Source: Nitrospira tepida
Lineage (GTDB): Bacteria > Nitrospirota > Nitrospiria > Nitrospirales > Nitrospiraceae
DNA length: 64,000 nucleotides
NCBI RefSeq assembly: GCF_947241125.1
Contig: NZ_OX365700.1
Coordinates: forward strand, 1,240,001 to 1,304,000
Direction: 5' to 3'
The notes below the pieces were generated by a model, which did no database searches, had not been told where the DNA came from, and saw only the letters and a program-made list of their open reading frames with translations. The position numbers and the translations under genes were made by a program. This document shows, one piece after another, positions 1 through 64,000 of this stretch (the first letter of the stretch is position 1; each line of letters starts with the position of its first letter).

Positions 1-1
1 G

Positions 2-1036
2 CCGTTTCTGGTGACCCGGCAGATCTTCACGGGATCTGGGCGGGTGGGGGCGGCCACGGTGGACGAGATGTGGGTGCCGCGCGGGCAGATCATCCTGCCG
101 AGAAGCCGGTTGCTGGACGGGCGGGACGGTCCCAGGGTGGATTTTCAACTGTCGCAGCGCGCGGATCACATCATGAACGATTTTTTCGAATGGGTGCAGG
201 GCAACCGCTCGATCGTGAACACCCGCGACGAGCCGCTGGCCGATCCGAATGCCTACCGGCGCATCCACCTGCTTTTGGGCGATTCGAACATGGCGGAGTA
301 CGCCAGCGCCCTCAAGCTCGGCACGACGGCGCTGGTGTTGCAATTAATCGAGGAAGGCCATGCGCCGGACGGGTTGCAGTTGGCCGATCCGGTCGAGTCG
401 TTGCAAGAGATCTCGCAAGATCAGGCAAGGAAATGGCTCGTGACGTTGGAATCGGGGAAGACGCTCTCGGCGCTCGATATTCAGGAACAGTATCTGGAGG
501 CGGCGCAGCGCCATTGTAAAGGCCAGGACCAGGAGACGGATTGGGTGCTGGAACAGTGGGAGCAGGTGCTCCAGGATCTCAAAGGCGACTATACGAAGCT
601 GGTCGGCCGGGTCGATTGGGCCAGCAAATTGTGGCTGCTCGAAACCTATCGGGAAGCGGAGCGGGTCGGGTGGGATGATCCGATGCTCAAGAGCCTGGAC
701 CTGGAGTACCACAATTTGAACGCCGGCCGCGGGCTCTACTTCGGCTTGCTGGAAGAAGGGAAGGTGCCGCGGTTCATGGCCGATCGGGCCGTCGAGCTGG
801 CGCAGGACCGGCCTCCCCGCGACACCCGCGCGTTCGGCCGGTCTGAAGTGGTCCGTCACCTGCCCGCCTGTGGGCCGCCGCCGGATTCCGACGATCAACC
901 GGTGCGCGACCGCTTTTATCCCGCCTACATCATCAACTGGTCCGCGTTCCAACTGCGCGGCCGCGACCCCTTCATGATGCCGAACCCCTTCAAGACCTAC
1001 GTGCAGGAAGTGAAGGCCCACCTCTCGGGCGGATGA
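2..1036 (+). CDS. dop: Dop-like depupylase/deamidase (Pup-proteasome system), 3' part only
   Basis: The reading frame is already open at base 2 and the protein start lies outside the window, so this is the C-terminal part of a roughly 500-residue protein. Conserved blocks seen include SQRADH, a VNTRDEP stretch, LLGDSNMAEY and LKLGTTALVL, all characteristic of the Dop/PafA carboxylate-amine ligase fold. Details such as the TGSGRVG stretch near the truncated end and the PPRDTRAF segment fit Dop (removes or deamidates the ubiquitin-like Pup tag) better than the ligase PafA, but that choice is an inference. It would act in the cytoplasm on pupylated proteins and the Pup precursor. Pup, the proteasome subunits and Mpa/ARC are not in the window. 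The gene is followed by a convergent small gene. Confidence 0.85.
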   Translation, partial: PFLVTRQIFTGSGRVGAATVDEMWVPRGQIILPRSRLLDGRDGPRVDFQLSQRADHIMNDFFEWVQGNRSIVNTRDEPLADPNAYRRIHLLLGDSNMAEYASALKLGTTALVLQLIEEGHAPDGLQLADPVESLQEISQDQARKWLVTLESGKTLSALDIQEQYLEAAQRHCKGQDQETDWVLEQWEQVLQDLKGDYTKLVGRVDWASKLWLLETYREAERVGWDDPMLKSLDLEYHNLNAGRGLYFGLLEEGKVPRFMADRAVELAQDRPPRDTRAFGRSEVVRHLPACGPPPDSDDQPVRDRFYPAYIINWSAFQLRGRDPFMMPNPFKTYVQEVKAHLSGG

Positions 1037-1084
1037 ATCGTCGCGGATCTCACTCAGCCGTTTCCCGATATCCGTCGTAATCGC

Positions 1085-1384
1085 TCAACTTCCGGACTCC
1101 ATGCACCTTGTCCAGGGATGCGAGGCGGCGCCGACCACGGCCCCGGCCATGCCGAACGGTACGGAAACGAAAAAGAGCGGGACGCCGAGCCCGTATCCCG
1201 CCCATTGCATCAATATACTCTCGCGCTCCTGTCCGGCATGGACCAGACGAACCGCCGGGTCCATCGGGAACATGCCGTATTCACTGCCGAGGCTGGCGCT
1301 CTCCCCGATCGTGCGGCAACGCGCGTCGCTCGCGGCCGGCATCAGGATCAGCGTCAGCAACAGCAACAACACGCTCATTTTCAT
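1085..1384 (-). CDS. small exported hypothetical protein
   Basis: A 99-residue protein with a clear N-terminal signal peptide (hydrophobic run at about residues 3-17, cleavage plausible after ASDA). A second hydrophobic stretch near residues 65-88 is rich in Gly and Ala and could be a membrane segment. A strong AGGAGGT Shine-Dalgarno sits six bases before the ATG, which makes the start convincing. It lies three bases downstream of the transaldolase stop on the same strand, so the two are probably co-transcribed. I do not recognise the family; the two Cys residues (after cleavage and near the C-terminus) might form a disulfide in the periplasm. Confidence 0.6.
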   Translation of the reverse strand: MKMSVLLLLLTLILMPAASDARCRTIGESASLGSEYGMFPMDPAVRLVHAGQERESILMQWAGYGLGVPLFFVSVPFGMAGAVVGAASHPWTRCMESGS

Positions 1385-1387
1385 TGC

Positions 1388-2614
1388 CTACCTCCTCTGG
1401 CCAAGACCTGATCCATAGGGCGAGGAAGCCGGCAGCGCGAACGGGCAACCATTCGATCGTTCCGGTTGGTCTGCCTTGGACCGGTGCTCGATCACGTCGA
1501 GAAGCCGGTCATAGGCGGCTCTGAACGACTGCAGCCCCTCATCCAACAACCGATCGGTCAGCTCCTTCAAAGAGATTCCCGCCCGCTGGAGTTCCGTCAA
1601 CGTGTTGTTTGCCTCCTCAATCCCTTCGGTCAGCCGAAATTCCGGGTGCCCGTGATCACGAAAGGCCTCCAAGGTTGCGGGCGGAACCGTGCTGACCGTC
1701 TCGGGACCGATGAGTTCCTCCAGGTACAGCACATCGCGATAACGGGGATTCTTCGTGCCGGTACTCGCCCAGAGCACCCGTTGGGGCATGGCGCCTCGTG
1801 CAGCCAGCGCGTCCCATCGCGGACCGGAGAACAGGGTCCGATAGCGCTGGTAAATCAGCTTGGCATTCGCCACGGCCACCTTTCCTTGAAGGCTTTTCAA
1901 GAGGATCTGGTCCGCTTCTCTCGTGGCGGTCTTCAGGCGCGCGTCGATGGAGGCGTCCGCCGCCGTGTCCAGGCGGCTGACGAACACGCTGGCGACGCTG
2001 GCCACGCTGCCGACATCGCCGCCCCGCTCTCCCAGTTGCTCGAAGCCCAGCAGGCAAGCCTCGGCCACGCGCGCATAGGCGTCCTGAGAGAAAATGAGGG
2101 TCACATTGACATTGATCCCCCGGCTGAGCAACTGCACGATGGCCGGGATGCCTTCCGGCGTGGCGGGCACCTTGATCATCAGGTTGTCGCGTCCGACGGC
2201 ATCCCACAATCGTCGTGCCTCGTCGACGGTGCCCCTGGTGTCTCGGGCCAGATAGGGCGAGATCTCCAAGCTCACGTAGCCGTCGCGCCGCTTCGTTCGC
2301 GCATAGACCGGCTGCAGGAGGTCGGCCGCGCTTTGGATATCCTCGATGGCCAGCCGCTCGTAGCAGGCCTTCGCGTCCAGGCCGCACTCCCTCCTAAATG
2401 TATGGAGGTCCGCGGCGTAGTCGGCGCCGCCCGTGATGGCCTTCTCAAAGATCGCCGGGTTGGAAGTCACGCCACCAAGCCCATCTTCGGTGATCAAATG
2501 CTGAAGCCTGCCGGAAGCGATCAAGCTCCGATCGATCGAGTCCAGCCAGACGGATTGGCCGAATATCCGAAGGGCGCGAACGGGATTGAGGATCTTGACG
2601 TTCGAGACTCTCAT
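1388..2614 (-). CDS. tal: transaldolase
   Basis: Transaldolase interconverts sedoheptulose 7-phosphate plus glyceraldehyde 3-phosphate with erythrose 4-phosphate plus fructose 6-phosphate in the cytoplasmic pentose phosphate pathway. The protein (408 residues from the chosen start) has the family hallmarks: the LGGVTSNPAIFEKAI segment near residues 35-50, the DLMIKVPAT block carrying the Schiff-base lysine, and NVTLIFS. The open frame runs upstream to 3148, but the ATG at 2614 follows a good AAGGAGGTGG ribosome site and matches the usual family start, so the upstream part is dismissed. The length fits the longer transaldolase subfamily found in cyanobacteria and actinobacteria. It is on the same strand as HpnR and SthA upstream, with a 145-base gap after HpnR. 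Confidence 0.93.
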   Translation of the reverse strand: MRVSNVKILNPVRALRIFGQSVWLDSIDRSLIASGRLQHLITEDGLGGVTSNPAIFEKAITGGADYAADLHTFRRECGLDAKACYERLAIEDIQSAADLLQPVYARTKRRDGYVSLEISPYLARDTRGTVDEARRLWDAVGRDNLMIKVPATPEGIPAIVQLLSRGINVNVTLIFSQDAYARVAEACLLGFEQLGERGGDVGSVASVASVFVSRLDTAADASIDARLKTATREADQILLKSLQGKVAVANAKLIYQRYRTLFSGPRWDALAARGAMPQRVLWASTGTKNPRYRDVLYLEELIGPETVSTVPPATLEAFRDHGHPEFRLTEGIEEANNTLTELQRAGISLKELTDRLLDEGLQSFRAAYDRLLDVIEHRSKADQPERSNGCPFALPASSPYGSGLGQRR

Positions 2615-2759
2615 CGGGCCACCTCCTTGGAAATGATTCGTGCAGTAACATGATTGGCCTGCTTCCTTCGCCATGCGTTCAAGCGCGCCGGCCGAACACG
2701 AGCGTCTCCGTGCCTTCTCATTTGCGCCCTCCTGGTGAGCCGCTTCTCTTCCCGCCCTG

Positions 2760-4304
2760 TCAGACGCTCTGGCCGGTTCTCGTGTGCTCCACGAACTGTT
2801 CCGTGGCCTCATCGAGGTTGCGCCCATGCCGCCCGCGGGCCGGGTGGATATACAGGAGCGGCCTGGAGGCGGCGTCGGCGCGGGATTGAGGCAGGGCCAT
2901 TTCGTATCGGACCGGCTGCGCATGGTCGGACAGTTGCAGCGCCGGGTTGTAGACGCTATGGAATTTCCAGAGCATCTTGACGAAGTTGGTTTGGCCTCGC
3001 AGCACGTGCCCGGCGGCGATCTTGGCCGTGGATTTGAGCGCGGCCCAGCCCAGATGCTTATTGTTGAGAATCCGCTGGGTCTTGACCAATTCGTCGTAGA
3101 ACTCGGGGAGCGGCAGCCTCGTCGGCAAGACCGCATGTTGAATGTCAAACAGCCGGTAGTCCCGCGTCTGAATCTTCCGGGATTCCGTCACCCAGCTTTC
3201 CGTGCCCGGATAGGGCGTATTGACGCTGATGTTGACGATCTCCGGAATCTCCAGGCACCACTGGCGGATGGCCTCGAACCGCCGGCGATCCCAATCCGGA
3301 TCGGCGATCAGGTTGATCGCGACCGTAATGCCCAGCGAGCGGGCGAATTCCAAGGCCTCGAAGTTTTTCCCCAACGAGATGCGCTTGCGATGTCTCTTGA
3401 GCCCCTCCTCGTCGATCGCTTCGACGCCCAGAAACATGTATCTGAGCCCGAGCCGCTTCCAGAATCGGAAGACCTCCTTGTTCCGGAGGAGCACATCGCC
3501 GCGCGTCTCCAGGTAGTACTGTTTGCCGATTCCTTTCCTGGCGATCGCTTCTCCGATCGCCATCCCATGCTCGGCCTGGATGAAGGCCACGTCATCGACG
3601 ATGAAGATCCCCGGCTCCTTGACCCGCTCGAGATCCTCGATGATCCGGTCCGTGCTGAGCGCGCGGTAACTGCGTCCATAGAAGGTCCAGGCGCTGCAAA
3701 AGGAACAGTCCCAGGGACAGCCGCGGGTGAACTCGATCGAGGCGCAGGGGTCCAGGACGCCGATGAAGTACTTGCGCCGATGCCGGAGCAGATCACGGGC
3801 CGGCTGGACGGCATCCAAGCTCGTGACGAACCGCGGGGGAGGCCCTTCGCCGGCCATCGTCACGCAGCCCGGCAGGCTCGAGACCGCATGGCGGTCCTGC
3901 TCGAACGCCGACAGCAAACTCGCCACCACGCTTTCGCCTTCTCCCTTGACGACGCAATCGATCGCGCCCTGGCCGTGGTCGAGCAGCTCCCGGGCGACGA
4001 ACGAGGCGCTATGGCCGCCGACAAAGACGGCGGTCCGGGGCAGCCGCGCTTTCGCGAGCTTGGCGAGGTCGATGACCTCCGGCACGTTCGGCAGGTAGTT
4101 GCAGGAGAAGCCGACGGCGTCCGGCCGCCACTCCTCGATCAGCCGCACATAATCCTGCTGGGTCTCCACCTGCAGATCGATCAGCCGCACATCATGACCC
4201 GCCGCTCGAATCGCTTGCGCGACCAGCTCCAACCCCAATGGCTCCAGGCGCAGATAGATCTTGGTGTACATCAGCGGACCGGGATGAACGGCCAGGACTT
4301 TCAT
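2760..4304 (-). CDS. hpnR: hopanoid C-3 methylase HpnR (B12-binding radical SAM)
   Basis: Predicted to add a methyl group at C-3 of bacteriohopanepolyols. The N-terminal 130 residues form a cobalamin-binding-like domain starting MKVLAVHPGPLMYTKIYL, the near-invariant HpnR opening. A radical-SAM domain follows with the 4Fe-4S motif CPWDCSFC and the downstream FIVDDVAF segment. Total length is 514 residues from the ATG at 4304, which is preceded by AAAGGGTGG. An in-frame GTG 27 bases upstream overlaps the end of sthA and is less likely. The gene follows the transhydrogenase by 19 bases, suggesting one transcript with it and possibly the transaldolase. NADPH supply from those neighbours to lipid biosynthesis is an inference. 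The squalene-hopene cyclase and other hpn genes are not in this window. Confidence 0.85.
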   Translation of the reverse strand: MKVLAVHPGPLMYTKIYLRLEPLGLELVAQAIRAAGHDVRLIDLQVETQQDYVRLIEEWRPDAVGFSCNYLPNVPEVIDLAKLAKARLPRTAVFVGGHSASFVARELLDHGQGAIDCVVKGEGESVVASLLSAFEQDRHAVSSLPGCVTMAGEGPPPRFVTSLDAVQPARDLLRHRRKYFIGVLDPCASIEFTRGCPWDCSFCSAWTFYGRSYRALSTDRIIEDLERVKEPGIFIVDDVAFIQAEHGMAIGEAIARKGIGKQYYLETRGDVLLRNKEVFRFWKRLGLRYMFLGVEAIDEEGLKRHRKRISLGKNFEALEFARSLGITVAINLIADPDWDRRRFEAIRQWCLEIPEIVNISVNTPYPGTESWVTESRKIQTRDYRLFDIQHAVLPTRLPLPEFYDELVKTQRILNNKHLGWAALKSTAKIAAGHVLRGQTNFVKMLWKFHSVYNPALQLSDHAQPVRYEMALPQSRADAASRPLLYIHPARGRHGRNLDEATEQFVEHTRTGQSV

Positions 4305-4323
4305 CTGCTGACCACCCTTTCGT

Positions 4324-5760
4324 TCATGCACACAGTTTGTTGGAGGCGTCCAATGCGGCCACCTTGTAACATTCCGCCAACGTGGGATAGTTGAACACGG
4401 TCCGCAGGAAATACTGGAGTCCCCCTCCCAATTCCAGGACGGCCTGGCCGATATGGATCAGTTCCGTGGCGCCGGTCCCGACAGCGTGGACGCCCAGCAA
4501 CCGCTGATCCTCGCGATGGACCAGCAGCTTCAGAAACCCGCTGTCGTCCCCGAGAATCTGTCCCCGTGCGATTTCCCGATATCGCGCAATGCCGGTCTCG
4601 TAGGGGATCTTGTTCTGCGTCAGCTCATGTTCCGGCGCGCCGATCGCGGAGATCTCGGGGAGGGCGTAGATGCCGATCGGCAGGTGCTCGATCATCGGCC
4701 CCGCCTCCACGCCGAACGCATAACAGGCCGCCAGCCGTCCTTGCGAGAACGAGGTCGAGGCCAGGCTTGGAAAGCCGATGACATCGCCGACCGCGTAGAT
4801 ATGCGGCACCGCCGTGCGGAACTGCCGATCGACTGCCAACCGTCCGCGATCGTCCGGGCTGAGCCCCGCCGACGCGAGGTTGAGCCGCCCAGTGGCGCCG
4901 ATCCGCCCGACCGAATAGAGAACGTGATCCGCGACGATCCGTTTCCCCGATTCCAGATGGAGCACGGCTTGCCGCGGCTCTCCCGCGGCGACGTCCAGCC
5001 GCTCGACGGCTTCGCCCAATCGAAAGGTCACGCGCCGGCCTCGCATCTGGTGCATGAGTTCATCGACGCTCTCGCGGTCCAGAAACTCCAGGAGCCGGTC
5101 CCGCTTGTCCACCAGCATCACCTCGACGTTCAATGCGGCAAACATCGACGCATACTCGATCCCGATGATGCCCCCGCCGACGACCGCGAGCTTTTTGGGC
5201 AGGCGCCTCAAACGCAGCAGGTCATCGCTGGTGAGAATGACGTCGCCATCCACAGGCACGCCGGGGGGCAAGGCCGGGGTCGTGCCCACCGCAATCAAGA
5301 TGTTGGCGGCGGTCACGGTGCGCCGGCCTTCTTCGGAGACCACCGCCAGCGTGTGGGGATCGACAAACGAGGCCTCTCCCCTGATCAACTCGACCCCGTT
5401 CCGATACAGTTGCTGCTCGATGACCTGGGACTCTCGTTGAGTGACCAGTCCCACGCCCTGGAAGAGTTCTTCTACAGAGGGGCGGCGCGTCCCCTCGAGT
5501 CCGGTGCGAACGGCTGTGCCGGGGCGCAGCAGACCGTTGTGGTTGGCGAGGGAACAGACGGCTTCGCGGAACGTCTTGCTCGGGATGGTTCCGGTGTCCA
5601 GACAGATGCCTCCCAGGCAACGGCGTTTTTCCACGAGCGCGGTTCGTTTGCCGAGCTTGGCCGCCTGGATCGCGGCTCGCTGCCCGGCCGGGCCGCTGCC
5701 GATGCACAAGAGGTCAACGTCGTAGCCTGTGCTCACGACAGCCGGAGCCTCCACCGCCAC
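4324..5760 (-). CDS. sthA: soluble NAD(P)+ transhydrogenase (Si-specific)
   Basis: Flavoprotein that transfers hydride between NADPH and NAD+. At 478 residues it has the usual length. The FAD-binding GSGPAGQRAAIQAAKLGK motif lies at about residues 20-37 and a second dinucleotide-binding GGGIIGIEYASMF motif at about 195-207. The region that in lipoamide dehydrogenase carries the redox-active CxxxxC pair reads GGICLDTGTIPSK, with only one Cys; this separates SthA from true disulfide reductases. The C-terminal dimerisation domain is present (HAVGTGATELIHIGQAVLE). It is probably the first gene of an sthA-hpnR-tal-small-protein run on the minus strand. Confidence 0.92.
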   Translation of the reverse strand: MAVEAPAVVSTGYDVDLLCIGSGPAGQRAAIQAAKLGKRTALVEKRRCLGGICLDTGTIPSKTFREAVCSLANHNGLLRPGTAVRTGLEGTRRPSVEELFQGVGLVTQRESQVIEQQLYRNGVELIRGEASFVDPHTLAVVSEEGRRTVTAANILIAVGTTPALPPGVPVDGDVILTSDDLLRLRRLPKKLAVVGGGIIGIEYASMFAALNVEVMLVDKRDRLLEFLDRESVDELMHQMRGRRVTFRLGEAVERLDVAAGEPRQAVLHLESGKRIVADHVLYSVGRIGATGRLNLASAGLSPDDRGRLAVDRQFRTAVPHIYAVGDVIGFPSLASTSFSQGRLAACYAFGVEAGPMIEHLPIGIYALPEISAIGAPEHELTQNKIPYETGIARYREIARGQILGDDSGFLKLLVHREDQRLLGVHAVGTGATELIHIGQAVLELGGGLQYFLRTVFNYPTLAECYKVAALDASNKLCA

Positions 5761-5827
5761 ATTGTCCGCATGGGCTCCGCCGCGAGCCTCCGTTGGGTCG
5801 CGGGAAGGGACCGAGCTGTGGAGTCCA

Positions 5828-6358
5828 TCATTCCGAAGAAGTGGGAATGGGCGCTTGCATCCGCTGCCATAAGACCGGCCTCTCCTCTTTCATGTGTGTG
5901 AGCCTCCGGCGGGCTTCAACCGCATAATAAGCGGCGCCCGGCTCGTGCTGCGTTCTTGCCACCGAACCGAAGAGTTCCTCGCTTAAATCGGACCGTCCCG
6001 CCCATTGAGCCACGTGACCGCCGTGGAGCGCGCAGGCCGCCACCATTGATTGAGGGTCAACCGCCAGCCGCGACGGGAGCGTTGCCATGAGAGACCGTAT
6101 CGCAGCAGGCAGCAGCCTCGGGGCATGGTGTTGCATAGTCTCAGCCTCCGCGAGATCGGTCAGGTGCCGAAGATCCGCGCGGATCTCGTCCGGTTCTAAG
6201 CTTGAGCGGCAATGGCTGTAAGTTCTCCATGCCTCCATGAACTGGGCGTTGCCGAGCTGCAGGTGAGAGCTGGCGAACCGCCACGAACTGTGACAACCGC
6301 CTAACCCTGCGAGGCTCATGAAGAACAGGAACCCAAGGATTCCAGCCCGATATCGCAT
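5828..6358 (-). CDS. hypothetical lipoprotein
   Basis: A 176-residue protein from the ATG at 6358, starting MRYRAGILGFLFFMSLAG with a lipobox ending GLGGC (Cys22), so it is likely an exported lipoprotein. The open frame extends to 6610, but the upstream stretch does not look like protein and the lipoprotein signal fixes the start. The mature part is mainly helical and Ala/Arg-rich (EEAxxR-type segments, LAEAETMQHH, SVARTQHEPGAAYYAVEARRRL), which could be tetratricopeptide-like. The family is not recognised. The ribosome site is weak (CAGGGA). It lies 67 bases upstream of sthA on the same strand. Confidence 0.55.
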   Translation of the reverse strand: MRYRAGILGFLFFMSLAGLGGCHSSWRFASSHLQLGNAQFMEAWRTYSHCRSSLEPDEIRADLRHLTDLAEAETMQHHAPRLLPAAIRSLMATLPSRLAVDPQSMVAACALHGGHVAQWAGRSDLSEELFGSVARTQHEPGAAYYAVEARRRLTHMKEERPVLWQRMQAPIPTSSE

Positions 6359-7079
6359 TCCCTGTCGAGGTGCTTGATCGATCACGTTCCTACCCACGGC
6401 TGAGTCCTGTCCGGGTCCGCCCGCTCGTACGGGAAGACTGAAGAGGGCTACGTAGTTCTTGATGAGACGGTTCGCAAACTCGATGTCGGGCAAGACTTGC
6501 AGGGCGATCATCCGAGCGCGGTGCGGGATTACAAAGACTTGGACGGCGAGACTCATCGCGTGAGTGGGAGAGGAGTCCGTCGAGATGAACCGTGTGCCGT
6601 GGAGGATCACGATATATCACGAAGCACCGTGGCCGGGCACGGTCGATGGCCTCTCGATCACTTTCCGATGACGTCGCAGCGACCCTGTCCGGCTGCCTGT
6701 TCCGGGCCCTGTCGCAGATCGACGGTGACGCGATGCCCTGGAGACTTCAAGCATAGGGTGATGGCGACGATGAACCGGAGACATCAGCACGAACTCGATG
6801 TTGAGAACCTTGCACTGAAAGGAGCGTGCCAGAGCCATGCGCGAGCAGGCGACGAGGCCGTGAACGTTGGAGATTCAGCCTGTTGGTGGGATTTCGGGCG
6901 ACGGGCCTCTGCATGAGCCGCAAGCGAAAGACCGCCGAGTGTGAGCAATGACGATGAGCGAGCCGTGCAGAATCGCTCAGCTTGCGCTGGTGTGCTACCA
7001 AGAAAGAGATCGATGGCAGCGAGGCGATAGGAGAGAAAAAAGGGTGTGGCGGCAATGAACAGAGAACGAACGCTGGACG
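6359..7079. other. 721-base stretch without a convincing gene
   Basis: Short open frames exist on both strands (for example 6497-6916 on plus), but none has a good ribosome site, recognisable motif or protein-like composition. I see no tRNA, strong hairpin with a T tract, or repeat array. It may hold promoters for the divergent flanking genes or the remains of a decayed gene. Confidence 0.4.
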
Positions 7080-7763
7080 CTACAGCGTCAGATTAAAGCG
7101 GCAGACCTTTGCCGCCGCCTCGAAATCTCCGGCCGGGGCTTCCATCGGGACAATCACCCGGCTGCGCTCGGCCGGAGGAACGCGGCGGAGAATGTAGTCG
7201 TCCTCTTGGTGCGGATCGCCGGCAAAGTACATCTGCGTCGTCAGGTCCCGGCCGTTGGGCGCGCGGACTTTGAAGTGGATGTGCGACGGCCTGATCCAGC
7301 CGCGATCCGCCTCGTACTCGCCCGGCTTGATGGTCTTGAAGAGATAGCGCCCCTCCCGGTCCGTCACGGCCTTCCCCCAATATTGGAAGTAGGGATCGAG
7401 CGGGGCCGGATTCCCCGCGTCTCGAGGGTGGTGGTAGCGGCCGTTGGCCGAGGCCTGCCAGATCTCGACTAGCGCCCCTTCGATGGGACGGCAATGGCTG
7501 TCTCGGAGGTGGCCGGTGACATAGAGTAGTTGTCCGGTCGCCCTTCCGGATTTGCCATTTACGAAAGTCAAATCGCCGTCCTTGTCTAAGAGGGCGTCAA
7601 GCTGCCGCTGCGGAGGATAGTAAGGTCCTTCCGTCTGTGGCGGCGTAAGCAGACAGGCGAGCTCGTCGGCGCGGGAGAGAGCTGGGGCCAGCAGCCAGAG
7701 TCCGACTGAACCCAAGCTGGTGAAGACGAAGCGACGCCTGGTGAGAGCCTCGACCATGGCCAA
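7080..7763 (-). CDS. Tat-exported intradiol ring-cleavage dioxygenase-like protein
   Basis: A 227-residue protein related to the beta chain of protocatechuate 3,4-dioxygenase, the family that opens catechol rings using Fe(III). The N-terminus carries a twin-arginine signal (TRRRFVFTSLGSVGLWLL, cleaved near residue 32), so it would work in the periplasm, unlike the classical cytoplasmic enzymes. The TEGPYYP motif follows at about 45. Iron ligands can be read as the Tyr in NGRYHHPR, a Tyr in the PLDPYFQYW region or after it, and the two His of RPSHIHFKV. The substrate is unknown; exported members of this family are often annotated only as dioxygenase. No other aromatic-degradation gene is nearby. 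Confidence 0.8.
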   Translation of the reverse strand: MAMVEALTRRRFVFTSLGSVGLWLLAPALSRADELACLLTPPQTEGPYYPPQRQLDALLDKDGDLTFVNGKSGRATGQLLYVTGHLRDSHCRPIEGALVEIWQASANGRYHHPRDAGNPAPLDPYFQYWGKAVTDREGRYLFKTIKPGEYEADRGWIRPSHIHFKVRAPNGRDLTTQMYFAGDPHQEDDYILRRVPPAERSRVIVPMEAPAGDFEAAAKVCRFNLTL

Positions 7764-8011
7764 TCATTGTACCAAGGACGATCTGGGCGAAACAGCCGAG
7801 CGACAAGGTGACCCGTCATCACGACATGCTGAAACGTATCTAACGTATCTGTAGACAATAGGGCGATAAGATCTATGATCTCACCGGGTGACGTCGACAG
7901 GAGAGGCATCGGCGATCATGCTATGCAGCCCGAATAGGCTATCGCAGGCTCGATAGTTAACCGGCACGAGGCATTTGCGCTATACTAGGGGCCACAATCT
8001 GAGGTGCTCCT

Positions 8012-8242
8012 ATGAAAGAACTCACACGGATTACCACGGACCCGCAGGTGATGGGCGGCAAGCCCTGCATCCGCGGGCTCCGCGTGACGGTTGGAACCGT
8101 TGTTGGTCTTGTGGCTGCCGGCCATTCCAAAGAAGACATTCTGAAGCTCTATCCCTACCTCGAGGAACCAGACATCGCTGAGGCGCTGTCCTACGCCGCA
8201 TGGCGTGCTGAAGAGATCGAAGTCCCCCTCACGCGAGCGTGA
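8012..8242 (+). CDS. DUF433 protein, antitoxin-like
   Basis: A 76-residue DUF433 protein: ITTDPQVMGGKPCIRGLRVTV, then a helix-turn-helix-like segment (HSKEDILKLYPYLEEPDIAEALSYA). DUF433 proteins are usually found upstream of PIN-like DUF5615 proteins and are thought to act as the antitoxin. GAGGTG lies seven bases ahead of the ATG. Its stop overlaps the GTG start of the next gene by four bases, so translation is coupled. By analogy with other type II systems, binding to its own promoter (7930-8011) is plausible but not visible as a clear operator. Confidence 0.85.
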   Translation: MKELTRITTDPQVMGGKPCIRGLRVTVGTVVGLVAAGHSKEDILKLYPYLEEPDIAEALSYAAWRAEEIEVPLTRA

Positions 8243-8607
8243 AGGTCCTTGTCGACATGAACCTGTCTCCATCCTGGGTATCCGCCCTTGAAGCTCATGG
8301 CTTCCCATCGAAACACTGGTCGTCTGTCGGCGACGGTCGAGCGTCGGATGCTGTGGTCCTCAGGTGGGCACACGAGAACAAGTACGTGCTGTTCACCAAC
8401 GATTTGGATTTTGGAGCGATCTTGGCGATTTCGCGAGCCGCGGCACCAAGTGTCATTCAAGTTCGTGCACAGGACCTCGCGCCTATGCGCCTAAAGGATC
8501 TCGTCGTTCAAGCCCTGCGACAATACGAGGCAATCCTTCAACAGGGAGCGCTGATCACCATAGAAGAAGCTCGACTTCGCGCGCGTATCCTGCCGCTCAA
8601 TCCATAG
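8239..8607 (+). CDS. DUF5615 PIN-like protein, putative toxin
   Basis: A 122-residue protein starting at GTG in a GTGA overlap with the DUF433 gene. It has the DUF5615 pattern: VLVDMNLSPSW with the first acidic residue, SDAVVLRWAHENKYVLFTNDLDF with the later acidic cluster, and the IQVRAQDL strand. These acidic residues correspond to the metal-binding site of PIN-type ribonucleases, so RNA cleavage is the likely activity. It pairs with the preceding DUF433 protein. The frame is intact with no sign of decay, unlike the broken PIN gene at 48931-49289. Confidence 0.85.
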   Translation: MKVLVDMNLSPSWVSALEAHGFPSKHWSSVGDGRASDAVVLRWAHENKYVLFTNDLDFGAILAISRAAAPSVIQVRAQDLAPMRLKDLVVQALRQYEAILQQGALITIEEARLRARILPLNP

Positions 8608-8659
8608 TTATCCTATCCGCGTCAGGATAGACGTCTTAGAAAAGCACGGGCGTATCAGA

Positions 8660-8703
8660 TAAGAATGGTTACGACGATGCTTAGGAATGATTACGACTAT
8701 GCT
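8660..8703 (+). repeat. 22-bp imperfect tandem duplication at the ankyrin gene start
   Basis: Two adjacent 22-base units (8660-8681 and 8682-8703) match at 19 of 22 positions. Each contains GAATG-ATTACGAC-ATGCT-type sequence with ATG triplets. The second unit supplies the start codons of the ankyrin lipoprotein; the first copy's ATG frame runs quickly into a stop. It looks like a local duplication of a translation start. Confidence 0.6.
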
Positions 8704-9286
8704 CCCTAAGGTGGTCCGTCCGTGTGCGGTGAATGTAATCAGGATAACCCTGGTGCTTACGTTCGTCGCGATTATAGCGGCCTGTGCTGGGGTGCGTTTT
8801 CCTAGCGACCCGCTCCTTGAGGCAGCCCGTGTTGGTAAGACAGCGAAAGTTAGGGCTCTTATCGAGGCAGGGGTTGATGTCAATACGAAAGGCGAGGATG
8901 GCGAGACGGCGTTGATGTGGGCCGTTGGTTGGGGCCAGTTGGAGACTGTGCGGGTGCTGCTGGAAAAGGGGGCCGATGTCAATGTTAAAGATAAGCACGG
9001 GTTCACAGCCCTGATGCTTGCTACCGATTCGCTCCCGACATCTGTAGCCATAACACAGGCTCTTCTTGATAAAGGAGCTGAGGTTAACGCTCGGTCTCAT
9101 TATGGAGATACAGCTTTGATGTTCGCTTCAGTGGCAAACTCTGTCGAGGTCGTGCGGCTCTTGCTGGAACATGGTGCCGATGTCAACGGGAGGACCGCCG
9201 ATGGAAAGACAGCTCTTAGCGGCGCGAGACATTTTGGCCATAAGCAGGTCATTGCCCTTCTTCAAGAATACGGAGCCAAGGACTAA
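8687..9286 (+). CDS. ankyrin-repeat lipoprotein
   Basis: About 199 residues. A hydrophobic N-terminus (residues 17-33) ends in a lipobox-like AIIAAC, so the protein is probably exported and lipid-anchored. The rest consists of about five ankyrin repeats, readable from the recurring GADVNxK / GxTALMxA pattern: DPLLEAARVGKTAKV, GETALMWAVGWGQL, GFTALMLATDSL, GDTALMFASVANS and GKTALSGARHFGHK. Ankyrin repeats mediate protein-protein contacts; the partner is unknown. The ATG at 8699 has a better-spaced AGGA and may be the true start rather than 8687. The gene lies 79 bases after the DUF5615 gene. Confidence 0.8.
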   Translation: MITTMLPKVVRPCAVNVIRITLVLTFVAIIAACAGVRFPSDPLLEAARVGKTAKVRALIEAGVDVNTKGEDGETALMWAVGWGQLETVRVLLEKGADVNVKDKHGFTALMLATDSLPTSVAITQALLDKGAEVNARSHYGDTALMFASVANSVEVVRLLLEHGADVNGRTADGKTALSGARHFGHKQVIALLQEYGAKD

Positions 9287-9597
9287 CTCATTCAACATGG
9301 TCGCGCTGGTAGGTGCTGCAGTCATCCGGCTGGACGGGATGGGTCCGGAGGGCGGCGATACCGCGAGAATAGGTCTATCGAACAGCCGCTCGGGCTGCCT
9401 CCGGCGACGGCATCGCGCCCCGGCGCGGCCTGAGAGAAGCCGGAGGCCAAGAGCACAGGCTCCAAAATGCGAGACCTTGGACCAATGCATGATGCTGCCG
9501 TCCGGAGCGGTCCACCCATGGTCGGCCGGAATTGTCGATGAGATGGGGAAACGTCACCCAATTTCAAAATTGCGGCCTGAATGGCAGTTCCCTGTGC
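9287..9597. other. 311-base intergenic region
   Basis: Between the ankyrin gene (plus) and the DUF1501 gene (minus), which converge here. A 9-bp inverted repeat GCCTCCGGC / GCCGGAGGC with about 33 bases between its arms (around 9398-9450) could act as a bidirectional terminator, though no T tract is present. No coding sequence is supported. Confidence 0.4.
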
Positions 9598-10809
9598 TTA
9601 TGAGCCCAGGCAATTGATGGGTGGAAAGGCTGAGCCGCCGAAGAGGTTGCTGCGCAAGCCCCACCAATCTTGGATGACGGTGTTGTAAAGGCTTCGGTAA
9701 TCCACCCTGTGCCTCAGGTCTCCCGCTTGCAAATCCGCGAGCGGCGGTTGTGATCCGTAGAGTCCGCCCTTGACGCGGCCGCCCATGAAGAAGTGCGGCG
9801 CCGCCGTCCCATGGTCCGTCCCCTGGCTGCCGTTCTCGGCGACACGCCGGCCGAACTCCGAATAGGTCATCACGAGCAGCCGGTCCCACAAGCCTTCCTG
9901 GAGCAGGCTGGCGCGAAAGGCGGTCAAAGCCTCGGCCAGCTCCTGAAGCAGTCGCTGGTGCTGGTTGAGCTGGCCTGCGTGGGTATCGAAACTGCCGTGC
10001 GTGACCTTGATGACCGCCGCCGGCACGCGGGCGCTCATGAGCGTCGCGGCGATCTCCAGTTGTTTGCCGATCCTGGTCGCGGGAAACGGTGCGGAAAACG
10101 GCGCCGCCTGCTTCAAGCGCCGCTCCAAATCTCCTGAGGCGCGAGCGATCTCCCGTTGGACTTCGAGGATATGGGCCAGGGCGCGATTGGTCGTGAGCCG
10201 GTCCACGGGCCGGACCAACTCCGCCTGCCGGAGAAACTGCGCTGGGTCCTGAAGCGTGACGATCCTGCTGTGCCCGCCGGCCAAGGGACCGGCCTCACCT
10301 CGGCCGAGCACGATGCCCTCCGCGGTGAAACTCTCCGGGAGCGGATGCCGGGCAAAGAGCCTCGCCAGCCAGCCTTCATCGAGGGTCTGCTCGCTGTCCG
10401 ATCCGGTCTCCCAGATTTCAATCGAACGGAAGTGCGACCGGTTCGGGCTGTCATAGCCCACGCCTGCGACCACGGCGAGTTCCTTAGCCTCCCAGAGCGG
10501 CATCAACGGTTCCAAGGCCGGATGCAATCCCAACTCCGGCGTGAGCTGTTTGACCTGCTCGCGCGGGATGGCGAGTCGCGGGCGGACTTGATAATAGCGT
10601 GGGTCTCCGTAGGGAATGACGGTATTCAGGCCGTCATTGCCGCCATGCAGTTCGAGCAACAGCAGGGTCCGTTGCCATGCCTCCCGGTTTGATCTGTCTG
10701 CGCCGTTGGCTGCGGCCCAGCTCCGCTGAAGCCAGGAAGGGGCGAGGAAGACCAAGGGAATCGCGCCCAAGGCTTTCAGAAATTCGCGTCGATTCATGCG
10801 GCGCCTCAT
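9598..10809 (-). CDS. DUF1501 protein with Tat signal
   Basis: A 403-residue protein. The N-terminus MRRRMNRREFLKALGAIPLVFL is a typical twin-arginine signal. The mature protein shows the DUF1501 features: LLLLELHGGNDGLNTVIPYGDPRYY, a metal-site-like SFDTHAGQLNQHQ, and MTYSEFGRRVAENGSQGTDHGTA. The fold is related to the alkaline phosphatase/sulfatase superfamily; the function is unknown. It is seven bases downstream of the DUF1800 gene. The two families are adjacent in many genomes, so a complex or shared substrate at the cell surface is likely. Confidence 0.88.
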   Translation of the reverse strand: MRRRMNRREFLKALGAIPLVFLAPSWLQRSWAAANGADRSNREAWQRTLLLLELHGGNDGLNTVIPYGDPRYYQVRPRLAIPREQVKQLTPELGLHPALEPLMPLWEAKELAVVAGVGYDSPNRSHFRSIEIWETGSDSEQTLDEGWLARLFARHPLPESFTAEGIVLGRGEAGPLAGGHSRIVTLQDPAQFLRQAELVRPVDRLTTNRALAHILEVQREIARASGDLERRLKQAAPFSAPFPATRIGKQLEIAATLMSARVPAAVIKVTHGSFDTHAGQLNQHQRLLQELAEALTAFRASLLQEGLWDRLLVMTYSEFGRRVAENGSQGTDHGTAAPHFFMGGRVKGGLYGSQPPLADLQAGDLRHRVDYRSLYNTVIQDWWGLRSNLFGGSAFPPINCLGS

Positions 10810-10816
10810 GTCACCT

Positions 10817-12157
10817 TCATTTCAACTGATAGGCCGGATCAAGCACCAACTGACGGACGACCTGTCGGCGGTCTTCTCCCGGATCAAGTAGTCGCACCGG
10901 TGGAATCGGGAGCAGCGTGACCTGAAGGATCTCCTCCGGCTCGGTGGCGAGCCAGTCGGCCATGCCGTTTCCATCACCCATATCCCCTCCCATGCCCATG
11001 CTCTCCCCATGCCTGTGCCCCACTTCATGCCCGCGAATGCTCTGTTGCAGCATGTGCCATCGGGCCGGGAGCGTCGCGGTGGTGATCCACCTGACGCCGC
11101 CGGGCCACCCTTTCACATTGGGCGGATCGAACAGGTCCTGCCCGAGGCGGCGTCCCGCCCGCACGAGCGAGATCTGGTCCGGGAGGGGAAGGTTGAAGAG
11201 CCGCATCGTGCCGACCAGCAACTCGACCGGAGATTTGATGAGGATGCCACGGTTCTCGCTCGCCCAGAACTGCGGCGTCGTCAGGAGGGCCTGGAGCAGC
11301 GTCTTGATACGGTAGTCGCTGCGACGGAAGAGGTCGGCGAGGCGTTCGGTCTCCTGTGGATCGGGCTGGTCGGACACGAACTCCTTCCAGAGCTTCTGCG
11401 TGAGGTGGACGGCAACATGAGACTGTTCCAAGGTCATGCGCAACACATCGTCGCCCATGAAGGGGCCGGTGCGGCCGAACAGGCGCTTGATCCCGTGATC
11501 GTGCCTCGCTTGATTCATGCGGAAAGTGCCGGTCCGCCGATCCACGTGCCAGCCGGTGAAACAGCGCGCCGCCTCCTTGATGTCCTGCTCGCTGTAGCGG
11601 CCCTCGCCGAGCGTAAACAACTCAAATAGCTCGCGCGCGAAATTTTCGTTGGGCCGGTCTTTCTGATTCTGCTGGGTGTCGAGGTACAGCAGCATGGCCG
11701 GGTCCTTGGCGACGGCCGACAGCAGTTCCCGAAAGGATCCCAGTGCCTGGGAGCGAAACAGCACGTTCTGCCGATAGAGAAACGGCGGCCATTTGACCTT
11801 TTGGAAGCTGGACGTGAAGTGGTTGTGCCAGAAGAGGGTCATCCGCTCGGTCAGTGGGGAGGGAGTGGCGAGCAGTTCCCGATACCACCAGGCCTTGAGT
11901 TCGAGGCTCTCTTCTTTTCGCTCTTCGCGAAAGGCTTTCTTTTCGGCCTGGCCCATCTGTTTGCGCTCGGCCGGCGCGGGCGGAAGCCGATTGATCCAAG
12001 CCGGGGATGCCGTCACGGCTCTGGTGGTCGCTTGGTCGAGTAGCTTGGCGACGGCCTGGTTCCGATCCCAGGCGCTCCATTGGCGGATCTCATCCGGCGT
12101 GCCACCGAATCCGGTTCGGGCCAACAGATGGCGGGCGTCCTCAAAGGTCATGGCCAT
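10817..12157 (-). CDS. DUF1800 protein
   Basis: A 446-residue DUF1800 member: DARHLLARTGFGGTPDEI at the start, ERMTLFWHNHFTSSFQKVKWP near residues 105-125, NENFARELFELFTLGEG, and PPNVKGWPGGVRWITTATLPARW near 340-362. Function is unknown; it is always linked with DUF1501 proteins, as here (gap of seven bases). A Met/Gly/His-rich insert near residues 385-400 could bind metal. No classic signal peptide is seen in the chosen frame, which is odd given the exported partner. It may be carried by the partner's Tat signal or stay inside the cell. Confidence 0.85.
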   Translation of the reverse strand: MAMTFEDARHLLARTGFGGTPDEIRQWSAWDRNQAVAKLLDQATTRAVTASPAWINRLPPAPAERKQMGQAEKKAFREERKEESLELKAWWYRELLATPSPLTERMTLFWHNHFTSSFQKVKWPPFLYRQNVLFRSQALGSFRELLSAVAKDPAMLLYLDTQQNQKDRPNENFARELFELFTLGEGRYSEQDIKEAARCFTGWHVDRRTGTFRMNQARHDHGIKRLFGRTGPFMGDDVLRMTLEQSHVAVHLTQKLWKEFVSDQPDPQETERLADLFRRSDYRIKTLLQALLTTPQFWASENRGILIKSPVELLVGTMRLFNLPLPDQISLVRAGRRLGQDLFDPPNVKGWPGGVRWITTATLPARWHMLQQSIRGHEVGHRHGESMGMGGDMGDGNGMADWLATEPEEILQVTLLPIPPVRLLDPGEDRRQVVRQLVLDPAYQLK

Positions 12158-12240
12158 GGAAAGCGATACGGCGGTTGGTCGAAGAGGTTCTTTTGGTCAC
12201 AAGGGCTGTGCGAGCAACCTTCGGTGACCGGCTCAAACGG

Positions 12241-13230
12241 TTAGCTGGACTGACGCAGCATCGCCTCGACGATCCGGTGCTCCGCCCAGTGACCGTCCTC
12301 TTCCGGATGCCGCCTTTGCACAAAGGCGCAATGGCCCCCGTGTCGGGTGGCGAGAACCCTGATTTGAGGATTCCCCCGCACCGCCTCCGTCTCGAAAATC
12401 GAGAAGGGCACGAAGGGGTCGTCGCAGGAGGTGATGATCAGGGTCGGCACACGAATGTTGGACGCCACGTGCCTGGCGCCGGCCCGATCGTAGTATTCCT
12501 CCGCGCTGGAAAAGCCGGCGTCCGGCGCCGTGTACAGGTGATCGAACTGCCGCAGCCGGGAGATGCGGGCGAGCGGGGCCGTGCTGTAGCGGCCGGGAAA
12601 CAGCTTGGCCTTGTGATGGATCCTGGCCTTCAGCCGGATGACGAAGTGCTGCTCATAGATCCAATTGGCGCGCCGCTCCAACGCTTGGACGCAGGCCTCC
12701 GGGTCGATCACCGGGCATACCCCGAATACCCCTCGAAGCGCCGGCATGGTCGTTCCCGCTTCGCCGGCCATCTTGAGCACCAGATTGCCTCCCATGGACC
12801 AGCCGACGGCCCAGAGCTGCTCCAGCCCGTCCTGCTCGGCGAGTTCCATAAGGACGGCACGGATGTCGCCGCTCAACGAACTGTTGTACAGCGTCGGGGT
12901 CAGGTGCTCGGTCTCGCAACAATTCCGCTGGTTCAGGCGAATGACGTTCATGCCAGCCCTATAGGCCTTGGCGGCAAACCCCTGCATATATTGGGATTCG
13001 CTGCACCCTTCGAGGCCGTGCAACAGGACCACGGTATGGGCGGTCGAGCGACGGGGCTGCCAATGGCAGAACCCGAGCACCTGACTGTCTTCCGCCACCC
13101 GAAAGAGACGGGGTTCGATCGGCAGGCCCCGGAGCAGCCCTCGCCTGGGAAAGAGACGCGGGAACAGCGTCATCGCGTGTCGGTTGCGGAGGAGAGGGTG
13201 GGGGGTGAACGACCACGCTTCGATACCCAT
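12241..13230 (-). CDS. YheT-family alpha/beta hydrolase
   Basis: A 329-residue alpha/beta hydrolase. HGLEGCSESQYMQGFA near residues 72-87 forms the oxyanion region. The nucleophile elbow GWSMGGNLVLKMAGEAG carries the Ser. VLATRHGGHCAFVQR near the C-terminus provides the catalytic His, and the DDPFVPF segment matches the acid loop. This layout is that of the YheT/EMB8 group, whose physiological substrates (esters) remain poorly defined. It lies 83 bases upstream of the DUF1800 gene on the same strand and could head that transcript. Confidence 0.85.
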   Translation of the reverse strand: MGIEAWSFTPHPLLRNRHAMTLFPRLFPRRGLLRGLPIEPRLFRVAEDSQVLGFCHWQPRRSTAHTVVLLHGLEGCSESQYMQGFAAKAYRAGMNVIRLNQRNCCETEHLTPTLYNSSLSGDIRAVLMELAEQDGLEQLWAVGWSMGGNLVLKMAGEAGTTMPALRGVFGVCPVIDPEACVQALERRANWIYEQHFVIRLKARIHHKAKLFPGRYSTAPLARISRLRQFDHLYTAPDAGFSSAEEYYDRAGARHVASNIRVPTLIITSCDDPFVPFSIFETEAVRGNPQIRVLATRHGGHCAFVQRRHPEEDGHWAEHRIVEAMLRQSS

Positions 13231-13417
13231 AGGGCTGTGTGTAGCCTAAGAGAGAACCGCCCCTCTTGCAAGCGGCCGCCGGAGGGGTGGTTAAGAGGGA
13301 AGGCCTGACTGCCGATAAGGGGGAGGATCAAGGGAGCGGTCCGTCCAGACAGGGAAACTGGACTGTGCCGCGGCCTCCCGGTGAACACATGCCGTTGCGA
13401 ACCCACCGCCATAGCCC

Positions 13418-16400
13418 ATGATGGTCGCCCCGCTGCCGGAAGACGAAGCACAGCGCCTGAAGGCGTTGAACCGGTACGAGATCCTCGATACCGAAGCCGA
13501 ACCGGCCTTTGATGATCTCGCACGGCTGGCCGCTCAGATCTGCGAGACGCCGATCGCGTTGATCAGCCTGGTCGATCCTTGCCGGCAGTGGTTCAAGGCG
13601 AAGACCGGCCTCTCCGCCTGCGAGACCTCCCGCGACATGGCCTTCTGCGCCCATGCCATCCTCCAGCGAGATCTGTTGATCGTGCCGGATGCGCTGGCGG
13701 ACGAGCGGTTTGCCGACAATCCGTTGGTCACGGGCGAGCCGAAGATCCGGTTTTACGCCGGAGCGCCTCTGGTGACGGAGGACGGCTATGCCCTGGGCAC
13801 CCTTTGCGTCATCGATCGGACGCCCAGACACCTGTCCGGCGAGCAGCGGGCGGCCATGGCGGCGTTGGGCCGGCAGGTGATGAGCCAAATGGAACTCCGC
13901 CTGCGGAATCGGGAATTGCGCCGTAGCGTCGCCGCCGAACGCGCAGCCCGGGCGGCGGAGGCGAGGTTGCGCTTTGCGATCGACCGCAGTCCTGAGGGTG
14001 TGGCGCTCCTGGATCGAGAGGGCCGCTTGACCTATCTCAACCACGCCTTTGCGGAGCTGTACGGGTTCGACGTGGCTCAATTGACGGGTCGATCCTGGCA
14101 GACGTTGTTTTCGCCGGCCTGGGTGGCCACCGTTGAACAGACCATTCTCCCGGTGCTCTGCCAACGCCGGACCTGGCAGGGCGAAGTCATGGGGGAGCGG
14201 AAGTCCCGAAAGGCCGTCGCGCTCGACTGTTCCCTGTCGCTCTTGTCCGAGGAGGATCAGGAGGTCTGGCTGCTTTGGACCTGTCAGGACATCACCGAGC
14301 GAAAGCACGCGCTCGAAGAGATGAAGCGGGCGCAGCAATCGCTGCTGGACCATCAGCGGAATCTGAACGAGGCGCAGCGGCTGGCGCATTTGGGCAGTTG
14401 GGAATGGGACATCGCGACGGGCGCTGAGCTGTGGTCGAACGAGCTCTATCGTATCTTCGGGTATGAGCCGGGAGCCATACAGCCGTGTTATGAAGTGTTC
14501 GTGGCGACACTGCACGAGGAGGATAGGGATCGTGTATTGGCGGCTGTCGACCGGGCGATTCACGAGGACGCGCCTTACGACCTAACCTGTCGCGTGAACC
14601 GGACGGACGGCGTCGTCCGCTTCATCCACTGCCAAGGAACCGTGATCCGCGATCGGGCCCGTAGGCCTCAGAAGATGGTCGGAACCGCGCAGGACGTCAC
14701 AGAGCGGGTGAATACCGAGGATGCCTTGCGGCGCCAGACCGCCCGCGTGAGCGCGATCTTTGACCACGCGGTCGATGGCATTCTCACGATCGACGAGCAG
14801 GGCCTGGTGGAATCGTTCAATCCGGCGGCTGAGGAGATCTTCGGATACGGCGCGAAGGACATCATAGGCGAGACCGTTGCGCGATTGCTGCCGGATCCCC
14901 ATCGGAGCCTGTGCGGCCGCTTGCTCGTGCAGTACTTGGCCGAACAGCCCCAAGGGCCGCCCGGCTGTCGGCGGGAGATCTTGGGTCGCAGGAGGAACGG
15001 CGCCGTGTTTTCGTTGGAAATCTCGATCAGCGAAATGATGATCGGGGGGTGCCGTTTGTGGACGGGGTTCGTGCGCGATATCACGGAGTGGAAACGCTCG
15101 GACGACGCGCTGCGGATCAGCGAGGCGCGGACGAGGCTCATCATCGATACCGCGCTCAACGCCGTCATCGGGATGGATGCGGCGGGTTACGTGATGGAAT
15201 GGAATCGGAAAGCCGAGTCGATGTTTGGGTGGGGGCGTGACGAGGCCTGCGGTAGGTTGCTGGCCGATCTGATCATCCCGCGGCGATTCCGGCAGGCCCA
15301 CATGGCCGGGCTGCGGCGATTCCTGGAGGCCGGTGAAACCAGGATGATGAACAGGCAGGTCGAGACGACGGCGCTGCGACGGGACGGAACCGAATTCCCC
15401 GTCGAGCTGGCGGTGACGTCGGCCGAGGTCGCGGGGCAGACCTGTTTTCACGCCTTTCTATCGGACATCACGGAGCGCAAGCGGATCGAGGAAGCGCTGC
15501 GGATGAGCGAGGAGCGGTTTCACCTGGCCGTGAAGGGATCGAGCGACGGGATCTGGGATTGGAACGTGGTGACCAACGAGTTCTACTACTCGCCCCGGTT
15601 CAAAGAACTCCTGGGTTACGCGGATCACGAAATGGCCTCCCGGTTCGACAGTTTCACGACGTATGCGCACTCCGACGACCGAGACCGGGTGTTGAGCGCC
15701 CTGTACGATCACCTCTACATGAAAACACCGTTCGATGTGGAGATCCGGCTGCTGAAAAAGCCGGGCGCCTACGGCTGGTTCCGGATCAGAGGGCAGGCCA
15801 TTTGGGATGAAGCCGGCAAGCCGGTGCGCATGGCTGGCTCGTTGACCGACATTCACAAGGCCAAGAGCGCCGAAGAGGATCTGGCCAAGGCGGCGGTGGA
15901 ATTGGAGGGGCAGAACTTGCTGCTTATGGAGGCACGGGACCAGGCCTTGGCCGCGACACAGGCCAAGAGCGATTTCTTGGCCGCCATGAGCCATGAAATT
16001 CGGACGCCCATGAACGCGATCGTCGGCATGGCTGATCTCCTGGCGGAGAGCCAGCTGACACAGGAGCAACAGGCCTATGTCCGGCGGCTCTCCCGCGCGG
16101 CAGCCGGCCTGCTGGATCTGATCAACGACGTCCTGGATCTGTCCAAAATCGAGTCAGGGTACTTGGAGTTGGAGAGCATCACCTTCGACCTGCCGGACCT
16201 GATCGAGACGACGGCCGACATGTTGGCCGTGCGCGCCCATGCCAAGGGGCTGGAGCTGGTGACCGATATCGACCCGGCGCTTCCGGCGAAGGTCTGCGGC
16301 GATCCGACCAGGCTCAGACAAATCCTGGTGAACCTGGTCGGCAACGCGATCAAATTCACGGAACGGGGTGAAGTGGTCATTCGGGCGAGGCGCGAGGCCG

Positions 16401-17539
16401 AATCCTCGGAGCCGGACCGGTTCCAGTTCAGCGTCACCGACACCGGCATTGGGATTGCCGAAGACAAGCTGCAGGCGATCTTTGAGCGGTTTACCCAGGC
16501 GGATTCCTCCACGACCCGTCGGTATGGGGGCACCGGCCTCGGGTTGGCGATCAGCAAGAAGCTGGCGGAATTGATGGGGGGGACCATTCGGGCCGAGAGC
16601 CTGGCCGGGCTGGGTGCTACGTTCCACGTCACGGTGCGGCTGCCGCCGGTGACCATGCCGGAATCTGAACCGGACGGGCGTCAGCCCGATCTGGCGGGAC
16701 GCCGCATCTTGGTGGTGGATGGCAACCACAGCGTGCGCCATGTCGTCCGGCAGGCGGTGACGCATCTGAACGGAGACGTCATCGAGGCGCCAGATGGGCC
16801 GACGGCCTTGGACGTCCTGCGCCGATCCCGCGAGACCGGCCAGCCGGTGCATCTGCTGATCGTCGACCGGCTGGTGGCCGCACCGTCCGGTCTTCCCTTG
16901 GCGGACGAGATGAGGGCCTCGCCGGAATTCATCGGCCTGCCGGCTATCCTGCTGGCCTCCTCCTGCGGGAGCGGAGAAGAGGCGCCAGCCGCGGCAGCCG
17001 GAATGTCAGCCTGTCTGAGCAAGCCGGTTCGCCGCCAGGCGCTGGTAAGCCTCATCCTGAGCCGGTTGGGATCGGCTTCAGGTACGGATTCTGAGTCGCC
17101 GCGGACGCGAGAGGAGCAGGTAACCCCGCCCGATCTTGTACCGCTTCGCATCCTGGTTGCCGAGGATCTGGAGGACAACCGGGAGGTGATCCGCCTGTTT
17201 CTCAAGGATCGGCCGTGGAGCTTGGACTTTGCCGAGAACGGCGTGGCGGCGGTGCAGCGGTTCAAGGCGGCGGCCTATGATCTGGTGTTCATGGACGTTC
17301 AGATGCCGGAGCTGGACGGCTACGATGCGACCAGGATGATGCGGGAGTGGGAACAGGTCCAGGGGCGCCCGCGCACCCCGATCGTGGCGCTGACCGCGAA
17401 TGCGCTTCGGGAGGAAGTCGAGAAGAGTCTTGCCGCCGGCTGCGACGCGCACATGACCAAACCCATCAAGAAGAAGACATTGCTCGCCGCGGTTGCCCGA
17501 TACGGGCTTCGTCTCGAGGACCAAGGAGCGCTTCCATGA
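13418..17539 (+). CDS. multi-PAS hybrid sensor histidine kinase
   Basis: A 1373-residue cytoplasmic hybrid kinase with no transmembrane segments. Order: GAF (about 20-165), five PAS modules (about 181-300, 320-435, 444-560, 568-690, 698-820), a short coiled coil, HisKA with phospho-acceptor His859 in SHEIRTPMN, HATPase (N box near 970, YGGTGLGLAIS near 1036), receiver 1 (about 1095-1210, Asp1150) and receiver 2 (about 1243-1365, Asp1293 in FMDVQMPELDGY). Receiver 1 reads VVDGNHS where a second acidic residue is normally found, so it may be impaired. The stop overlaps the next start (ATGA), and an HPt protein and a receiver follow, giving a full His-Asp-His-Asp relay. The signal is unknown; several PAS domains suggest redox or ligand sensing. 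Confidence 0.93.
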   Translation: MMVAPLPEDEAQRLKALNRYEILDTEAEPAFDDLARLAAQICETPIALISLVDPCRQWFKAKTGLSACETSRDMAFCAHAILQRDLLIVPDALADERFADNPLVTGEPKIRFYAGAPLVTEDGYALGTLCVIDRTPRHLSGEQRAAMAALGRQVMSQMELRLRNRELRRSVAAERAARAAEARLRFAIDRSPEGVALLDREGRLTYLNHAFAELYGFDVAQLTGRSWQTLFSPAWVATVEQTILPVLCQRRTWQGEVMGERKSRKAVALDCSLSLLSEEDQEVWLLWTCQDITERKHALEEMKRAQQSLLDHQRNLNEAQRLAHLGSWEWDIATGAELWSNELYRIFGYEPGAIQPCYEVFVATLHEEDRDRVLAAVDRAIHEDAPYDLTCRVNRTDGVVRFIHCQGTVIRDRARRPQKMVGTAQDVTERVNTEDALRRQTARVSAIFDHAVDGILTIDEQGLVESFNPAAEEIFGYGAKDIIGETVARLLPDPHRSLCGRLLVQYLAEQPQGPPGCRREILGRRRNGAVFSLEISISEMMIGGCRLWTGFVRDITEWKRSDDALRISEARTRLIIDTALNAVIGMDAAGYVMEWNRKAESMFGWGRDEACGRLLADLIIPRRFRQAHMAGLRRFLEAGETRMMNRQVETTALRRDGTEFPVELAVTSAEVAGQTCFHAFLSDITERKRIEEALRMSEERFHLAVKGSSDGIWDWNVVTNEFYYSPRFKELLGYADHEMASRFDSFTTYAHSDDRDRVLSALYDHLYMKTPFDVEIRLLKKPGAYGWFRIRGQAIWDEAGKPVRMAGSLTDIHKAKSAEEDLAKAAVELEGQNLLLMEARDQALAATQAKSDFLAAMSHEIRTPMNAIVGMADLLAESQLTQEQQAYVRRLSRAAAGLLDLINDVLDLSKIESGYLELESITFDLPDLIETTADMLAVRAHAKGLELVTDIDPALPAKVCGDPTRLRQILVNLVGNAIKFTERGEVVIRARREAESSEPDRFQFSVTDTGIGIAEDKLQAIFERFTQADSSTTRRYGGTGLGLAISKKLAELMGGTIRAESLAGLGATFHVTVRLPPVTMPESEPDGRQPDLAGRRILVVDGNHSVRHVVRQAVTHLNGDVIEAPDGPTALDVLRRSRETGQPVHLLIVDRLVAAPSGLPLADEMRASPEFIGLPAILLASSCGSGEEAPAAAAGMSACLSKPVRRQALVSLILSRLGSASGTDSESPRTREEQVTPPDLVPLRILVAEDLEDNREVIRLFLKDRPWSLDFAENGVAAVQRFKAAAYDLVFMDVQMPELDGYDATRMMREWEQVQGRPRTPIVALTANALREEVEKSLAAGCDAHMTKPIKKKTLLAAVARYGLRLEDQGALP

Positions 17540-17937
17540 ACCGAAACGAACCGGGGTGCGCAAGGGCCGACGAACCGGCGGGCGGGACAGCCCATGACTC
17601 GGCGGCCCGGCCGGCAGAGGGAGCGCAGACCGTCGTGCGCATCGACCGGGACTTTGCGCCGATGATCCCGAGATTCATGGACAACCGTCGCAAGGAGCTG
17701 ACCGCCATGCGTGAGGCGGCCGCGCGGGGCGAGTACGAAACCGTGAGCAAACTGGCTCACGGCATCAAGGGCGCGGGCGGAAGCTACGGATTCGACGAGT
17801 TGACGGCATCGGCTGCGGCTCTCGAGCAAGCGGCGAAGGCGGGCCATGGCGCGGCGGTCCTCGAGGGCCTGGCAGCGATTGAACGGTATCTGGCGACGAT
17901 CGATGTGCAATACGTAACGCCTGAGGAGAGCCGATGA
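17536..17937 (+). CDS. HPt phosphotransfer protein
   Basis: A 133-residue HPt-domain protein. The ATG at 17536 overlaps the kinase stop as ATGA; the longer open frame starting at 17347 is inside the kinase gene and is dismissed. The phospho-acceptor His75 lies in KLAHGIKGAGGSYGF, the standard HPt motif. The first 40 residues look disordered. It should shuttle phosphate from receiver 2 of the hybrid kinase to the stand-alone receiver encoded next (again ATGA overlap). The three are therefore one translationally coupled phosphorelay. Confidence 0.9.
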   Translation: MNRNEPGCARADEPAGGTAHDSAARPAEGAQTVVRIDRDFAPMIPRFMDNRRKELTAMREAAARGEYETVSKLAHGIKGAGGSYGFDELTASAAALEQAAKAGHGAAVLEGLAAIERYLATIDVQYVTPEESR

Positions 17938-18353
17938 CGACACCGGATACGCCGAGCCCGACGCCGGAGGAGGCCATCAGGCCGCTGTTGCTGATGGCGG
18001 AGGATGAGGAGGATACGGCGAGCCTGCTCCAGTTCCTGCTGGAGCGGGCCGGCTATGTGGTCCTGCATGCGAGAGATGGGATGGAAGCGCAGGGACTCGT
18101 GGATACGCACGATCATCTCGATCTGATTCTGCTCGACATCAACCTGCCCTTCATCAACGGGCTGGATGTGCTCACCCATATCAGGAGGAAGCCGGGGTGG
18201 GAGCGGGTCCCCGTGATTATGCTGACCGCAGACGGCTCCGAGCAGGACGTGCGACAGGCGCTCCGTGCCGGCGCCAACGATTATATCCTCAAGCCCTTCA
18301 ATCCCCGCGAATTGACCGTCCGCCTCGACCGGTTTCGCAAGTATCTTGTCTAA
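17934..18353 (+). CDS. single-domain response regulator
   Basis: A 139-residue receiver with no output domain. The acidic pocket is in LMAEDEEDT, the phospho-acceptor Asp in LILLDINLPFING, the Thr in VIMLTADGS and the Lys in ILKPFNPREL. It is the last gene of the kinase-HPt-receiver set and the likely terminal acceptor. With no output domain it must act by binding another protein (motility, enzyme or diguanylate cyclase); nothing here shows which. Confidence 0.9.
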   Translation: MTTPDTPSPTPEEAIRPLLLMAEDEEDTASLLQFLLERAGYVVLHARDGMEAQGLVDTHDHLDLILLDINLPFINGLDVLTHIRRKPGWERVPVIMLTADGSEQDVRQALRAGANDYILKPFNPRELTVRLDRFRKYLV

Positions 18354-18439
18354 TCATCAAGGCATCGGCAACCGTTTCTGATATGGATGCGTACCCGGGG
18401 ATTGGCTCCGTGGTCCGCGGCGGTGCCCGTCCCCGTCCG

Positions 18440-19405
18440 TTACCTGGTCGCGACTTCCCGGCGATAAGCCGCAAACGAAGGGACGCCGTACGGTCGTGGC
18501 AGCTCCGGGTGCTGGGAGAGCGTTTGGAGAATGCGCTCTTTGGTGCCCCAGTCGCACCATGACATCTGCGTGAGCGGCAACAGCGCCAGACGATGGGTCT
18601 GTCGGGAGAGCACGGCGGTGGAGAAATTCAACGACGGCACGGTGCGATAGATTTCCGCCGTGACGGCATGTTCCCAATCCGTGCCGATGAACCGGCGGAG
18701 CAGCATCGAGCCGGCGGTCAATTCCGGCAAGCCGGCGCACATCACCTGCAGGAGCACCGAGGCGCGGCTCACGAGCATGCCGGTGTTCCAGAGCCATCCG
18801 TCCGCCAGCAGGCTGCGCGCCTGTTCGCGCGACGGCTTCTCCACAAAGCCGGCGACGCTTTCGAACGTCTGCCCGCCGATGCGGCTCCGCGTGACGCCTC
18901 GCTTGATCCAGCCGTAATCGGGCTCCGGCGACGCCGGTTCCGCCCCAAGCAGGACGATGTGATCGGCGGCATCCGCCGCCAGAAAGGCCTCGGCGTTCGC
19001 CACAGCCTCCACCAGCCGTTCATGCGGGCGAATGAAATGGTCGGACGGCAACAGGGCGATCACGGCGTTCGGATCGCGATCCAGAATATGCGCCAGCGGC
19101 AGCAGCACGCCCAGGGCGGTGCCGCGGCTTTCCGGTTGAATGAGGATCGTGCCCGGAGGCCGTTGGCCCAGACACTCCAACAGGTACGGGAGATGGTGCT
19201 CGGTCCCGACGACCAGCACCTGCTCCGGTGGCAAAAACGTTTCGGCCCTGAGCACGGTCTCCTCGACCAGCGTGTGACGGCCGGCGAACGAGCAAAACTG
19301 TTTGGGCCGGTCCGTTCCGTAGCACTCCCGGACATAGGGTTTCAGCCGTTCCCCTTCCCCGCCCGCTAAGACAATGGCCCACAGGTGTGTGCGGTCGTGC
19401 GTCAT
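18440..19405 (-). CDS. mannose-1-phosphate guanylyltransferase-like nucleotidyltransferase
   Basis: A 321-residue sugar-phosphate nucleotidyltransferase. The signature AIVLAGGEGERLKPY at residues 10-24 is followed by DRPKQFCSFAGRHTLVE, the pattern of GDP-mannose pyrophosphorylases. PESRGTALG, LLPSDHF and GFVEKPSREQA are further conserved blocks, as is WNTGMLV. It lacks the C-terminal isomerase domain of the bifunctional ManC type. The product would be GDP-mannose or a similar NDP-sugar for surface polysaccharide. It is 21 bases downstream of the zinc-ribbon gene and probably shares its sigma-54-like promoter. Confidence 0.82.
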   Translation of the reverse strand: MTHDRTHLWAIVLAGGEGERLKPYVRECYGTDRPKQFCSFAGRHTLVEETVLRAETFLPPEQVLVVGTEHHLPYLLECLGQRPPGTILIQPESRGTALGVLLPLAHILDRDPNAVIALLPSDHFIRPHERLVEAVANAEAFLAADAADHIVLLGAEPASPEPDYGWIKRGVTRSRIGGQTFESVAGFVEKPSREQARSLLADGWLWNTGMLVSRASVLLQVMCAGLPELTAGSMLLRRFIGTDWEHAVTAEIYRTVPSLNFSTAVLSRQTHRLALLPLTQMSWCDWGTKERILQTLSQHPELPRPYGVPSFAAYRREVATR

Positions 19406-19426
19406 GGCGGTTCCTCCTTGTGAAGA

Positions 19427-19759
19427 TCAGTCGGTGCCGGTGGGGCCGAGGCTCGGGCTCGACCGGCGCCCGGTCGCGCATGCCATCCAGATCGGGGTGG
19501 TCGGCGTCCGTGCTCCGGCGCTCCGTCGGAAGGCCGGCGAATCGGCGCCGCGGCATCGGTTGGCCCGGATCACGGGATCGTCGATCGAGCCGCAATTGAC
19601 GCACCGGTGGCAAGCATCGCGTTCTTCCCAGCGGGGCCCGAGATGGTCAAAGAGGGTATCGGTAACAAGCAGCCCGCCGCAGCGGCCACAGGGTGCCGAG
19701 GGCGCCGGATGGATCGCGCCGGGTGAAGAGCAGCGGAGCTGCCGAGAACGATTTCCCAT
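19427..19759 (-). CDS. small zinc-ribbon protein
   Basis: A 110-residue protein starting at ATG 19759 with AAGGAGA upstream; the in-frame sequence back to 19807 is dismissed. Two Cys pairs, CGRCGG and CVNCGS, are separated by about 29 residues. A DPVIRANR segment follows, a layout I associate with short zinc-ribbon proteins that recur in Nitrospira-like genomes (from memory, not searched). Function is unknown. The last 40 residues are low in structure and may not be conserved. A minus-strand -24/-12 element lies at 19824-19840. Confidence 0.65.
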   Translation of the reverse strand: MGNRSRQLRCSSPGAIHPAPSAPCGRCGGLLVTDTLFDHLGPRWEERDACHRCVNCGSIDDPVIRANRCRGADSPAFRRSAGARTPTTPIWMACATGRRSSPSLGPTGTD

Positions 19760-19823
19760 GGGCTGAGTCTCCTTACTTGGCGGTTTCACCCCTGAGAACG
19801 GAGGCATTCCTTTTTACGACCCC

Positions 19824-19840
19824 ACGCAAGATTCGGTCCT
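19824..19840 (-). promoter_or_regulatory. sigma-54-like -24/-12 promoter for the zinc-ribbon/nucleotidyltransferase genes
   Basis: Read on the minus strand, AGGACCG-AATC-TTGCG has GG and GC spaced by exactly ten bases, with an ideal TTGC -12 box and a partial -24 box. The transcription start would fall near 19812, about 50 bases before the zinc-ribbon ATG. It diverges from the promoter at 20057-20072, with the palindrome at 19964-19991 between them. Confidence 0.45.
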
Positions 19841-19963
19841 ATCCCTGCTTGTCTTTTCCTCGGTCGCCTGAACGCGCCGGGGCATGGCTGGGCAGAGGGT
19901 CCATTCTCTTCCCGTCCTTTCGGTCCGGGACGGCGCGGCCGCATCTCGCTCAGCCTGGACACG

Positions 19964-19991
19964 AATCCGCACGGTGCGTTCCGTGCGGATT
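19964..19991. promoter_or_regulatory. 28-bp palindrome, candidate activator site between divergent sigma-54-like promoters
   Basis: Perfect 11-bp inverted repeat AATCCGCACGG / CCGTGCGGATT separated by TGCGTT. The core CCGCAC-N10-GTGCGG with an inner TGCG two bases after the left arm recurs with identical spacing at 29694-29715 and 34549-34570. It lies 66 bases before one -24/-12 element and about 124 bases from the divergent one, a normal position for a bacterial enhancer-binding protein. Confidence 0.65.
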
Positions 19992-20056
19992 AGCTCGCTT
20001 TGCCGGATGACGATCCGCGCCTTGCCAGGATTCCGGCGCAGGGAGGACCGGCGGAG

Positions 20057-20072
20057 CTGGTATGGCCCTTGC
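20057..20072 (+). promoter_or_regulatory. sigma-54-like -24/-12 promoter of the kinase/activator operon
   Basis: CTGGTATGGCCCTTGC matches the YTGGYAYR-N4-TTGC consensus at every defined position except the final W (C here). The expected start site is near 20084, ahead of the kinase ATG at 20145. Because the second gene of the operon is an NtrC-type activator, autoregulation is likely. Confidence 0.65.
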
Positions 20073-20144
20073 CCGTACTGGTTCCACGATGTTTGACAAG
20101 GGATGGAGCCGGTCTTTAGGATGGCTTGTTCGCGCGGAGACCCC

Positions 20145-22076
20145 ATGCGAGAGAAGCTCGCCCGCCTGTTTCGCAATCTTCCCATCGAACGCAAGCTCCT
20201 TCTTGCTTCCGTCATCCCCCTTGCGGCGCTCATCATGCTGAGCCTGGTGACCTATCAGAGCGTGGAGGTGTTCTCCCACGACGAGGACGAGCTGCAACGC
20301 ATCTATCAGGCCCAGGCCCTCTCCTCCGAATACATGCGGCTGGCGGTGGACTTGGAAACCGGCTTCCGCGGCTACACCTTGACGAACCAGGACAGTTTTC
20401 TCCGTCCCTTCCAAACCGCCCGCGAGGGCATCCTCATCCTGGGCAACATGCTGGAAGGGCTGGTCAGCGAAGACCCGTCGCAGCGGGCGATGATCGAGGA
20501 GGTCCAAGCCCTCGTCGAGCAGATGGTGCGGGAGAAGGAAGCGCTGATTCAGCAATTGAAGGCGGGACGGCAGGAGGAAGCCGAGCACTACATCGAGGAA
20601 GGCCAGGGGCGAGTCCTGATGGCGGGCATCCGAAACGGCATGGCGCAATTCACGGCGCTCCAACGGAATCTGCTGAACGCCAGGCTGGCGAGCGTCAGCC
20701 TGGACCGGACGTCGTTGCTGTACGTGGTGCTGTGGGGAGGGGCGCTGACGTTGGGCCTGACGGTCCTGGCGCTGCACCTGGTCGCCCGGTCCATCACCGG
20801 ACCGCTGATCGGTCTGGCCCGGGCCGTCGGAGGCGCGCCGTCCGGGGCTGTGCCAGCCGTTCCCGTCCTGGAGCGGCAGGACGAAATCGGACACCTGACC
20901 CAAGTCATGCATGCGATGAGCGTGCAGATCAAGGAACACCTGTCGAAACTGGAAGAATCGGAAGCCGAGCTGCGGGGGGTCAACCAGGACCTGTCCGCCT
21001 CCGAGGCGAAATACCGCAGCCTGGTCGACCACGCGCCGTTCGGCATCTTCACCACCAAGGGCATGAGCATCACTTTCAGCAACCGGTACAACCAGACCCT
21101 GGCCGGTCTGGACCCGGATGACCAGATGAACCCCGACATGTTCCGCCATTCCATCCATCCCTCGGACCGCCAGCGCGTGTTGACGGAATTCGCCCAGGCG
21201 ATCGAGCAGGATCGGCCCTGCGAGACCGTGTTTCGGTTTCTGCAGAAGGACGGGACGGTCCGCAAGGTGCTGAGCCGCCGCATTCCGATCAAGGACGCGG
21301 CGGGTCAAACCATCATGTATCAGGGATTCAACATCGACATCACGGCCTTGGACCTCTTGCAGGAACGGTTGAGCCGCTCGGAACGGTTGGCGACATTGGG
21401 CCAGGTGGCGGCCGGCATCGCGCACGAGATCCGAAATCCGCTCGTGGGGATCGGCTCCACGACGGCCTTGCTGATGGATGATACGCCGCAGTCGGATCCG
21501 CGCCATGCGGAGTTGGGGATTATCCTGCGTGAAACCAGACGGCTCGACCGCATCGTGAACCAGATCATCGACTATGCGCGGCCTCGGGAAGTGGCCCCGA
21601 TCACCTTTGCGGTTGAGGACCTGCTCGGCGAAACAGTGAAGGTGCTGGAGGCGTCCCTGGCGGCCAAGCGAATCGAGGTGGCGAAGGAGGTGCCGCCCGG
21701 CGGGCTCACGCTGCACGCGGATCGCGATCAACTCAAGCAGGTGCTGCTGAACCTGATCCAAAACGCCGTCGACGCTTCCCCGGAAGGCGGGCGCGTCACC
21801 CTTAGCGCGTTCTCGATGCCGGGCGACCGCGGCCCCGGCCTGGTGCTCAAGGTCGCCGATGCCGGTTGCGGAATTCACAGCGAGGATCTGGCCCATGCGT
21901 TCGAGCCCTTTTTCACGAAGGGCAAGCATCGCGGCACCGGACTGGGATTGGCCATTTGCCGCAACATCATCGAAGCGCACGGGGGCGACATCCAACTCAC
22001 CAGCGAGGTCGGCAAGGGCACCAGCGCCAGGATTTGGCTGCCCGTCCGCCAGGACGTGACGGTCATCGAGGGGTAG
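20145..22076 (+). CDS. membrane sensor histidine kinase (CHASE3-HAMP-PAS)
   Basis: A 643-residue kinase from the ATG at 20145 (an earlier in-frame ATG at 20103 would sit close to the predicted transcription start). Transmembrane segment 1 is at about residues 17-37, a periplasmic CHASE3-type helical sensor with DLETGFRGYTLTNQDSFL at about 40-185, TM2 at about 190-215, HAMP to about 265, PAS at about 285-400. HisKA has His427 in GIAHEIRNPLVG; the HATPase has GTGLGLAICRNI near the end. It is two bases upstream of the NtrC-type regulator and is its expected partner. The external signal is unknown. Confidence 0.92.
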   Translation: MREKLARLFRNLPIERKLLLASVIPLAALIMLSLVTYQSVEVFSHDEDELQRIYQAQALSSEYMRLAVDLETGFRGYTLTNQDSFLRPFQTAREGILILGNMLEGLVSEDPSQRAMIEEVQALVEQMVREKEALIQQLKAGRQEEAEHYIEEGQGRVLMAGIRNGMAQFTALQRNLLNARLASVSLDRTSLLYVVLWGGALTLGLTVLALHLVARSITGPLIGLARAVGGAPSGAVPAVPVLERQDEIGHLTQVMHAMSVQIKEHLSKLEESEAELRGVNQDLSASEAKYRSLVDHAPFGIFTTKGMSITFSNRYNQTLAGLDPDDQMNPDMFRHSIHPSDRQRVLTEFAQAIEQDRPCETVFRFLQKDGTVRKVLSRRIPIKDAAGQTIMYQGFNIDITALDLLQERLSRSERLATLGQVAAGIAHEIRNPLVGIGSTTALLMDDTPQSDPRHAELGIILRETRRLDRIVNQIIDYARPREVAPITFAVEDLLGETVKVLEASLAAKRIEVAKEVPPGGLTLHADRDQLKQVLLNLIQNAVDASPEGGRVTLSAFSMPGDRGPGLVLKVADAGCGIHSEDLAHAFEPFFTKGKHRGTGLGLAICRNIIEAHGGDIQLTSEVGKGTSARIWLPVRQDVTVIEG

Positions 22077-22078
22077 CT

Positions 22079-23467
22079 ATGCAGATCACCATCTTTGTGA
22101 CGGACGACGAACCCGCCATCCGGTCGGCCATCGTCAAGCGGCTCTCCCGCAAGAAGCATCGGGTCGTCGGGTATGAGTCCGGCGACGCGTTGCTGGCCGC
22201 CGTGGAGCACGAGATCCCCGATTTGATCCTGCTCGACCTGAAGATGCCGGGCCTCAGCGGGCTGGACACGCTCAAGAAAGTCCGCCCGCTCGCGCCCCAG
22301 GCTCTGATCATCATGCTGACCGCGTACGGCACCGTGCAGGGCGCCGTCGAGGCCATGAAGCTGGGCGCCTACGATTTTCTCATCAAAACGGTGGATCTGG
22401 ACGGCATCGAGCCGGTGTTGGCGCGCGCCATCGATCTGCTGGGCCTTCGCCTCAGGCTGGAGGAGGAGGGGCGGGATCAGGACAGCCAGTACGCCCTGTC
22501 CAACCTGGAAGCGAACAGCCCGCTCATGCAACAGATCCTGGCGCAGGCGCGGGACGTGGCGTCCAGCGCCCGGTCGACCGTGTTGTTGTTGGGGGAGACG
22601 GGCACGGGCAAGGAGTTCCTCGCGCGGGTGCTGCATCACAACGGCGCGCGCGCCAGGGGGCCGTTCATCGGGGTCAACTGTACGGCGATTCCCAAGGATC
22701 TGTTCGAGAGCGAGCTGTTCGGGTTCGAACGAGGGGCCTTCACGGGCGCCTCGCAACGGAAGATCGGCCTGCTGGAGAAATCGGAAGGCGGCACGTTGTT
22801 CCTGGACGAGATCGGAGACCTCGATCTGGCGATGCAGGGAAAATTGCTTCGCGTCCTTCAGGAGCGTTCCTTCAGGCGGCTGGGCGGCACCGACGACATC
22901 GGGGTGGACTTTCGGCTGATCGCCGCCACCAATCGGGACCTCAAAAAAGCCGTCGCGTCGGGACTCTTCCGTGAAGACCTGTTCTTCCGTTTGAACGTGA
23001 TGACGTTCGAGTTGCCGCCGCTGCGGAAGCGGGTGGAGGACATCCTTCCCCTGTGCCGGCGGGCCCTGTTCCGCTACGGCAAGGAGTTCGGCAAGGACGT
23101 GATGGAGATCGAGCCGGACGCGGCGGCGATGCTCCAACAATATGCGTACCCCGGCAATATTCGCGAGCTGGAGAATATCATCGAACGCGCGATGATCTTC
23201 TGTCAGGGGCAGATGCTGACGGCCGACCATCTCCCCGCCGAACTGCGGAACCGGGTCGGGCAGACCGCCGTGACGGTGGTGCAGGGAGAGGAGCAGTTGC
23301 TGCGGGTGGAAGCGAAGCTCGGGAAACAGTCGTTGGCGGACATCGAGCAGGCGATCATCCAGGAAGTGCTCCGTCTCAGCGACTACAACAAGACCGCCGC
23401 CGCCAAGCATCTGGGATTGACCAGGTTTGCACTGGATCGCCGCTTGAGAAAGGCCGAGGACGAGTAG
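22079..23467 (+). CDS. NtrC-family sigma-54 response regulator
   Basis: A 462-residue protein from ATG 22079, directly after the kinase stop; the longer open frame is shadow of the kinase gene. The receiver domain (1-120) has Asp53 in LILLDLKMPG. The AAA+ domain has Walker A GETGTGKE near 173, the sigma-54-contacting GAFTGA at 219-224, Walker B LFLDEIGDL, and RLNVMTFELPPLRKR. The C-terminal Fis-type helix-turn-helix includes DYNKTAAAKHLGLTR. All parts needed to remodel sigma-54 holoenzyme are intact. The nearest candidate target is the palindrome and promoter pair just upstream of its own operon. Confidence 0.94.
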   Translation: MQITIFVTDDEPAIRSAIVKRLSRKKHRVVGYESGDALLAAVEHEIPDLILLDLKMPGLSGLDTLKKVRPLAPQALIIMLTAYGTVQGAVEAMKLGAYDFLIKTVDLDGIEPVLARAIDLLGLRLRLEEEGRDQDSQYALSNLEANSPLMQQILAQARDVASSARSTVLLLGETGTGKEFLARVLHHNGARARGPFIGVNCTAIPKDLFESELFGFERGAFTGASQRKIGLLEKSEGGTLFLDEIGDLDLAMQGKLLRVLQERSFRRLGGTDDIGVDFRLIAATNRDLKKAVASGLFREDLFFRLNVMTFELPPLRKRVEDILPLCRRALFRYGKEFGKDVMEIEPDAAAMLQQYAYPGNIRELENIIERAMIFCQGQMLTADHLPAELRNRVGQTAVTVVQGEEQLLRVEAKLGKQSLADIEQAIIQEVLRLSDYNKTAAAKHLGLTRFALDRRLRKAEDE

Positions 23468-23894
23468 CTTCCAGCGCCCTCCTTCCGCTTCTCCGTTCTC
23501 CTCCCTTTTCACTTCTTACTGTTCCCTTTCATCCGAATCGTGTTCTGCAACGGTACGCGTCGTTTCGTTTCGTGATCACCCTGCGTGCCTGCCGCGATGC
23601 CCTCTCTCGTTAATCCTCTCCTTCCGGGCGATTCAGAGCGAAATCGCACAGGCCGCTCGCCCCTTCCACGCTCGTCGCGTCTGCTCCCGTTGGTCTCGAT
23701 CGACCAGCTTGCTCAATGAGGACGCGGGCGGCTTGATGTTTCGGCCAATTCGTCCTCTGCGCCAAGGCTGCGGCCATCAGCCGGCCTGCCTGTCAAATAC
23801 ATGCGGGCATGGACATTGCTCCGCCGACTCTGTGTCGGATGATGTCTGACAGACGGACGACGCGAACGGATCGAGTCGGCACGAAGGAGGCGCC
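23468..23894. other. 427-base intergenic region before the FNT gene
   Basis: Non-coding. It contains the end of the activator operon, a sigma-54-like promoter at 23803-23820, an inverted repeat GAGGACG / CGTCCTC around 23718-23757, and a half-site-like AATCGCAC near 23645 that resembles the left arm of the palindromes elsewhere. In the leader, CCGAC-TCTGT-GTCGG and GTCTGACAGAC form two short hairpins. Confidence 0.5.
23803..23820 (+). promoter_or_regulatory. sigma-54-like -24/-12 promoter of the FNT transporter
   Basis: CGGGCATGGACATTGCT fits YTGGYAYR-N4-TTGCW with one mismatch (G for T just before the GG). GG and GC are spaced ten bases apart. The expected start is near 23831, about 64 bases upstream of the ATG at 23895. 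Confidence 0.6.
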
Positions 23895-24788
23895 ATGGAT
23901 TACGTGAAACCGCAAGGGGTGGTGGAGAGCATGCTGGCCGGCGGGGTGTACAAACTCAACGTGCCGCCTCGGCATTTGATACTCCGCGGCATGTTGGCCG
24001 GCGCCTACCTGGGCATCGGGACGAGCATGGCGGTGACGGCGGCGGTCGAAACCGGGTACTGGATCGTCGGAAGCATCTTGTTTCCGTTCGGCCTCGCGCT
24101 CGCGATCTTGCTCGGGGCAGAGATCATTACCGGCAGCTTCGCCCTGCTCCCCTGCGCGGCTGCGGCGGGCAAGGAAAACGCCGGCATCCGGCAGGTGCTG
24201 GCCAACTGGGGCTTGGTCTTTCTCGGCAACCTCATGGGCAGCACGCTCTATGCGGGGTTGTTCGCGATCGCGCTGACCACGGCCGGGGACGCGCAGATCA
24301 ACGCGGTGGGGACCAAGCTGATCGCCATTGCCGAAGCCAAGACCAACTACTACGCCTTGCACGGCTCCGCCGGCCTTCTGGCCGCCTTTACCAAGGGCAT
24401 CCTGTGCAATTGGATGGTGAGCTTGGCCGTGGTGGCCGCCTACATGTCGACCTCCTTCTCCGGAAAGATGGTCGCGATCTGGGGCCCCACGCTGCTGTTC
24501 TTTTCCCAGGGATTCGAGCACGCGGTCGTGAACATGTTCTTGATTCCCGTCGGGGTGTTGCTGGGCGCTAATATCGACCTCTCTACCTGGTGGCTGTGGA
24601 ACCAAATTCCCGTCACGCTCGGCAATCTCGTCGGCGGCATGGTCTTCACCGGACTGGCCATTTACGGAACCCATTCGAGCAGGGCGAACGCCGCGACGGC
24701 GACGCTACCGGTCGGGACTCCCGCGCCGGCCTATGCCGTCGAACGAGAGCCCCGCGCCGAGACGCCGGGGTACTCCGTCACTCGATGA
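23895..24788 (+). CDS. formate/nitrite transporter family protein
   Basis: A 297-residue FNT channel. Six membrane segments are readable: about 28-50, 60-80, 105-130, 155-180, 190-215 and 230-255. LLGAEIITGSFALLP in the second helix region, ANWGLVFLGNLMGS and KGILCNWMV are FNT signatures. The pore His-region (FSQGFEHAVVNMFLIP) is present. In a nitrite-oxidising Nitrospira the likely substrate is nitrite (uptake or export) or formate; sequence alone does not decide. GGAGGC precedes the ATG. An efflux system follows 61 bases later on the same strand. Confidence 0.88.
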   Translation: MDYVKPQGVVESMLAGGVYKLNVPPRHLILRGMLAGAYLGIGTSMAVTAAVETGYWIVGSILFPFGLALAILLGAEIITGSFALLPCAAAAGKENAGIRQVLANWGLVFLGNLMGSTLYAGLFAIALTTAGDAQINAVGTKLIAIAEAKTNYYALHGSAGLLAAFTKGILCNWMVSLAVVAAYMSTSFSGKMVAIWGPTLLFFSQGFEHAVVNMFLIPVGVLLGANIDLSTWWLWNQIPVTLGNLVGGMVFTGLAIYGTHSSRANAATATLPVGTPAPAYAVEREPRAETPGYSVTR

Positions 24789-24849
24789 ATAGAACCGGCC
24801 GCGTGGGAAAATCTTGCGGCACGAAGATCACGACCACGGAGATGAGCCC

Positions 24850-26475
24850 ATGGTGCAGGACGTGATGCAGCGCTGGTCGAACAGCCCGAGACCCTTTCCG
24901 CGGCGATTGCGCGGGTGGCGATTGACGCTGTTCAATGTCCTGCTCGGCATCGCCCATGCCATGGTGCTCTTCAACGCGGCCTCCTACATCGCCTTCCTGC
25001 CCCATGTGTCGGGAGATCTGGGCGGCGTGCTCCCCAGCTTCGGCACCTGGGCGCAGACCGATTTCATGATCGCGCTCGCGCTGGCGTTTCCCGTGTCGCG
25101 GTGGTTGGCCTGTCGATTCGGCGATTATCGGGTATTCGTGGGGGCCTTCGTGCTGTATGCGCTGGCGTCGCTGCTCTGCGCGGTGAGCACCGCGATCCCG
25201 CAATTCCTCACGGCCCGTATTCTGCTGGGGTTTACCGGAGGCCTCACCCTGCCGATCGGCCAGGCCATGCTGTTGAAAGAATATCCGGACCGGCGAAAGG
25301 CGCTCGTCCTGGGCATCTGGGGTTTCTATACACTCTTGCCCTTCACCATCGGGTTTCCGGTCGGCGGATGGATTGCCGATGAGCTCGGCTGGCGCGAGCT
25401 GTTCATTTTGAACGTGCCGGTCAGCCTGTTGATCGCTGGATTGATCGGGGGCCTGTTGTATGGCCGCGGGTTCGTCCCCTGCCGCGTCAATTTCGATTTC
25501 GTCGGGTTCCTGTTGCTCGCGGTGATCTTCGGCGGCGTGCAGACGATTCTCAACCAGGGCAACGATTTCGATTGGTTCGATTCGGGGTTTCTCGAACTGA
25601 TGCTGCTGGTGGTCGTCGTGGCGGTGCCGGCCTGGATCATTTGGGAACTGGATGAAGAGCATCCGGCCATCGATCTGCGGCTGTTTGCCGTGCGCAACGT
25701 GGCGATCGGCTTGATCTGCCTCACCGTGGGCTTCTTCTCCCTCCAGGGCCTGCTGTCCCTGTTCATCGTCCAGCTCCAGTTGCTGATGGGCTATTCGTCC
25801 TATCTGGCCGGCTTGGTGTTTCTGCCGATGTTCATCTTTGGCGTGCCCATGATCGCCGTCATGCACCATCTGGTGGCGCGCCTGGATGTCCGGCTGATGG
25901 CCTGCTTGAACCTGCTGGGATTTGCCGCCACCTATTACTGGATCGGGTTGTTCGACGATCCGCATTCGTTCGATCAGATCTTCTGGCCCATGCTGGTCGA
26001 AGGGATCTTCCTGGGCTCGTTCTTCACGCCCCTGACCGTGTTGACGCTGCATGGTTTGACGGGAGACCGGCTGATGCGGGCGGCGGAAGCCGCCAACCTC
26101 CTGCGTATCGCGGCCGGCGCGTTCGGGATCACCATGCAGGGGGTCATCCTGTTTCGGCGCGGCCCGCTGCACCAATTACAACTTGCGGACCATGCCGGCG
26201 GCCGAGTGTCGGTGTCCTACGACGCGGTGCAACAGTTCATCACCAAGCTGCAACCGTTGGGCTTCGACTTCGAGATGGCGCACAAGAAGCTGCAACTGCT
26301 GGTCAAGCAAGAGGCCGGCATCCTGGCCTTGAACGACGCCTTCCTTGTGGGCAGCTATCTCTGTTTGGGATTGGCCGCGCTGGTGTGGTTGGCGCGCTCG
26401 AACCATGCGGCCAGCGACAAGTCGCCGGAGGGGTTGCGGGAATGGCAGGCGGAAGAATTGGCGGAGCAACCGTGA
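24850..26475 (+). CDS. DHA2-type MFS drug exporter (EmrB-like)
   Basis: A 541-residue major facilitator of the 14-helix DHA2 type. Helix 1 starts at about residue 24; WLACRFGDYRVFVGAF is the loop 2-3 motif; ARILLGFTGGLTLPIGQAM is the motif-C-like helix 4-5 region. GGAG lies nine bases before the ATG at 24850; the in-frame TTG further upstream is unlikely. It is followed by a TolC-type lipoprotein (TGATG overlap) and an HlyD-type adaptor, so it should be the inner-membrane pump of a tripartite exporter of toxic organic compounds or a secreted metabolite. Confidence 0.88.
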   Translation: MVQDVMQRWSNSPRPFPRRLRGWRLTLFNVLLGIAHAMVLFNAASYIAFLPHVSGDLGGVLPSFGTWAQTDFMIALALAFPVSRWLACRFGDYRVFVGAFVLYALASLLCAVSTAIPQFLTARILLGFTGGLTLPIGQAMLLKEYPDRRKALVLGIWGFYTLLPFTIGFPVGGWIADELGWRELFILNVPVSLLIAGLIGGLLYGRGFVPCRVNFDFVGFLLLAVIFGGVQTILNQGNDFDWFDSGFLELMLLVVVVAVPAWIIWELDEEHPAIDLRLFAVRNVAIGLICLTVGFFSLQGLLSLFIVQLQLLMGYSSYLAGLVFLPMFIFGVPMIAVMHHLVARLDVRLMACLNLLGFAATYYWIGLFDDPHSFDQIFWPMLVEGIFLGSFFTPLTVLTLHGLTGDRLMRAAEAANLLRIAAGAFGITMQGVILFRRGPLHQLQLADHAGGRVSVSYDAVQQFITKLQPLGFDFEMAHKKLQLLVKQEAGILALNDAFLVGSYLCLGLAALVWLARSNHAASDKSPEGLREWQAEELAEQP

Positions 26476-27977
26476 TGCGTCGGCGGTCTGTTTCAGGAAC
26501 ATTCACGGCGGTGGGACTGGCCGCCGTTCTGCTGGCGGGCGGCTGCGCCTGGTACCAGGAGGAAAGGGAGCGGGCGGAGATTCTGGACACGCCGTCCATG
26601 GATCACATGGTCGCCGAAGTGGCCAGTTTCGCCTCCTCGCGGGAACAGTGGCCCAATGATCAGTGGTGGACGCGCTTCTCCAGTCCGGAGCTGAATGTCC
26701 TGGAGGAGACGGCGCTCAAGGACAATCCCAGCCTCAGGAAAGCCGACGCCCGGCTTCGTGAGGCCCAAGCGCTGGTCCGCGTGGAAGGGGCCCGGCTGTT
26801 GCCGTTTCTCGATGCGGACGCCTCCCTCACGCACGAGCGGCTGTCTCAGCACGGGGTGTTCGCGGCCTTGAACCGGGAAGTGGCCGGCGCGCGGTTTCTG
26901 CTTGGCATCATCAATCCGCTGAGCTTCCGCTACGAGTTCGATTTCTGGGGCAAGAACCGGGCCCTCCTCGAAGCGGCCTTGGGACAGGCGGCGTCGGAGG
27001 ATGCGGAGCTGGCGGAAGTGCGGTTGCGGCTGACTGCGGCGGTCGCCCGCGCCTACTTCCGGGGTCTGGCGCTCCAACAACAGTTGGAGCTGGTGCGGAC
27101 GATGGTTGATATCAGGCGGGACCTGCACCGCCTGGCCGAGACCCGGTTCCGGTTGGGGTTGGATGATGGGTTCAAGGTCAAACAGGCGATCGCGGAATTG
27201 GAGACGGTCAACAAGCGGGAAGCCGGCGTCCGCGATCAATTGGATGTGCAACGCCATCTGCTGGCCCGGTTGAGCGGCAAGGGGCCGGACGGGGCGCATG
27301 ATCTGTTCGCGCATCGCGCGGTGACCATCCCCGAGCAGATTCCCTTGCCGGACCATCTGCCGATCGGCTTGCTGGCGCGGCGCCCGGACCTGGCCGCGGC
27401 GCTTTATCGGGCCGACGCCGCGGCGAGGCGGATCAAGTTCGCCAAGGCGCAGTTTCTGCCCAGCATCGACCTCACGGCGTTTGTGGGTTTCAACGCCCTG
27501 GTCCTGACCAAAGGAGCGGATCAGCTCGGCAAACTGCTGTTCTCCGGCCAAAGCTTTTCCTACGGCGTGGCGCCAGGCCTGCGGCTGCCCTGGTTCGAGG
27601 GCGGACGGTTGCGAGGCGAACTCAAGGCCCAGCGCGCGGAATATGACGCCGCGGTCGAGCTGTACAACGAAACCCTGCTCGATGCGATGCGCGAGGTGGC
27701 CGACAGCTTGAGTGCCTGGCATACCACCCGGTCGATCCTGGAATCGCACCACCGCCTGCTGGCTTCGTTGGACGACGACTACCATTTGGCGAAGGTGCGG
27801 CTCACCAGCGGGCTGGACGACGACCGGGAGGTCTTGAAGCACCGGTTTCCCCTGCTGGAGCAGGAGTATGCGTTGCGGGCACTGGAAAGCGATCAGTTGG
27901 TCGCCATGGTGGATCTGATCGAGTCGCTGGGAGGCGGGTATTTCAACGAGGATGTCACCCGCCAGCCCAAATTGTAA
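26475..27977 (+). CDS. TolC-type outer-membrane efflux lipoprotein
   Basis: A 500-residue member of the NodT/OprM group. The signal peptide ends in a lipobox LAGGC (Cys24). Two structural repeats, each beginning with an NPSLRKADARLREAQALV-like helix, are characteristic of TolC proteins. The ATG overlaps the pump stop codon (TGATG). It forms the outer-membrane duct for the neighbouring pump and adaptor. The open frame before the ATG is shadow of the pump gene. Confidence 0.88.
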   Translation: MRRRSVSGTFTAVGLAAVLLAGGCAWYQEERERAEILDTPSMDHMVAEVASFASSREQWPNDQWWTRFSSPELNVLEETALKDNPSLRKADARLREAQALVRVEGARLLPFLDADASLTHERLSQHGVFAALNREVAGARFLLGIINPLSFRYEFDFWGKNRALLEAALGQAASEDAELAEVRLRLTAAVARAYFRGLALQQQLELVRTMVDIRRDLHRLAETRFRLGLDDGFKVKQAIAELETVNKREAGVRDQLDVQRHLLARLSGKGPDGAHDLFAHRAVTIPEQIPLPDHLPIGLLARRPDLAAALYRADAAARRIKFAKAQFLPSIDLTAFVGFNALVLTKGADQLGKLLFSGQSFSYGVAPGLRLPWFEGGRLRGELKAQRAEYDAAVELYNETLLDAMREVADSLSAWHTTRSILESHHRLLASLDDDYHLAKVRLTSGLDDDREVLKHRFPLLEQEYALRALESDQLVAMVDLIESLGGGYFNEDVTRQPKL

Positions 27978-27992
27978 GGAAGAACGTTGGAC

Positions 27993-29282
27993 ATGACGGA
28001 CGTGCAGAATCAGCCGGAATCCCCCAAACTTCGCCGGCAAGTCATCCGCGCCAGGCGCAACCGTCGGCTCCTGTTGATGGCGGTGCTGTTTTTGGTCGCG
28101 GGCTTGGCCTACACCGCCTACTGGTGGTCCTACGATCGTTTCTGGGTGCGGACCGACAACGCCTATGTGACCGGCAACCTCGTGCCCGTCAAGGCCCAAG
28201 CAACCGGCATCATTACTCACGTGCTTGTGGAGGAAACCCAGTACGTGAACAAAGGCGACGTGGTGCTTCGTCTCCAGGAACACCTGGCCAGGGCGGCGCT
28301 GGGCAAGGCCAAGGGCGAGCTGGGCCAAACCGTCCGCCGGATCGCCGCCCTCTTCGCCACGCGGCGGCAGTCTGGGGAGAAATTGGCGGCCCGAACCGCC
28401 CGGCTCGATTTGGTCCGCCATGATCTCGTGCGGTATCGCCAGGCGACGCCCAGCGGGGCTGTCTCGCAGCAGATCATGCAGAATGCCATGGATCAGATGC
28501 ATGCGCTGGAGTCGGAGGTCCGCGAGACGCAGGCGGAATATGATGCGCTGACGGCTCAGGTCGGCGGGACCAGCGTGATGGAGCATCCCGCCGTCGAACT
28601 GGCCGCGAGCCAGTTCATCGACGCCTATCTTGAATATAACCGGCAGCAGATCCGGGCGCCGGTGTCCGGCTATGTCGCCAAACGCAAGGCACAGGTGGGG
28701 GACCGGGTCACGCCCGGCTCGCAGCTCATGACGATCGTGCCGCTGGATCACCTCTGGGTCGAAGCCAACTTGCGGGAGACCGAGGTGCGCCACGTGCAGC
28801 CGGGACAGTCCGCGCTCGTGTCGGTCGATCTCTACGGCAAGAGTTACACCTTTCACGGGGTCGTTGAAGGGTTGGTCCCGGGCACCGGCAGCGCGTTCGC
28901 GCTGCTCCCGCCCGACAATTCAACCGGCAATTTCATTCACATCGTCGAACGGGTGCCGGTCCGGATCGGATTGCCCATGGATGAACTCCGCCGGCAACCG
29001 ATTCGGCCCGGCCTGTCGACCGTGACCAGCATCAACATCAAGGAGCCGGGCAAGTCGACCTGGACCTCTCTAGCAACCGCGTCGGGACAAGATTACGAGA
29101 CAGACGTGTTCGAGGATGAATTTTCGACCGCGCAGGTCATGGCCGAAGAGATCATTCTAAAGAATCTGGTGTGGGACAGCGAACATACGCCGGCGGAGCA
29201 GGGGCGTCAGGCGAAACCTATCAAGGCCCGAGACAACAATCCGCCGATATCGAAGGTGAAGACGGACGCCAACGCGTCGTGA
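27993..29282 (+). CDS. HlyD/EmrA-type membrane fusion protein
   Basis: About 429 residues. One transmembrane helix at about residues 26-46, then the biotinyl-lipoyl-like half motif (VRTDNAYVTGNLVPVKAQATG), a coiled-coil hairpin (about 90-190), and the second half (NRQQIRAPVSGYVAKRKAQVGDRVTPGSQLM), typical of EmrA. It bridges pump and duct across the periplasm. A TTG six bases upstream (27987) has a slightly better-spaced AAGGAAGA and could be the start. The C-terminal 80 residues extend beyond the usual EmrA end and look poorly structured. Confidence 0.87.
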   Translation: MTDVQNQPESPKLRRQVIRARRNRRLLLMAVLFLVAGLAYTAYWWSYDRFWVRTDNAYVTGNLVPVKAQATGIITHVLVEETQYVNKGDVVLRLQEHLARAALGKAKGELGQTVRRIAALFATRRQSGEKLAARTARLDLVRHDLVRYRQATPSGAVSQQIMQNAMDQMHALESEVRETQAEYDALTAQVGGTSVMEHPAVELAASQFIDAYLEYNRQQIRAPVSGYVAKRKAQVGDRVTPGSQLMTIVPLDHLWVEANLRETEVRHVQPGQSALVSVDLYGKSYTFHGVVEGLVPGTGSAFALLPPDNSTGNFIHIVERVPVRIGLPMDELRRQPIRPGLSTVTSINIKEPGKSTWTSLATASGQDYETDVFEDEFSTAQVMAEEIILKNLVWDSEHTPAEQGRQAKPIKARDNNPPISKVKTDANAS

Positions 29283-29304
29283 CTTCCGCGGTGGATGTGA
29301 GGAA

Positions 29305-29682
29305 GTGGTGGATCGCGACAGAAGTACGGCGGGCCTCACGGGCGGAATCCTGGCTGCGGCTGTGACCCTGCTCCTTGTGCAGCAAGCTTTGGCCGAGCCG
29401 ATGCAATGCGACAGAGAGGGAGGGAAGGCCAACCAACCAATGGACAGCCGCTGCGACCCGCGCCCGGCGCCCGAGCTGCGGGTCGAACCCTTCGATGACG
29501 AGGTGGGTGAGTCGCGCGTCCCGCCGCGCAGTCCGGATCTCGGTGCCGCCTTCAATCCGTTGAGCCCTTCCATCGGACCCGGTTCGGGAAAACTCGGACC
29601 GGAGGCGGGGCGAGGCGCCCTCCAACCTGATAAGGGCCCCGGTCGCGGCAATGTCCCAGCCAAGAAGCGGAAGCCTCACTGA
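29305..29682 (+). CDS. small exported hypothetical protein
   Basis: 125 residues from a GTG preceded by GAGGAA. A signal peptide is plausible (TGGILAAAVTLLLVQQALA, cleavage before EPMQC). The mature part is Pro/Gly-rich without predicted structure, has two Cys, and ends in a basic AKKRKPH. It follows the adaptor gene by 22 bases. No family recognised; composition rather than homology supports it, so it may not be real. Confidence 0.45.
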   Translation: MVDRDRSTAGLTGGILAAAVTLLLVQQALAEPMQCDREGGKANQPMDSRCDPRPAPELRVEPFDDEVGESRVPPRSPDLGAAFNPLSPSIGPGSGKLGPEAGRGALQPDKGPGRGNVPAKKRKPH

Positions 29683-29693
29683 TGGCGGAGAAA

Positions 29694-29715
29694 TCGCACG
29701 GTGCGGTTCGTGCGA
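29694..29715. promoter_or_regulatory. second copy of the spaced palindrome
   Basis: TCGCAC-N10-GTGCGA with an inner TGCG, matching the site at 19967-19988 in spacing and inner motif. The -24/-12 element starts 62 bases downstream. Confidence 0.55.
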
Positions 29716-29776
29716 AATCGCTCGATTATGGATGGTTCAAATCGGCCAGGCCAAGTCTTTCCGGCTACTTGGAACA

Positions 29777-29792
29777 AGGCACGGCTGTTGCT
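29777..29792 (+). promoter_or_regulatory. sigma-54-like -24/-12 promoter of a 48-residue membrane protein
   Basis: AGGCACGGCTGTTGCT agrees with TGGCACG-N4-TTGCW at all but the first base. GG and GC are ten bases apart. The start site would be near 29803, about 48 bases before the GTG at 29851. Confidence 0.65.
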
Positions 29793-29850
29793 CCGTTTCG
29801 GTTCGACGAACAAGAATCCTGGCGGACTGACAGGGGAAAGGGATCGTACC

Positions 29851-29997
29851 GTGAAATTCTGGAAACAATGCGGAGATCAGGAGTTCCTGTGGTTGCTGGT
29901 GGCGCTCATTGCCATGGCCGTCTGGGTCACCAATGCCTGGATGTCGGACCCCAGCCCCTTAATGACGGTGACCGGCACGGTTCCGCCGGGCTCGTAA
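29851..29997 (+). CDS. 48-residue single-pass membrane protein
   Basis: GTG start with GAAAGGGA about nine bases upstream. The peptide begins MKFWKQCGDQEF, has one membrane helix (LWLLVALIAMAVWVTNAW) and a short polar tail ending VTGTVPPGS. The longer frame from 29701 overlaps the promoter elements and is rejected. Placement directly after a palindrome plus -24/-12 promoter is the main support. Function unknown; a stress-induced membrane peptide or a regulator of the neighbouring exporter are both possible. Confidence 0.5.
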   Translation: MKFWKQCGDQEFLWLLVALIAMAVWVTNAWMSDPSPLMTVTGTVPPGS

Positions 29998-30140
29998 CCA
30001 GGGCTGGATCCAGCGAGGCTCGTTCCACCACCCCTTGCCTTTCATCTCTTTTCCTGCCATCTCCCGGTCATCGACCACAGGAATCGCCGGCGCAACCAAC
30101 CGCCGTGACGGCACTTCGTCCCAGACCGCGACCCACGGGT

Positions 30141-31661
30141 TTACCGATCAGGATGAATCGTGAGAAAGATCGTCGCCCGACCTCGGCTCAGCAAGACGAG
30201 CACCGAAGCATCCGGCCGTAGCTGGTTGGTCAGGCGTTCGAAATCCTGCACGTTCCTGACCGGCTTGCGGTTGATTTCATGAATGATATCCCCGATCCGC
30301 ACGCCGGCTCGTTCCGCCGGGCTATCGGGTTCGATATCGACGACGGTCACTCCCGCCCGTCTCTTCGATCGGCCGAACCGCTCCGGGCCATCCGCCGCAT
30401 TTTCCACGGTGATGCCGGCCAACGCATGCTCGCCCTTCCCGGTTTCCGAGCTTCGCCCGCCGGCCTTGGCGAGCTCTTTGGGTAGTTCGCCGATGGTGAG
30501 ACTGACCTCCTGCGGTTGTTTGTCGCGGAGAATCGACAGCTTCACCGTCGTGCCCGGCTTGGTTTCCGCCACCAGCGATCGCAGGTGGTTCGGGTCGCGG
30601 ATCGTGGTCTCGTTATAGGCCGTGATAATGTCGCCCCGTTGAAGCTTGGCTTTGGTGGCCGGGCTCTCGTCCATGACATCCGAGATCAGGGCTCCGGTGG
30701 TTTCCGCCGTGCCGAACTCCTTCGCCAGCTCCCGAGTCACCTCTTGGATCGATACGCCGATCCAGCCGCGGACGACCTTCCCGTGGGCGATCAGGCTCTC
30801 CATCACGCTCTTGGCCATGTTGCTCGGGATGGCGAACCCGATGCCCATGTAGCCGCCGCTTCTCGTGAAAATGGCGGTGTTGATGCCGATCAACTCGCCC
30901 TTCAGGTTCACCAGAGCGCCCCCGGAGTTGCCGGGGTTGATCGCCGCGTCAGTCTGGATGAAGTCTTCATAGTCCACGATCCCCATGTTCGCGCGCCCGA
31001 CCGCGCTGATGATGCCCATGGTGACGGTCTGGCTCAAGCCGAAGGGGTTTCCCACGGCCAGTACCATCTCGCCGACCTGCAACTGCCCGGCGTCGCCCCA
31101 GGGCAGGACGGGCAGATTCGCGGCGTCGATCTTAATGACCGCCAAATCCGTCTTCGGGTCGGTCCCGATGATCTTGGCCTTGAAGGTGCGTTTGTCCGGC
31201 AGGGAGACGGTCACGTCGTCGGCCTCCTCCACCACGTGGTGGTTGGTGATGATATAGCCGTCCACGCTGACGATGACCCCTGAGCCCAGCCCCTGCTCAC
31301 GCCGATCGCGGGGGCCCGGCATCCGATGCTCGAACTCGTCGCCGAAGAATCGCCTGAAGAAGGGATCATCGAAGAACGGGGCCGGGAGGCGCTCGCCCCC
31401 GCGCTCGCGTTTGCGGACCGAGGAAATATTCACAACCGAGGCCTTGGCCTGATTGGCCACCGCAATGAACGGCTGGCTCGGGGCGGCTGTGGCGGCAGGA
31501 GGGACGGTCGCCGTGCGGAGGGGGACGGTCCGGGAGAGGCTCCGGCCGTCAGCCGGGGCCTGAGCCCAGGTCGGCCCAGCGAGGGTGAGGCACCACATGA
31601 TCCACAGCCAAACGGCCAACATCGCTGGCAATCGTCGAGCGGACACTCGATCGTGATTCAT
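30141..31661 (-). CDS. DegP/DegQ-type periplasmic serine protease
   Basis: A 506-residue Do-family protease/chaperone. Signal peptide about 1-33 (ending WAQA), then a Pro/Ala linker, then the trypsin-like domain with catalytic His in YIITNHHVV, Asp in DPKTDLAVI and Ser in NPGNSGGALV. Two PDZ domains follow: GWIGVSIQEVTRELAKEF onward, and GVTVVDIEPDSPAERAGVRIGD onward. It would degrade or refold damaged envelope proteins. A second HtrA-like protease is encoded at 36979-38154, and Hsp20 lies between them. Confidence 0.92.
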   Translation of the reverse strand: MNHDRVSARRLPAMLAVWLWIMWCLTLAGPTWAQAPADGRSLSRTVPLRTATVPPAATAAPSQPFIAVANQAKASVVNISSVRKRERGGERLPAPFFDDPFFRRFFGDEFEHRMPGPRDRREQGLGSGVIVSVDGYIITNHHVVEEADDVTVSLPDKRTFKAKIIGTDPKTDLAVIKIDAANLPVLPWGDAGQLQVGEMVLAVGNPFGLSQTVTMGIISAVGRANMGIVDYEDFIQTDAAINPGNSGGALVNLKGELIGINTAIFTRSGGYMGIGFAIPSNMAKSVMESLIAHGKVVRGWIGVSIQEVTRELAKEFGTAETTGALISDVMDESPATKAKLQRGDIITAYNETTIRDPNHLRSLVAETKPGTTVKLSILRDKQPQEVSLTIGELPKELAKAGGRSSETGKGEHALAGITVENAADGPERFGRSKRRAGVTVVDIEPDSPAERAGVRIGDIIHEINRKPVRNVQDFERLTNQLRPDASVLVLLSRGRATIFLTIHPDR

Positions 31662-31811
31662 GGGGTGTGACCTCCGCAGTTCTCTCGGCTGCGTTGTACC
31701 GGCACGTCTCCTTTCTTTTCTTCTCAGGCCTTCTCCCCCACGCGGCAGTAGCCGAACGGCCGCTCAATGGACAACAGGCTGGTGCCCGTTGGTGTGGGGT
31801 GATCGCTGGGC

Positions 31812-31848
31812 GCCTGGCTGCGGGCCAGGTCCGGGCCCGCAGCCAGGC
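31812..31848 (-). terminator. strong hairpin, terminator-like
   Basis: Perfect 15-bp arms GCCTGGCTGCGGGCC / GGCCCGCAGCCAGGC around a 7-base loop, just after the stop of the gene at 31860-32249 and before degP. No T tract follows, so it may act through Rho or as a processing or attenuation hairpin. Confidence 0.55.
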
Positions 31849-31859
31849 CTGAAGGCCGC

Positions 31860-32249
31860 TTAACTGGTCTTGATGGGAGTGTGCTCGCGAATGAACTTGG
31901 TAATCGGTTCGATATCGGATGCGGAGAAGTAGTGTTTGCGCACTCCCTCTTCCAGAACCCCGAGCGACTCCTGAACAAATTTTTCCGCAAGCGCGGAGTC
32001 TTTAGCCTCCAGGGCCTTGGCGGCTTGATTCAGCAGCCGCAGCACGGATGCTTGAGGCGTGCGAGGATCGTTGACGAACACGTACCGATAATCTTTCTTG
32101 AGGAGCTCGTCTTCGATGTCTTTCACCCAAGGCGCTGCATACGACTCGGATCCGGAAAGCCACCCGGCCGCTTCCGCCGGCTTCGCCATCATCAGCGCCG
32201 CCCCGCCGACCAGCAGGGACAGCGTGCAGAGCACAGCAGTAATTCGCAT
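31860..32249 (-). CDS. small periplasmic hypothetical protein
   Basis: 129 residues from ATG 32249 with AGGAGGGA upstream; the frame back to 32453 is dismissed. The signal peptide MRITAVLCTLSLLVGGAALMMAKPAEA is clear. The mature part contains a WVKDIEDELLKKDYRYVFVND segment and a helical region (LNQAAKALEAKDSALAEKFVQESL). No family recognised. It shares strand and surroundings with degP, 199 bases upstream of it, so a link to envelope maintenance is possible. Confidence 0.65.
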   Translation of the reverse strand: MRITAVLCTLSLLVGGAALMMAKPAEAAGWLSGSESYAAPWVKDIEDELLKKDYRYVFVNDPRTPQASVLRLLNQAAKALEAKDSALAEKFVQESLGVLEEGVRKHYFSASDIEPITKFIREHTPIKTS

Positions 32250-32563
32250 ATGTCCCTCCTTTGCTGTTGGGTTGGGTTGTTTCTGGAGGATCGCCGTGAA
32301 GTTCCGCCGAGACGGCGGTGATCGGCTCTCCAGCGCTTCGATTAGCAGAATAATTGCCTGTGACATGAAGTCAAGGCCCCGGCCAAGCCATGGGGGCAAG
32401 CCTGTGGCCTCCCCCTTGATCGGACGCCGCCGAAAATTATTTGTTATCCGCAAGACCGAGTGACGCCTCTGGTTCCATGCGGGTGATCACAGAGACGCGG
32501 CGAGCTGAGGCGTCAATGCCACGACGTTGAATGGAACCCACTATCGAGAAAGGAGGAGCAGCG

Positions 32564-33010
32564 ATGAACCTGGTACGTTGGGATCCCTATCGTGAGTTGG
32601 AGGAGATGACCAATCGGCTCAACCGTCTATTCGGCCGTGCCACCGCCACGGCGGACGGCAACGAGATGATGGTGCGGGCGGATTGGACGCCGTCCGTGGA
32701 CATCAGCGAAACCGATGAGGAGTTCCAGATCAAGGCGGAATTGCCCGGTGTGAAGAAGGAGGATGTGAAGGTCACCTTGGAGAACGGCATCCTCACGTTG
32801 CAGGGTGAGCGGAAACAGGAGCGAGAGGACAAGGACCTCAAGTTCCACCGAATCGAACGGTCCTACGGGCAGTTCGTCCGGAGCTTTACGCTTCCTGACC
32901 TGGTCGATGACGCCAAAGTGAAGGCGGAATACAAAGATGGCGTGCTCAACCTCCGCCTGCCCAAATCGGAGAAGGCCAAACCAAAAGCCATTGAAGTGAA
33001 AGTGGCCTGA
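32564..33010 (+). CDS. Hsp20/alpha-crystallin family small heat-shock protein
   Basis: A 148-residue chaperone that holds unfolding proteins. NLVRWDPYRELEEMTNRLNRLF is the usual N-terminus. The alpha-crystallin domain runs from about 45 to 135, with PSVDISETDEEFQIKAELPGV, GILTLQGERKQE and YKDGVLNLRLPK as conserved strands. ATG 32564 follows AAAGGAGGAGC. The upstream region has an 8-bp inverted repeat GACGCCTC / GAGGCGTC (about 32462-32520) that could be a regulatory site. A strong terminator hairpin follows. Confidence 0.93.
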   Translation: MNLVRWDPYRELEEMTNRLNRLFGRATATADGNEMMVRADWTPSVDISETDEEFQIKAELPGVKKEDVKVTLENGILTLQGERKQEREDKDLKFHRIERSYGQFVRSFTLPDLVDDAKVKAEYKDGVLNLRLPKSEKAKPKAIEVKVA

Positions 33011-33040
33011 CCCGGTGGTGACCCCTGCGAGGCCAACCGC

Positions 33041-33074
33041 AACGGCCCGTCTTTCCTTGGAAAGACGGGCCGTT
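33041..33074 (+). terminator. terminator hairpin after hsp20
   Basis: Perfect 16-bp arms (33041-33056 and 33059-33074) with a two-base centre, 30 bases after the hsp20 stop. The following sequence is not T-rich. Confidence 0.75.
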
Positions 33075-33323
33075 GGCCCATTTGGCCCCTTTCCCCCGCC
33101 TCTTGACCCCGGCCGATCCTGCGTTATTCAGGATGGCGTCACATGACCTGCTGGACCGGATGGACTTGGTGAAGGGCCCACTGTCTGGCGCGGCGGTCAT
33201 CCACCGAACACCTCCCGGCCCTTCACAGAGTCCTCTCTATCCAGCCGAATTCACGCATCACGTTGGTCAACCCGGTAAGGAGGGTGTCAATAGAAGAGCT
33301 GAAAGGAGGTTGAGCGCGTCGCC

Positions 33324-34016
33324 ATGACTCGTCGAGCCATGATGGGGTCGCTGGTTGTCGGGGCCATCCTGCTGTTCGGAGGATGCTGGCCTACGGCGGG
33401 CTACGCCGGGGAGACAGTAACCGAGGTCAAGCGCGCGCTCCCTCGTTCGTTCCAGGGAGTCCGACTCGGCATGCCCCGGCACGAGCTGGTGGCGGCCGCC
33501 TCCGACAGAGGGCGAACGGCCGTGGCGGGGGATGAGCGAGGACAACGGTCTTTTGCCGTGCTCCCGAACGATCGTCACCTCCGGCGAATCGAATATCGGT
33601 TCTATCGGAATGCCTTGCAGGAGATGGCGATCCATTACAACCTTGAGCGCATTCCTCTGGGCCATGAGGGGCTTCTTGCCAGATTGAAAGAGTCCTACGG
33701 GGAGCCGGTGGCCGAGCAGGTCGAGGAATTCGATCCGAGACCGGATGTGTTTTCAGTCAAGAAGACCGTGTGGAAGGATGAGCGGACGCTGATCGCGCTC
33801 GCCGAAGTCCGGAAGGTGCGGGAAGGAACGGAATCATACGACCTTGTCTTGACCATGACCGATCGCGCGCTGCAGCAGGCGTATGAGCGGGAGCAGGAGC
33901 AACGGCGCCGGCGCCAACTGCGGGAGATTCCCATTCCGTTGTCCGGCGAGGAAGGACCGCAGGAGTACCGGGTTGGGCCCGGTGCGGATAGTCCTCGATC
34001 CCACGCGGCCGGATAA
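33324..34016 (+). CDS. exported hypothetical protein
   Basis: 230 residues with an N-terminal signal peptide (MGSLVVGAILLFGGCWPTAGYA). It may be a lipoprotein (FGGC, Cys21) or be cleaved after GYA. The mature part has VRLGMPRHELV and a strand-rich central region with RRIEYRFYRNALQEMAIHY, reminiscent of small periplasmic domains that monitor flux. The tail is highly charged (REQEQRRRRQLRE). Not recognised. AAAGGAGG precedes the start region by about 15 bases. Confidence 0.65.
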   Translation: MTRRAMMGSLVVGAILLFGGCWPTAGYAGETVTEVKRALPRSFQGVRLGMPRHELVAAASDRGRTAVAGDERGQRSFAVLPNDRHLRRIEYRFYRNALQEMAIHYNLERIPLGHEGLLARLKESYGEPVAEQVEEFDPRPDVFSVKKTVWKDERTLIALAEVRKVREGTESYDLVLTMTDRALQQAYEREQEQRRRRQLREIPIPLSGEEGPQEYRVGPGADSPRSHAAG

Positions 34017-34109
34017 GGCGATCGGACGTTGCGGAGAAGGATGCCGCTCCCTTGGGAACTCGTCCGTAGAAGTGACAAGAGTCACTCATGAGAAGGAGGT
34101 GAGAAAACT

Positions 34110-34313
34110 ATGAAATACCTGCCATGGATTTTGGCTGTCGTCGCCGTCTGGCTGATTGCCGCGCCCTTCCTGCTCGGGTACGCGGAAACAGGGCCTGCGA
34201 TGCAGAATGATATCGCGGTGGGCGTGGTGATGTTGCTGGGGGCGTTGATCTGGGGGTATGGCGAATGGCGCGGTCACGGTGTGAGCGCCGACATGCAGAC
34301 CCAACGCCGATAG
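34110..34313 (+). CDS. SPW-repeat-like small membrane protein
   Basis: 67 residues with two membrane helices: YLPWILAVVAVWLIAAPFLLGY and DIAVGVVMLLGALIWGYGEW. The pattern of a W-containing helix followed by an APFLLGY-type turn resembles half of the SPW repeat family. A very good AGAAGGAGGTGA ribosome site lies upstream, and a GTGAC-AAGA-GTCAC inverted repeat is just before it. Function unknown; such proteins are often stress-induced. Confidence 0.7.
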   Translation: MKYLPWILAVVAVWLIAAPFLLGYAETGPAMQNDIAVGVVMLLGALIWGYGEWRGHGVSADMQTQRR

Positions 34314-34326
34314 GCTCGTGAGAGAG

Positions 34327-34364
34327 GAGGGCTCGGCTTCATGAATCGGAGGCCGAGCCCCCTC
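34327..34364 (+). terminator. terminator-like hairpin
   Basis: GAGGGCTCGGCTTC pairs with GAGGCCGAGCCCCCTC (one mismatch and a small bulge) 14 bases after the stop of the small membrane protein. No T tract follows. Confidence 0.55.
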
Positions 34365-34548
34365 GACGCAAGACAGTGCGGCGACAGGATAAGACCATCC
34401 CGAGCCGGATAGATCGGACTCGTTCATGGAACAGCCCGCCGGAGGGTGACGGGACTCTATCGCAACAAGTCGGCGCCATCCGTCCACCGGTCTCCATCCG
34501 CGGATTTCTGCTGGGTGCTTCAGTCTGTGACCTGGATTTCGATCGGAT

Positions 34549-34570
34549 CCGCACCATGCGCACCGTGCGG
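34549..34570. promoter_or_regulatory. third copy of the spaced palindrome
   Basis: CCGCAC-N10-GTGCGG, with the same arms as the site between 19964 and 19991 and an inner TGCG at the same offset. It lies about 127 bases before the candidate promoter at 34697. Confidence 0.5.
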
Positions 34571-34696
34571 GGCGTCTTGACGGATGAGAGCGGGCGATCC
34601 GCTCGCGACCGATTGTGTTGAACCTCGAAGCGACTTTTGCTGCGCCCGCCACGGCTTAGATCCCACAATCCCTTCACCATCCGCTCGACAGCGCCA

Positions 34697-34712
34697 CGGA
34701 TCAACAATTGCA
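34697..34712 (+). promoter_or_regulatory. weak sigma-54-like -24/-12 element
   Basis: CGGATCAACAATTGCA has GG and GC ten bases apart and a perfect TTGCA, but the -24 box reads GGATC instead of GGCAC. The start site would be near 34723, ahead of the gene at 34806. Confidence 0.35.
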
Positions 34713-34805
34713 CCGCTCAAAACCGGCGGCGCGCAGGCCGACCGCACCACGTGCCGTCGTCGCCGTCGATTGACATCTGATATGCGTACCAGGGAGAGAC
34801 GATGG

Positions 34806-35099
34806 ATGAGTGGCGGAAGGGATTACACAGGGGGTCCTGTCTCGTTCTCCCGGTCCCTGGAGCGGCAGGTGCTCGCTCTGCTCGCCATCCGCCCTCGGTT
34901 GCCGTTCAGGGTGCTGGTCGGGTTATTGCCCGGTCGTCCCACGGGCGATCTGTTCGCCGCGTTGCGCCGTTTGCGTGAGCGGGGACAGATCGTGGTGGCG
35001 CCAAGCAGACGGGATTTTGATCTCGTACGGGTGGACCCGGATCTTCAAGAGTACGGTGTCGGCTCCCGCCCCGCCGACGCGCAGGAGCGTGAGGGCTGA
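34806..35099 (+). CDS. hypothetical winged-helix-like protein
   Basis: 97 residues from ATG 34806 with AGGGAGAG upstream (ATG 34782 in the same frame is an alternative). The segment LERQVLALLAIRPRLPFRVLVGLLP, then TGDLFAALRRLRERGQIVV and a strand pair, reads like a compact winged-helix DNA-binding fold. This is only a shape judgement. It is the first gene of a plus-strand series that continues with a lipoprotein, SPFH protein, receiver and protease. Confidence 0.5.
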   Translation: MSGGRDYTGGPVSFSRSLERQVLALLAIRPRLPFRVLVGLLPGRPTGDLFAALRRLRERGQIVVAPSRRDFDLVRVDPDLQEYGVGSRPADAQEREG

Positions 35100-35117
35100 C
35101 GGCTTGGGTGCCGGCCA

Positions 35118-35468
35118 ATGAGCCGATGTACCGCGATGCTCGTGGGAAGCCTGCTGGTCTGGGAGGTCTGCCTGATGGGCGGATGCGCCGTTCCCGCAAC
35201 AGAACTGGAACTCGGGTCGCGAGATCCGTCCCTCGATCACCGGAAAATTGCGCGGTACTACCACCAAGAGGCCGCCCGGCTCTGGAAGCAGTCGGAGGAC
35301 ATGACGGTGCGGGCTATTCAGTACGAACACCTCTTCGGTCCTTCGTCAGACTGGGTCCAGGGAACGAAGTTGCTGGCCGAGTCCTATCGTGCCGCGGCCA
35401 TGGAACACGAACGTCTGGCCGGTCGACACCAGGACTTGGCCGAGGGGCGGGCCGTGGAGGAACCATGA
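35118..35468 (+). CDS. hypothetical lipoprotein
   Basis: 116 residues, with a signal peptide and lipobox LMGGC (Cys23). The mature part is helical, with YYHQEAARLWKQSEDM and LLAESYRAAAMEHERLAGRHQ, and may form a coiled coil. It overlaps the start of the SPFH gene by four bases (ATGA), so the two are translationally coupled and probably work together at the membrane. Not recognised otherwise. Confidence 0.7.
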   Translation: MSRCTAMLVGSLLVWEVCLMGGCAVPATELELGSRDPSLDHRKIARYYHQEAARLWKQSEDMTVRAIQYEHLFGPSSDWVQGTKLLAESYRAAAMEHERLAGRHQDLAEGRAVEEP

Positions 35469-36361
35469 ACCGGCATTGGACGGCGCTGTGGCTGTGTGGT
35501 CTCCTCCTGATCCTGTGCAGCTGTGCGACGACGGTGCATCCCGGGCAGCGGGGCCTGCGCTGGTACCCGCTCACCGAAGGCCTGACGACCGAGACCTTGA
35601 AGAGCGGACTCTATTGGCGGGCGCCGTGGAACGACGTGTTCGTCTATGACGTCCGGTGGCAGAGCTTTGTCGAGACCGTCGATGCGCTGAGCTCCGACGA
35701 TCTTCTCGTCAAGCTGCGGGCCGCCATCATCATTCGGCCCATCGCGGAGGAGGTCTATTTCCTTGCCCAGGAAATCGGTCCGGATTTCTATCCGCGCGTG
35801 GTGCGGCCCGAACTGCTGGCGGCGGTGCGCAGCGTGGTGTCCAACTATCCCATGGTCAACGTGCCAGAACAAAGCGCGGAGATCGCGAGCAAGGTGCAGG
35901 CGGTGGTGGTGGAAAAACTCAAGGGCCGGCACCTGGAGGTGGCGAGCGTCGCATTGGCCGAAGTGGAACTGGCCAAGCTGGTGCTGGAAGCGGTGGAGCG
36001 GAAACAGGCGAAGGAGCAGGAGAAGGAACAAAAGGATTTCGAGCTGGTGATCGCCGAGAAGGATGCCGAGATCGCCCGTCGGCGAGCGAGGGGAGAGGGC
36101 GACGCCATCCGGATCCGATCGGAAGGGGAGGCGGAGGGGCTGAAGATTCGAGCGAACGGACAGGCCAAGGCCCAGGAGACGATCGCGAAGACACTGACGC
36201 CGGACTATCTGCGCTTCAAGTTGTACGACAGCACCAATGCCAAATTTGTGCTGCTGCCTGATGATCTCAAGGTGCCGGTGCTGATCAATCCCGGCCCGTC
36301 CGATACCCAGCGGTTCTCCCAGGAGATGCCGCCGCATGCGGGGTCCGCCGCAGGGCCGTAG
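35465..36361 (+). CDS. SPFH/band-7 (prohibitin-like) lipoprotein
   Basis: 298 residues. Unusually for this superfamily, the N-terminus is a lipoprotein signal with lipobox LCSC (Cys20) rather than a plain membrane anchor. The band-7 domain spans about 28-190 (GLRWYPLTEGLTTETLKSGLYWRAPW; DLLVKLRAAIIIRPI), followed by a charged coiled coil (ERKQAKEQEKEQKDFE; RRRARGEGDAIRIRSEGEAEG). Prohibitin-like proteins scaffold membrane domains and modulate proteases. That fits its position four bases into a lipoprotein gene and upstream of a receiver and an HtrA-like protease. Confidence 0.85.
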   Translation: MNRHWTALWLCGLLLILCSCATTVHPGQRGLRWYPLTEGLTTETLKSGLYWRAPWNDVFVYDVRWQSFVETVDALSSDDLLVKLRAAIIIRPIAEEVYFLAQEIGPDFYPRVVRPELLAAVRSVVSNYPMVNVPEQSAEIASKVQAVVVEKLKGRHLEVASVALAEVELAKLVLEAVERKQAKEQEKEQKDFELVIAEKDAEIARRRARGEGDAIRIRSEGEAEGLKIRANGQAKAQETIAKTLTPDYLRFKLYDSTNAKFVLLPDDLKVPVLINPGPSDTQRFSQEMPPHAGSAAGP

Positions 36362-36493
36362 CCGCCGGGGACAACGGCGCGCCGACTGGGTCAGGGATCG
36401 ACGAACCACGAATGCGACGTGGGCAGGAAGCCCGGCAATGGTGCGGAGACCGCACGGACAGCGCGAAACCGATCGATCCTCAAGGGAGGGACC

Positions 36494-36898
36494 ATGGAAA
36501 CCAGACGGAAGCGCATCTTGGTGGTGGATGACAGCGAAGAGATCAGATCGCTGATGGCCTGGCTCCTCGCCGGCGAGGGATATGTGGTGAGCGAGGCCTG
36601 CGACGGGGAGGAGGCGTTGAGGCGGATCCAGGCCGAGCCGTTCGACGTGGTGGTCACCGACTTTCAGATGCCGGGCCTGAACGGCCTCGAGGTGATGGCG
36701 CATGCGCGCGAGCAGGACGACCGGAGGCCGGTCATTATCGTCTCAGGGCTCGATACGGATCTGTCCCGGCTCGCCGTCGAGTTGGGCGCCTATGCCTGGC
36801 TGACCAAACCGCTGAGTGGTCCCCTGTTTCTGGGTATCGTGGATTCCGCCGCGACCGCAGGACAACGGGAGGCTTCGCCGGTCGGCGGCACGGCCTGA
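36494..36898 (+). CDS. single-domain response regulator
   Basis: 134 residues from ATG 36494 (AAGGGAGGG upstream). A receiver with acidic pair in VVDDSEE, phospho-Asp in VVVTDFQMPGLNGLE, and Lys in WLTKPLSGPL. No output domain. No kinase is adjacent, so its partner lies elsewhere; the nearest kinases in the window are at 13418 and 20145. An inverted repeat GTGCGG-AGA-CCGCAC at 36439-36453 lies upstream; it resembles the palindrome arms but in the opposite arrangement. Confidence 0.88.
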   Translation: METRRKRILVVDDSEEIRSLMAWLLAGEGYVVSEACDGEEALRRIQAEPFDVVVTDFQMPGLNGLEVMAHAREQDDRRPVIIVSGLDTDLSRLAVELGAYAWLTKPLSGPLFLGIVDSAATAGQREASPVGGTA

Positions 36899-36978
36899 GC
36901 CCTTCACTCTATATGGGCCTCTCGGCGACCGTTCATCGGCGGGGCCGGAGCCGAGCGGTTGCGTAAGGAGAGAACGAC

Positions 36979-38154
36979 ATGACACGACGCATGCATGCGG
37001 ACTGCCGGCGCCGGGTGGCGCACTGTCTCTTCCTATGGACGGTGCTCATCGCGTCCGGCCAAACCCACTCCTCCCTGGCGGCCGCATTCGAAGAGGATCA
37101 AACCGTCCGGCTATATGAGCGCGTCGCGCCCGCGACCGTGTTTCTGTCCACCTCATCCGTGCGCCACAACGGCGTCCCCGGCTCCTCGGCTGTTGGGTTC
37201 GGGGCCGGCTTCATCCTCGACCGGGAGGGGACGGTGTTGACCAATGCCCATGTGGTCGCCGGCGCCTCGACCATCACCGCCACCCTCTACGATGGGCAGC
37301 GGGTCACCGCGGAGCTGCTCGGTATCGATCCGCAAACCGACGTCGCCGTGGTGAAATTGGCGCCGGTCAAAGGCCAGCTCGCCACCGTTCGGCTCGGAGA
37401 TTCGAATCGCATCAAGGTGGGCCAGAAGGTGCTCGTCGTAGGCAGCCCCTTCGGCCTGGGCTTCACGCTGACCAGCGGCATTGTCAGCGGATGGGGCCAC
37501 ATGCGGGGACAGGGGACGGGAATGGACGACGGCATGATTCAGACCACGGCGCCGATCAATCCCGGCAACAGCGGCGGGCCGGTCATGAATTCGAACGGCG
37601 ATGTCATCGGCATTACCACCGCCATCATTCCCGGCGCCCAGAACATCGGTTTTGCGATCCCGATCAACCGCGCCAAGGCCGTCCTCGACGAGCTGAAGAC
37701 GAACGGACATGTCGCGCGGCCCTGGTTGGGCGTGACCGGCAGCTTCCCAACCGACCAGATGCTGACGCTGTTCTCGCTCCCCTTGACCAAGGGGTGGCTG
37801 GTCGAACAGGTGGAGGAAGGCAGTCCTGCGGCGGAAGCGGGGCTGCTGGGCGGCGCGCTGCACATCGTGGTGGAAGGCACTCCGTGGACGTTGGGCGGGG
37901 ATATCATCCTCTCCATCCAGGACCAACCGGTGCGGTCGCCGGATGAATTTTTGCAGGTAATCAAAACCTTGCACATCGGAGACAAGGTCGACGTCGAATT
38001 CCTGCGGGCGGGAGATCTCCATCGGACGGTGATCACGTTACGGGAGCGTCCCATTCCCGCCGTGACGCCGCAAGTCCAGACAAGCTTTCCGCTCGCGGAC
38101 ACCGCCACGCCGGTCGGACCGCGATGGGGATGGGAAACCGGGTCTAGATACTAG
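36979..38154 (+). CDS. HtrA-like trypsin-type serine protease
   Basis: 391 residues. The signal peptide is within residues 1-36. Protease domain: His in VLTNAHVVAGA, Asp in DPQTDVAVVKL, Ser in NPGNSGGPVMN. One PDZ domain (about 250-350) includes GWLVEQVEEGSPAAEAGLLGG. It has one PDZ where DegP at 30141-31661 has two, so it may be the regulatory or signalling (DegS-like) rather than bulk-degrading protease, although no C-terminal anchor is seen. It follows the receiver gene by 80 bases. Confidence 0.9.
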   Translation: MTRRMHADCRRRVAHCLFLWTVLIASGQTHSSLAAAFEEDQTVRLYERVAPATVFLSTSSVRHNGVPGSSAVGFGAGFILDREGTVLTNAHVVAGASTITATLYDGQRVTAELLGIDPQTDVAVVKLAPVKGQLATVRLGDSNRIKVGQKVLVVGSPFGLGFTLTSGIVSGWGHMRGQGTGMDDGMIQTTAPINPGNSGGPVMNSNGDVIGITTAIIPGAQNIGFAIPINRAKAVLDELKTNGHVARPWLGVTGSFPTDQMLTLFSLPLTKGWLVEQVEEGSPAAEAGLLGGALHIVVEGTPWTLGGDIILSIQDQPVRSPDEFLQVIKTLHIGDKVDVEFLRAGDLHRTVITLRERPIPAVTPQVQTSFPLADTATPVGPRWGWETGSRY

Positions 38155-38164
38155 GGGGACGGTC

Positions 38165-38401
38165 TTGCAGGCTGGTCACTTCCAGGCGGTGGATCGGCCT
38201 CCTCACCATAAACTCTCCGATCGCGAGTTCCAAGTGCTGAGCCTGATTGCCCAAGGCAAGACCGTCAGCGCTATTGCCGACGAGCTTGCTTTGAGCGTGA
38301 AGACCATCAGCACCTACCGGTCTCGTATTCTGGAGAAATTGAAGCTCAAGACCACCGCCGACCTCACGCGGTATACGATCCTGCATCGCCTGGCCGAGTG
38401 A
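38165..38401 (+). CDS. orphan LuxR-type helix-turn-helix protein
   Basis: 78 residues from a TTG with GGGGGA upstream (GTG 38189 is an alternative). It consists almost only of the NarL/FixJ-type DNA-binding domain: LSDREFQVLSLIAQGKTVS, AIADELALSVKTISTYRSRIL, KLKLKTTADLTRYTI. No receiver domain is present; upstream sequence is the protease gene. It is either a stand-alone GerE-like regulator or the surviving half of a response regulator. The gap to the protease stop is only ten bases, so the two are co-transcribed. Confidence 0.8.
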   Translation: MQAGHFQAVDRPPHHKLSDREFQVLSLIAQGKTVSAIADELALSVKTISTYRSRILEKLKLKTTADLTRYTILHRLAE

Positions 38402-38696
38402 GCGGAACCTGCACCCTGTCGGATGTCCTTCGAGGACAACATCCTTCCAGTGGTGAGGCGGCTCCTTGGGATGAGACGCCGGCATGCAGCCTTCCCCGTT
38501 GGCCAAGATTTATCATCAGATTGGCGAACGATTCACACGCGCGGTAGGCACCTGCTTCATGTCTTTACCGGCTGTGGCCGCGCCGGACGGATTCTTTGAG
38601 CAGGCAGCAGGCTGTTCCGATTCCATCTGCGATCCGGTGCGGTTCCGTGTCTTTAAGAAGAACAACTCTTGCTCCCGATGGTTTTGCCAGATCTTG
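38402..38696. other. intergenic region between convergent genes
   Basis: 295 bases with no supported gene. It contains GGTGCGGTTC at 38636-38645, identical to the centre of the palindrome at 29700-29709, but without matching arms. Confidence 0.35.
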
Positions 38697-39920
38697 TTAA
38701 AGCAGTGTCACCACCGCAATGCTCGCGACGACGCACAAGGCCACGACGACCAAGGCGTTGGCCTGCCAGGCTGCGAGCAGAGCAAACCCGACTGCGGCAA
38801 TGGCCACATCGACCGGTCCGTTCACGGCACTCCTCCAGATCGGGTCGTACAGCGCTGCCCCCAAGATCCCGACGACGGCGGCGTTGATGCCGGCAATGGC
38901 CCTCGCTGCAGCCGGCCGGTTGAGAATGGTCTGCCAGAGAGGAAGCACGCCGGCCACCAGCAGGAAACCTGGCAAAAAAATCGAGATCAGCGCGAGAAAG
39001 GCTCCGACGAAGCCGCCTTCGTCTCCCGGCAGCCGCGCGCCCAGGTACGCGGCCAGTGAGAACATCGGGCCAGGGACCGCCTGTGCGGCTCCATATCCGG
39101 CGAGAAACTCGTCGGCAGATATCCAACCTGGTTTGACGACCGACTCTTCGAGCAGAGGCAAGACCACGTGGCCGCCGCCGAACACCAAGGCGCCAGCCCG
39201 ATAGAAGGCCTCTGCGACGGCAAGCAAGCCGTCAGGTCCATGGGAAGCGACCGGCAATCCAATGAGCAGCAGCGCAAAGGCCATAAGCAGAGCCCAACCG
39301 AGCGTCGGACCATAGGGCGGCTGTAAGCCGCCGGCCGTGATCGGTGCCGCGCTGCGGCAGAAGGCCAGGCCGGCAACCGCGCCGAGCGCGACGACCAGGA
39401 GCTGAGTCCAGGCCTGGCCGGATGCCAGGATGGCAAGGGCGGTGAACGTCGCGATCGTCGCACGGACGACATCCGGGCAAAGCTGCCAGGCCATTCCGAG
39501 CACCGCCTGCGCGACAACGGCCAGAGCGACGAGCTTGAGACCGTGGATCGCAGCGTTGCCTGTGGCGCCCGAGAACTGCGGCATCAACAAGGCAAACACA
39601 AACAGCAACAGGGCTGAGGGCAGCGTGAATGCGAGAAACGCGGCAATGGCGCCGGCCCAGCCGGCCCGCAAGAGGCCGAGAGAGAATCCCAATTGGCTGC
39701 TGGCGGGGCCCGGGAGAAACTGGCAGAGGGCCAACAGTTGCGCATACTGGCCCTCGCCGAGCCATTTGCGCCGCTCGACGAATTCCCGTCGGAAGTAGCC
39801 GAGGTGCGCGATCGGCCCGCCGAACGAAGTCAACCCGAGCATGAGAAAGGTGGTGAAGACTTCCGGTAGAAGCCTGGTCCGGGCTCTCTCTATCGGGAGT
39901 GCATCCGGCCGAGGGTCCAT
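38697..39920 (-). CDS. chrA: chromate transporter ChrA (two-domain form)
   Basis: About 407 residues from ATG 39920 (an in-frame TTG at 39938 is an alternative). Two homologous CHR domains each start with a conserved motif: FLMLGLTSFGGPIAHLGYFRREFV near residue 25, and FYRAGALVFGGGHVVLPLLEESVV near 230. The PGP motif is seen as FLPGPASSQLG and AVPGPMFSLAAYLG. It expels chromate from the cytoplasm using the proton gradient. GC content and codon use match the core genome, so it lies outside the AT-rich island that starts about 300 bases further on. Confidence 0.9.
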   Translation of the reverse strand: MDPRPDALPIERARTRLLPEVFTTFLMLGLTSFGGPIAHLGYFRREFVERRKWLGEGQYAQLLALCQFLPGPASSQLGFSLGLLRAGWAGAIAAFLAFTLPSALLLFVFALLMPQFSGATGNAAIHGLKLVALAVVAQAVLGMAWQLCPDVVRATIATFTALAILASGQAWTQLLVVALGAVAGLAFCRSAAPITAGGLQPPYGPTLGWALLMAFALLLIGLPVASHGPDGLLAVAEAFYRAGALVFGGGHVVLPLLEESVVKPGWISADEFLAGYGAAQAVPGPMFSLAAYLGARLPGDEGGFVGAFLALISIFLPGFLLVAGVLPLWQTILNRPAAARAIAGINAAVVGILGAALYDPIWRSAVNGPVDVAIAAVGFALLAAWQANALVVVALCVVASIAVVTLL

Positions 39921-40003
39921 ATCAAGTCCGGCAACCAATGAGGATGTCGGCAGATAGTCCGCGCCGGAACAACCGAATAGCAGTTGAAGAATATCTCAGG
40001 CTC

Positions 40004-40387
40004 TCACCGGCCTGCGGTCGCGCCTATGGGATGGAATCCCAGCGGAATACCGGCGGCATTGTGCCATAGGGCTTGGCAGAGCTGAAATCCCGCTTCGTCG
40101 GTCAAGCGGGCACAGACTAGGTCAGGACTGGTGAGCCCCGACACTTCAATGGCGAGCGATGAGGCGGTAATGCTGCGATCAAGTGGGGCCTTAGTGAACC
40201 CTAGAGTGACAGGAGTACACACTTCCGGATTAGAATGGCTCCCCGGCGATGGCAGATCTGAGAACTGGAAGTTGTCTGTTCGAATCCACGACCGTGATAG
40301 ATAGCTGATCAATTTGGCTATCTGGCTATGCGATCGCTGTTGAAGGGACACCTGGGCAATGAAGTCCAAAGCTCGAACCAAAACCAC
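40004..40387 (-). CDS. hypothetical protein across the island boundary
   Basis: An open frame of 127 residues from a GTG, with no recognisable domain and no clear ribosome site. It spans the 12-bp tRNA-like repeat at 40235-40246 and a change in base composition, so it may be a chance frame or a chimera formed at an integration junction. Low confidence as a gene. Confidence 0.25.
   Translation of the reverse strand: MVLVRALDFIAQVSLQQRSHSQIAKLISYLSRSWIRTDNFQFSDLPSPGSHSNPEVCTPVTLGFTKAPLDRSITASSLAIEVSGLTSPDLVCARLTDEAGFQLCQALWHNAAGIPLGFHPIGATAGR
40235..40246. repeat. possible attachment-site copy of the tRNA-Asn 3' end
   Basis: ATGGCTCCCCGG is identical to bases 49616-49627, the 3' terminus of the tRNA-Asn gene including CCA, in the same orientation. 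The AT-rich accessory region lies between the copies. Twelve bases is short, and no integrase remains. Confidence 0.4.
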
Positions 40388-40414
40388 AATATGCTCAATA
40401 CAGCATGAAGGTTA

Positions 40415-41023
40415 CTAAGACCTTGCAGTTTTCTTCAGCGAAGTATACCGCGTCAAGACGTTCGCCTGAAGCTTAGCGTCAGACTTTAGTTGACCAAGAA
40501 AGTCTTCTACGGCTTCGTTCAGTGCTCCGAAGAAATGCAGCAGGCCGAACGAAAGGACGCCTTGCGTGTTGCATATCGATTCGTTGCCCGGGAACAATGT
40601 CGCTTCGAACAAATTCCAACTGTGTACAAGACTCGCCCGGTAGATGTGATAAAAACGACCCGCATATTGTTTATATTCTGGCGGAAAGTGCTTACTAATA
40701 AAGTCCGCCATATAGGTTTTTGATTGGGCTCGATAGCCATATGCTGAGATTGCATCGAGCGAGCACATTAAAGCGAGGCCGACCACATGACCTCTATGCT
40801 GGAGGCCATTATTGCTTTTCTTGGCGTCTTCGATAACGTTACCAATCTCATCAAGAATAGATTCTTTAAGTATTCTCTCCAGGACACAAATAAAGTTGGC
40901 ATCTATCATGGCGGGAGGATCCGGCCATGTGCTAGGTTGCCAAGGGAGAAATCCATGGGTGTGAGGTGAACTCGAAACAACCGTGTCGTTTCCGATCTGA
41001 AGAATCTGGCGCCCAGAGGTCAT
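40415..41023 (-). CDS. hypothetical protein with an HEPN-like Rx4H motif
   Basis: 202 residues from ATG 41023 (AGAGGG upstream); a start at 41050 adds nine residues. Mostly alpha-helical. NGLQHRGHVVGLALMCSLDAIS and YRASLVHSWNLFEATLF are striking blocks. The latter contains R-x4-H, the active-site pattern of HEPN ribonucleases, but the motif is short and the family is not recognised, so HEPN is only a possibility. AT-rich, unlike flanking core genes. No direct operon partner; the next gene upstream ends at 41188. Confidence 0.55.
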   Translation of the reverse strand: MTSGRQILQIGNDTVVSSSPHTHGFLPWQPSTWPDPPAMIDANFICVLERILKESILDEIGNVIEDAKKSNNGLQHRGHVVGLALMCSLDAISAYGYRAQSKTYMADFISKHFPPEYKQYAGRFYHIYRASLVHSWNLFEATLFPGNESICNTQGVLSFGLLHFFGALNEAVEDFLGQLKSDAKLQANVLTRYTSLKKTARS

Positions 41024-41187
41024 TGATGCCCTCTGCTGGGTGTACTTCATAGACGCATGTTCTTAACAATCAGTCGAGCTGTATCGAAGCGACGTTGCTC
41101 ACACGAAATTGTTTGCTCCTACATCTTGCAATACGAAATTGGGCTATTGTGTACGGTCACGATCTGCATGACACTAGGTAGTTTAAC

Positions 41188-42129
41188 TTATGATAACGAT
41201 TTTCGTTCCCGTTGTCTCTTGATCCAATCCAATGCTAATAGTTGCGCCACTTCTTCTATTAGACCCAATCCAGTGAAGTAAGGCGTTTTGAAGTTGGGAA
41301 GCCAACACGTCCTCTTTACATCTCCTAAGTCTGACGTTTCAATTACGCACTCAACTCCATAAAAGGTTGCATTTTCTAACGCTTTGATACGCTCCTTCAT
41401 ATTCTCGATGCCTGGTGCCTTTGGGTACTCGAGGTACCTGGTGGAGTGACCATATAGACCCACTTCTTGCTGAAGCTGTCCACATTTAAGGGTTACTGGA
41501 TTATGAGCAAATTCCATCTCTACTTCCACCGACAAGACCCAATCTTGAATAATGTCTCGTTGTTCCAATTCGTGAAGCTGATTAAATTGCTCTTGTGTGT
41601 AACCAACCTCTTCCGGTGAAAAGCCATTATTAAACCGTCCTTGCGAAGCTCGTTTCGTCAAGACTTCTCCGATAATGCCATCAACGATGGTGAGCCGAAT
41701 TCCATCTGAGAAGTCTTTAAAGTGGTGAGAGCCAACGACAAAGTATGGAAACATCGAATTGTGAGCCACCTTCAATTTCAACTCGGTTATTTCTAGGCGC
41801 CAAGGATCGGATGGAAAATCGGTATAATACTTCGTTCCAACGTTAAAGCCATCTTGGAATCCGTCGAATTCAATGCACAGCAGTGGCATATCCTTACCAT
41901 CGCAAAGGGTGTAATCAATGCTCGTTTTTTTTAGTCGACTCCATTCGAGCTTAGAAAGTTCACTTCTCTTTAATTCCGACGTGCTGAGATCGAACAAATC
42001 ATTCGTATTGAAAACCATTAGAAATGGAAGGTTAGGGTAAATGTTGTATCCATCCCCCCATTGCCTCCGCAATTTGTAATAGTTATCACGTTCAGACTTG
42101 CTTGCGAAAACTAGTCTTTGTATGGCCAT
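41188..42129 (-). CDS. DUF2726-like PD-(D/E)XK nuclease candidate
   Basis: 313 residues; GAAGGG lies seven bases before the ATG. The first 95 residues follow the DUF2726 / restriction-endonuclease-like plan: FASKSERDNYYKL, IYPNLPFLMVF, then SIDYTLCDGKDMPLLCIEFDGFQDGF. Asp72, Glu87 and Asp89 could form the metal site. The middle and C-terminal parts are unfamiliar. It would be a DNA- or RNA-cleaving enzyme in a defence or mobile context. It follows the metallo-beta-lactamase gene by 78 bases on the same strand. Confidence 0.6.
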   Translation of the reverse strand: MAIQRLVFASKSERDNYYKLRRQWGDGYNIYPNLPFLMVFNTNDLFDLSTSELKRSELSKLEWSRLKKTSIDYTLCDGKDMPLLCIEFDGFQDGFNVGTKYYTDFPSDPWRLEITELKLKVAHNSMFPYFVVGSHHFKDFSDGIRLTIVDGIIGEVLTKRASQGRFNNGFSPEEVGYTQEQFNQLHELEQRDIIQDWVLSVEVEMEFAHNPVTLKCGQLQQEVGLYGHSTRYLEYPKAPGIENMKERIKALENATFYGVECVIETSDLGDVKRTCWLPNFKTPYFTGLGLIEEVAQLLALDWIKRQRERKSLS

Positions 42130-42207
42130 AAATGCCCTTCTATTGGTCTCTCCTACCTTCTAGTGATACGTATCTCTCGTCTGACAGTAAAGAGGACCTA
42201 GGTATAC

Positions 42208-43296
42208 TTAGTTCTCCTGCTCTTCGGGGTAATCCTCTGGCGTTGCTGGAACCCAGCCTGCGCGAGGTTTATTCCGGCTTATGCAGATACACTTGCCTTC
42301 TGTCGTTAGTACTTTAGCGCCACGATGGATTAATGCTCTAATGACCGCCTTCCTAGGGTGATCTTCGTCCTTCTTTGCAGAGCTTATGACTGCCGTGAAT
42401 GTTTCTTGCCCTGGTTGTGGTTTATTAGGCAAACGGGACCCGAGCCAACGATTAAGGAGTTCTGTCGATACATTGCGTCTAGAGCCGTGGTGGGGAACCT
42501 GAAAGCGATGAATGCCAGGCAATTGTAAGCCGACGTAGGGAGCGTAGTCGGCGGCTTCCGTTAATGCGGCACGACCAGCGTCACCCGTTAACACAATGCG
42601 CTGCCCGGCGATGTTTGCATACTGCACTGCACTCATTTCGTTCTCAGCGCTTGTCTCTTCAGGAGAGAATGCTTCCACTCCCCACGCTGCCTTCAACAAA
42701 CGGACTGCCTCAGTTGCCGCTTTATGAAGAAAGGATGTCAGGATAGTCGTACCCGTCTGCCTAACTTCTTCTGGAGATTCCGGGGTTCGTTCAGAAGAAA
42801 CAATCAGATCCAGATAACGCTTTTTCGTGGGTGCAAGAATGGTAAAGGCACCAAGGACCGCACCTTGAAAAGGCTCGCGTATCGGGATACCACGTTCCAG
42901 AGCGATTGCCTCAAGAGCGGAAAGGTTGGGATAAATTTGTTTTAACCTTCGTCTTAGGTTGTCAACCGATGAGAAATTGGAAAACCGCGATATGATTTCA
43001 TGCGCATAGATCCATGGACGGAGCATCCAAAGTTCTCCGACGCGGAATTCTTCTAGGACGGTTCGCAGTCCCCCGGCGTGATCACCATCGGGGTGGGTAA
43101 CTATAACTCGATCGATATGGTTGGGATTGTCGTAATACTGTCGGATATGTTCTACAACCTTTTTCCCCGTATCTTGAAACCCGCCGTCAACCACATGGAT
43201 GGAAGTAATGCCGTTCACTTGGTAACGCAAGGATATGGCATCTCCACTCTTGTCTGTTTCGACATCTAGAAAATCGATCTCGAAAAAGTCATTCAT
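42208..43296 (-). CDS. ComEC-like metallo-beta-lactamase-fold hydrolase
   Basis: 362 residues, GGGAGGCG before the ATG. The HxDxDH motif reads THPDGDHAGG (His68, Asp70, Asp72, His73). VLTGDAG and FQVPHHGSRRN are the later metal and His motifs, as in the soluble domain of ComEC. There are no membrane helices, so it is the stand-alone form often found in defence islands. A nuclease or phosphodiesterase activity on nucleic acid or nucleotides is likely. It starts ten bases after a predicted membrane protein gene, forming a clear two-gene unit. Confidence 0.8.
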   Translation of the reverse strand: MNDFFEIDFLDVETDKSGDAISLRYQVNGITSIHVVDGGFQDTGKKVVEHIRQYYDNPNHIDRVIVTHPDGDHAGGLRTVLEEFRVGELWMLRPWIYAHEIISRFSNFSSVDNLRRRLKQIYPNLSALEAIALERGIPIREPFQGAVLGAFTILAPTKKRYLDLIVSSERTPESPEEVRQTGTTILTSFLHKAATEAVRLLKAAWGVEAFSPEETSAENEMSAVQYANIAGQRIVLTGDAGRAALTEAADYAPYVGLQLPGIHRFQVPHHGSRRNVSTELLNRWLGSRLPNKPQPGQETFTAVISSAKKDEDHPRKAVIRALIHRGAKVLTTEGKCICISRNKPRAGWVPATPEDYPEEQEN

Positions 43297-43306
43297 TGGC
43301 GCCTCC

Positions 43307-43936
43307 CTATCTGCCAGCAGACTTCAGTGAAAGTACCGTTGTAACAAAGCGCCTGCCGTGATTGCTTGCTGCTCGACGTGCCATTTCAAAGTGAAGGGTG
43401 AGAAGCAACAGGTAGCCGATTGCCACCCTAGTGGAATGGAATTGGAAAAGCGCGACTAGTCCAAGTACGATGCCGACTATGAATACAAGGGCGGTGTAGT
43501 CACGGGCAAATAGGAAAGCACGATGAACCTGTACGACTGCCGGTTCTGCTTCTACAGACTTGTATAGCCTATACCACAGTGCGTTTTGCGCGCGGGGATC
43601 GCTTGGAAACGGCCCGTAAGACTTCTTGAGGACGGCGACATCAATGCGTGAATCACATTTGATGTATTTTGTGAAGGCTTCACTGCCTGGGAGTGGATTA
43701 TTCCAACGCATGAACACAAGTCGTGCTTTTGCATCCGATGTTAGTTGGGCATTTAGGATTCCAGTTAGGGCAAGGCCAACACCAGCTGGTACCGCGGTGC
43801 CCAAGTCTCGAACAAGTATCATCCAATTTGCGTTGAAAAGCGGCTCATTCTGTAGCAGCACGTAGAACACTACGAGGTTCATTGCCATTACGCCATACAG
43901 GCCGACGTTGATTTTCCCTTTAAGCAAATCTGTCAT
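43307..43936 (-). CDS. membrane protein partner of the metallo-beta-lactamase
   Basis: 209 residues from ATG 43936 (a TTG at 43981 is also open but poorly spaced). Two helices near the N-terminus (INVGLYGVMAMNLVVFYVLL; LGTAVPAGVGLALTGIL), a soluble central part with RVFMRW-type and NALWYRLYKSVEAEPAV sequence, then two helices (YTALVFIVGIVLGLVALF; VAIGYLLLLTLHFEMA). This 2+2 helix arrangement around a cytosolic domain resembles membrane effectors or anchors in bacterial conflict systems. Family not recognised. Upstream partner of the MBL gene. Confidence 0.65.
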   Translation of the reverse strand: MTDLLKGKINVGLYGVMAMNLVVFYVLLQNEPLFNANWMILVRDLGTAVPAGVGLALTGILNAQLTSDAKARLVFMRWNNPLPGSEAFTKYIKCDSRIDVAVLKKSYGPFPSDPRAQNALWYRLYKSVEAEPAVVQVHRAFLFARDYTALVFIVGIVLGLVALFQFHSTRVAIGYLLLLTLHFEMARRAASNHGRRFVTTVLSLKSAGR

Positions 43937-43981
43937 TTTGCAAACCACTGTTGTATAGGGTAAAGAGCACTCGGTGGACAA

Positions 43982-44249
43982 CCCTCACTAGTCCAGCGCA
44001 CCCTATGGTGCATCAGGCGAATTTGAGCGAAGAGAAACGCCTGTCTGGACAATCTGATACTCGCCCCTTCCCAATCGATTAACGTGAAGTCCATCGGGCG
44101 TGCGGAGCTCCTTTAGACCCTCGACCATCGCTCAGGATCTCCAAACGCTCCAGCCGGAATATATTCTGTATATGGGCAGATGGCATATATTTGGCCATCG
44201 CTTCCGACCGCCTCGAATGTCCCAGTTAATTCAATCATCGCATTTCCTG
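43982..44249. other. 268-base AT-rich intergenic stretch
   Basis: No supported coding sequence; an 80-residue plus-strand frame at 44100-44342 overlaps the DUF2188 gene and lacks a ribosome site. It probably holds the promoter of the membrane protein/MBL pair. Confidence 0.35.
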
Positions 44250-44495
44250 CTAGTGCTCTCTATCTCGAGGTGGGTAGGGATCGTTGCCTGGCTCAATGGT
44301 GTCCTTGCTCCTAAATCGGCCATTCTGACCTTGTATGGTTAGTTCACTACCACCTTGATTTTTCAACATCTCTTTCGCCGCAGCCTCTGCTTCTCTCTGG
44401 GTCGCGTGCCTGCTTGATGCCTTGTCCGCATCGTTCCGCTTGTTGAACCATTCACCGTCCCGCTGGAAAACCGTTCTGTCGCGTCCTTTCCTCAT
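44250..44495 (-). CDS. DUF2188 protein
   Basis: 81 residues with the full DUF2188 pattern: VFQRDGEWFNKRNDADKASSRHATQREAEAAAKEML, then GGSELTIQGQNGRFRSKDTI and the closing DPYPPRD. A small cytoplasmic domain of unknown function, common in accessory regions. The SD-like GAAGGGG lies in the 3' arm of a 12-bp hairpin (44502-44534), so translation could be structure-dependent. Confidence 0.8.
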   Translation of the reverse strand: MRKGRDRTVFQRDGEWFNKRNDADKASSRHATQREAEAAAKEMLKNQGGSELTIQGQNGRFRSKDTIEPGNDPYPPRDREH

Positions 44496-44501
44496 AAGAA
44501 G

Positions 44502-44534
44502 GCCCCTTCAGGCATACCTATCCTGAAGAGGCCC
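44502..44534 (-). promoter_or_regulatory. hairpin upstream of the DUF2188 gene
   Basis: GGCCCCTTCAGG pairs with CCTGAAGAGGCC (one mismatch) around a nine-base loop. Read on the minus strand it lies after the small frame ending at 44584, and its second arm includes the presumed ribosome site of the DUF2188 gene. It may be a terminator, a translational switch, or both. Confidence 0.45.
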
Positions 44535-44583
44535 ATTGTGGATCTCGGATACCACCTACACTCGGTATGGTGGCGTCCCGTTT

Positions 44584-44787
44584 TCAATGCGTGGCGATCA
44601 TGCCAATAGTCCTATGAAGTTCCTGGACACTTGGCCCTCCTTCCTTGAGATTAACTGTATAGGTAAGCCCATATTCTGGTAGGTCAATAGGCCTACATAA
44701 AAAATCTTTAGGCCTAGATAAGTCTATGGTTTCAAAGTAGTTTCTGTCAGTTTCCGCATCCAAGAAAACATGTGCCGCGCTTTCCAA
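44584..44787 (-). pseudogene. fragment of an unidentified gene
   Basis: An open frame of 67 residues from TTG (ESAAHVFLDAETDRNYFETI...). In-frame sequence continues upstream without a proper start into GC-rich hairpins at 44820-44880, so it looks like the 3' end of a gene whose 5' part was lost. Not recognised. It could also be a small real gene. Confidence 0.3.
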
Positions 44788-44818
44788 CTTGCCAGCCAGG
44801 GCAATGTTTCTCAGGATG

Positions 44819-44882
44819 TGCCGCCCGATCCGGCGACAGCCGGACGGGCGGGAACCACCCCCGGCTCAGTAACACGGGGGGC
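44819..44882. repeat. two adjacent GC-rich hairpins
   Basis: CCGCCCGATCCGGC pairs with GCCGGACGGGCGG (one bulge), followed by CCCCCG ... CGGGGG. They stand out from AT-rich surroundings, 3' of the protease cassette. They may terminate that operon or be the remains of a mobile repeat. Confidence 0.45.
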
Positions 44883-44963
44883 TATGGATACGTGGGATTG
44901 ATACAGGAACGAAATGTCTACCGAAGTGAGGTGTCGTAATTATCGAGAGTATGAAACGAGTCC

Positions 44964-45404
44964 CTATGAAGCATACTTACCGAAATGAAAAGTATTGCTA
45001 TTGGGATCTACTGCGAAACGTATTCTTTGTAGACACCCCATAAATCCAATAAAATTGCCCTTCCATGATTGCGGAAGGAAAACAGTAGAGTCCAGCTCTA
45101 AGGTCTCTCCTTCATTAGCAACTAGAGTGAGCGGGACTCTATGGATCGATCCCCTGATCGGGCCGAATCTTGTAGAAAGTGGAATCGCAGTGTCACGGTC
45201 AAACGAATAGCCTGACTCAGCCAAAAGTTCAGGTTCGAAGATGCAATATGGTGCTCCAGTGTCAACCATAGCAAACACCGGTATTTCTAGCGTGCCAACT
45301 CGGACTTCAATGAAGAGTTTGGAATCAGTGGCATCATAACCAACCAGGTCGTCATGATATAGGCAACTGCCAGTTGTGAAAGGCTCTCCATTAAACATCA
45401 ACAT
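44964..45404 (-). CDS. retropepsin-like aspartyl protease
   Basis: 146 residues. EIPVFAMVDTGAPYCIFEPELL carries the single Asp-Thr-Gly triad (Asp48) of retroviral-type aspartic proteases, which act as homodimers. FIGFMGCLQRIRFAVDP fits the second hydrophobic-Gly strand and the following turn. No signal peptide, so it is probably cytoplasmic. It is the last gene of a tight three-gene cassette (gaps of 12 and 6 bases). The target is unknown; cleavage of a cassette product is a natural hypothesis. Confidence 0.75.
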   Translation of the reverse strand: MLMFNGEPFTTGSCLYHDDLVGYDATDSKLFIEVRVGTLEIPVFAMVDTGAPYCIFEPELLAESGYSFDRDTAIPLSTRFGPIRGSIHRVPLTLVANEGETLELDSTVFLPQSWKGNFIGFMGCLQRIRFAVDPNSNTFHFGKYAS

Positions 45405-45416
45405 AAGTAAAGTGTT

Positions 45417-46043
45417 TCACTCCACATGGTGGAGGATGGGAGTTGTTGTCAGCCTTTGTTGCCTCACAATAGCCAAGACCTCCTTAAAAGTATCGCCTGA
45501 TGCAACGACATTTTCACCGAGAACTGCAACCCATTTCCCCCTGTATGATGACCTATTCCCCTTGATCCACGTTGCTTCATTGTTTCGTCGGGGTGATTGT
45601 CGAGATTGAGTGACTACTCTCTCTGATGAGAGAGCATCGTAGAGTTTGAGAAGAGGTTCAGTCAGTCTTAGTCCTGCACTCATCGCTCCTACCATCGATT
45701 GACGTGCTCGTGCCAATTCTCCTTTTGATAAGAGATCCTTCACGTCTCTGAGAAGAAGCTCATTCTTGAGGTCCGATAGTGAGAAGTTGAGAGTTCCGGA
45801 TGGCTTTAACTTAGGTTCTCCCTTGCAGGCAATAAAGAGAGATGACATGGGAGAGTTCTGCTCATCGAGCAAGGAGGTTATTCCTAGAAGGGAGGAAGGG
45901 CGGTGAGGTTGGAGCAGAGTACTAGCCCGGGCCTGAAGCTCTTTACTGCCAATAGCGTACCGTTGTCGGCTGAGGATTTCCGACCGGAAAGGAGGCTGAG
46001 AAGTAGTCTGACTATTTCTAGATTCGATGAGTGATTCTAACAT
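45417..46043 (-). CDS. DUF5678-like protein
   Basis: 208 residues with AGGAAA before the ATG. The C-terminal 45 residues (YRGKWVAVLGENVVASGDTFKEVLAIV) match the DUF5678 pattern. The N-terminal 150 residues are unfamiliar, polar then helical (LSDLKNELLLRDVKDLLSKGELARARQ). DUF5678 proteins are often found next to retropepsin-like proteases, as here (from memory). They may be substrates or partners of the protease. Confidence 0.6.
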   Translation of the reverse strand: MLESLIESRNSQTTSQPPFRSEILSRQRYAIGSKELQARASTLLQPHRPSSLLGITSLLDEQNSPMSSLFIACKGEPKLKPSGTLNFSLSDLKNELLLRDVKDLLSKGELARARQSMVGAMSAGLRLTEPLLKLYDALSSERVVTQSRQSPRRNNEATWIKGNRSSYRGKWVAVLGENVVASGDTFKEVLAIVRQQRLTTTPILHHVE

Positions 46044-46049
46044 GATTTC

Positions 46050-46721
46050 CTAGGTCAGGGTTAAATCTAGGTTGCTAGAAAGCGTATTGAATGCTTGTTC
46101 TGCAGCACTGGGGAGTTCTTCTATGGAAACCTTGGCACCATCGAAGTTTATGGACGTTCGAAAGAAGATCCCGCCAGATACCCGCGCGGACATGTCGAAA
46201 ACGAGAGAGGATGCAGTAGTCTTGTCGTGGCCCCCATAGTAAAAAACGACTCCCTGGCCAGAAGAAGGACCAATGCCTCTCGGAACTGTTGGCAAAAAGC
46301 TTCGCCAGAATTCATCAGGCTGTTTGTCATCCAAGAGTGTGTGTAATGAAATGTTAACGGCGAACTCTCTTATTTCAGTTTCTGGTACTATCTCTATTAG
46401 AGAGTGGAAAGATTTAGTGAAAATGGCTGACATCTCATCTCGTTGTAGGCGTGAAGTATTAAAACACGCGACTTCCATTTTATCTAACGAAAGCTTAACC
46501 ATCGAACTGAAGTTGAGGAGAGGGTAAGTAACACTCGCCTCCGAGAGATTAGGAACTCCATGAGCAAGCTTGACGTCGTTGATATTGATCCCAAATGGGG
46601 CAAGACTCGTAAAAAACGCAGAATGCACGCGAGACGCTGGGGGATCGAGAATGCCAAAAATAGGCCTTGCGAAATGTCCCTGTACGAGGATCTCCCCTTC
46701 TTGTACCTTGAGTGAGGTCAT
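46050..46721 (-). CDS. hypothetical protein, first gene of the protease cassette
   Basis: 223 residues from ATG 46721 (GGAG eight bases upstream; GTG 46733 possible). Strand-rich sequence without signal peptide or known motif: EILVQGHFARPIFGILDPPASRV at the start, a central EIREFAVNISLHTLL, and SGGIFFRTSINFDGAKVSIEELP near the end. Family not recognised. Six bases separate it from the DUF5678 gene, so the three genes form one transcript. Confidence 0.6.
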   Translation of the reverse strand: MTSLKVQEGEILVQGHFARPIFGILDPPASRVHSAFFTSLAPFGININDVKLAHGVPNLSEASVTYPLLNFSSMVKLSLDKMEVACFNTSRLQRDEMSAIFTKSFHSLIEIVPETEIREFAVNISLHTLLDDKQPDEFWRSFLPTVPRGIGPSSGQGVVFYYGGHDKTTASSLVFDMSARVSGGIFFRTSINFDGAKVSIEELPSAAEQAFNTLSSNLDLTLT

Positions 46722-46880
46722 AGTTAACTCCACTTTGGCTCAACGTACGTTATCGTCTTTGTGGTAATCGGTCAATACTTAACTCCTCCCGTCTGAACAC
46801 GGAACTGGTTAGGGAAAGTGGACATTGATTGATAGGATTCCCGTTCGCCGGCGGACACGCGGACGCATCCTGGGGGGCCA

Positions 46881-46912
46881 GGGGGGTGTCGTCAGACTCC
46901 CCCCTTTCTTTT
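46881..46912 (+). terminator. orphan rho-independent terminator
   Basis: GGGGGGTGTC-GTCA-GACTCCCCCC followed by TTTCTTTT: a textbook terminator for plus-strand transcription. No plus-strand gene precedes it; the cassette upstream runs the other way. It may be the leftover of a lost gene, or insulate the IS. Confidence 0.65.
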
Positions 46913-46949
46913 GTATGCAACGAGTAGCGTGCCCCCGAGCGCAAGGTCG

Positions 46950-46959
46950 CTCCGGTTGG
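46950..46959. repeat. left target-site duplication of the IS
   Basis: CTCCGGTTGG, repeated exactly at 48477-48486 on the other side of the IS256-family element. Confidence 0.7.
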
Positions 46960-48476
46960 GTGACGTCCTAAGATTGCTGGAAAAAAGAAGGGGTGCCCTC
47001 GCCCGAGTGATACACTCGGGCTGCCATAAGGAAAGGAGGACACCCCATGCAGAGAGTACCACCGTCGGCACGAACAACGGAAGCGATTCGCAAGGTGACC
47101 GAGGAAGGCACCGAGCAGGATCCCAAGGCGGCCCTCGTCAAACTGGGGATTCAGCGGGTGATCGAAGAAGCGCTGGAAGCGGCCGTGCGAGACACCGTCG
47201 GCCGGGACTACTATGAGCGCCGCCCCGTGGGAGCTCAGGGCTACCGCAATGGGATCCGCCCCGGCCGACTGGCCACGAGCGAAGGGGAAGTCCGCTATGC
47301 AGTCCCCCAAGTGCGCGATGTCCCGCCCGACCTCGTGCGGGCCCTGCGCCGGCGGCTCAAAGGGCGCACTCCGGAATTGGAGCGCTTAGGCTTGGAACTC
47401 TTCGCCCGCGGCTGCTCGACCCGCGATATCGAAGCGCTGTTCACCGACGCCGACGGCCGCTCGCTCCTGTCGCGGACGGCCGTGTCGGAGATCACCGAAG
47501 CGCTCTGGGCCGAATATGAAGCATTTGCCACGCGGGATCTCAGTGACATCGTCCCGCTCTATCTGTTTCTGGATGGACTCGCCGAACGCCTGCGGCCCGG
47601 TGCGGCGCGCGAGGCGGTCTTGGTTGCGTGGGTCATCACCGAGGAAGGCCAGAAGCTGCTGCTACATGTGGCGCCCGGCACAAAAGAGTCCACCGACTGC
47701 TGTCGCGAGTTTCTCGAAGATCTCAAGCGCCGGGGCCTGGGCGATCCCGTGCTCGTGATCACCGATGGGGCGCCGGGGCTGATCCGGGCGGTCGAGGAGT
47801 GCTTCCCGGCGTCGCTGCGCCAGCGGTGTCTGGCCCATCGGATGCGCAATCTGATGGCGAAGCTCCCCGAAGAGATCCGGGCGGAGTTTGCGGCGGCCGC
47901 CCGCGCGGCCTATCACGCGCCGTCGCTGGCCCTGGCGCGAGTCGCGCGCGAAGAGGTCGTCGAGCGCTTTGGTTCCGAGTACCCGACCGCGGTGGCGTGT
48001 TTCGAGGAGGATTTTGAGGCATGCATCGCGCAGCTGCACTGCCCGCCACGCCATCGCCGCATCTGTCGGACGACGAATTTACTGGAACGTCTGTTTCTGG
48101 AGGAACGGCGGCGCCTCGACGCGGCAGGCACGCTGTTCGGCGAGCGGGCCGTCCTCAAGCTCATGTACGCTGCGCTGATTCGGGGCACCGAGCACTGGCG
48201 CGGCCTCCGGATCACCGAGTTTGAACACCGCCAGTTGGCGCAGTGGCGGGCCCAACTCCAAGAGGCGCACGCGAAGCGTCACGCGCCGATCACGAAGGCC
48301 TCCGCACCAAGCAGCGAGAAACTTGACCGCCGCATTGGCCCTACAACACGCGATCGGCGGGCGGCGCGATGAAATCATCGGAGGCGTTCGGCAGGTCAGA
48401 GAGGTCGGACCGAATCAAAACGCAACAGAAAGGTCGGGCATCCTAGATCTAATTTCCAGCAATCGCCGGACTTGAC
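46960..48476 (+). mobile_element. IS256-family insertion sequence (1517 bp)
   Basis: Bounded by imperfect inverted repeats of about 29 bp. The left end starts GTGACGTCC and contains GATTGCTGGAAA; the complement of the right end starts GTCAAGTCC and contains GATTGCTGGAAA at the same offset. Flanking direct repeats CTCCGGTTGG at 46950-46959 and 48477-48486 look like the target duplication (8-9 bp is usual for the family, so one or two of the ten bases may be chance). Carries one intact transposase. The preserved duplication suggests a fairly recent insertion. Confidence 0.82.
47047..48372 (+). CDS. IS256-family transposase
   Basis: 441 residues, GGAAAGGAGG ahead of the ATG. Family blocks: GRDYYERRPVGAQGYRNG, LELFARGCSTRDIEAL, the DDE residues in YLFLDGLAERLR, VLVITDGAPGLIRAV and TTNLLERLFLEERRR, and CLAHRMRNLMAKLP. 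The frame is uninterrupted, so the element should be able to move. Slightly more GC-rich than the accessory genes beside it. Confidence 0.93.
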   Translation: MQRVPPSARTTEAIRKVTEEGTEQDPKAALVKLGIQRVIEEALEAAVRDTVGRDYYERRPVGAQGYRNGIRPGRLATSEGEVRYAVPQVRDVPPDLVRALRRRLKGRTPELERLGLELFARGCSTRDIEALFTDADGRSLLSRTAVSEITEALWAEYEAFATRDLSDIVPLYLFLDGLAERLRPGAAREAVLVAWVITEEGQKLLLHVAPGTKESTDCCREFLEDLKRRGLGDPVLVITDGAPGLIRAVEECFPASLRQRCLAHRMRNLMAKLPEEIRAEFAAAARAAYHAPSLALARVAREEVVERFGSEYPTAVACFEEDFEACIAQLHCPPRHRRICRTTNLLERLFLEERRRLDAAGTLFGERAVLKLMYAALIRGTEHWRGLRITEFEHRQLAQWRAQLQEAHAKRHAPITKASAPSSEKLDRRIGPTTRDRRAAR

Positions 48477-48486
48477 CTCCGGTTGG
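48477..48486. repeat. right target-site duplication of the IS
   Basis: CTCCGGTTGG, copy of 46950-46959. Confidence 0.7.
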
Positions 48487-48930
48487 TCCGGCCTCCCGCA
48501 ACGATCAGACAACTCAACCGTCACCACATTCCTTGGAGAGCCAGCCCGGACGTCCGTCGGCGGTGTGTCATTTCATTGGCCTCGGATGGCAGGGATGAGC
48601 ACAGAGGGTGGAGCCATCGCGGTTGTATAATGCCGCCGGCCGCGAGGGTGCCGCTGCGACCGGCATTCGACTCCGGTCGAGCTTCAGAGGGAGCAGCGGC
48701 CAAACGTGAGACACCGGCGACGATCCCCATTTCGATCGCATGATGGCGGACCCGGCGTGCTCGCCCTGCGTCAGCCGAGGCCATTGGGACAGAAGGACAA
48801 CCGCTTTTGGTCGAAGAATTGGAGAAGGAAATATCTTGTAGATGAAACCGGCCCTGGTGGCTCCCCAGCCTCTATCTGGCACGAACACTACTATTCCAGA
48901 TATTCACGTCGCGGTAGGGCGGACTCATGG
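48487..48930. other. 444-base stretch without a supported gene
   Basis: Between the IS and the broken toxin gene. Open frames on both strands are short and without motif or ribosome site. Probably decayed island sequence. Confidence 0.4.
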
Positions 48931-49289
48931 TCAGCGGGATCCCGTGCGGAGCATCAGAGCGGTAAAGCCCTCTTGCTCGAAGTAGCGGTCACTGGTCAGA
49001 ACCATCCGTAGCTTTCGTTCCCGCATCATGGTCATCGAAAGGCAGTCAGTCAGGCTGTAACCTTTGTCAGGTCTGGCCTTATAGAACGCAAAGCCTTTCT
49101 GGAATGAGCGTCGGCTTAACCGCAGTACTGTTACGAGAGGATCGCTGAGGATTGCCTCCACACCGCTTCGCTGGTCACAATTCTGCCCCGGCCGTGGGTG
49201 GCTGAAACTTTACAGGCCACTTCGTGGTGCTGGTCGTGTGGATTGGTGAGGGTGATCCAGTAGACGGTATCGGCGAAGACTGCCTTCAC
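48931..49289 (-). pseudogene. broken VapC-type PIN toxin
   Basis: The 5' part (GTG at 49289, overlapping the antitoxin stop) encodes KAVFADTVYWITLTNPHDQ and continues to RIVTSEAV, the start of a PIN ribonuclease. The 3' part in another frame encodes EAILSDPLVTVLRLSRRSF, DKGYSLTDCLSMTMM and LTSDRYFEQEGF, the C-terminal half. The join near 49160 has lost the central helices (by memory of the family, roughly 25-30 residues) and shifts frame, so no full toxin is made. A restart at 49161 would give 76 residues lacking the first catalytic Asp. Confidence 0.8.
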
Positions 49290-49480
49290 CGCGCTGAACT
49301 GCCGTAGAGGTAATGGTCGTGATTCGCGGCAAGGTCAGTGGGGAGTTTATGGAGTTCCGCGGGAGGAATAGTCCGAGCGAGTTGCACGATCCGGTCCCCA
49401 ATTGAAACAGCCCGCCTCTTTCGAGTCGCGCGGGATCGGACGGATGATTTGGCCCTCTTTTTTTTGCTGTGGGAAGGCAT
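49286..49480 (-). CDS. antitoxin of the broken PIN toxin
   Basis: 64 residues. The N-terminus is very basic (SHSKKKRAKSSVRSRATRKRR), followed by RIVQLARTIPPAELHKLPTDLAANHDHYLYG, the pattern usual in antitoxins paired with this PIN subfamily. Its stop overlaps the toxin GTG. With the toxin broken, it is a remnant or may protect against a related toxin elsewhere. No strong ribosome site. Confidence 0.65.
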   Translation of the reverse strand: MPSHSKKKRAKSSVRSRATRKRRAVSIGDRIVQLARTIPPAELHKLPTDLAANHDHYLYGSSAR

Positions 49481-49616
49481 GGATCAATTATAGTCACCCG
49501 GCGAAACCGTGACAACCGACGTCGTCGAACTGACCACGGTTGGGAGTTTTGACTACGCGGGATGGGTAAAAAGTGGGAAGGGCTACCGCTCATTTGAGAG
49601 GCTGCCCTTCCGATGA

Positions 49617-49692
49617 TGGCTCCCCGGGCAGGACTCGAACCTGCGACCAATCGGTTAACAGCCGATCGCTCTACCAACTGAGCTACCGGGGA
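49617..49692 (-). tRNA. tRNA-Asn (GTT)
   Basis: 76 bases with encoded CCA. Acceptor arms TCCCCGG / CCGGGGA, D arm GCTC/GAGC, anticodon loop CTGTTAA (anticodon GTT), T arm GCAGG-TTCGAGT-CCTGC. The discriminator is G. The accessory island lies directly beyond its 3' end, the typical position for tRNA-targeted integration. Confidence 0.96.
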
Positions 49693-49789
49693 ACGTGATC
49701 TTCGTATGGAAGCTGACCTCGCTGAGGTCGGGCAGGGCGCGATTGTAGCACAAACTCAGGGGAAGGGAATACCGCCTCGCTGAGTTCCG

Positions 49790-50059
49790 TTACACGTCGA
49801 AATCCTCGGTCTCGTCGTCCTCCGTCGAGGCGTCGGAATTCCCCTCGGAGAGGTCGGCATAGTGCTTGGCCCAGGACAGGTAGATGTTGCCGCTGTCCCG
49901 CATGGCGTCCGCGCCTTTCATCAACTTGCCGACCAGCTCCGGATCCTTGCCGGTGGCCTGGATCTCGGCCGCCCGCTGCTCCAGCGCCTGAGGAAACTCC
50001 CGCAGCAGCCCGGCGATATCCATGAGTAATGCGGTGACGGTATTGTCTTCCCGTTCCAT
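49790..50059 (-). CDS. small acidic hypothetical protein
   Basis: 89 residues from ATG 50059 with GGGAG nine bases upstream. Helical (LLMDIAGLLREFPQALEQRAAEI; LVGKLMKGADAMRDSGNIYLSWAKHYADL) with a very acidic tail (ASTEDDETEDFDV). Not recognised. It follows the for-operon terminator and so probably has its own promoter. Confidence 0.6.
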   Translation of the reverse strand: MEREDNTVTALLMDIAGLLREFPQALEQRAAEIQATGKDPELVGKLMKGADAMRDSGNIYLSWAKHYADLSEGNSDASTEDDETEDFDV

Positions 50060-50092
50060 CGTGGTGCGCTCCCTGCCTGGTTCGGATCGAAT

Positions 50093-50126
50093 AAAAAAAC
50101 CCCACGGCGCGGACGCCATGGGGTTT
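50093..50126 (-). terminator. rho-independent terminator of the for operon
   Basis: On the minus strand, AAACCCCATGGCG ... CGCCGTGGGG followed by seven T. It begins 23 bases after the stop of the ferredoxin subunit gene. Confidence 0.8.
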
Positions 50127-50148
50127 CTGCAACTACCGCGACGAAGGC

Positions 50149-50427
50149 TCAACCTTGGTAGGCTTGACCCAAGGCGGCGGATTCTCCCTTTTTGGACATG
50201 AGCGTGCCGTCGGCGCTGACCGCCACCATCTCGATCGCCTGGTGCTTGGCCGCATTACAAACCACGACGCAGAGCTCGCAGCCCTTGCACCGCTCGATGG
50301 TGACCTCCGCGACCATTTTGCTGACATTGAGGTCCAGGCAGTTGGCCTCCGGACAATACATAATGCACAGCCGGCATCCCTTCTTGGCGGTGCATTTTTC
50401 GTCGATCACTTGGGCTACGTTATACAT
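50149..50427 (-). CDS. forE: 2-oxoacid:ferredoxin oxidoreductase, ferredoxin subunit
   Basis: 92 residues from ATG 50427. Two 4Fe-4S clusters can be read: CTAKKGCRLCIMYCPEANC (with a slightly expanded first spacing) and CKGCELCVVVC. It carries electrons between the TPP-bound intermediate and external ferredoxin. Last gene of a five-gene operon whose order (D-A-B-G-E) matches the forDABGE operon of Hydrogenobacter thermophilus. A strong terminator follows. Confidence 0.82.
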   Translation of the reverse strand: MYNVAQVIDEKCTAKKGCRLCIMYCPEANCLDLNVSKMVAEVTIERCKGCELCVVVCNAAKHQAIEMVAVSADGTLMSKKGESAALGQAYQG

Positions 50428-50449
50428 GCGTCCTGTTTCCTTCTCTCGA

Positions 50450-51157
50450 TTACGCCGCGACCGCCGGATTTCCGACCCGCAGTTCCACCTTGTTTTTCTC
50501 GGCCCACTCCGCTCCGATCTCATAGGCCCGCCGAACAGTGGCCAGATTCTTCTGGAGCAGCATTTCCTTCTTCGCAAACTTCTTCTTGATGGCCTCGTCC
50601 AAGGAGGCCGTGCCGCCCGAGGCGACGAACTTCTTGCCGAACCGCTCCTGGAGCGCCCCGTCGAGGGCTTCCATCGTCACGCACTTGGTGATGCCAGCCA
50701 CCGAGCCGATCATGGTCATGTTCGTGGAAAGCTCCGTGCCGGCGATTTCCAGCGCGATTTGGGTGCCCGGGATGTAGAGTGTGGCGACGTTCAAATCCTT
50801 GAGCCGCTCGATGTCTTCCTCGGACAGCAGCGGCACGTCGGAATTGATGATCACCACGCCGCCTTCCTTGATGCCGGAATAGAAGGGCATCGTGTAGCTC
50901 TTCCCCATCGTGATCACCTGGGGATGGAACACCTCGATGACGTCGGGGAAGACCAGCTCGCCCCGGTCGTAGATCCGCTCGATGCCGATGCGGCAATAGC
51001 TTTCCGCCGGCGCCATCCGCTTCTCCGCGCCGAAGAACGGATTGGAGATCGAGAACTTCCCGTCCCGATTGGCCGCCATCGCCATGACATGCGCGGCCGT
51101 GACGGCGCCCTGCCCGCCCAAACCAGACATTCGGATATTCAGTCGTTTTTTAATCAT
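50450..51157 (-). CDS. forG: 2-oxoacid:ferredoxin oxidoreductase, gamma subunit
   Basis: 235 residues. The family start RLNIRMSGLGGQGAVTAAHVMA is the nucleotide-like fold of gamma subunits; PFFGAEKRMAPAESYCRI and VVIINSDVPLL follow. The C-terminal 60 residues extend beyond short gamma subunits. It lies 22 bases upstream of forE and 19 bases downstream of the beta subunit gene. Confidence 0.88.
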   Translation of the reverse strand: MIKKRLNIRMSGLGGQGAVTAAHVMAMAANRDGKFSISNPFFGAEKRMAPAESYCRIGIERIYDRGELVFPDVIEVFHPQVITMGKSYTMPFYSGIKEGGVVIINSDVPLLSEEDIERLKDLNVATLYIPGTQIALEIAGTELSTNMTMIGSVAGITKCVTMEALDGALQERFGKKFVASGGTASLDEAIKKKFAKKEMLLQKNLATVRRAYEIGAEWAEKNKVELRVGNPAVAA

Positions 51158-51176
51158 GGTCGATCCTCTTGGTGGC

Positions 51177-52082
51177 TTAGGCCTGCTGCCCGGCCAATTG
51201 CTTGGCGGCGGCTTTCTTTTCCTTCTCCTTGGCGGCCATCTCGGCCAGGAATTGCTTGGCCGGCTCGCTGATGTACTCCTTGTAGGCGAACCGCTCGGTC
51301 GGCTTCTCGGAATCCCGCATTTCCTGGAGGCCCTCCATGCTGTTCTTGCCGATCTCCAGAATGCAGGGCGTATAGAGTTGCAGATAGGTCGGTCCGATCT
51401 CCCGGGCGATCATGACGGCGTTGCGGATGACTTTCTCGACGAGCGAGGGCTTGCTCACCGTGCAATTCACCACGTAATGGCAGCCCGATTCGCGGGCGAT
51501 TTCCGGCAACCGCACCTTGTCGAACAGCTTGCCCACCGGCGCCATCTTGGCGACGAAGCCCTTCTGCATCAGCCCACTCTCCTGGCCGCCGGTGTTGGCG
51601 TACAGCTCGTTGTCGAAGCAGATCGTGGTGAACTTTTCCTGGCGGAACCAGGCCTGCAAGGTCATGTCCAATCCGATGTCCACCGTCGCTCCGTCGCCCG
51701 CCAGCACGACTACATCCTTGACCTTGCCCGGAAAGCGGACCGTCAGGGCCCGCTTCAAGCCGGAGGCGATGGCGTTCTGGTTGCCGAACAGCGAGTGGAT
51801 GTTGTGGACGGCCACCATGGGGAACACGAGGCTCGTACAGCCGGTGGACCCGACCATGACCGTGTCCTCGGGAGCCGGCAAAGAGGCGAGAATGTACCGG
51901 AAGGCCATGGATTCCGGACAGCCGGCGCACAAGGAATGTTGCTCGATCAACTCCTTGGAGTTGCCGATGTCCTTCCATCCGCGGTCTTCTTTTCCATAGG
52001 TGGATCGCTGGACGAGATCCTGATACTCCGGCGGCATGATATCGAAGAGTTCCGGTGCGATCTTAATCCGCTCTTTGCTCAT
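51177..52082 (-). CDS. forB: 2-oxoacid:ferredoxin oxidoreductase, beta subunit (TPP)
   Basis: 301 residues. Thiamine-diphosphate motif in VVVLAGDGATVDIGLDMTLQAWFR followed by CFDNELYANTGGQ, the usual GDG-N pattern. HSLCAGCPESMAFRYIL near residue 50 supplies the CxxC cluster ligands. It catalyses reversible decarboxylation with CoA and ferredoxin (pyruvate or 2-oxoglutarate). The C-terminal Lys/Ala-rich tail (AAKEKEKKAAAKQ) is probably flexible. Confidence 0.9.
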   Translation of the reverse strand: MSKERIKIAPELFDIMPPEYQDLVQRSTYGKEDRGWKDIGNSKELIEQHSLCAGCPESMAFRYILASLPAPEDTVMVGSTGCTSLVFPMVAVHNIHSLFGNQNAIASGLKRALTVRFPGKVKDVVVLAGDGATVDIGLDMTLQAWFRQEKFTTICFDNELYANTGGQESGLMQKGFVAKMAPVGKLFDKVRLPEIARESGCHYVVNCTVSKPSLVEKVIRNAVMIAREIGPTYLQLYTPCILEIGKNSMEGLQEMRDSEKPTERFAYKEYISEPAKQFLAEMAAKEKEKKAAAKQLAGQQA

Positions 52083-52164
52083 TGGGGCCTCCTCTACGGC
52101 GTCAGTCTATCGGTATGGCAAACTCTGTTGGCTGATCCTCATGAACCTCTGACCGGTCTGCGTC

Positions 52165-53376
52165 TCAACTGCCGCGTCCGGCGAGGGAGAAGGTCTTCAT
52201 CCCGAGCGCGGTCTTGATTTCCGACACGATGATTTCCGGCGGCATGGTCATCCCGCCGCAGACATGGGGACCGGCGTGGACGCGGTCGCTGTTCGGAATC
52301 GTCGCCCGGATCTCTTTCGCCAGCCAGCCGGTGACGTTGAACTCCGGCACGAAAATATGCTTCGCGTGCTTGGTCGCTTCGCGAATTTCCTCGCCCGGCC
52401 AGGGGCGCAGCGCTTTCACTTTCACGAGACCGCACCGAACGCCCTCGTCTTCCAACAGGCGGATCGCTTCCCGTCCCTGAGAGACTGCCGTGCCCGACGA
52501 CACGATCATCACGTCGGCGTCCGTGTTCTCCGCATCGATGAGGCCGTTGATCCAGTGACTCGTATGCTTGCGCGAGCGCTCCACCGCCGCCCACACCTCC
52601 TGTTGCCAACTGGCATGGGTGGCGTAGCTGATGTAATTGCTCTTCATCACGAAGGGATCGCGCATCATCCGGACCGGCGGACATTCCATATCCATGCAGG
52701 GGACGGGCGAGCGGTAGGGATCGTAGGGCGGCAGGCACATATCGGCCGGCGTCAGTTGCACGACGTCCTTCGTATGCGTGACGAAGAAGCCGTCGCAGCA
52801 GAGGGCCAGCGGCAGATGCACATCGGGCTCCTCGGACACCATGTAGCCCTTCAGAATCCAATCGAAGAAGTCCTGGGCGGTCTCGGCGTGCCAGACGAGC
52901 ATACCGGTATTAAGCAGGTAGGAGATCTCGAGCGTATCGGGCTGGATCGACAACGGGGAGTTGATGCCCCGACAGGTCACGATCATCTGGATCGGCAGCC
53001 GCGCGCCGGCCCACATGGGGAAGTTTTCCATTGCGCGCATGGTGCCCGGTCCCGCGGTGGTCGTGAAGACGCGGGCTCCGCCGAATGCGGCGCCGGCACA
53101 TTGCGACATGACGGCAAACTCGCTCTCTCCACGGAAGTAATCGCCGATATAACCCTCTGCAAACAATTCCCCGATCAAGGCCGCCGCTTCCGACTGCGGC
53201 GTAATGGGGTAGGCGATCATCACGTCGCAACTGGCGCGGCGGATGGCCTCCTTGATCACCTCGCTGCCCGTGTAGAACGACGGGGTGCGAGGCGCCTCGT
53301 GCATCATCTTCCACGGGTCAGTGTAGGTCTGCCCTTTTTTATTTTGTGTCCCGATCAGGGATTTGACGTCAGCCAT
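52165..53376 (-). CDS. forA: 2-oxoacid:ferredoxin oxidoreductase, alpha subunit
   Basis: 403 residues. VMIAYPITPQSEAAALIGEL and FRGESEFAVMSQCAGAAFGGARVFTTTAGPGTM are the alpha-subunit signatures (YPITP motif and the Glu that activates TPP). VKVKALRPWPGEEI begins the C-terminal domain. Together with the beta subunit it forms the catalytic core. In Nitrospira this class fixes CO2 in the reductive TCA cycle; which 2-oxoacid it uses is not decided by the sequence. Confidence 0.9.
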   Translation of the reverse strand: MADVKSLIGTQNKKGQTYTDPWKMMHEAPRTPSFYTGSEVIKEAIRRASCDVMIAYPITPQSEAAALIGELFAEGYIGDYFRGESEFAVMSQCAGAAFGGARVFTTTAGPGTMRAMENFPMWAGARLPIQMIVTCRGINSPLSIQPDTLEISYLLNTGMLVWHAETAQDFFDWILKGYMVSEEPDVHLPLALCCDGFFVTHTKDVVQLTPADMCLPPYDPYRSPVPCMDMECPPVRMMRDPFVMKSNYISYATHASWQQEVWAAVERSRKHTSHWINGLIDAENTDADVMIVSSGTAVSQGREAIRLLEDEGVRCGLVKVKALRPWPGEEIREATKHAKHIFVPEFNVTGWLAKEIRATIPNSDRVHAGPHVCGGMTMPPEIIVSEIKTALGMKTFSLAGRGS

Positions 53377-53432
53377 GGATCGAGCCTCCTTGTCAGTCAG
53401 CCCATTCGGGCTTCCGGATTAGGTCGATGGGT

Positions 53433-54068
53433 TTAATTGGATGCCGTACTGCGCCCGGCCGTTTTGCGCACGGTGACTGAGCCTTTCAATCTCTTGACCC
53501 ACTCCGCGAGACGCAGGATTTTTTCAACCGTCGCGTCGCGGAACGACAGCATCGCGTCCTCGTGACCAGCCTGGGCGCACATGGCGATCGTATAACAGGA
53601 CGTGCCGCCACGGATGATCTTGAGCGACAGGTTCGCTTGGTGGCAATGTACGCCCACGAACATGCAGGCATCGATCTTGTTGTGCCAGATCGTCAGATTC
53701 GGGTGGTTCGGGTTGATCTCGATTTCAGGATTGATTTTCGGGTACTTGGGACGATAGTCGGGCATGGGAATGAGCATCGCCTTTTGTTCGGGCGTGACAC
53801 ATTCCTTGATCGTTTCATACAGGTGCCGGACCGCCGCCGCCTTTTTCGCCGCCTTTTCATTCCAGGCCCACAGCACCAACGGGCCGGGGAAGATCGTCGG
53901 AACGCGGGCCATGAGAAACTGCCGTGCCGCCTCCTCCATGGCCTTTTCTTCCGGGACGATGACGCCGTTGATATGGGCTTCTCCCGGATTCGGCAGGACG
54001 ATGCCCATGGATGCGGCGGCGGGAGGCAAGAAATGCTCTGGGCCTGGTAAGACACGATATTCGCTCAT
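53433..54068 (-). CDS. forD: accessory subunit of five-subunit 2-oxoacid:ferredoxin oxidoreductase
   Basis: 211 residues from ATG 54068; the in-frame sequence back to 54131 is unlikely. It shows GPLVLWAWNEKAAKKAAAVRHL, then MLIPMPDYRPKYPKI and ACMFVGVHCHQANLSLKIIRGGTSCYT. This protein type is found only with five-subunit enzymes and is sometimes labelled carbon monoxide dehydrogenase beta subunit-like. Its role is uncertain (stability or oxygen tolerance has been suggested). First gene of the operon, 56 bases before forA. Confidence 0.8.
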   Translation of the reverse strand: MSEYRVLPGPEHFLPPAAASMGIVLPNPGEAHINGVIVPEEKAMEEAARQFLMARVPTIFPGPLVLWAWNEKAAKKAAAVRHLYETIKECVTPEQKAMLIPMPDYRPKYPKINPEIEINPNHPNLTIWHNKIDACMFVGVHCHQANLSLKIIRGGTSCYTIAMCAQAGHEDAMLSFRDATVEKILRLAEWVKRLKGSVTVRKTAGRSTASN

Positions 54069-54131
54069 TGTTGATCGGGCTCCGACGTTAGAGAAAATGA
54101 GATTGCGCGCTCGTGGCGGAAGCTGGCCCAC

Positions 54132-54160
54132 ACTTTATGCTTTCTCAGCGAGTTGTGCAA
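54132..54160 (-). promoter_or_regulatory. sigma-70-like promoter of the for operon
   Basis: On the minus strand, TTGCAC and TAAAGT separated by 17 bases; each box keeps about four of six consensus bases. The start would be near 54125, some 57 bases ahead of forD. Confidence 0.4.
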
Positions 54161-54324
54161 GTTCACAGAAGGCCCACCGTGGAGAAATTTCGGGCCATCG
54201 CTCGATCCACAACTTAGGCCTTTCGGGCTAAGCGCGCGATCCCTCGATTTCAGGTCCATCGACGTGATCTAAGCGGTTACTATAGCGAGCGATTCTGAAC
54301 GGTGTCAACGCGCCACAGGCGTGA

Positions 54325-55575
54325 TTATGAGGAAGATCGACAAGCGGCTTTCAGGCCCAGGGCGCAGGCCTGCTCGAAGTCCGAGATTGCCTCTCCGGTC
54401 AGGCCAAGGGTTTCGTACAATCGCCCGCGCTGGAGCAGGGCCTCCGTGTGAAGAGGAAGGGCGGCCAACAGCATGTTGAGATCTTCAAGCGCGTCCTTCT
54501 GGCGGTGAAGCGCCCTGCGGACCCTGCTACGAAGGAGGTAGGCTTCGACCTGATACGGGACCCATGAAGGCAGCGGGTCATCGCCCAGCAGGCTATCCAG
54601 CGTTGTCGATGCCTGTATCCAACGACGGGCGGCCATCTGATTCTTGGCTGTGTGGATCGCCAAGACCGTCATTTGTTGCCGGGCCAGATCAAAGAGGGGG
54701 TCGATGTCCAGGAGCCGCCGATAATCCTTCAGGGATTCGGCAGGGTGGCCTTGGAGACTATGCAGTTCCGCACGGCCCAGTAGCGCCCAGGTCTGGTAGG
54801 GGTCGATGGCCAGGGCTCGGGAGAAGTCGTCGGAGGCCATGCGAATGAAAAGGTCGAAGTCTGTATCGGGACCCTCGCGTGCCTTCGTCGCGCTGGCCGC
54901 CTTCAGGTACGTCTGTCCCCTCACCACGTAGGCTTCCGCCAATTGTTGATTCATGTTGATGGCTTGCGTTGCCAATAGCACTTTCTCGGAAAGCCGGGAG
55001 GTCTTGAACGCTCGCTGGACCAATTCATCCGGCGTTTCGATGCGGACGGGGCTTCGATTGTTTCGATAGTCTTCCAGTTCATGGGTCAGCTTGGAAAGCT
55101 CGGCCTTGAGGCTGGAATTCTCAGTTTTGAGCTGTTGAAGATGGCTGGCAAAACGGTCCTCCAATCGCAATCGCCGGACGGCCTCGGCCAAATGTGTGCG
55201 ATCCACCACGGCTCGAATCTTGACATAAAACGATGGCCGTCCTTCGGTGATGGAACTTTCTTGGTCGAGGAGTTCCGTCTCGGTGATGGCCGCCGCAATG
55301 GTACGGATCACCAATGAGCTGGTGTGGCGACTGTCGGTGGCCGTCTCGCGTGATGCGTCGGTAAACCAACTTTCCACATACACCCCGGCCTGCTCGATGG
55401 CCTTCTGCTTGGCCCGGAGCAGCGCCGCTTCCTTTGCCGAAGCCAACGTATCTCGGTCCGCCATGACGTAGACGGCCTCGCTGACGACGGTCCGAAGGTC
55501 GCCCGCCAGGATAACGGGACAGTTCGCGAGGATAACCGTCAGAGTGAAGACTGATAACGGGATGCGAAACAGCAT
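54325..55575 (-). CDS. exported TPR protein
   Basis: 416 residues from ATG 55575 (the upstream frame to 55704 is less protein-like). A signal peptide is present (LFRIPLSVFTLTVILANCPVILA). An N-terminal domain (SAKEAALLRAKQKAIEQAGVYVESWF; ITETELLDQESSITEGRPSFYVKIRAVV) resembles the LPP20-like periplasmic fold. A coiled coil near 150-180 follows, then about five tetratricopeptide repeats (AEAYVVRGQTYLKAAS; ALAIDPYQTWALLGRAELHSLQG; TEALLQRGRLYETLGLTGEA). Probably a scaffold in the periplasm. Confidence 0.7.
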   Translation of the reverse strand: MLFRIPLSVFTLTVILANCPVILAGDLRTVVSEAVYVMADRDTLASAKEAALLRAKQKAIEQAGVYVESWFTDASRETATDSRHTSSLVIRTIAAAITETELLDQESSITEGRPSFYVKIRAVVDRTHLAEAVRRLRLEDRFASHLQQLKTENSSLKAELSKLTHELEDYRNNRSPVRIETPDELVQRAFKTSRLSEKVLLATQAINMNQQLAEAYVVRGQTYLKAASATKAREGPDTDFDLFIRMASDDFSRALAIDPYQTWALLGRAELHSLQGHPAESLKDYRRLLDIDPLFDLARQQMTVLAIHTAKNQMAARRWIQASTTLDSLLGDDPLPSWVPYQVEAYLLRSRVRRALHRQKDALEDLNMLLAALPLHTEALLQRGRLYETLGLTGEAISDFEQACALGLKAACRSSS

Positions 55576-55780
55576 GTGGCCGTCGTCGGAGAGCAGTCTG
55601 TCTTGAAAGCTTACCGCCCGACTGTGCTTCGGGCAAACCGTGAGAGGTGAAGCGCGGGGTGTTTTTAAGGTTGAAGTGCGCGGGCTTACGAAGACGACCG
55701 TCAACCGAAGACCTGCGGGAAGAGAGAGCGGCTCGCCTGGAGGGATGAGTCAAAGGCCGGAGGAGCTGCTCTGGACGAGA

Positions 55781-56071
55781 TTATGAAGGGAGGGCCGCTT
55801 TCGGGAACACCTGCATAAAGGGATGGACCTCCACCCGTTCGAAGACGCCAAATCGGACATAGGGGTCTTCCTGCGCGAATCGTTGAGCCTCCTCAAACGA
55901 ATCAGCTTCGATGACAATCAGGCTTCCTGCTTTGTCCGTCAAGGGCCCGGCCAGCACCACTCGGCCCTGGGCATCGAGTGGCTCCAACCGTGCCAGGTGC
56001 GCCGGTCGATGGATTTTTCGTCTCGCTTCTCCTTCGGGGCCGTCGAAGCCAAGAATAACGAATTTCATCAT
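55781..56071 (-). CDS. YciI-family protein
   Basis: 96 residues, YciI-like dimeric ferredoxin-like fold: FVILGFDGPEGEARRKIHRPAHLARLEPL, GPLTDKAGSLIVIEADSFEEAQRFAQEDPYV and VEVHPFMQVF. The His in RPAHLARL and Asp in QEDPYV correspond to the pair usually considered catalytic. Substrate unknown. Confidence 0.87.
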   Translation of the reverse strand: MMKFVILGFDGPEGEARRKIHRPAHLARLEPLDAQGRVVLAGPLTDKAGSLIVIEADSFEEAQRFAQEDPYVRFGVFERVEVHPFMQVFPKAALPS

Positions 56072-56140
56072 ATGTTCAACCGCTTCTGGCTTTTATGGGA
56101 CAATGATGCAGAAGATGATCTGTCGTGAAATGTTCAAGCG

Positions 56141-56557
56141 CTATCGGGTCAGCGATTCAAGGGGCTGTCGGCCTTGAAAGCCGCTGGTGATTTCGTGCCA
56201 CCAACGGATTTCCTCTTCGCCCAATTGCCAGCAGAGGTAGACAATGCGGCCTTCCGAATGGTGCGGAAAATCGCAGAGCCCGCTGTCCAGGTCCTTAATC
56301 AACACGCCGGTTTCCTGTAGCGCCAGGATGCCGCTCGCAATGTCATCCAGGGATTGGAGATAGCGGCCTCCGTAAGGGCTGCCGCCTCCCATTTCGCTGT
56401 TCGCGCTGGCCTTCCGGATCTCCTCTCCGATCTTAGCCAGGACGGCGCGGGCCGTTCGGATGCGCAGAAATTGCGCTCTCAAGTGAGGAATGAGGACGTT
56501 CGCTTCCGTGAGAGAAAAGGTTCGTTCCTGGGGATCGGTCGGCTCATGTTCATCCAT
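56141..56557 (-). CDS. DUF2203 protein
   Basis: 138 residues from ATG 56557 (GAGGAA nine bases upstream). RTFSLTEANVLIPHLRAQFLRI, GVLIKDLDSGLCDFPHHSEGRIVYLCWQLGEEEIRWWHEI and the closing GFQGRQPL are the DUF2203 pattern. Function unknown; small cytoplasmic, conserved in Nitrospirota and Bacillota. It precedes the YciI gene by 69 bases on the same strand. Confidence 0.85.
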   Translation of the reverse strand: MDEHEPTDPQERTFSLTEANVLIPHLRAQFLRIRTARAVLAKIGEEIRKASANSEMGGGSPYGGRYLQSLDDIASGILALQETGVLIKDLDSGLCDFPHHSEGRIVYLCWQLGEEEIRWWHEITSGFQGRQPLESLTR

Positions 56558-57157
56558 GGGACTGTTCCTCAAGCGACTGCTTAGCACAAGCCGCAGAGTG
56601 ACGCAACGGGTCTCGCGGGCGGGAGAAGTCGCGGCTGAAGACCTTCTGAATGAACAAGACGGCACCTAACAGTAAAGGGCGGGAATTTCTGTCTGCTACT
56701 TGACATTACAATATCCCGGCGTTAGCATGACATTGATCGTACTTACCGGACCCTGATTACCCCAACCGCTTTACGCCAACTCTCGGAGTCGATTTCGCGA
56801 ACAACAATTCGGGGAAGCCGGAAGGCTCCTGATACATGAGGTTTCGTGCTGTGCTATTCGTGGCTGCCTCCAGTGGGCGAACGACAATAAGGGCCATCGG
56901 CTCGCGCAGTCAACCGGCCGCTCGTCATCCATTTCCCATGCCAAGACCTCTCAACTCTAGCCAGGCCATGCATAAACCCGAGATCTAGCCGAGGCGAACC
57001 ACCAGAACTTGTCCATTACATCAAGTACCCATAAGACCACAATAATTAATCAGGTCGCGTGAGATCAGTCGTTATTGTTGTCACTTTCTCATATTATTCA
57101 CGTCCTATTACGTGCAGCAGCACGAGCGGGGTAGTGTGACCTGCCAAGGGGGATTGT
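56558..57157. other. 600-base intergenic region with the rho leader
   Basis: No coding sequence supported. A sigma-70-like promoter (56700-56728) points toward rho and would give a leader of about 420 bases, AT-rich in its last 150 bases. Long rho leaders in other bacteria allow Rho-dependent autoregulation; that is an inference here. Confidence 0.5.
56700..56728 (+). promoter_or_regulatory. sigma-70-like promoter upstream of rho
   Basis: TTGACA and TAGCAT separated by exactly 17 bases. The -35 box is perfect and the -10 box keeps four of six bases. Confidence 0.5.
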
Positions 57158-58405
57158 ATGCATTTGGCTGAATTGAAGCAGAAGTCAATCGCCGATCTGA
57201 ACGAAGTGGCCCGCGACCTGAAAATCGAGAACGCGGCCAATTTGCGCAAGCAGGAGCTGATCTTTGCCATCCTGCAGGCGCAAACCGAGAAGAACGGCGT
57301 GGTGTTCGGCGAGGGAGTCTTGGAAACACTCCCGGATGGATTCGGATTCCTGAGGGCGCCCGATTCAAATTATCTGCCCGGGCCGGATGATATCTATATA
57401 TCTCCCTCCCAGATTCGCCGCTTTAATCTCCGGACCGGCGACATTGTCTCGGGCCAGATCAGGCCGCCCAAGGAGAGCGAACGGTATTTCGCGCTTTTGA
57501 AGGTCGAGAAGGTCAATTTCGAGGATCCGGAGGTCGCGCGGGACAAGATTCTGTTCGACAACCTGACGCCGCTGTACCCCGAAGAGCGGATCAAGCTCGA
57601 ATACGATCCGGAAGAGTATTGTACGCGGGTCATGGATCTGACTACGCCCATTGGGAAGGGACAGCGTGGATTGATCGTGGCTGCGCCGCGAACCGGCAAG
57701 ACCATGCTCTTGCAGGCCATTGCCCGGGCCATCATCAAGAACCATCCCGAGGTGGTCTTGATCGTCTTGCTGATCGACGAGCGTCCGGAGGAGGTCACCG
57801 ACTGGCAGCGGCAGGTCCGCGCCGAGGTGATCAGCTCGACGTTCGACGAGCCGGCGCAGCGCCATGCCCAGGTTGCGGAAATGGTGTTGGAGAAGGCCAA
57901 GCGACTCGTCGAGCACAAGCGGGATGTTGTTGTTCTGCTGGACAGCGTCACCCGTCTGGCGCGCGCCTATAATACGATCGCGCCGCCGAGCGGCAAGGTT
58001 CTGTCCGGCGGATTGGATTCCAATGCGTTGCAGCGCCCCAAGCGGTTCTTCGGCGCCGCCCGCAACATCGAGAACGGGGGGAGCCTCACGATCATGGCGA
58101 CCGCCCTGGTCGATACCGGCAGCCGCATGGACGATGTCATTTTCGAAGAGTTCAAGGGAACGGGCAATATGGAAGTCCACCTTGATCGCCGGCTGGCGGA
58201 CAAGCGGATCTTCCCGGCTATTGACATCGCCCAGTCCGGCACGCGAAAAGAGGAACTCCTGGTGGACAAGGATCGCCTCAATAAGATGTGGATCCTGCGG
58301 AAGGTGCTGAGTCCGCTGGGAACGGTCGAGGCCATGGAGTTCTTGATGGACAAGATGCAGGGAACCAAAAGCAATCAAGATTTTCTGTTGTCGATGAATC
58401 GCTAA
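57158..58405 (+). CDS. rho: transcription termination factor Rho
   Basis: 415 residues, full length. The N-terminal [21 protein letters not shown] and cold-shock-type RNA-binding domain ([28 protein letters not shown]) are followed by the ATPase core: [14 protein letters not shown] (Walker A), [16 protein letters not shown] (Walker B) and the Q/R-loop region [21 protein letters not shown]. Hexameric RNA helicase ending untranslated or specific transcripts. Followed by rpmE (27 bases) and prfA, an arrangement common in bacteria. Confidence 0.97.
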
Positions 58406-58432
58406 CTGGGTGGAGCTTGAAAGGATACGTAC

Positions 58433-58639
58433 ATGAAGAAAGGCATTCATCCCGGGTACCGGACGGCCTGGATCAGTTGTGCTTGCGGCGCGCGGTTCAG
58501 CACGCGCACGACGGTCGGTGATCTGAAGGTCGATATCTGTTCGAGCTGCCATCCGTTCTTCACGGGCATGCAGAAGATCGTCGATACGGAAGGGCGGGTC
58601 GAGCGGTTTAAAAAGAAGTACGCCAAGAAAGCCACATAG
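58433..58639 (+). CDS. rpmE: 50S ribosomal protein L31
   Basis: 68 residues with the zinc-binding form: CACG and CSSCHPF supply the Cys ligands. [10 protein letters not shown] and the closing FKKKYAK are typical. Zinc-containing L31 is replaced by a zinc-free paralogue in some bacteria under zinc shortage; none is seen in this window. Confidence 0.96.
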
Positions 58640-58678
58640 TTCGCAGCCGGTGCGTCATGTCTCACGTCACCTGCCAAC

Positions 58679-59815
58679 ATGGAAACGAGAGGCCATCCCG
58701 TGGCCAACGGACCAGTGTCGGACATCAAGGAAACCGCTCTGCTCTCCAAGTGGGAAGCGGCCAAGGCTCGCCACGATGAATTGGTCCGCCAACTTCACGA
58801 CGAGGCCGTGCTTACCCAGCCGGCCCTCATTCGCAAGCTCAACAAAGAACGACTAGAGCTCGAAGATCTCGCGCAACTGTTTGACGCTCGACAGGACCTC
58901 CTCCGGCAGCAGGAGGAGGTCCTGCAGTTGCTCGACGACGGCGCCGCGGACGCGGACCTGCGCGGGCTTGCCCAGGAGGAGGCGCAGCAGCTGGAAGCCC
59001 GTCGCCGCGAGCTTGAACAGCGCGCGTTCGAGTTGCTCGTGCCCAAAGATCCGAGGGACGAGAAAAGCGTCTTCCTGGAGATACGCGCCGGCACGGGAGG
59101 CGAGGAGGCCGCCCTGTTCGCGGGCGATCTGCTCCGCATGTACATGAAGTACGCGGAGCGCAAAGGGCTGAGGACCGAGCTGGTCGATGCGTCGGAGACC
59201 GGGATCGGCGGCTATAAGGAAATCATCGTCCTTGTCGAGGGAAAGGGCGCGTTCGGCCATCTCAAGTACGAGAGCGGCGTGCACCGGGTGCAGCGGGTGC
59301 CCGTCACGGAGGCCAGTGGACGCATTCACACTTCCGCCGTTACCGTGGCGGTGATGCCGGAAGTCGATGAGGTGGAGGTGAAGATCGATCCGAAGGATCT
59401 TCGCATCGACACCTTCTGCTCATCCGGCGCCGGCGGCCAAAGCGTCAACACCACCTATTCGGCGGTGCGGATCACGCATATTCCAACCGGGGTTGTGGTG
59501 AGTTGTCAGGACGAACGCTCCCAGCTCAAGAATCGCAACAAGGCCATGCGAACCCTGCGGGCCCGCATCGTCGAAGCCGAACGGGAAAAACAGGAGGCGG
59601 AAATTGCGCAGCATCGCAAGGCCCAGGTCGGGAGCGGTGACCGCAGCGAGAAGATCAGGACCTACAACTTTCCGCAAAACCGGGTGACCGATCATCGAAT
59701 CGGCCTGACTCTTCATCGCCTGGATCAGGTGCTGGAAGGCGACCTCGACGAAATCGTGGAGGGATTGCGCGCGGCGCAGGCCCAGGCTCAAACGAACTCG
59801 CCGCAAGAGGCATGA
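58679..59815 (+). CDS. prfA: peptide chain release factor 1
   Basis: 378 residues. [17 protein letters not shown] includes the catalytic GGQ (252-254), and the codon-recognition segment reads [13 protein letters not shown] (PVT in place of the common PET/PAT). [20 protein letters not shown] is the usual domain 1/2 boundary. The N-terminus has about 17 residues more than the E. coli protein; a GTG at 58700 could be the start. The Gln of GGQ would be methylated by PrmC, encoded next. Confidence 0.95.
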
Positions 59816-59818
59816 CCG

Positions 59819-60715
59819 ATGGCCGAATCCCTGGCAGAGGAAGCGGGCCGGATAACCATCACGACACTGCTGCGTGAAGGAATCAAGCGGCTCCAGGCGG
59901 CTGGGATCGAATCGGCAGGGCAGGAGGCCCTGTGGATTCTCGAAGCAGTGCTGGAACGGACTCACCTTCAGCTTCGGCTCGACGGCGAGCGACCGGTCTC
60001 GCCGGTTCAGCATCAGCGGGCTGAGGACCTGTTGCGCCGGCGGGCTGCGCGGGAGCCGTTGCAATACCTGTTGGGCAGCCAGGAGTTTTGCGGTCGTGCT
60101 TTCACCGTGACTCCCGCTGTGCTGATCCCTCGACCCGAGACGGAACTGTTGGTCGAGGAAACGGCGCGGCGACTGGTCACGACTCCGAGACCCTTGATCG
60201 CAGATGTCGGAACCGGTTCCGGCTGTATCGCGGTGAGTCTTGCCCTAAACTTGCCGCAGGCGGAAATCTATGGGATCGACTGCTCGCGGGCTGCCCTCCA
60301 GGTAGCCCATGAAAACCTGATGCGGCATGGGGTTGCCGATCGCGTGACGTTGATGAAAGGGGATCTGTTGGAGCCGCTTGAGACTGTTTCGGCTCAAGGG
60401 CGAGTGACGGCCATCCTCTCCAACCCCCCCTATATTCCTGAAGACGAATTGGATAGACTCCAGCCCGAAGTTGGGCGGTTTGAGCCGCGTCTGGCGCTGG
60501 CAGGCGGTCCGGACGGGCTGACGATCCATCGGCGGCTGATCTCGGGGGCTCTCCGGTACCTGGCTCACGGTGGGATCTTGGCCATGGAGGTGGGAGCGGG
60601 ATCTGCGCCGGCCTGCGTCGACTTGGTGCGGGCGCAGGGCGGGTATCGGACCATTCGCACCATCCCAGATCAACAGGGGATCGAACGGATCGTGTGGGCG
60701 GAGCGGCCAGCCTGA
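59819..60715 (+). CDS. prmC: release-factor glutamine methyltransferase PrmC
   Basis: 298 residues. An N-terminal helical domain binds the release factor; the methyltransferase domain has ADVGTGSGCIAVSLAL (SAM site) and the catalytic SNPPYIPEDEL. LIPRPETELLVE is the linker motif. It starts three bases after prfA. Confidence 0.95.
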   Translation: MAESLAEEAGRITITTLLREGIKRLQAAGIESAGQEALWILEAVLERTHLQLRLDGERPVSPVQHQRAEDLLRRRAAREPLQYLLGSQEFCGRAFTVTPAVLIPRPETELLVEETARRLVTTPRPLIADVGTGSGCIAVSLALNLPQAEIYGIDCSRAALQVAHENLMRHGVADRVTLMKGDLLEPLETVSAQGRVTAILSNPPYIPEDELDRLQPEVGRFEPRLALAGGPDGLTIHRRLISGALRYLAHGGILAMEVGAGSAPACVDLVRAQGGYRTIRTIPDQQGIERIVWAERPA

Positions 60716-60803
60716 TCGTGGAAATGGCGAGCAATCCGCGCGGATAAAGGGCAAAATCGAGCCTCTCGTGAATAAACGCGTCAAGTAGTCGGCAAGTCTC
60801 TCC

Positions 60804-62078
60804 ATGGACCGTCTCGTCATCAGCGGAGGAACCAGGTTGCGGGGCACCATCAAGGCCAGCGGAGCCAAGAACGCAGCCTTGCCCATCCTGGCCTCGACCA
60901 TTCTCGGCGCGGGTGAGTGCGAACTGTCCAACGTGCCTCGGGTCGTGGACGTGGTGACCATGATCAAGCTGCTGAACCTGTTGGGTTGCTCGATCAGCCA
61001 GGAAGGGGATCGAGTCGTCGCCAAGTGCGATCAACTCCGATCGAGCGAAGCTCCATATGATTTGGTTCGGACGATGCGCGCGTCGATCCTGGTCCTTGGC
61101 CCCCTCGTGGCGCGATGGGGCGAAGCGACCGTATCGCTGCCAGGAGGCTGCGCGATCGGCTCTCGCCCGGTCAATTTTCACCTCGCCGGCCTGGCCAAAC
61201 TGGGAGCGGAAGTCTCGATCGAGCATGGCTATATCCGAGCCAGGGCGTCGCGTCTCAAGGGGGCGCGCATCTATTGCGACGTCTCGACCGTCACGGGCAC
61301 CGAGAACCTCATGATGGCGGCCTGTCTGGCTGACGGGGTGACCGTGATCGAAAACGCTGCCAAGGAGCCGGAGGTCGGTGACCTGGCAAGTTTCCTCGTC
61401 AAGCGCGGAGCCCGAATCGAGGGGGCCGGGACCGACGTCGTCACGATTGAAGGAGTCGGGCAGCTCCATGGAGCGGACCATGAAGTCATCCCCGATCGGA
61501 TCGAGACCGGCACTTATCTGGTGGCGGGCGCCATGACGCGCGGGGATGTCTGTGTGGAGTCCTGCCGTCCCGACCATTTGGAATCGCTCACGCTCAAGCT
61601 CCGGGCCTGCGGGGTGACGGTCGAAGAGGGAAAAGAAACCCTTCGCGTCCGGTGTGATCAACGGCCGGTCGCCACGGATATCAAGACCGGGGCCTATCCG
61701 GCCTTTCCGACTGACATGCAGGCTCAGATGGTCGCGTTGCTGGCGATCTCCAGGGGGACCAGCGTGGTGACGGAAACGATTTTTGAAGGGCGGTTCATGC
61801 ACATCCAGGAGTTGCAACGGATGGGCGCCGACATCAAGATCGAAGGCCACCATGCGGTCGTGACCGGTTGCGAGCGATTGACTGGCGCGCCGGTGATGGC
61901 CTCCGACCTTCGCGCGAGCGCGGGACTGGTCTTGGCGGGTCTGGCGGCGGACGGGGTGACCGAAGTGTCACGCATCTATCACCTGGACCGGGGGTACGAG
62001 CGGCTGGAGGAAAAGCTCGGCGCGCTCGGGGGCATCATCCAACGGCAGAAGGGCTCCCAGAGTGTCAAGATCGCTTAA
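60804..62078 (+). CDS. murA: UDP-N-acetylglucosamine 1-carboxyvinyltransferase
   Basis: 424 residues. First committed step of peptidoglycan synthesis: adds enolpyruvate to UDP-GlcNAc. [23 protein letters not shown] is the classic start. The active-site Cys116 lies in [11 protein letters not shown], so fosfomycin sensitivity is expected (Asp variants are resistant). [15 protein letters not shown] and [15 protein letters not shown] are conserved. The two-domain inverted alpha/beta barrel is complete. Confidence 0.96.
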
Positions 62079-62097
62079 CCACCGGCGCGCAAACGTC

Positions 62098-62817
62098 ATG
62101 TTGACCATTGCCTTATCCAAAGGGAAGCTGCTGGGGCAAACGTTGCCCCTGTTCGCCGAGGCCGGCTATCCCACGAAGGACCTGACCGAAGACAGCCGTA
62201 GGCTGGTGTTCACCTATGGGGATCGTGGCATCACCTATCTGATCGTCAGACCCAGTGACGTGCCGGCCTATGTCGAGCATGGAGCGGCGGATATCGGAGT
62301 CGTCGGCAAGGATGTGTTGCTGGAGCAGAACCCGGATGTCTATGAGCCGGTGGATCTCAAAATCGGCGCCTGCCGGCTGTCCGTGGCGGCGCTCCGTGGC
62401 CAGGAGTCGCGGAGCCGGCTATCGTCCAAGGTCCGGGTCGCGACGAAGTATCCCACCATTACGGAGCGGTACTTCAATCAAAAGGGCATTCCGGTCGAAA
62501 TCATCAAACTGTACGGCTCGATCGAATTGGCGCCGGTACTGGGCTTGGCCGATCGCATCGTCGATCTGGTTGAAACGGGCAATACGTTGAAAGCGCACGA
62601 TCTCGTGGAAATCGACGTGATCGCCCGCTCGACCGCTCGGCTGATCGTCAATCGGGCCAGCCTGAAGCTCAAGTACCAGGCGGTGATGTCGTTGCTTGAA
62701 GCGTTGCGGAGGACTCGGCCCGGTGATGGGAAAATGGTCGCCGCCGGCCGAGGCGGGAAACGGCCTCGATCCGCAGAGCGCGGCGCCCTTGCCGGCCGAG
62801 ATCGGAGTCTTGCATGA
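62098..62817 (+). CDS. hisG: ATP phosphoribosyltransferase (short form, HisG)
   Basis: 239 residues from ATG 62098. First enzyme of histidine synthesis. LTIALSKGKLLGQTLPLF at the start, then GAADIGVVGKDVLLE, and IVDLVETGNTLKAHDLVEI (PRPP loop). It has the short form without the C-terminal regulatory domain, so it would need a HisZ subunit encoded elsewhere. There is no clear ribosome site; a GTG at 62062 overlapping murA could be used instead. The last 30 residues (DGKMVAAGRGGKRPRS...) are an unusual basic extension. Confidence 0.93.
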   Translation: MLTIALSKGKLLGQTLPLFAEAGYPTKDLTEDSRRLVFTYGDRGITYLIVRPSDVPAYVEHGAADIGVVGKDVLLEQNPDVYEPVDLKIGACRLSVAALRGQESRSRLSSKVRVATKYPTITERYFNQKGIPVEIIKLYGSIELAPVLGLADRIVDLVETGNTLKAHDLVEIDVIARSTARLIVNRASLKLKYQAVMSLLEALRRTRPGDGKMVAAGRGGKRPRSAERGALAGRDRSLA

Positions 62818-64000
62818 AGGTGATTGCCTATTCAGACCGGGGCTTCAAGGCCGCGCTTGAGAAGGTCGTGCAGCGGGGGCGGCAGGACACCGGGGCGGTC
62901 GAGCCGGCCGTGCGGACGATCCTCAAGGCGGTCGAGCGCGGCGGCGATCGGGCAGTGCTGCGCTATGCAAAGAAATTCGATCGGGTGAGCCTCACGCCGG
63001 ACGCGATGCGCGTCACGCCGGAGGAGATCAAGGAAGCCTATTACAAGATCCGCAAGGAGGACGGCGATGCGCTCAGGCTGGCCGCGCAGCGGATCGCGAC
63101 GTTCCACGAGCGACAGCGGACCAAGACCTGGATGTATCAGGAACAGGGGGCGACATTAGGGCAGGCCGTGCTGCCCTTGGATGTCGTCGGGCTCTACGTG
63201 CCGGGTGGAAAGGCGGTGTATCCTTCCACCGTGTTGATGGCCGCCATTCCCGCCAAGGTCGCAGGGGTGCGGCGGGTAACGATGTGCACGCCCTCCGGAC
63301 AGGCCGGCATCAACCCGTACTTGTTGGTGGCGGCTGATATTGCCGGGGTCGATGAAATCTACAGGGTCGGGGGAGTGCAGGCCGTGGCCGCAATGGCCTA
63401 TGGGACCAAGACGATCGCCAAGGTGGACAAGATTGTCGGCCCGGGAAATATCTATGTCGCCACCGCGAAGAAGCTCCTCTACGGCGTGGTCGGCATCGAC
63501 ATGATGGCCGGACCGAGCGAGCTGTTGGTGCTGGCCGATGAGTCGGCGAACCCGTCCCACGTGGCGGCGGATCTGCTCTGCGAAGCCGAGCATGACGAGC
63601 ATGCCAAGGTCTATCTAGTGACGCCGTCCCGTAAAATGGCGGACAATGTGGCGCGAGCCGTGCAAGCCCAGGTGAAGCAGTTGTCGCGGACCGCCATCGC
63701 CGCCAAGGCGATCAGCCGGCACGCAGTGGCGTTTGTCGTCGAATCGATGGAACGGGCGATCGACGTGGCGAACGAGATTGCCGCCGAGCACCTGTCGGTC
63801 GCGACCGAGCGACCCTTCGATTATCTGGAGCGCATTCGTCATGCCGGGGCTTTGTTCCTAGGGCGCTATACGCCGCCGGCCGTCGCGGATTATATCGCGG
63901 GGCCGAACCACGTGCTGCCCACCGGCGGGACGGCGCGGTTCTTTTCCGCCCTCTCGGTGAACGACTATGTGAAGATCAGCAACATCGTGTCCTTCACCAA
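62814..64000 (+). CDS. hisD: histidinol dehydrogenase, partial at window end
   Basis: Starts at ATG 62814 in an ATGA overlap with hisG and remains open to the last base (395 codons). It oxidises histidinol to histidine in two NAD-dependent steps. PLDVVGLYVPGGKAVYPSTVLM, VGGVQAVAAMAYGT, VDKIVGPGNIYVATAKKLLYG and DMMAGPSELLVLADESANP are family blocks. GPNHVLPTGGTARFFSAL near the end shows that only the C-terminal tail is missing. Confidence 0.96.
   Translation, partial: MKVIAYSDRGFKAALEKVVQRGRQDTGAVEPAVRTILKAVERGGDRAVLRYAKKFDRVSLTPDAMRVTPEEIKEAYYKIRKEDGDALRLAAQRIATFHERQRTKTWMYQEQGATLGQAVLPLDVVGLYVPGGKAVYPSTVLMAAIPAKVAGVRRVTMCTPSGQAGINPYLLVAADIAGVDEIYRVGGVQAVAAMAYGTKTIAKVDKIVGPGNIYVATAKKLLYGVVGIDMMAGPSELLVLADESANPSHVAADLLCEAEHDEHAKVYLVTPSRKMADNVARAVQAQVKQLSRTAIAAKAISRHAVAFVVESMERAIDVANEIAAEHLSVATERPFDYLERIRHAGALFLGRYTPPAVADYIAGPNHVLPTGGTARFFSALSVNDYVKISNIVSFT

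Follow-up and report, generated by a model that had tools for sequence, protein, structure and literature searches.

A putative bidirectional sigma-54 control region between a zinc-ribbon/nucleotidyltransferase operon and a two-component kinase/regulator operon in Nitrospira tepida

The intergenic gap at positions 19760-20144 of the analysed stretch of the Nitrospira tepida genome (64 kb in total, referred to as the window) raises the question of how two divergent gene pairs are controlled from only 385 bases. On the minus-strand side the gap is flanked by the genes for a small zinc-ribbon protein of 110 aa (CGRCGG...CVNCGSIDDPVIRANR; 19427-19759, minus strand), for which no Pfam family scored above cut-off but relatives of which are encoded by operons that the element drives in other genera, and for a sugar-1-phosphate nucleotidyltransferase (PF00483; 18440-19405, minus strand), which is nearest to mannose-1-phosphate guanylyltransferase with a TIGR01479 score below cut-off. 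On the plus-strand side it is flanked by the genes for a membrane sensor histidine kinase of 643 aa with the Pfam architecture CHASE3-PAS-HisKA-HATPase (20145-22076, plus strand) and for an NtrC/AtoC-type response regulator (22079-23467, plus strand) with the complete NtrC-family domain set, i.e., receiver (PF00072), sigma-54 AAA+ (PF00158) and Fis-type HTH (PF02954) domains. Sigma-54 is encoded in the genome (PF04552 at 1710368-1710850, 3.4e-57). From the sequence comparison described here, it is highly probable that the gap controls sigma-54 transcription in both directions and belongs to a regulon of the whole family, in which the regulator would bind a 36-nt element and activate both operons, while a sigma-70 promoter would provide a basal supply.

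The palindrome as part of an oriented 36-nt element

The perfect 11-bp inverted repeat that the preliminary description had placed between two divergent promoters is exact at 19964-19991, consisting of AATCCGCACGG (19964-19974), TGCGTT and CCGTGCGGATT (19981-19991), and it is present as a single copy in the 4.73-Mb genome with up to three mismatches allowed. It forms the core of a longer, oriented element of 36 nt with the consensus GAGCGRWTYCGCAC-N4-CGCAC-N-GTGCGRA, which in the gap reads GCGAGCTAATCCGCACGGAACGCACCGTGCGGATTC (19963-19998, minus strand; exact core at 19968-19987) and constitutes a putative regulator-binding site and upstream activating element. The genome-wide scans used patterns and sequence-only models. 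A shared motif was found upstream of formate/nitrite-family transporter (FNT) genes in other genera, where consensus -24/-12 sites are present as well, and a matrix built from seven of these transporter sites, none of them from the window, picked up three high-scoring copies within the 64-kb window, at 29690-29725, at 34539-34574 and at the gap repeat. With the smaller first model R1 (7 FNT sites) the gap element only reached E=0.94; with model R2, from whose training set the sites of the window were left out, it reached E=1.7e-5 genome-wide. A matrix trained on 45 elements exclusively from other genomes assigned it 39.5 bits and gave no match of at least 9 bits in the reversed 64-kb window. 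The core CGCACN4CGCACNGTGCG has four exact copies in the 4.73-Mb genome, of which three lie no more than 13 kb from the regulator gene, and occurs in 32 of the 119 related genomes, every one from a single family; the backward core pattern had zero matches in the own genome and in the 119 related genomes.

Orthologues of the kinase/regulator pair are present in many relatives; a search of genome contigs with the kinase retrieved distant relatives only, which were left out of the comparison. Scored with model R2 at E up to 0.01, the element is present in 38/38 family members encoding the regulator and in 3/33 without it (p ~6e-17, a guide only, as related genomes are counted as independent), and these three genomes are incomplete or fragmented at 230-610 contigs. 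The contrast is also seen inside genera g6 (5/0 with versus 0/6 without the regulator), g10 (6/0 versus 0/7) and g19. The adjacent regulator (22079-23467) is presumed to be the binder of the element, and by co-occurrence and proximity it is the most likely one. The 36-nt gap element is thus very probably, as judged from these comparisons, the binding site of the two-component regulator turning on both gene sets. Besides the full-length protein, a second regulator copy without DNA-binding domain, 59-62% identical, is encoded just upstream of the kinase/regulator pair in genus g10 and in G069; such copies were observed at L112 4927-6102 and L113 5157-6353 and in G070, G091, G094 and G069, and they could compete with the full-length protein or modulate its activity.

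Predicted sigma-54 promoters on both sides of the element

Sigma-54 sites were scored by a home-made weighting. Among the 45 element copies from other genomes, 28 have a consensus -24/-12 site (score at least 18.5) at a distance of 68-95 nt, on the strand complementary to the one that reads GAGCG in the element, with 0.27 expected by chance (p ~4e-51, again a guide only given the relatedness of the genomes). The distances of these class A sites cluster at 68-72, 79-82, 89 and 95 nt and are phased at 10.5 bp (Rayleigh p ~2e-7 for 45 copies from other genomes, likewise to be read as a guide). On the other side of the element a second form, nGGAYYnnnnnTTGCA (class B), is found ahead of small wHTH, zinc-ribbon and SPFH operons: GGAY...TTGC lies at 68-137 nt in 14 of 17 wHTH/zinc-ribbon operons (2 of them own), mostly at 100-137 and most often at 126-137 nt. 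Class B-side sites with a score of at least 15.5 occur at 125-137 nt in 10/45 copies, with 1.7 expected (p ~5e-6, a guide only, since the genomes are related and both spacing and consensus were set after data inspection), and none occurs on the opposite strand at this distance and score in the 45 copies.

Both sites of the gap fall into this scheme. The plus site TGGTATGGCCCTTGCC (20058-20073, score 18.5) is a near-consensus, putative class A promoter toward the kinase/regulator operon with a predicted start at ~20084; it is located 80-81 nt from the element centre, where the sites of relatives cluster, and only 12 sites on the two strands of the 64-kb window score as well. The minus site AGGACCGAATCTTGCG (19840-19825) is a predicted class B promoter toward the zinc-ribbon/nucleotidyltransferase operon at 137 nt from the element, matching the form that is seen at 126-137 nt before homologous operons. 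By itself it is weak (score 16.5), as it has no T at -26, GGAC instead of GGCA and no final A/T, and its assignment as a promoter comes from the comparison. GG and GC spaced 10 bp apart are found in both sites, and the putative activator site lies 80 and 137 nt away, inside the range of ~70-200 bp upstream for an activator in helical phase, with phasing across relatives seen for class A only. Compared with relatives, the repeat and both -24/-12 sites exceed chance on the sequence level; the stronger plus-strand and the weaker minus-strand site had both been named in the preliminary description, and they hold at these positions.

That description overlooked a sigma-70-type promoter of the kinase gene, TTGACA-N18-TAGGAT (20093-20122, plus strand), which sits downstream of the plus sigma-54 site and ahead of the start codon of the kinase. 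It is the most conserved feature ahead of the kinase: TTGACA-N17/18-TAnnAT is found in 12/20 kinase upstream regions, the own one included, and in 0.13% of shuffles. Since it is better conserved there than the -24/-12 site, this observation alone would argue against the plus sigma-54 site, and dismissal of this site as an accident was considered because it is unaligned before most kinase orthologues, unlike the sigma-70 promoter; the comparison centred on the element overturned that reading.

Four alternative readings have to be weighed. It is unlikely that only one side is real, with the element driving the kinase/regulator operon, the minus -24/-12 site being a chance match and the zinc-ribbon operon transcribed otherwise. 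In its favour are the score of only 16.5 (scores of at least 16.5 occur at ~9e-4 per position, corresponding to a chance of ~1% at 125-137 nt) and the finding that the zinc-ribbon gene is directly opposite the kinase in no relative examined. However, the same GGAY...TTGC is found at this distance and in this orientation before homologous wHTH/zinc-ribbon operons of several other genera, and the predicted minus start would leave a leader of 55 nt, containing an AGGAG motif, ahead of the ATG at 19759. The reverse situation, in which the kinase/regulator operon is transcribed from the sigma-70 promoter 20093-20122 alone while the element and the -24/-12 sites serve the opposite operon only, appears slightly less probable still. 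The plus -24/-12 site indeed has no counterpart at this position in most of the 12 upstream regions with the sigma-70 promoter, but kinase orthologues of G011, G028, G031 and G063 are preceded by the element and a strong class A -24/-12 site at 80-90 nt, and the own site is in phase.

The two remaining readings concern the element. Its recognition by an NtrC-type regulator different from the neighbour-encoded one deserves equally little weight: other NtrC-type regulators exist in the same genome, with more than 100 candidate relatives in a first-look search before scoring, but element and neighbouring regulator co-occur within genera, many genomes have their element copies grouped close to the regulator gene, and the recognition helix of the regulator is nearly invariant in all orthologues. 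Least plausible by far, and close to negligible, is that, instead of binding a protein, the palindrome acts in RNA or as a mobile repeat, such as a terminator hairpin or a REP-like element. A perfect 11-bp stem is possible, but no T-run follows the palindrome, it is single-copy at three mismatches, an Rfam search of the gap 19760-20144 gave no match, the unpaired GAGCG arm is conserved too and conservation tracks the distance to the -24/-12 sites. Around ten other genomes repeat the two-sided layout with both promoter classes, consistent with the earlier proposal that one enhancer would serve both operons; in G028, G031 and G063 the kinase lies on the class A side, and in two of these (G028, G031) the zinc-ribbon gene ends the divergent operon. 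In the closest relatives G027 and G009 the element is absent directly ahead of the kinase, so autoregulation via the element would not be universal.

Genes linked to the element

The predicted class A targets comprise the kinase/regulator pair, a membrane microprotein of 30-50 residues with a GDRE-W motif, FNT transporters and RND proteins (the RND label being a sequence reading, not a family search). Class B targets comprise a small wHTH-like protein, a lipoprotein-like protein, SPFH, the zinc ribbon and sometimes a nucleotidyltransferase, a receiver and trypsin/PDZ proteins. FNT promoters are found on either side of the element, and the microprotein gene is on the class B side in three genomes (L271, L272, L276).

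Within the window, the second strong element (29690-29725, minus strand; 43 bits) is accompanied by a -24/-12 site AGGCACGGCTGTTGCT (29777-29792, plus strand) upstream of the gene for a 48-aa GDRE-W microprotein (29851-29997, plus strand), a class A target. The family consists of single-span membrane proteins of 30-50 residues, M...KK.GDRE[LI].W..LA..., from many genera, and its genes were observed directly behind element-linked sigma-54 promoters, mostly of class A (29851-29997, plus strand; L249, L250, L255-L258, L261, L265, L270-L272, L275-L277). Two members gave no match above cut-off (the one of the window in Pfam and NCBIfam, that of a relative in NCBIfam), and the family is probably unannotated in most genomes. 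The third element (34539-34574, plus strand) is followed at 137 nt by a class B site CGGATCAACAATTGCA and precedes genes (34785-38154) for small wHTH-like, lipoprotein-like, SPFH, receiver and trypsin/PDZ proteins. Most class B operons begin with the gene for the wHTH-like protein of ~80-100 aa (34785-35099, plus strand; L252, L254, L267, L273, L283); a weak AsnC-type HTH match was obtained for a relative (E=0.002) and no match for the copy of the window.

A degenerate element (23636-23661, plus strand) with a -24/-12 site GGGCATGGACATTGCT at 23805-23820 lies upstream of an FNT gene (PF01226; 23895-24788, plus strand), whose homologues in other genera have the element and a sigma-54 promoter. 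FNT genes with -24/-12 promoters were seen in about ten genomes (L122, L120, L181, L185, L180 and the own site at 23805-23820), those at L181 and L185 with no recognisable element. Further copies of the element in the own genome are located at 353960 (ahead of a PAP2-like gene, a label read from its sequence, of which a 75-residue fragment gave no Pfam match), 2028495 (ahead of an RND gene) and 3904764 (ahead of an uncharacterised gene).

In several other genera, too, zinc-ribbon operons are under the predicted control of elements. G030 and G015 both have the nucleotidyltransferase gene behind the zinc-ribbon gene, G030 with the element upstream and G015 with none directly upstream, but it is missing from most element-driven zinc-ribbon operons. 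The link to surface polysaccharide supply that had been envisaged together with envelope sensing is hence only weakly supported, and the targets as a whole, which extend beyond polysaccharide supply, point to a response of the membrane or envelope.

Proposed mechanism and relation to known systems

The sequence comparison establishes that the element exists, where the two promoters lie, that these features recur and that the element is tied to the regulator gene, and on this basis the following course of events may be proposed. The CHASE3 kinase (20145-22076) would sense a signal and phosphorylate the NtrC-type regulator (22079-23467), which would then bind 19963-19998 through the CGCAC/GTGCG half-sites and, from there, contact sigma-54 polymerase at two promoters. 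Activation at the plus site 20058-20073 would increase transcription of the own kinase/regulator operon, i.e., positive autoregulation, and activation at the minus site 19840-19825 would turn on the zinc-ribbon/nucleotidyltransferase operon, while the separate sigma-70 promoter 20093-20122 would maintain basal kinase/regulator supply. Beyond this locus, we lean slightly toward a sigma-54 regulon of Nitrospira-type bacteria spanning the whole family, in which the oriented enhancer would set a close consensus side (class A: kinase/regulator, microprotein, transporters) against a farther altered side (class B: wHTH/zinc-ribbon/SPFH) and which might serve an envelope or nitrite-related stress response not yet described, with the conserved membrane protein of 30-50 residues as a main output.

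Sigma-54 is generally associated with envelope, lipoprotein and polysaccharide genes according to a broad survey, in which no mention of this regulator, element or regulon was found (Francke et al., 2011; PMC3162934). Sigma-54-dependent regulators next to nxrAB were described in the nitrite oxidisers Nitrospira, and no connection of these to the kinase/regulator locus was found (Mundinger et al., 2019; PMC6606698). The literature search, with thin coverage of subscription papers, yielded no description of this element-linked regulon. A single gap thereby leads to a predicted regulon, with regulator, binding site, promoters and targets named in dozens of genomes, which makes signal, targets and logic testable in nitrifying bacteria, whose regulation is poorly known; it also illustrates that a weak-looking promoter is recognisable from where it consistently lies with respect to an enhancer.

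The best full-length NCBIfam matches are AtoS for the kinase and AtoC and NtrC for the regulator, all below equivalog level (AtoC 426 of 714, NtrC 408 of 559, AtoS 225 of 646 bits required). Targets and element both differ from those of AtoSC/NtrBC; the NtrC site is TGCACC-N5-GGTGCA, unlike the 36-nt element. The closest known arrangement is zraP-zraSR of E. coli and Salmonella, where ZraR acts in the shared spacer with divergent sigma-54 promoters on its own operon and on zraP (PMC4987338, PMC8249747). Both loci combine a two-component kinase and an NtrC-type regulator with divergent sigma-54 promoters, predicted in the present case, that share a regulator site. By equivalog scores the proteins described here are not ZraS, ZraR or ZraP (192 of 479 and 337 of 760 bits required for ZraS and ZraR). 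Furthermore, a zinc ribbon and a nucleotidyltransferase are encoded opposite the kinase instead of ZraP, the kinase is of the CHASE3-PAS type and has an additional conserved sigma-70 promoter, and in contrast to ZraR with its one high-affinity target the element is present in several copies per genome.
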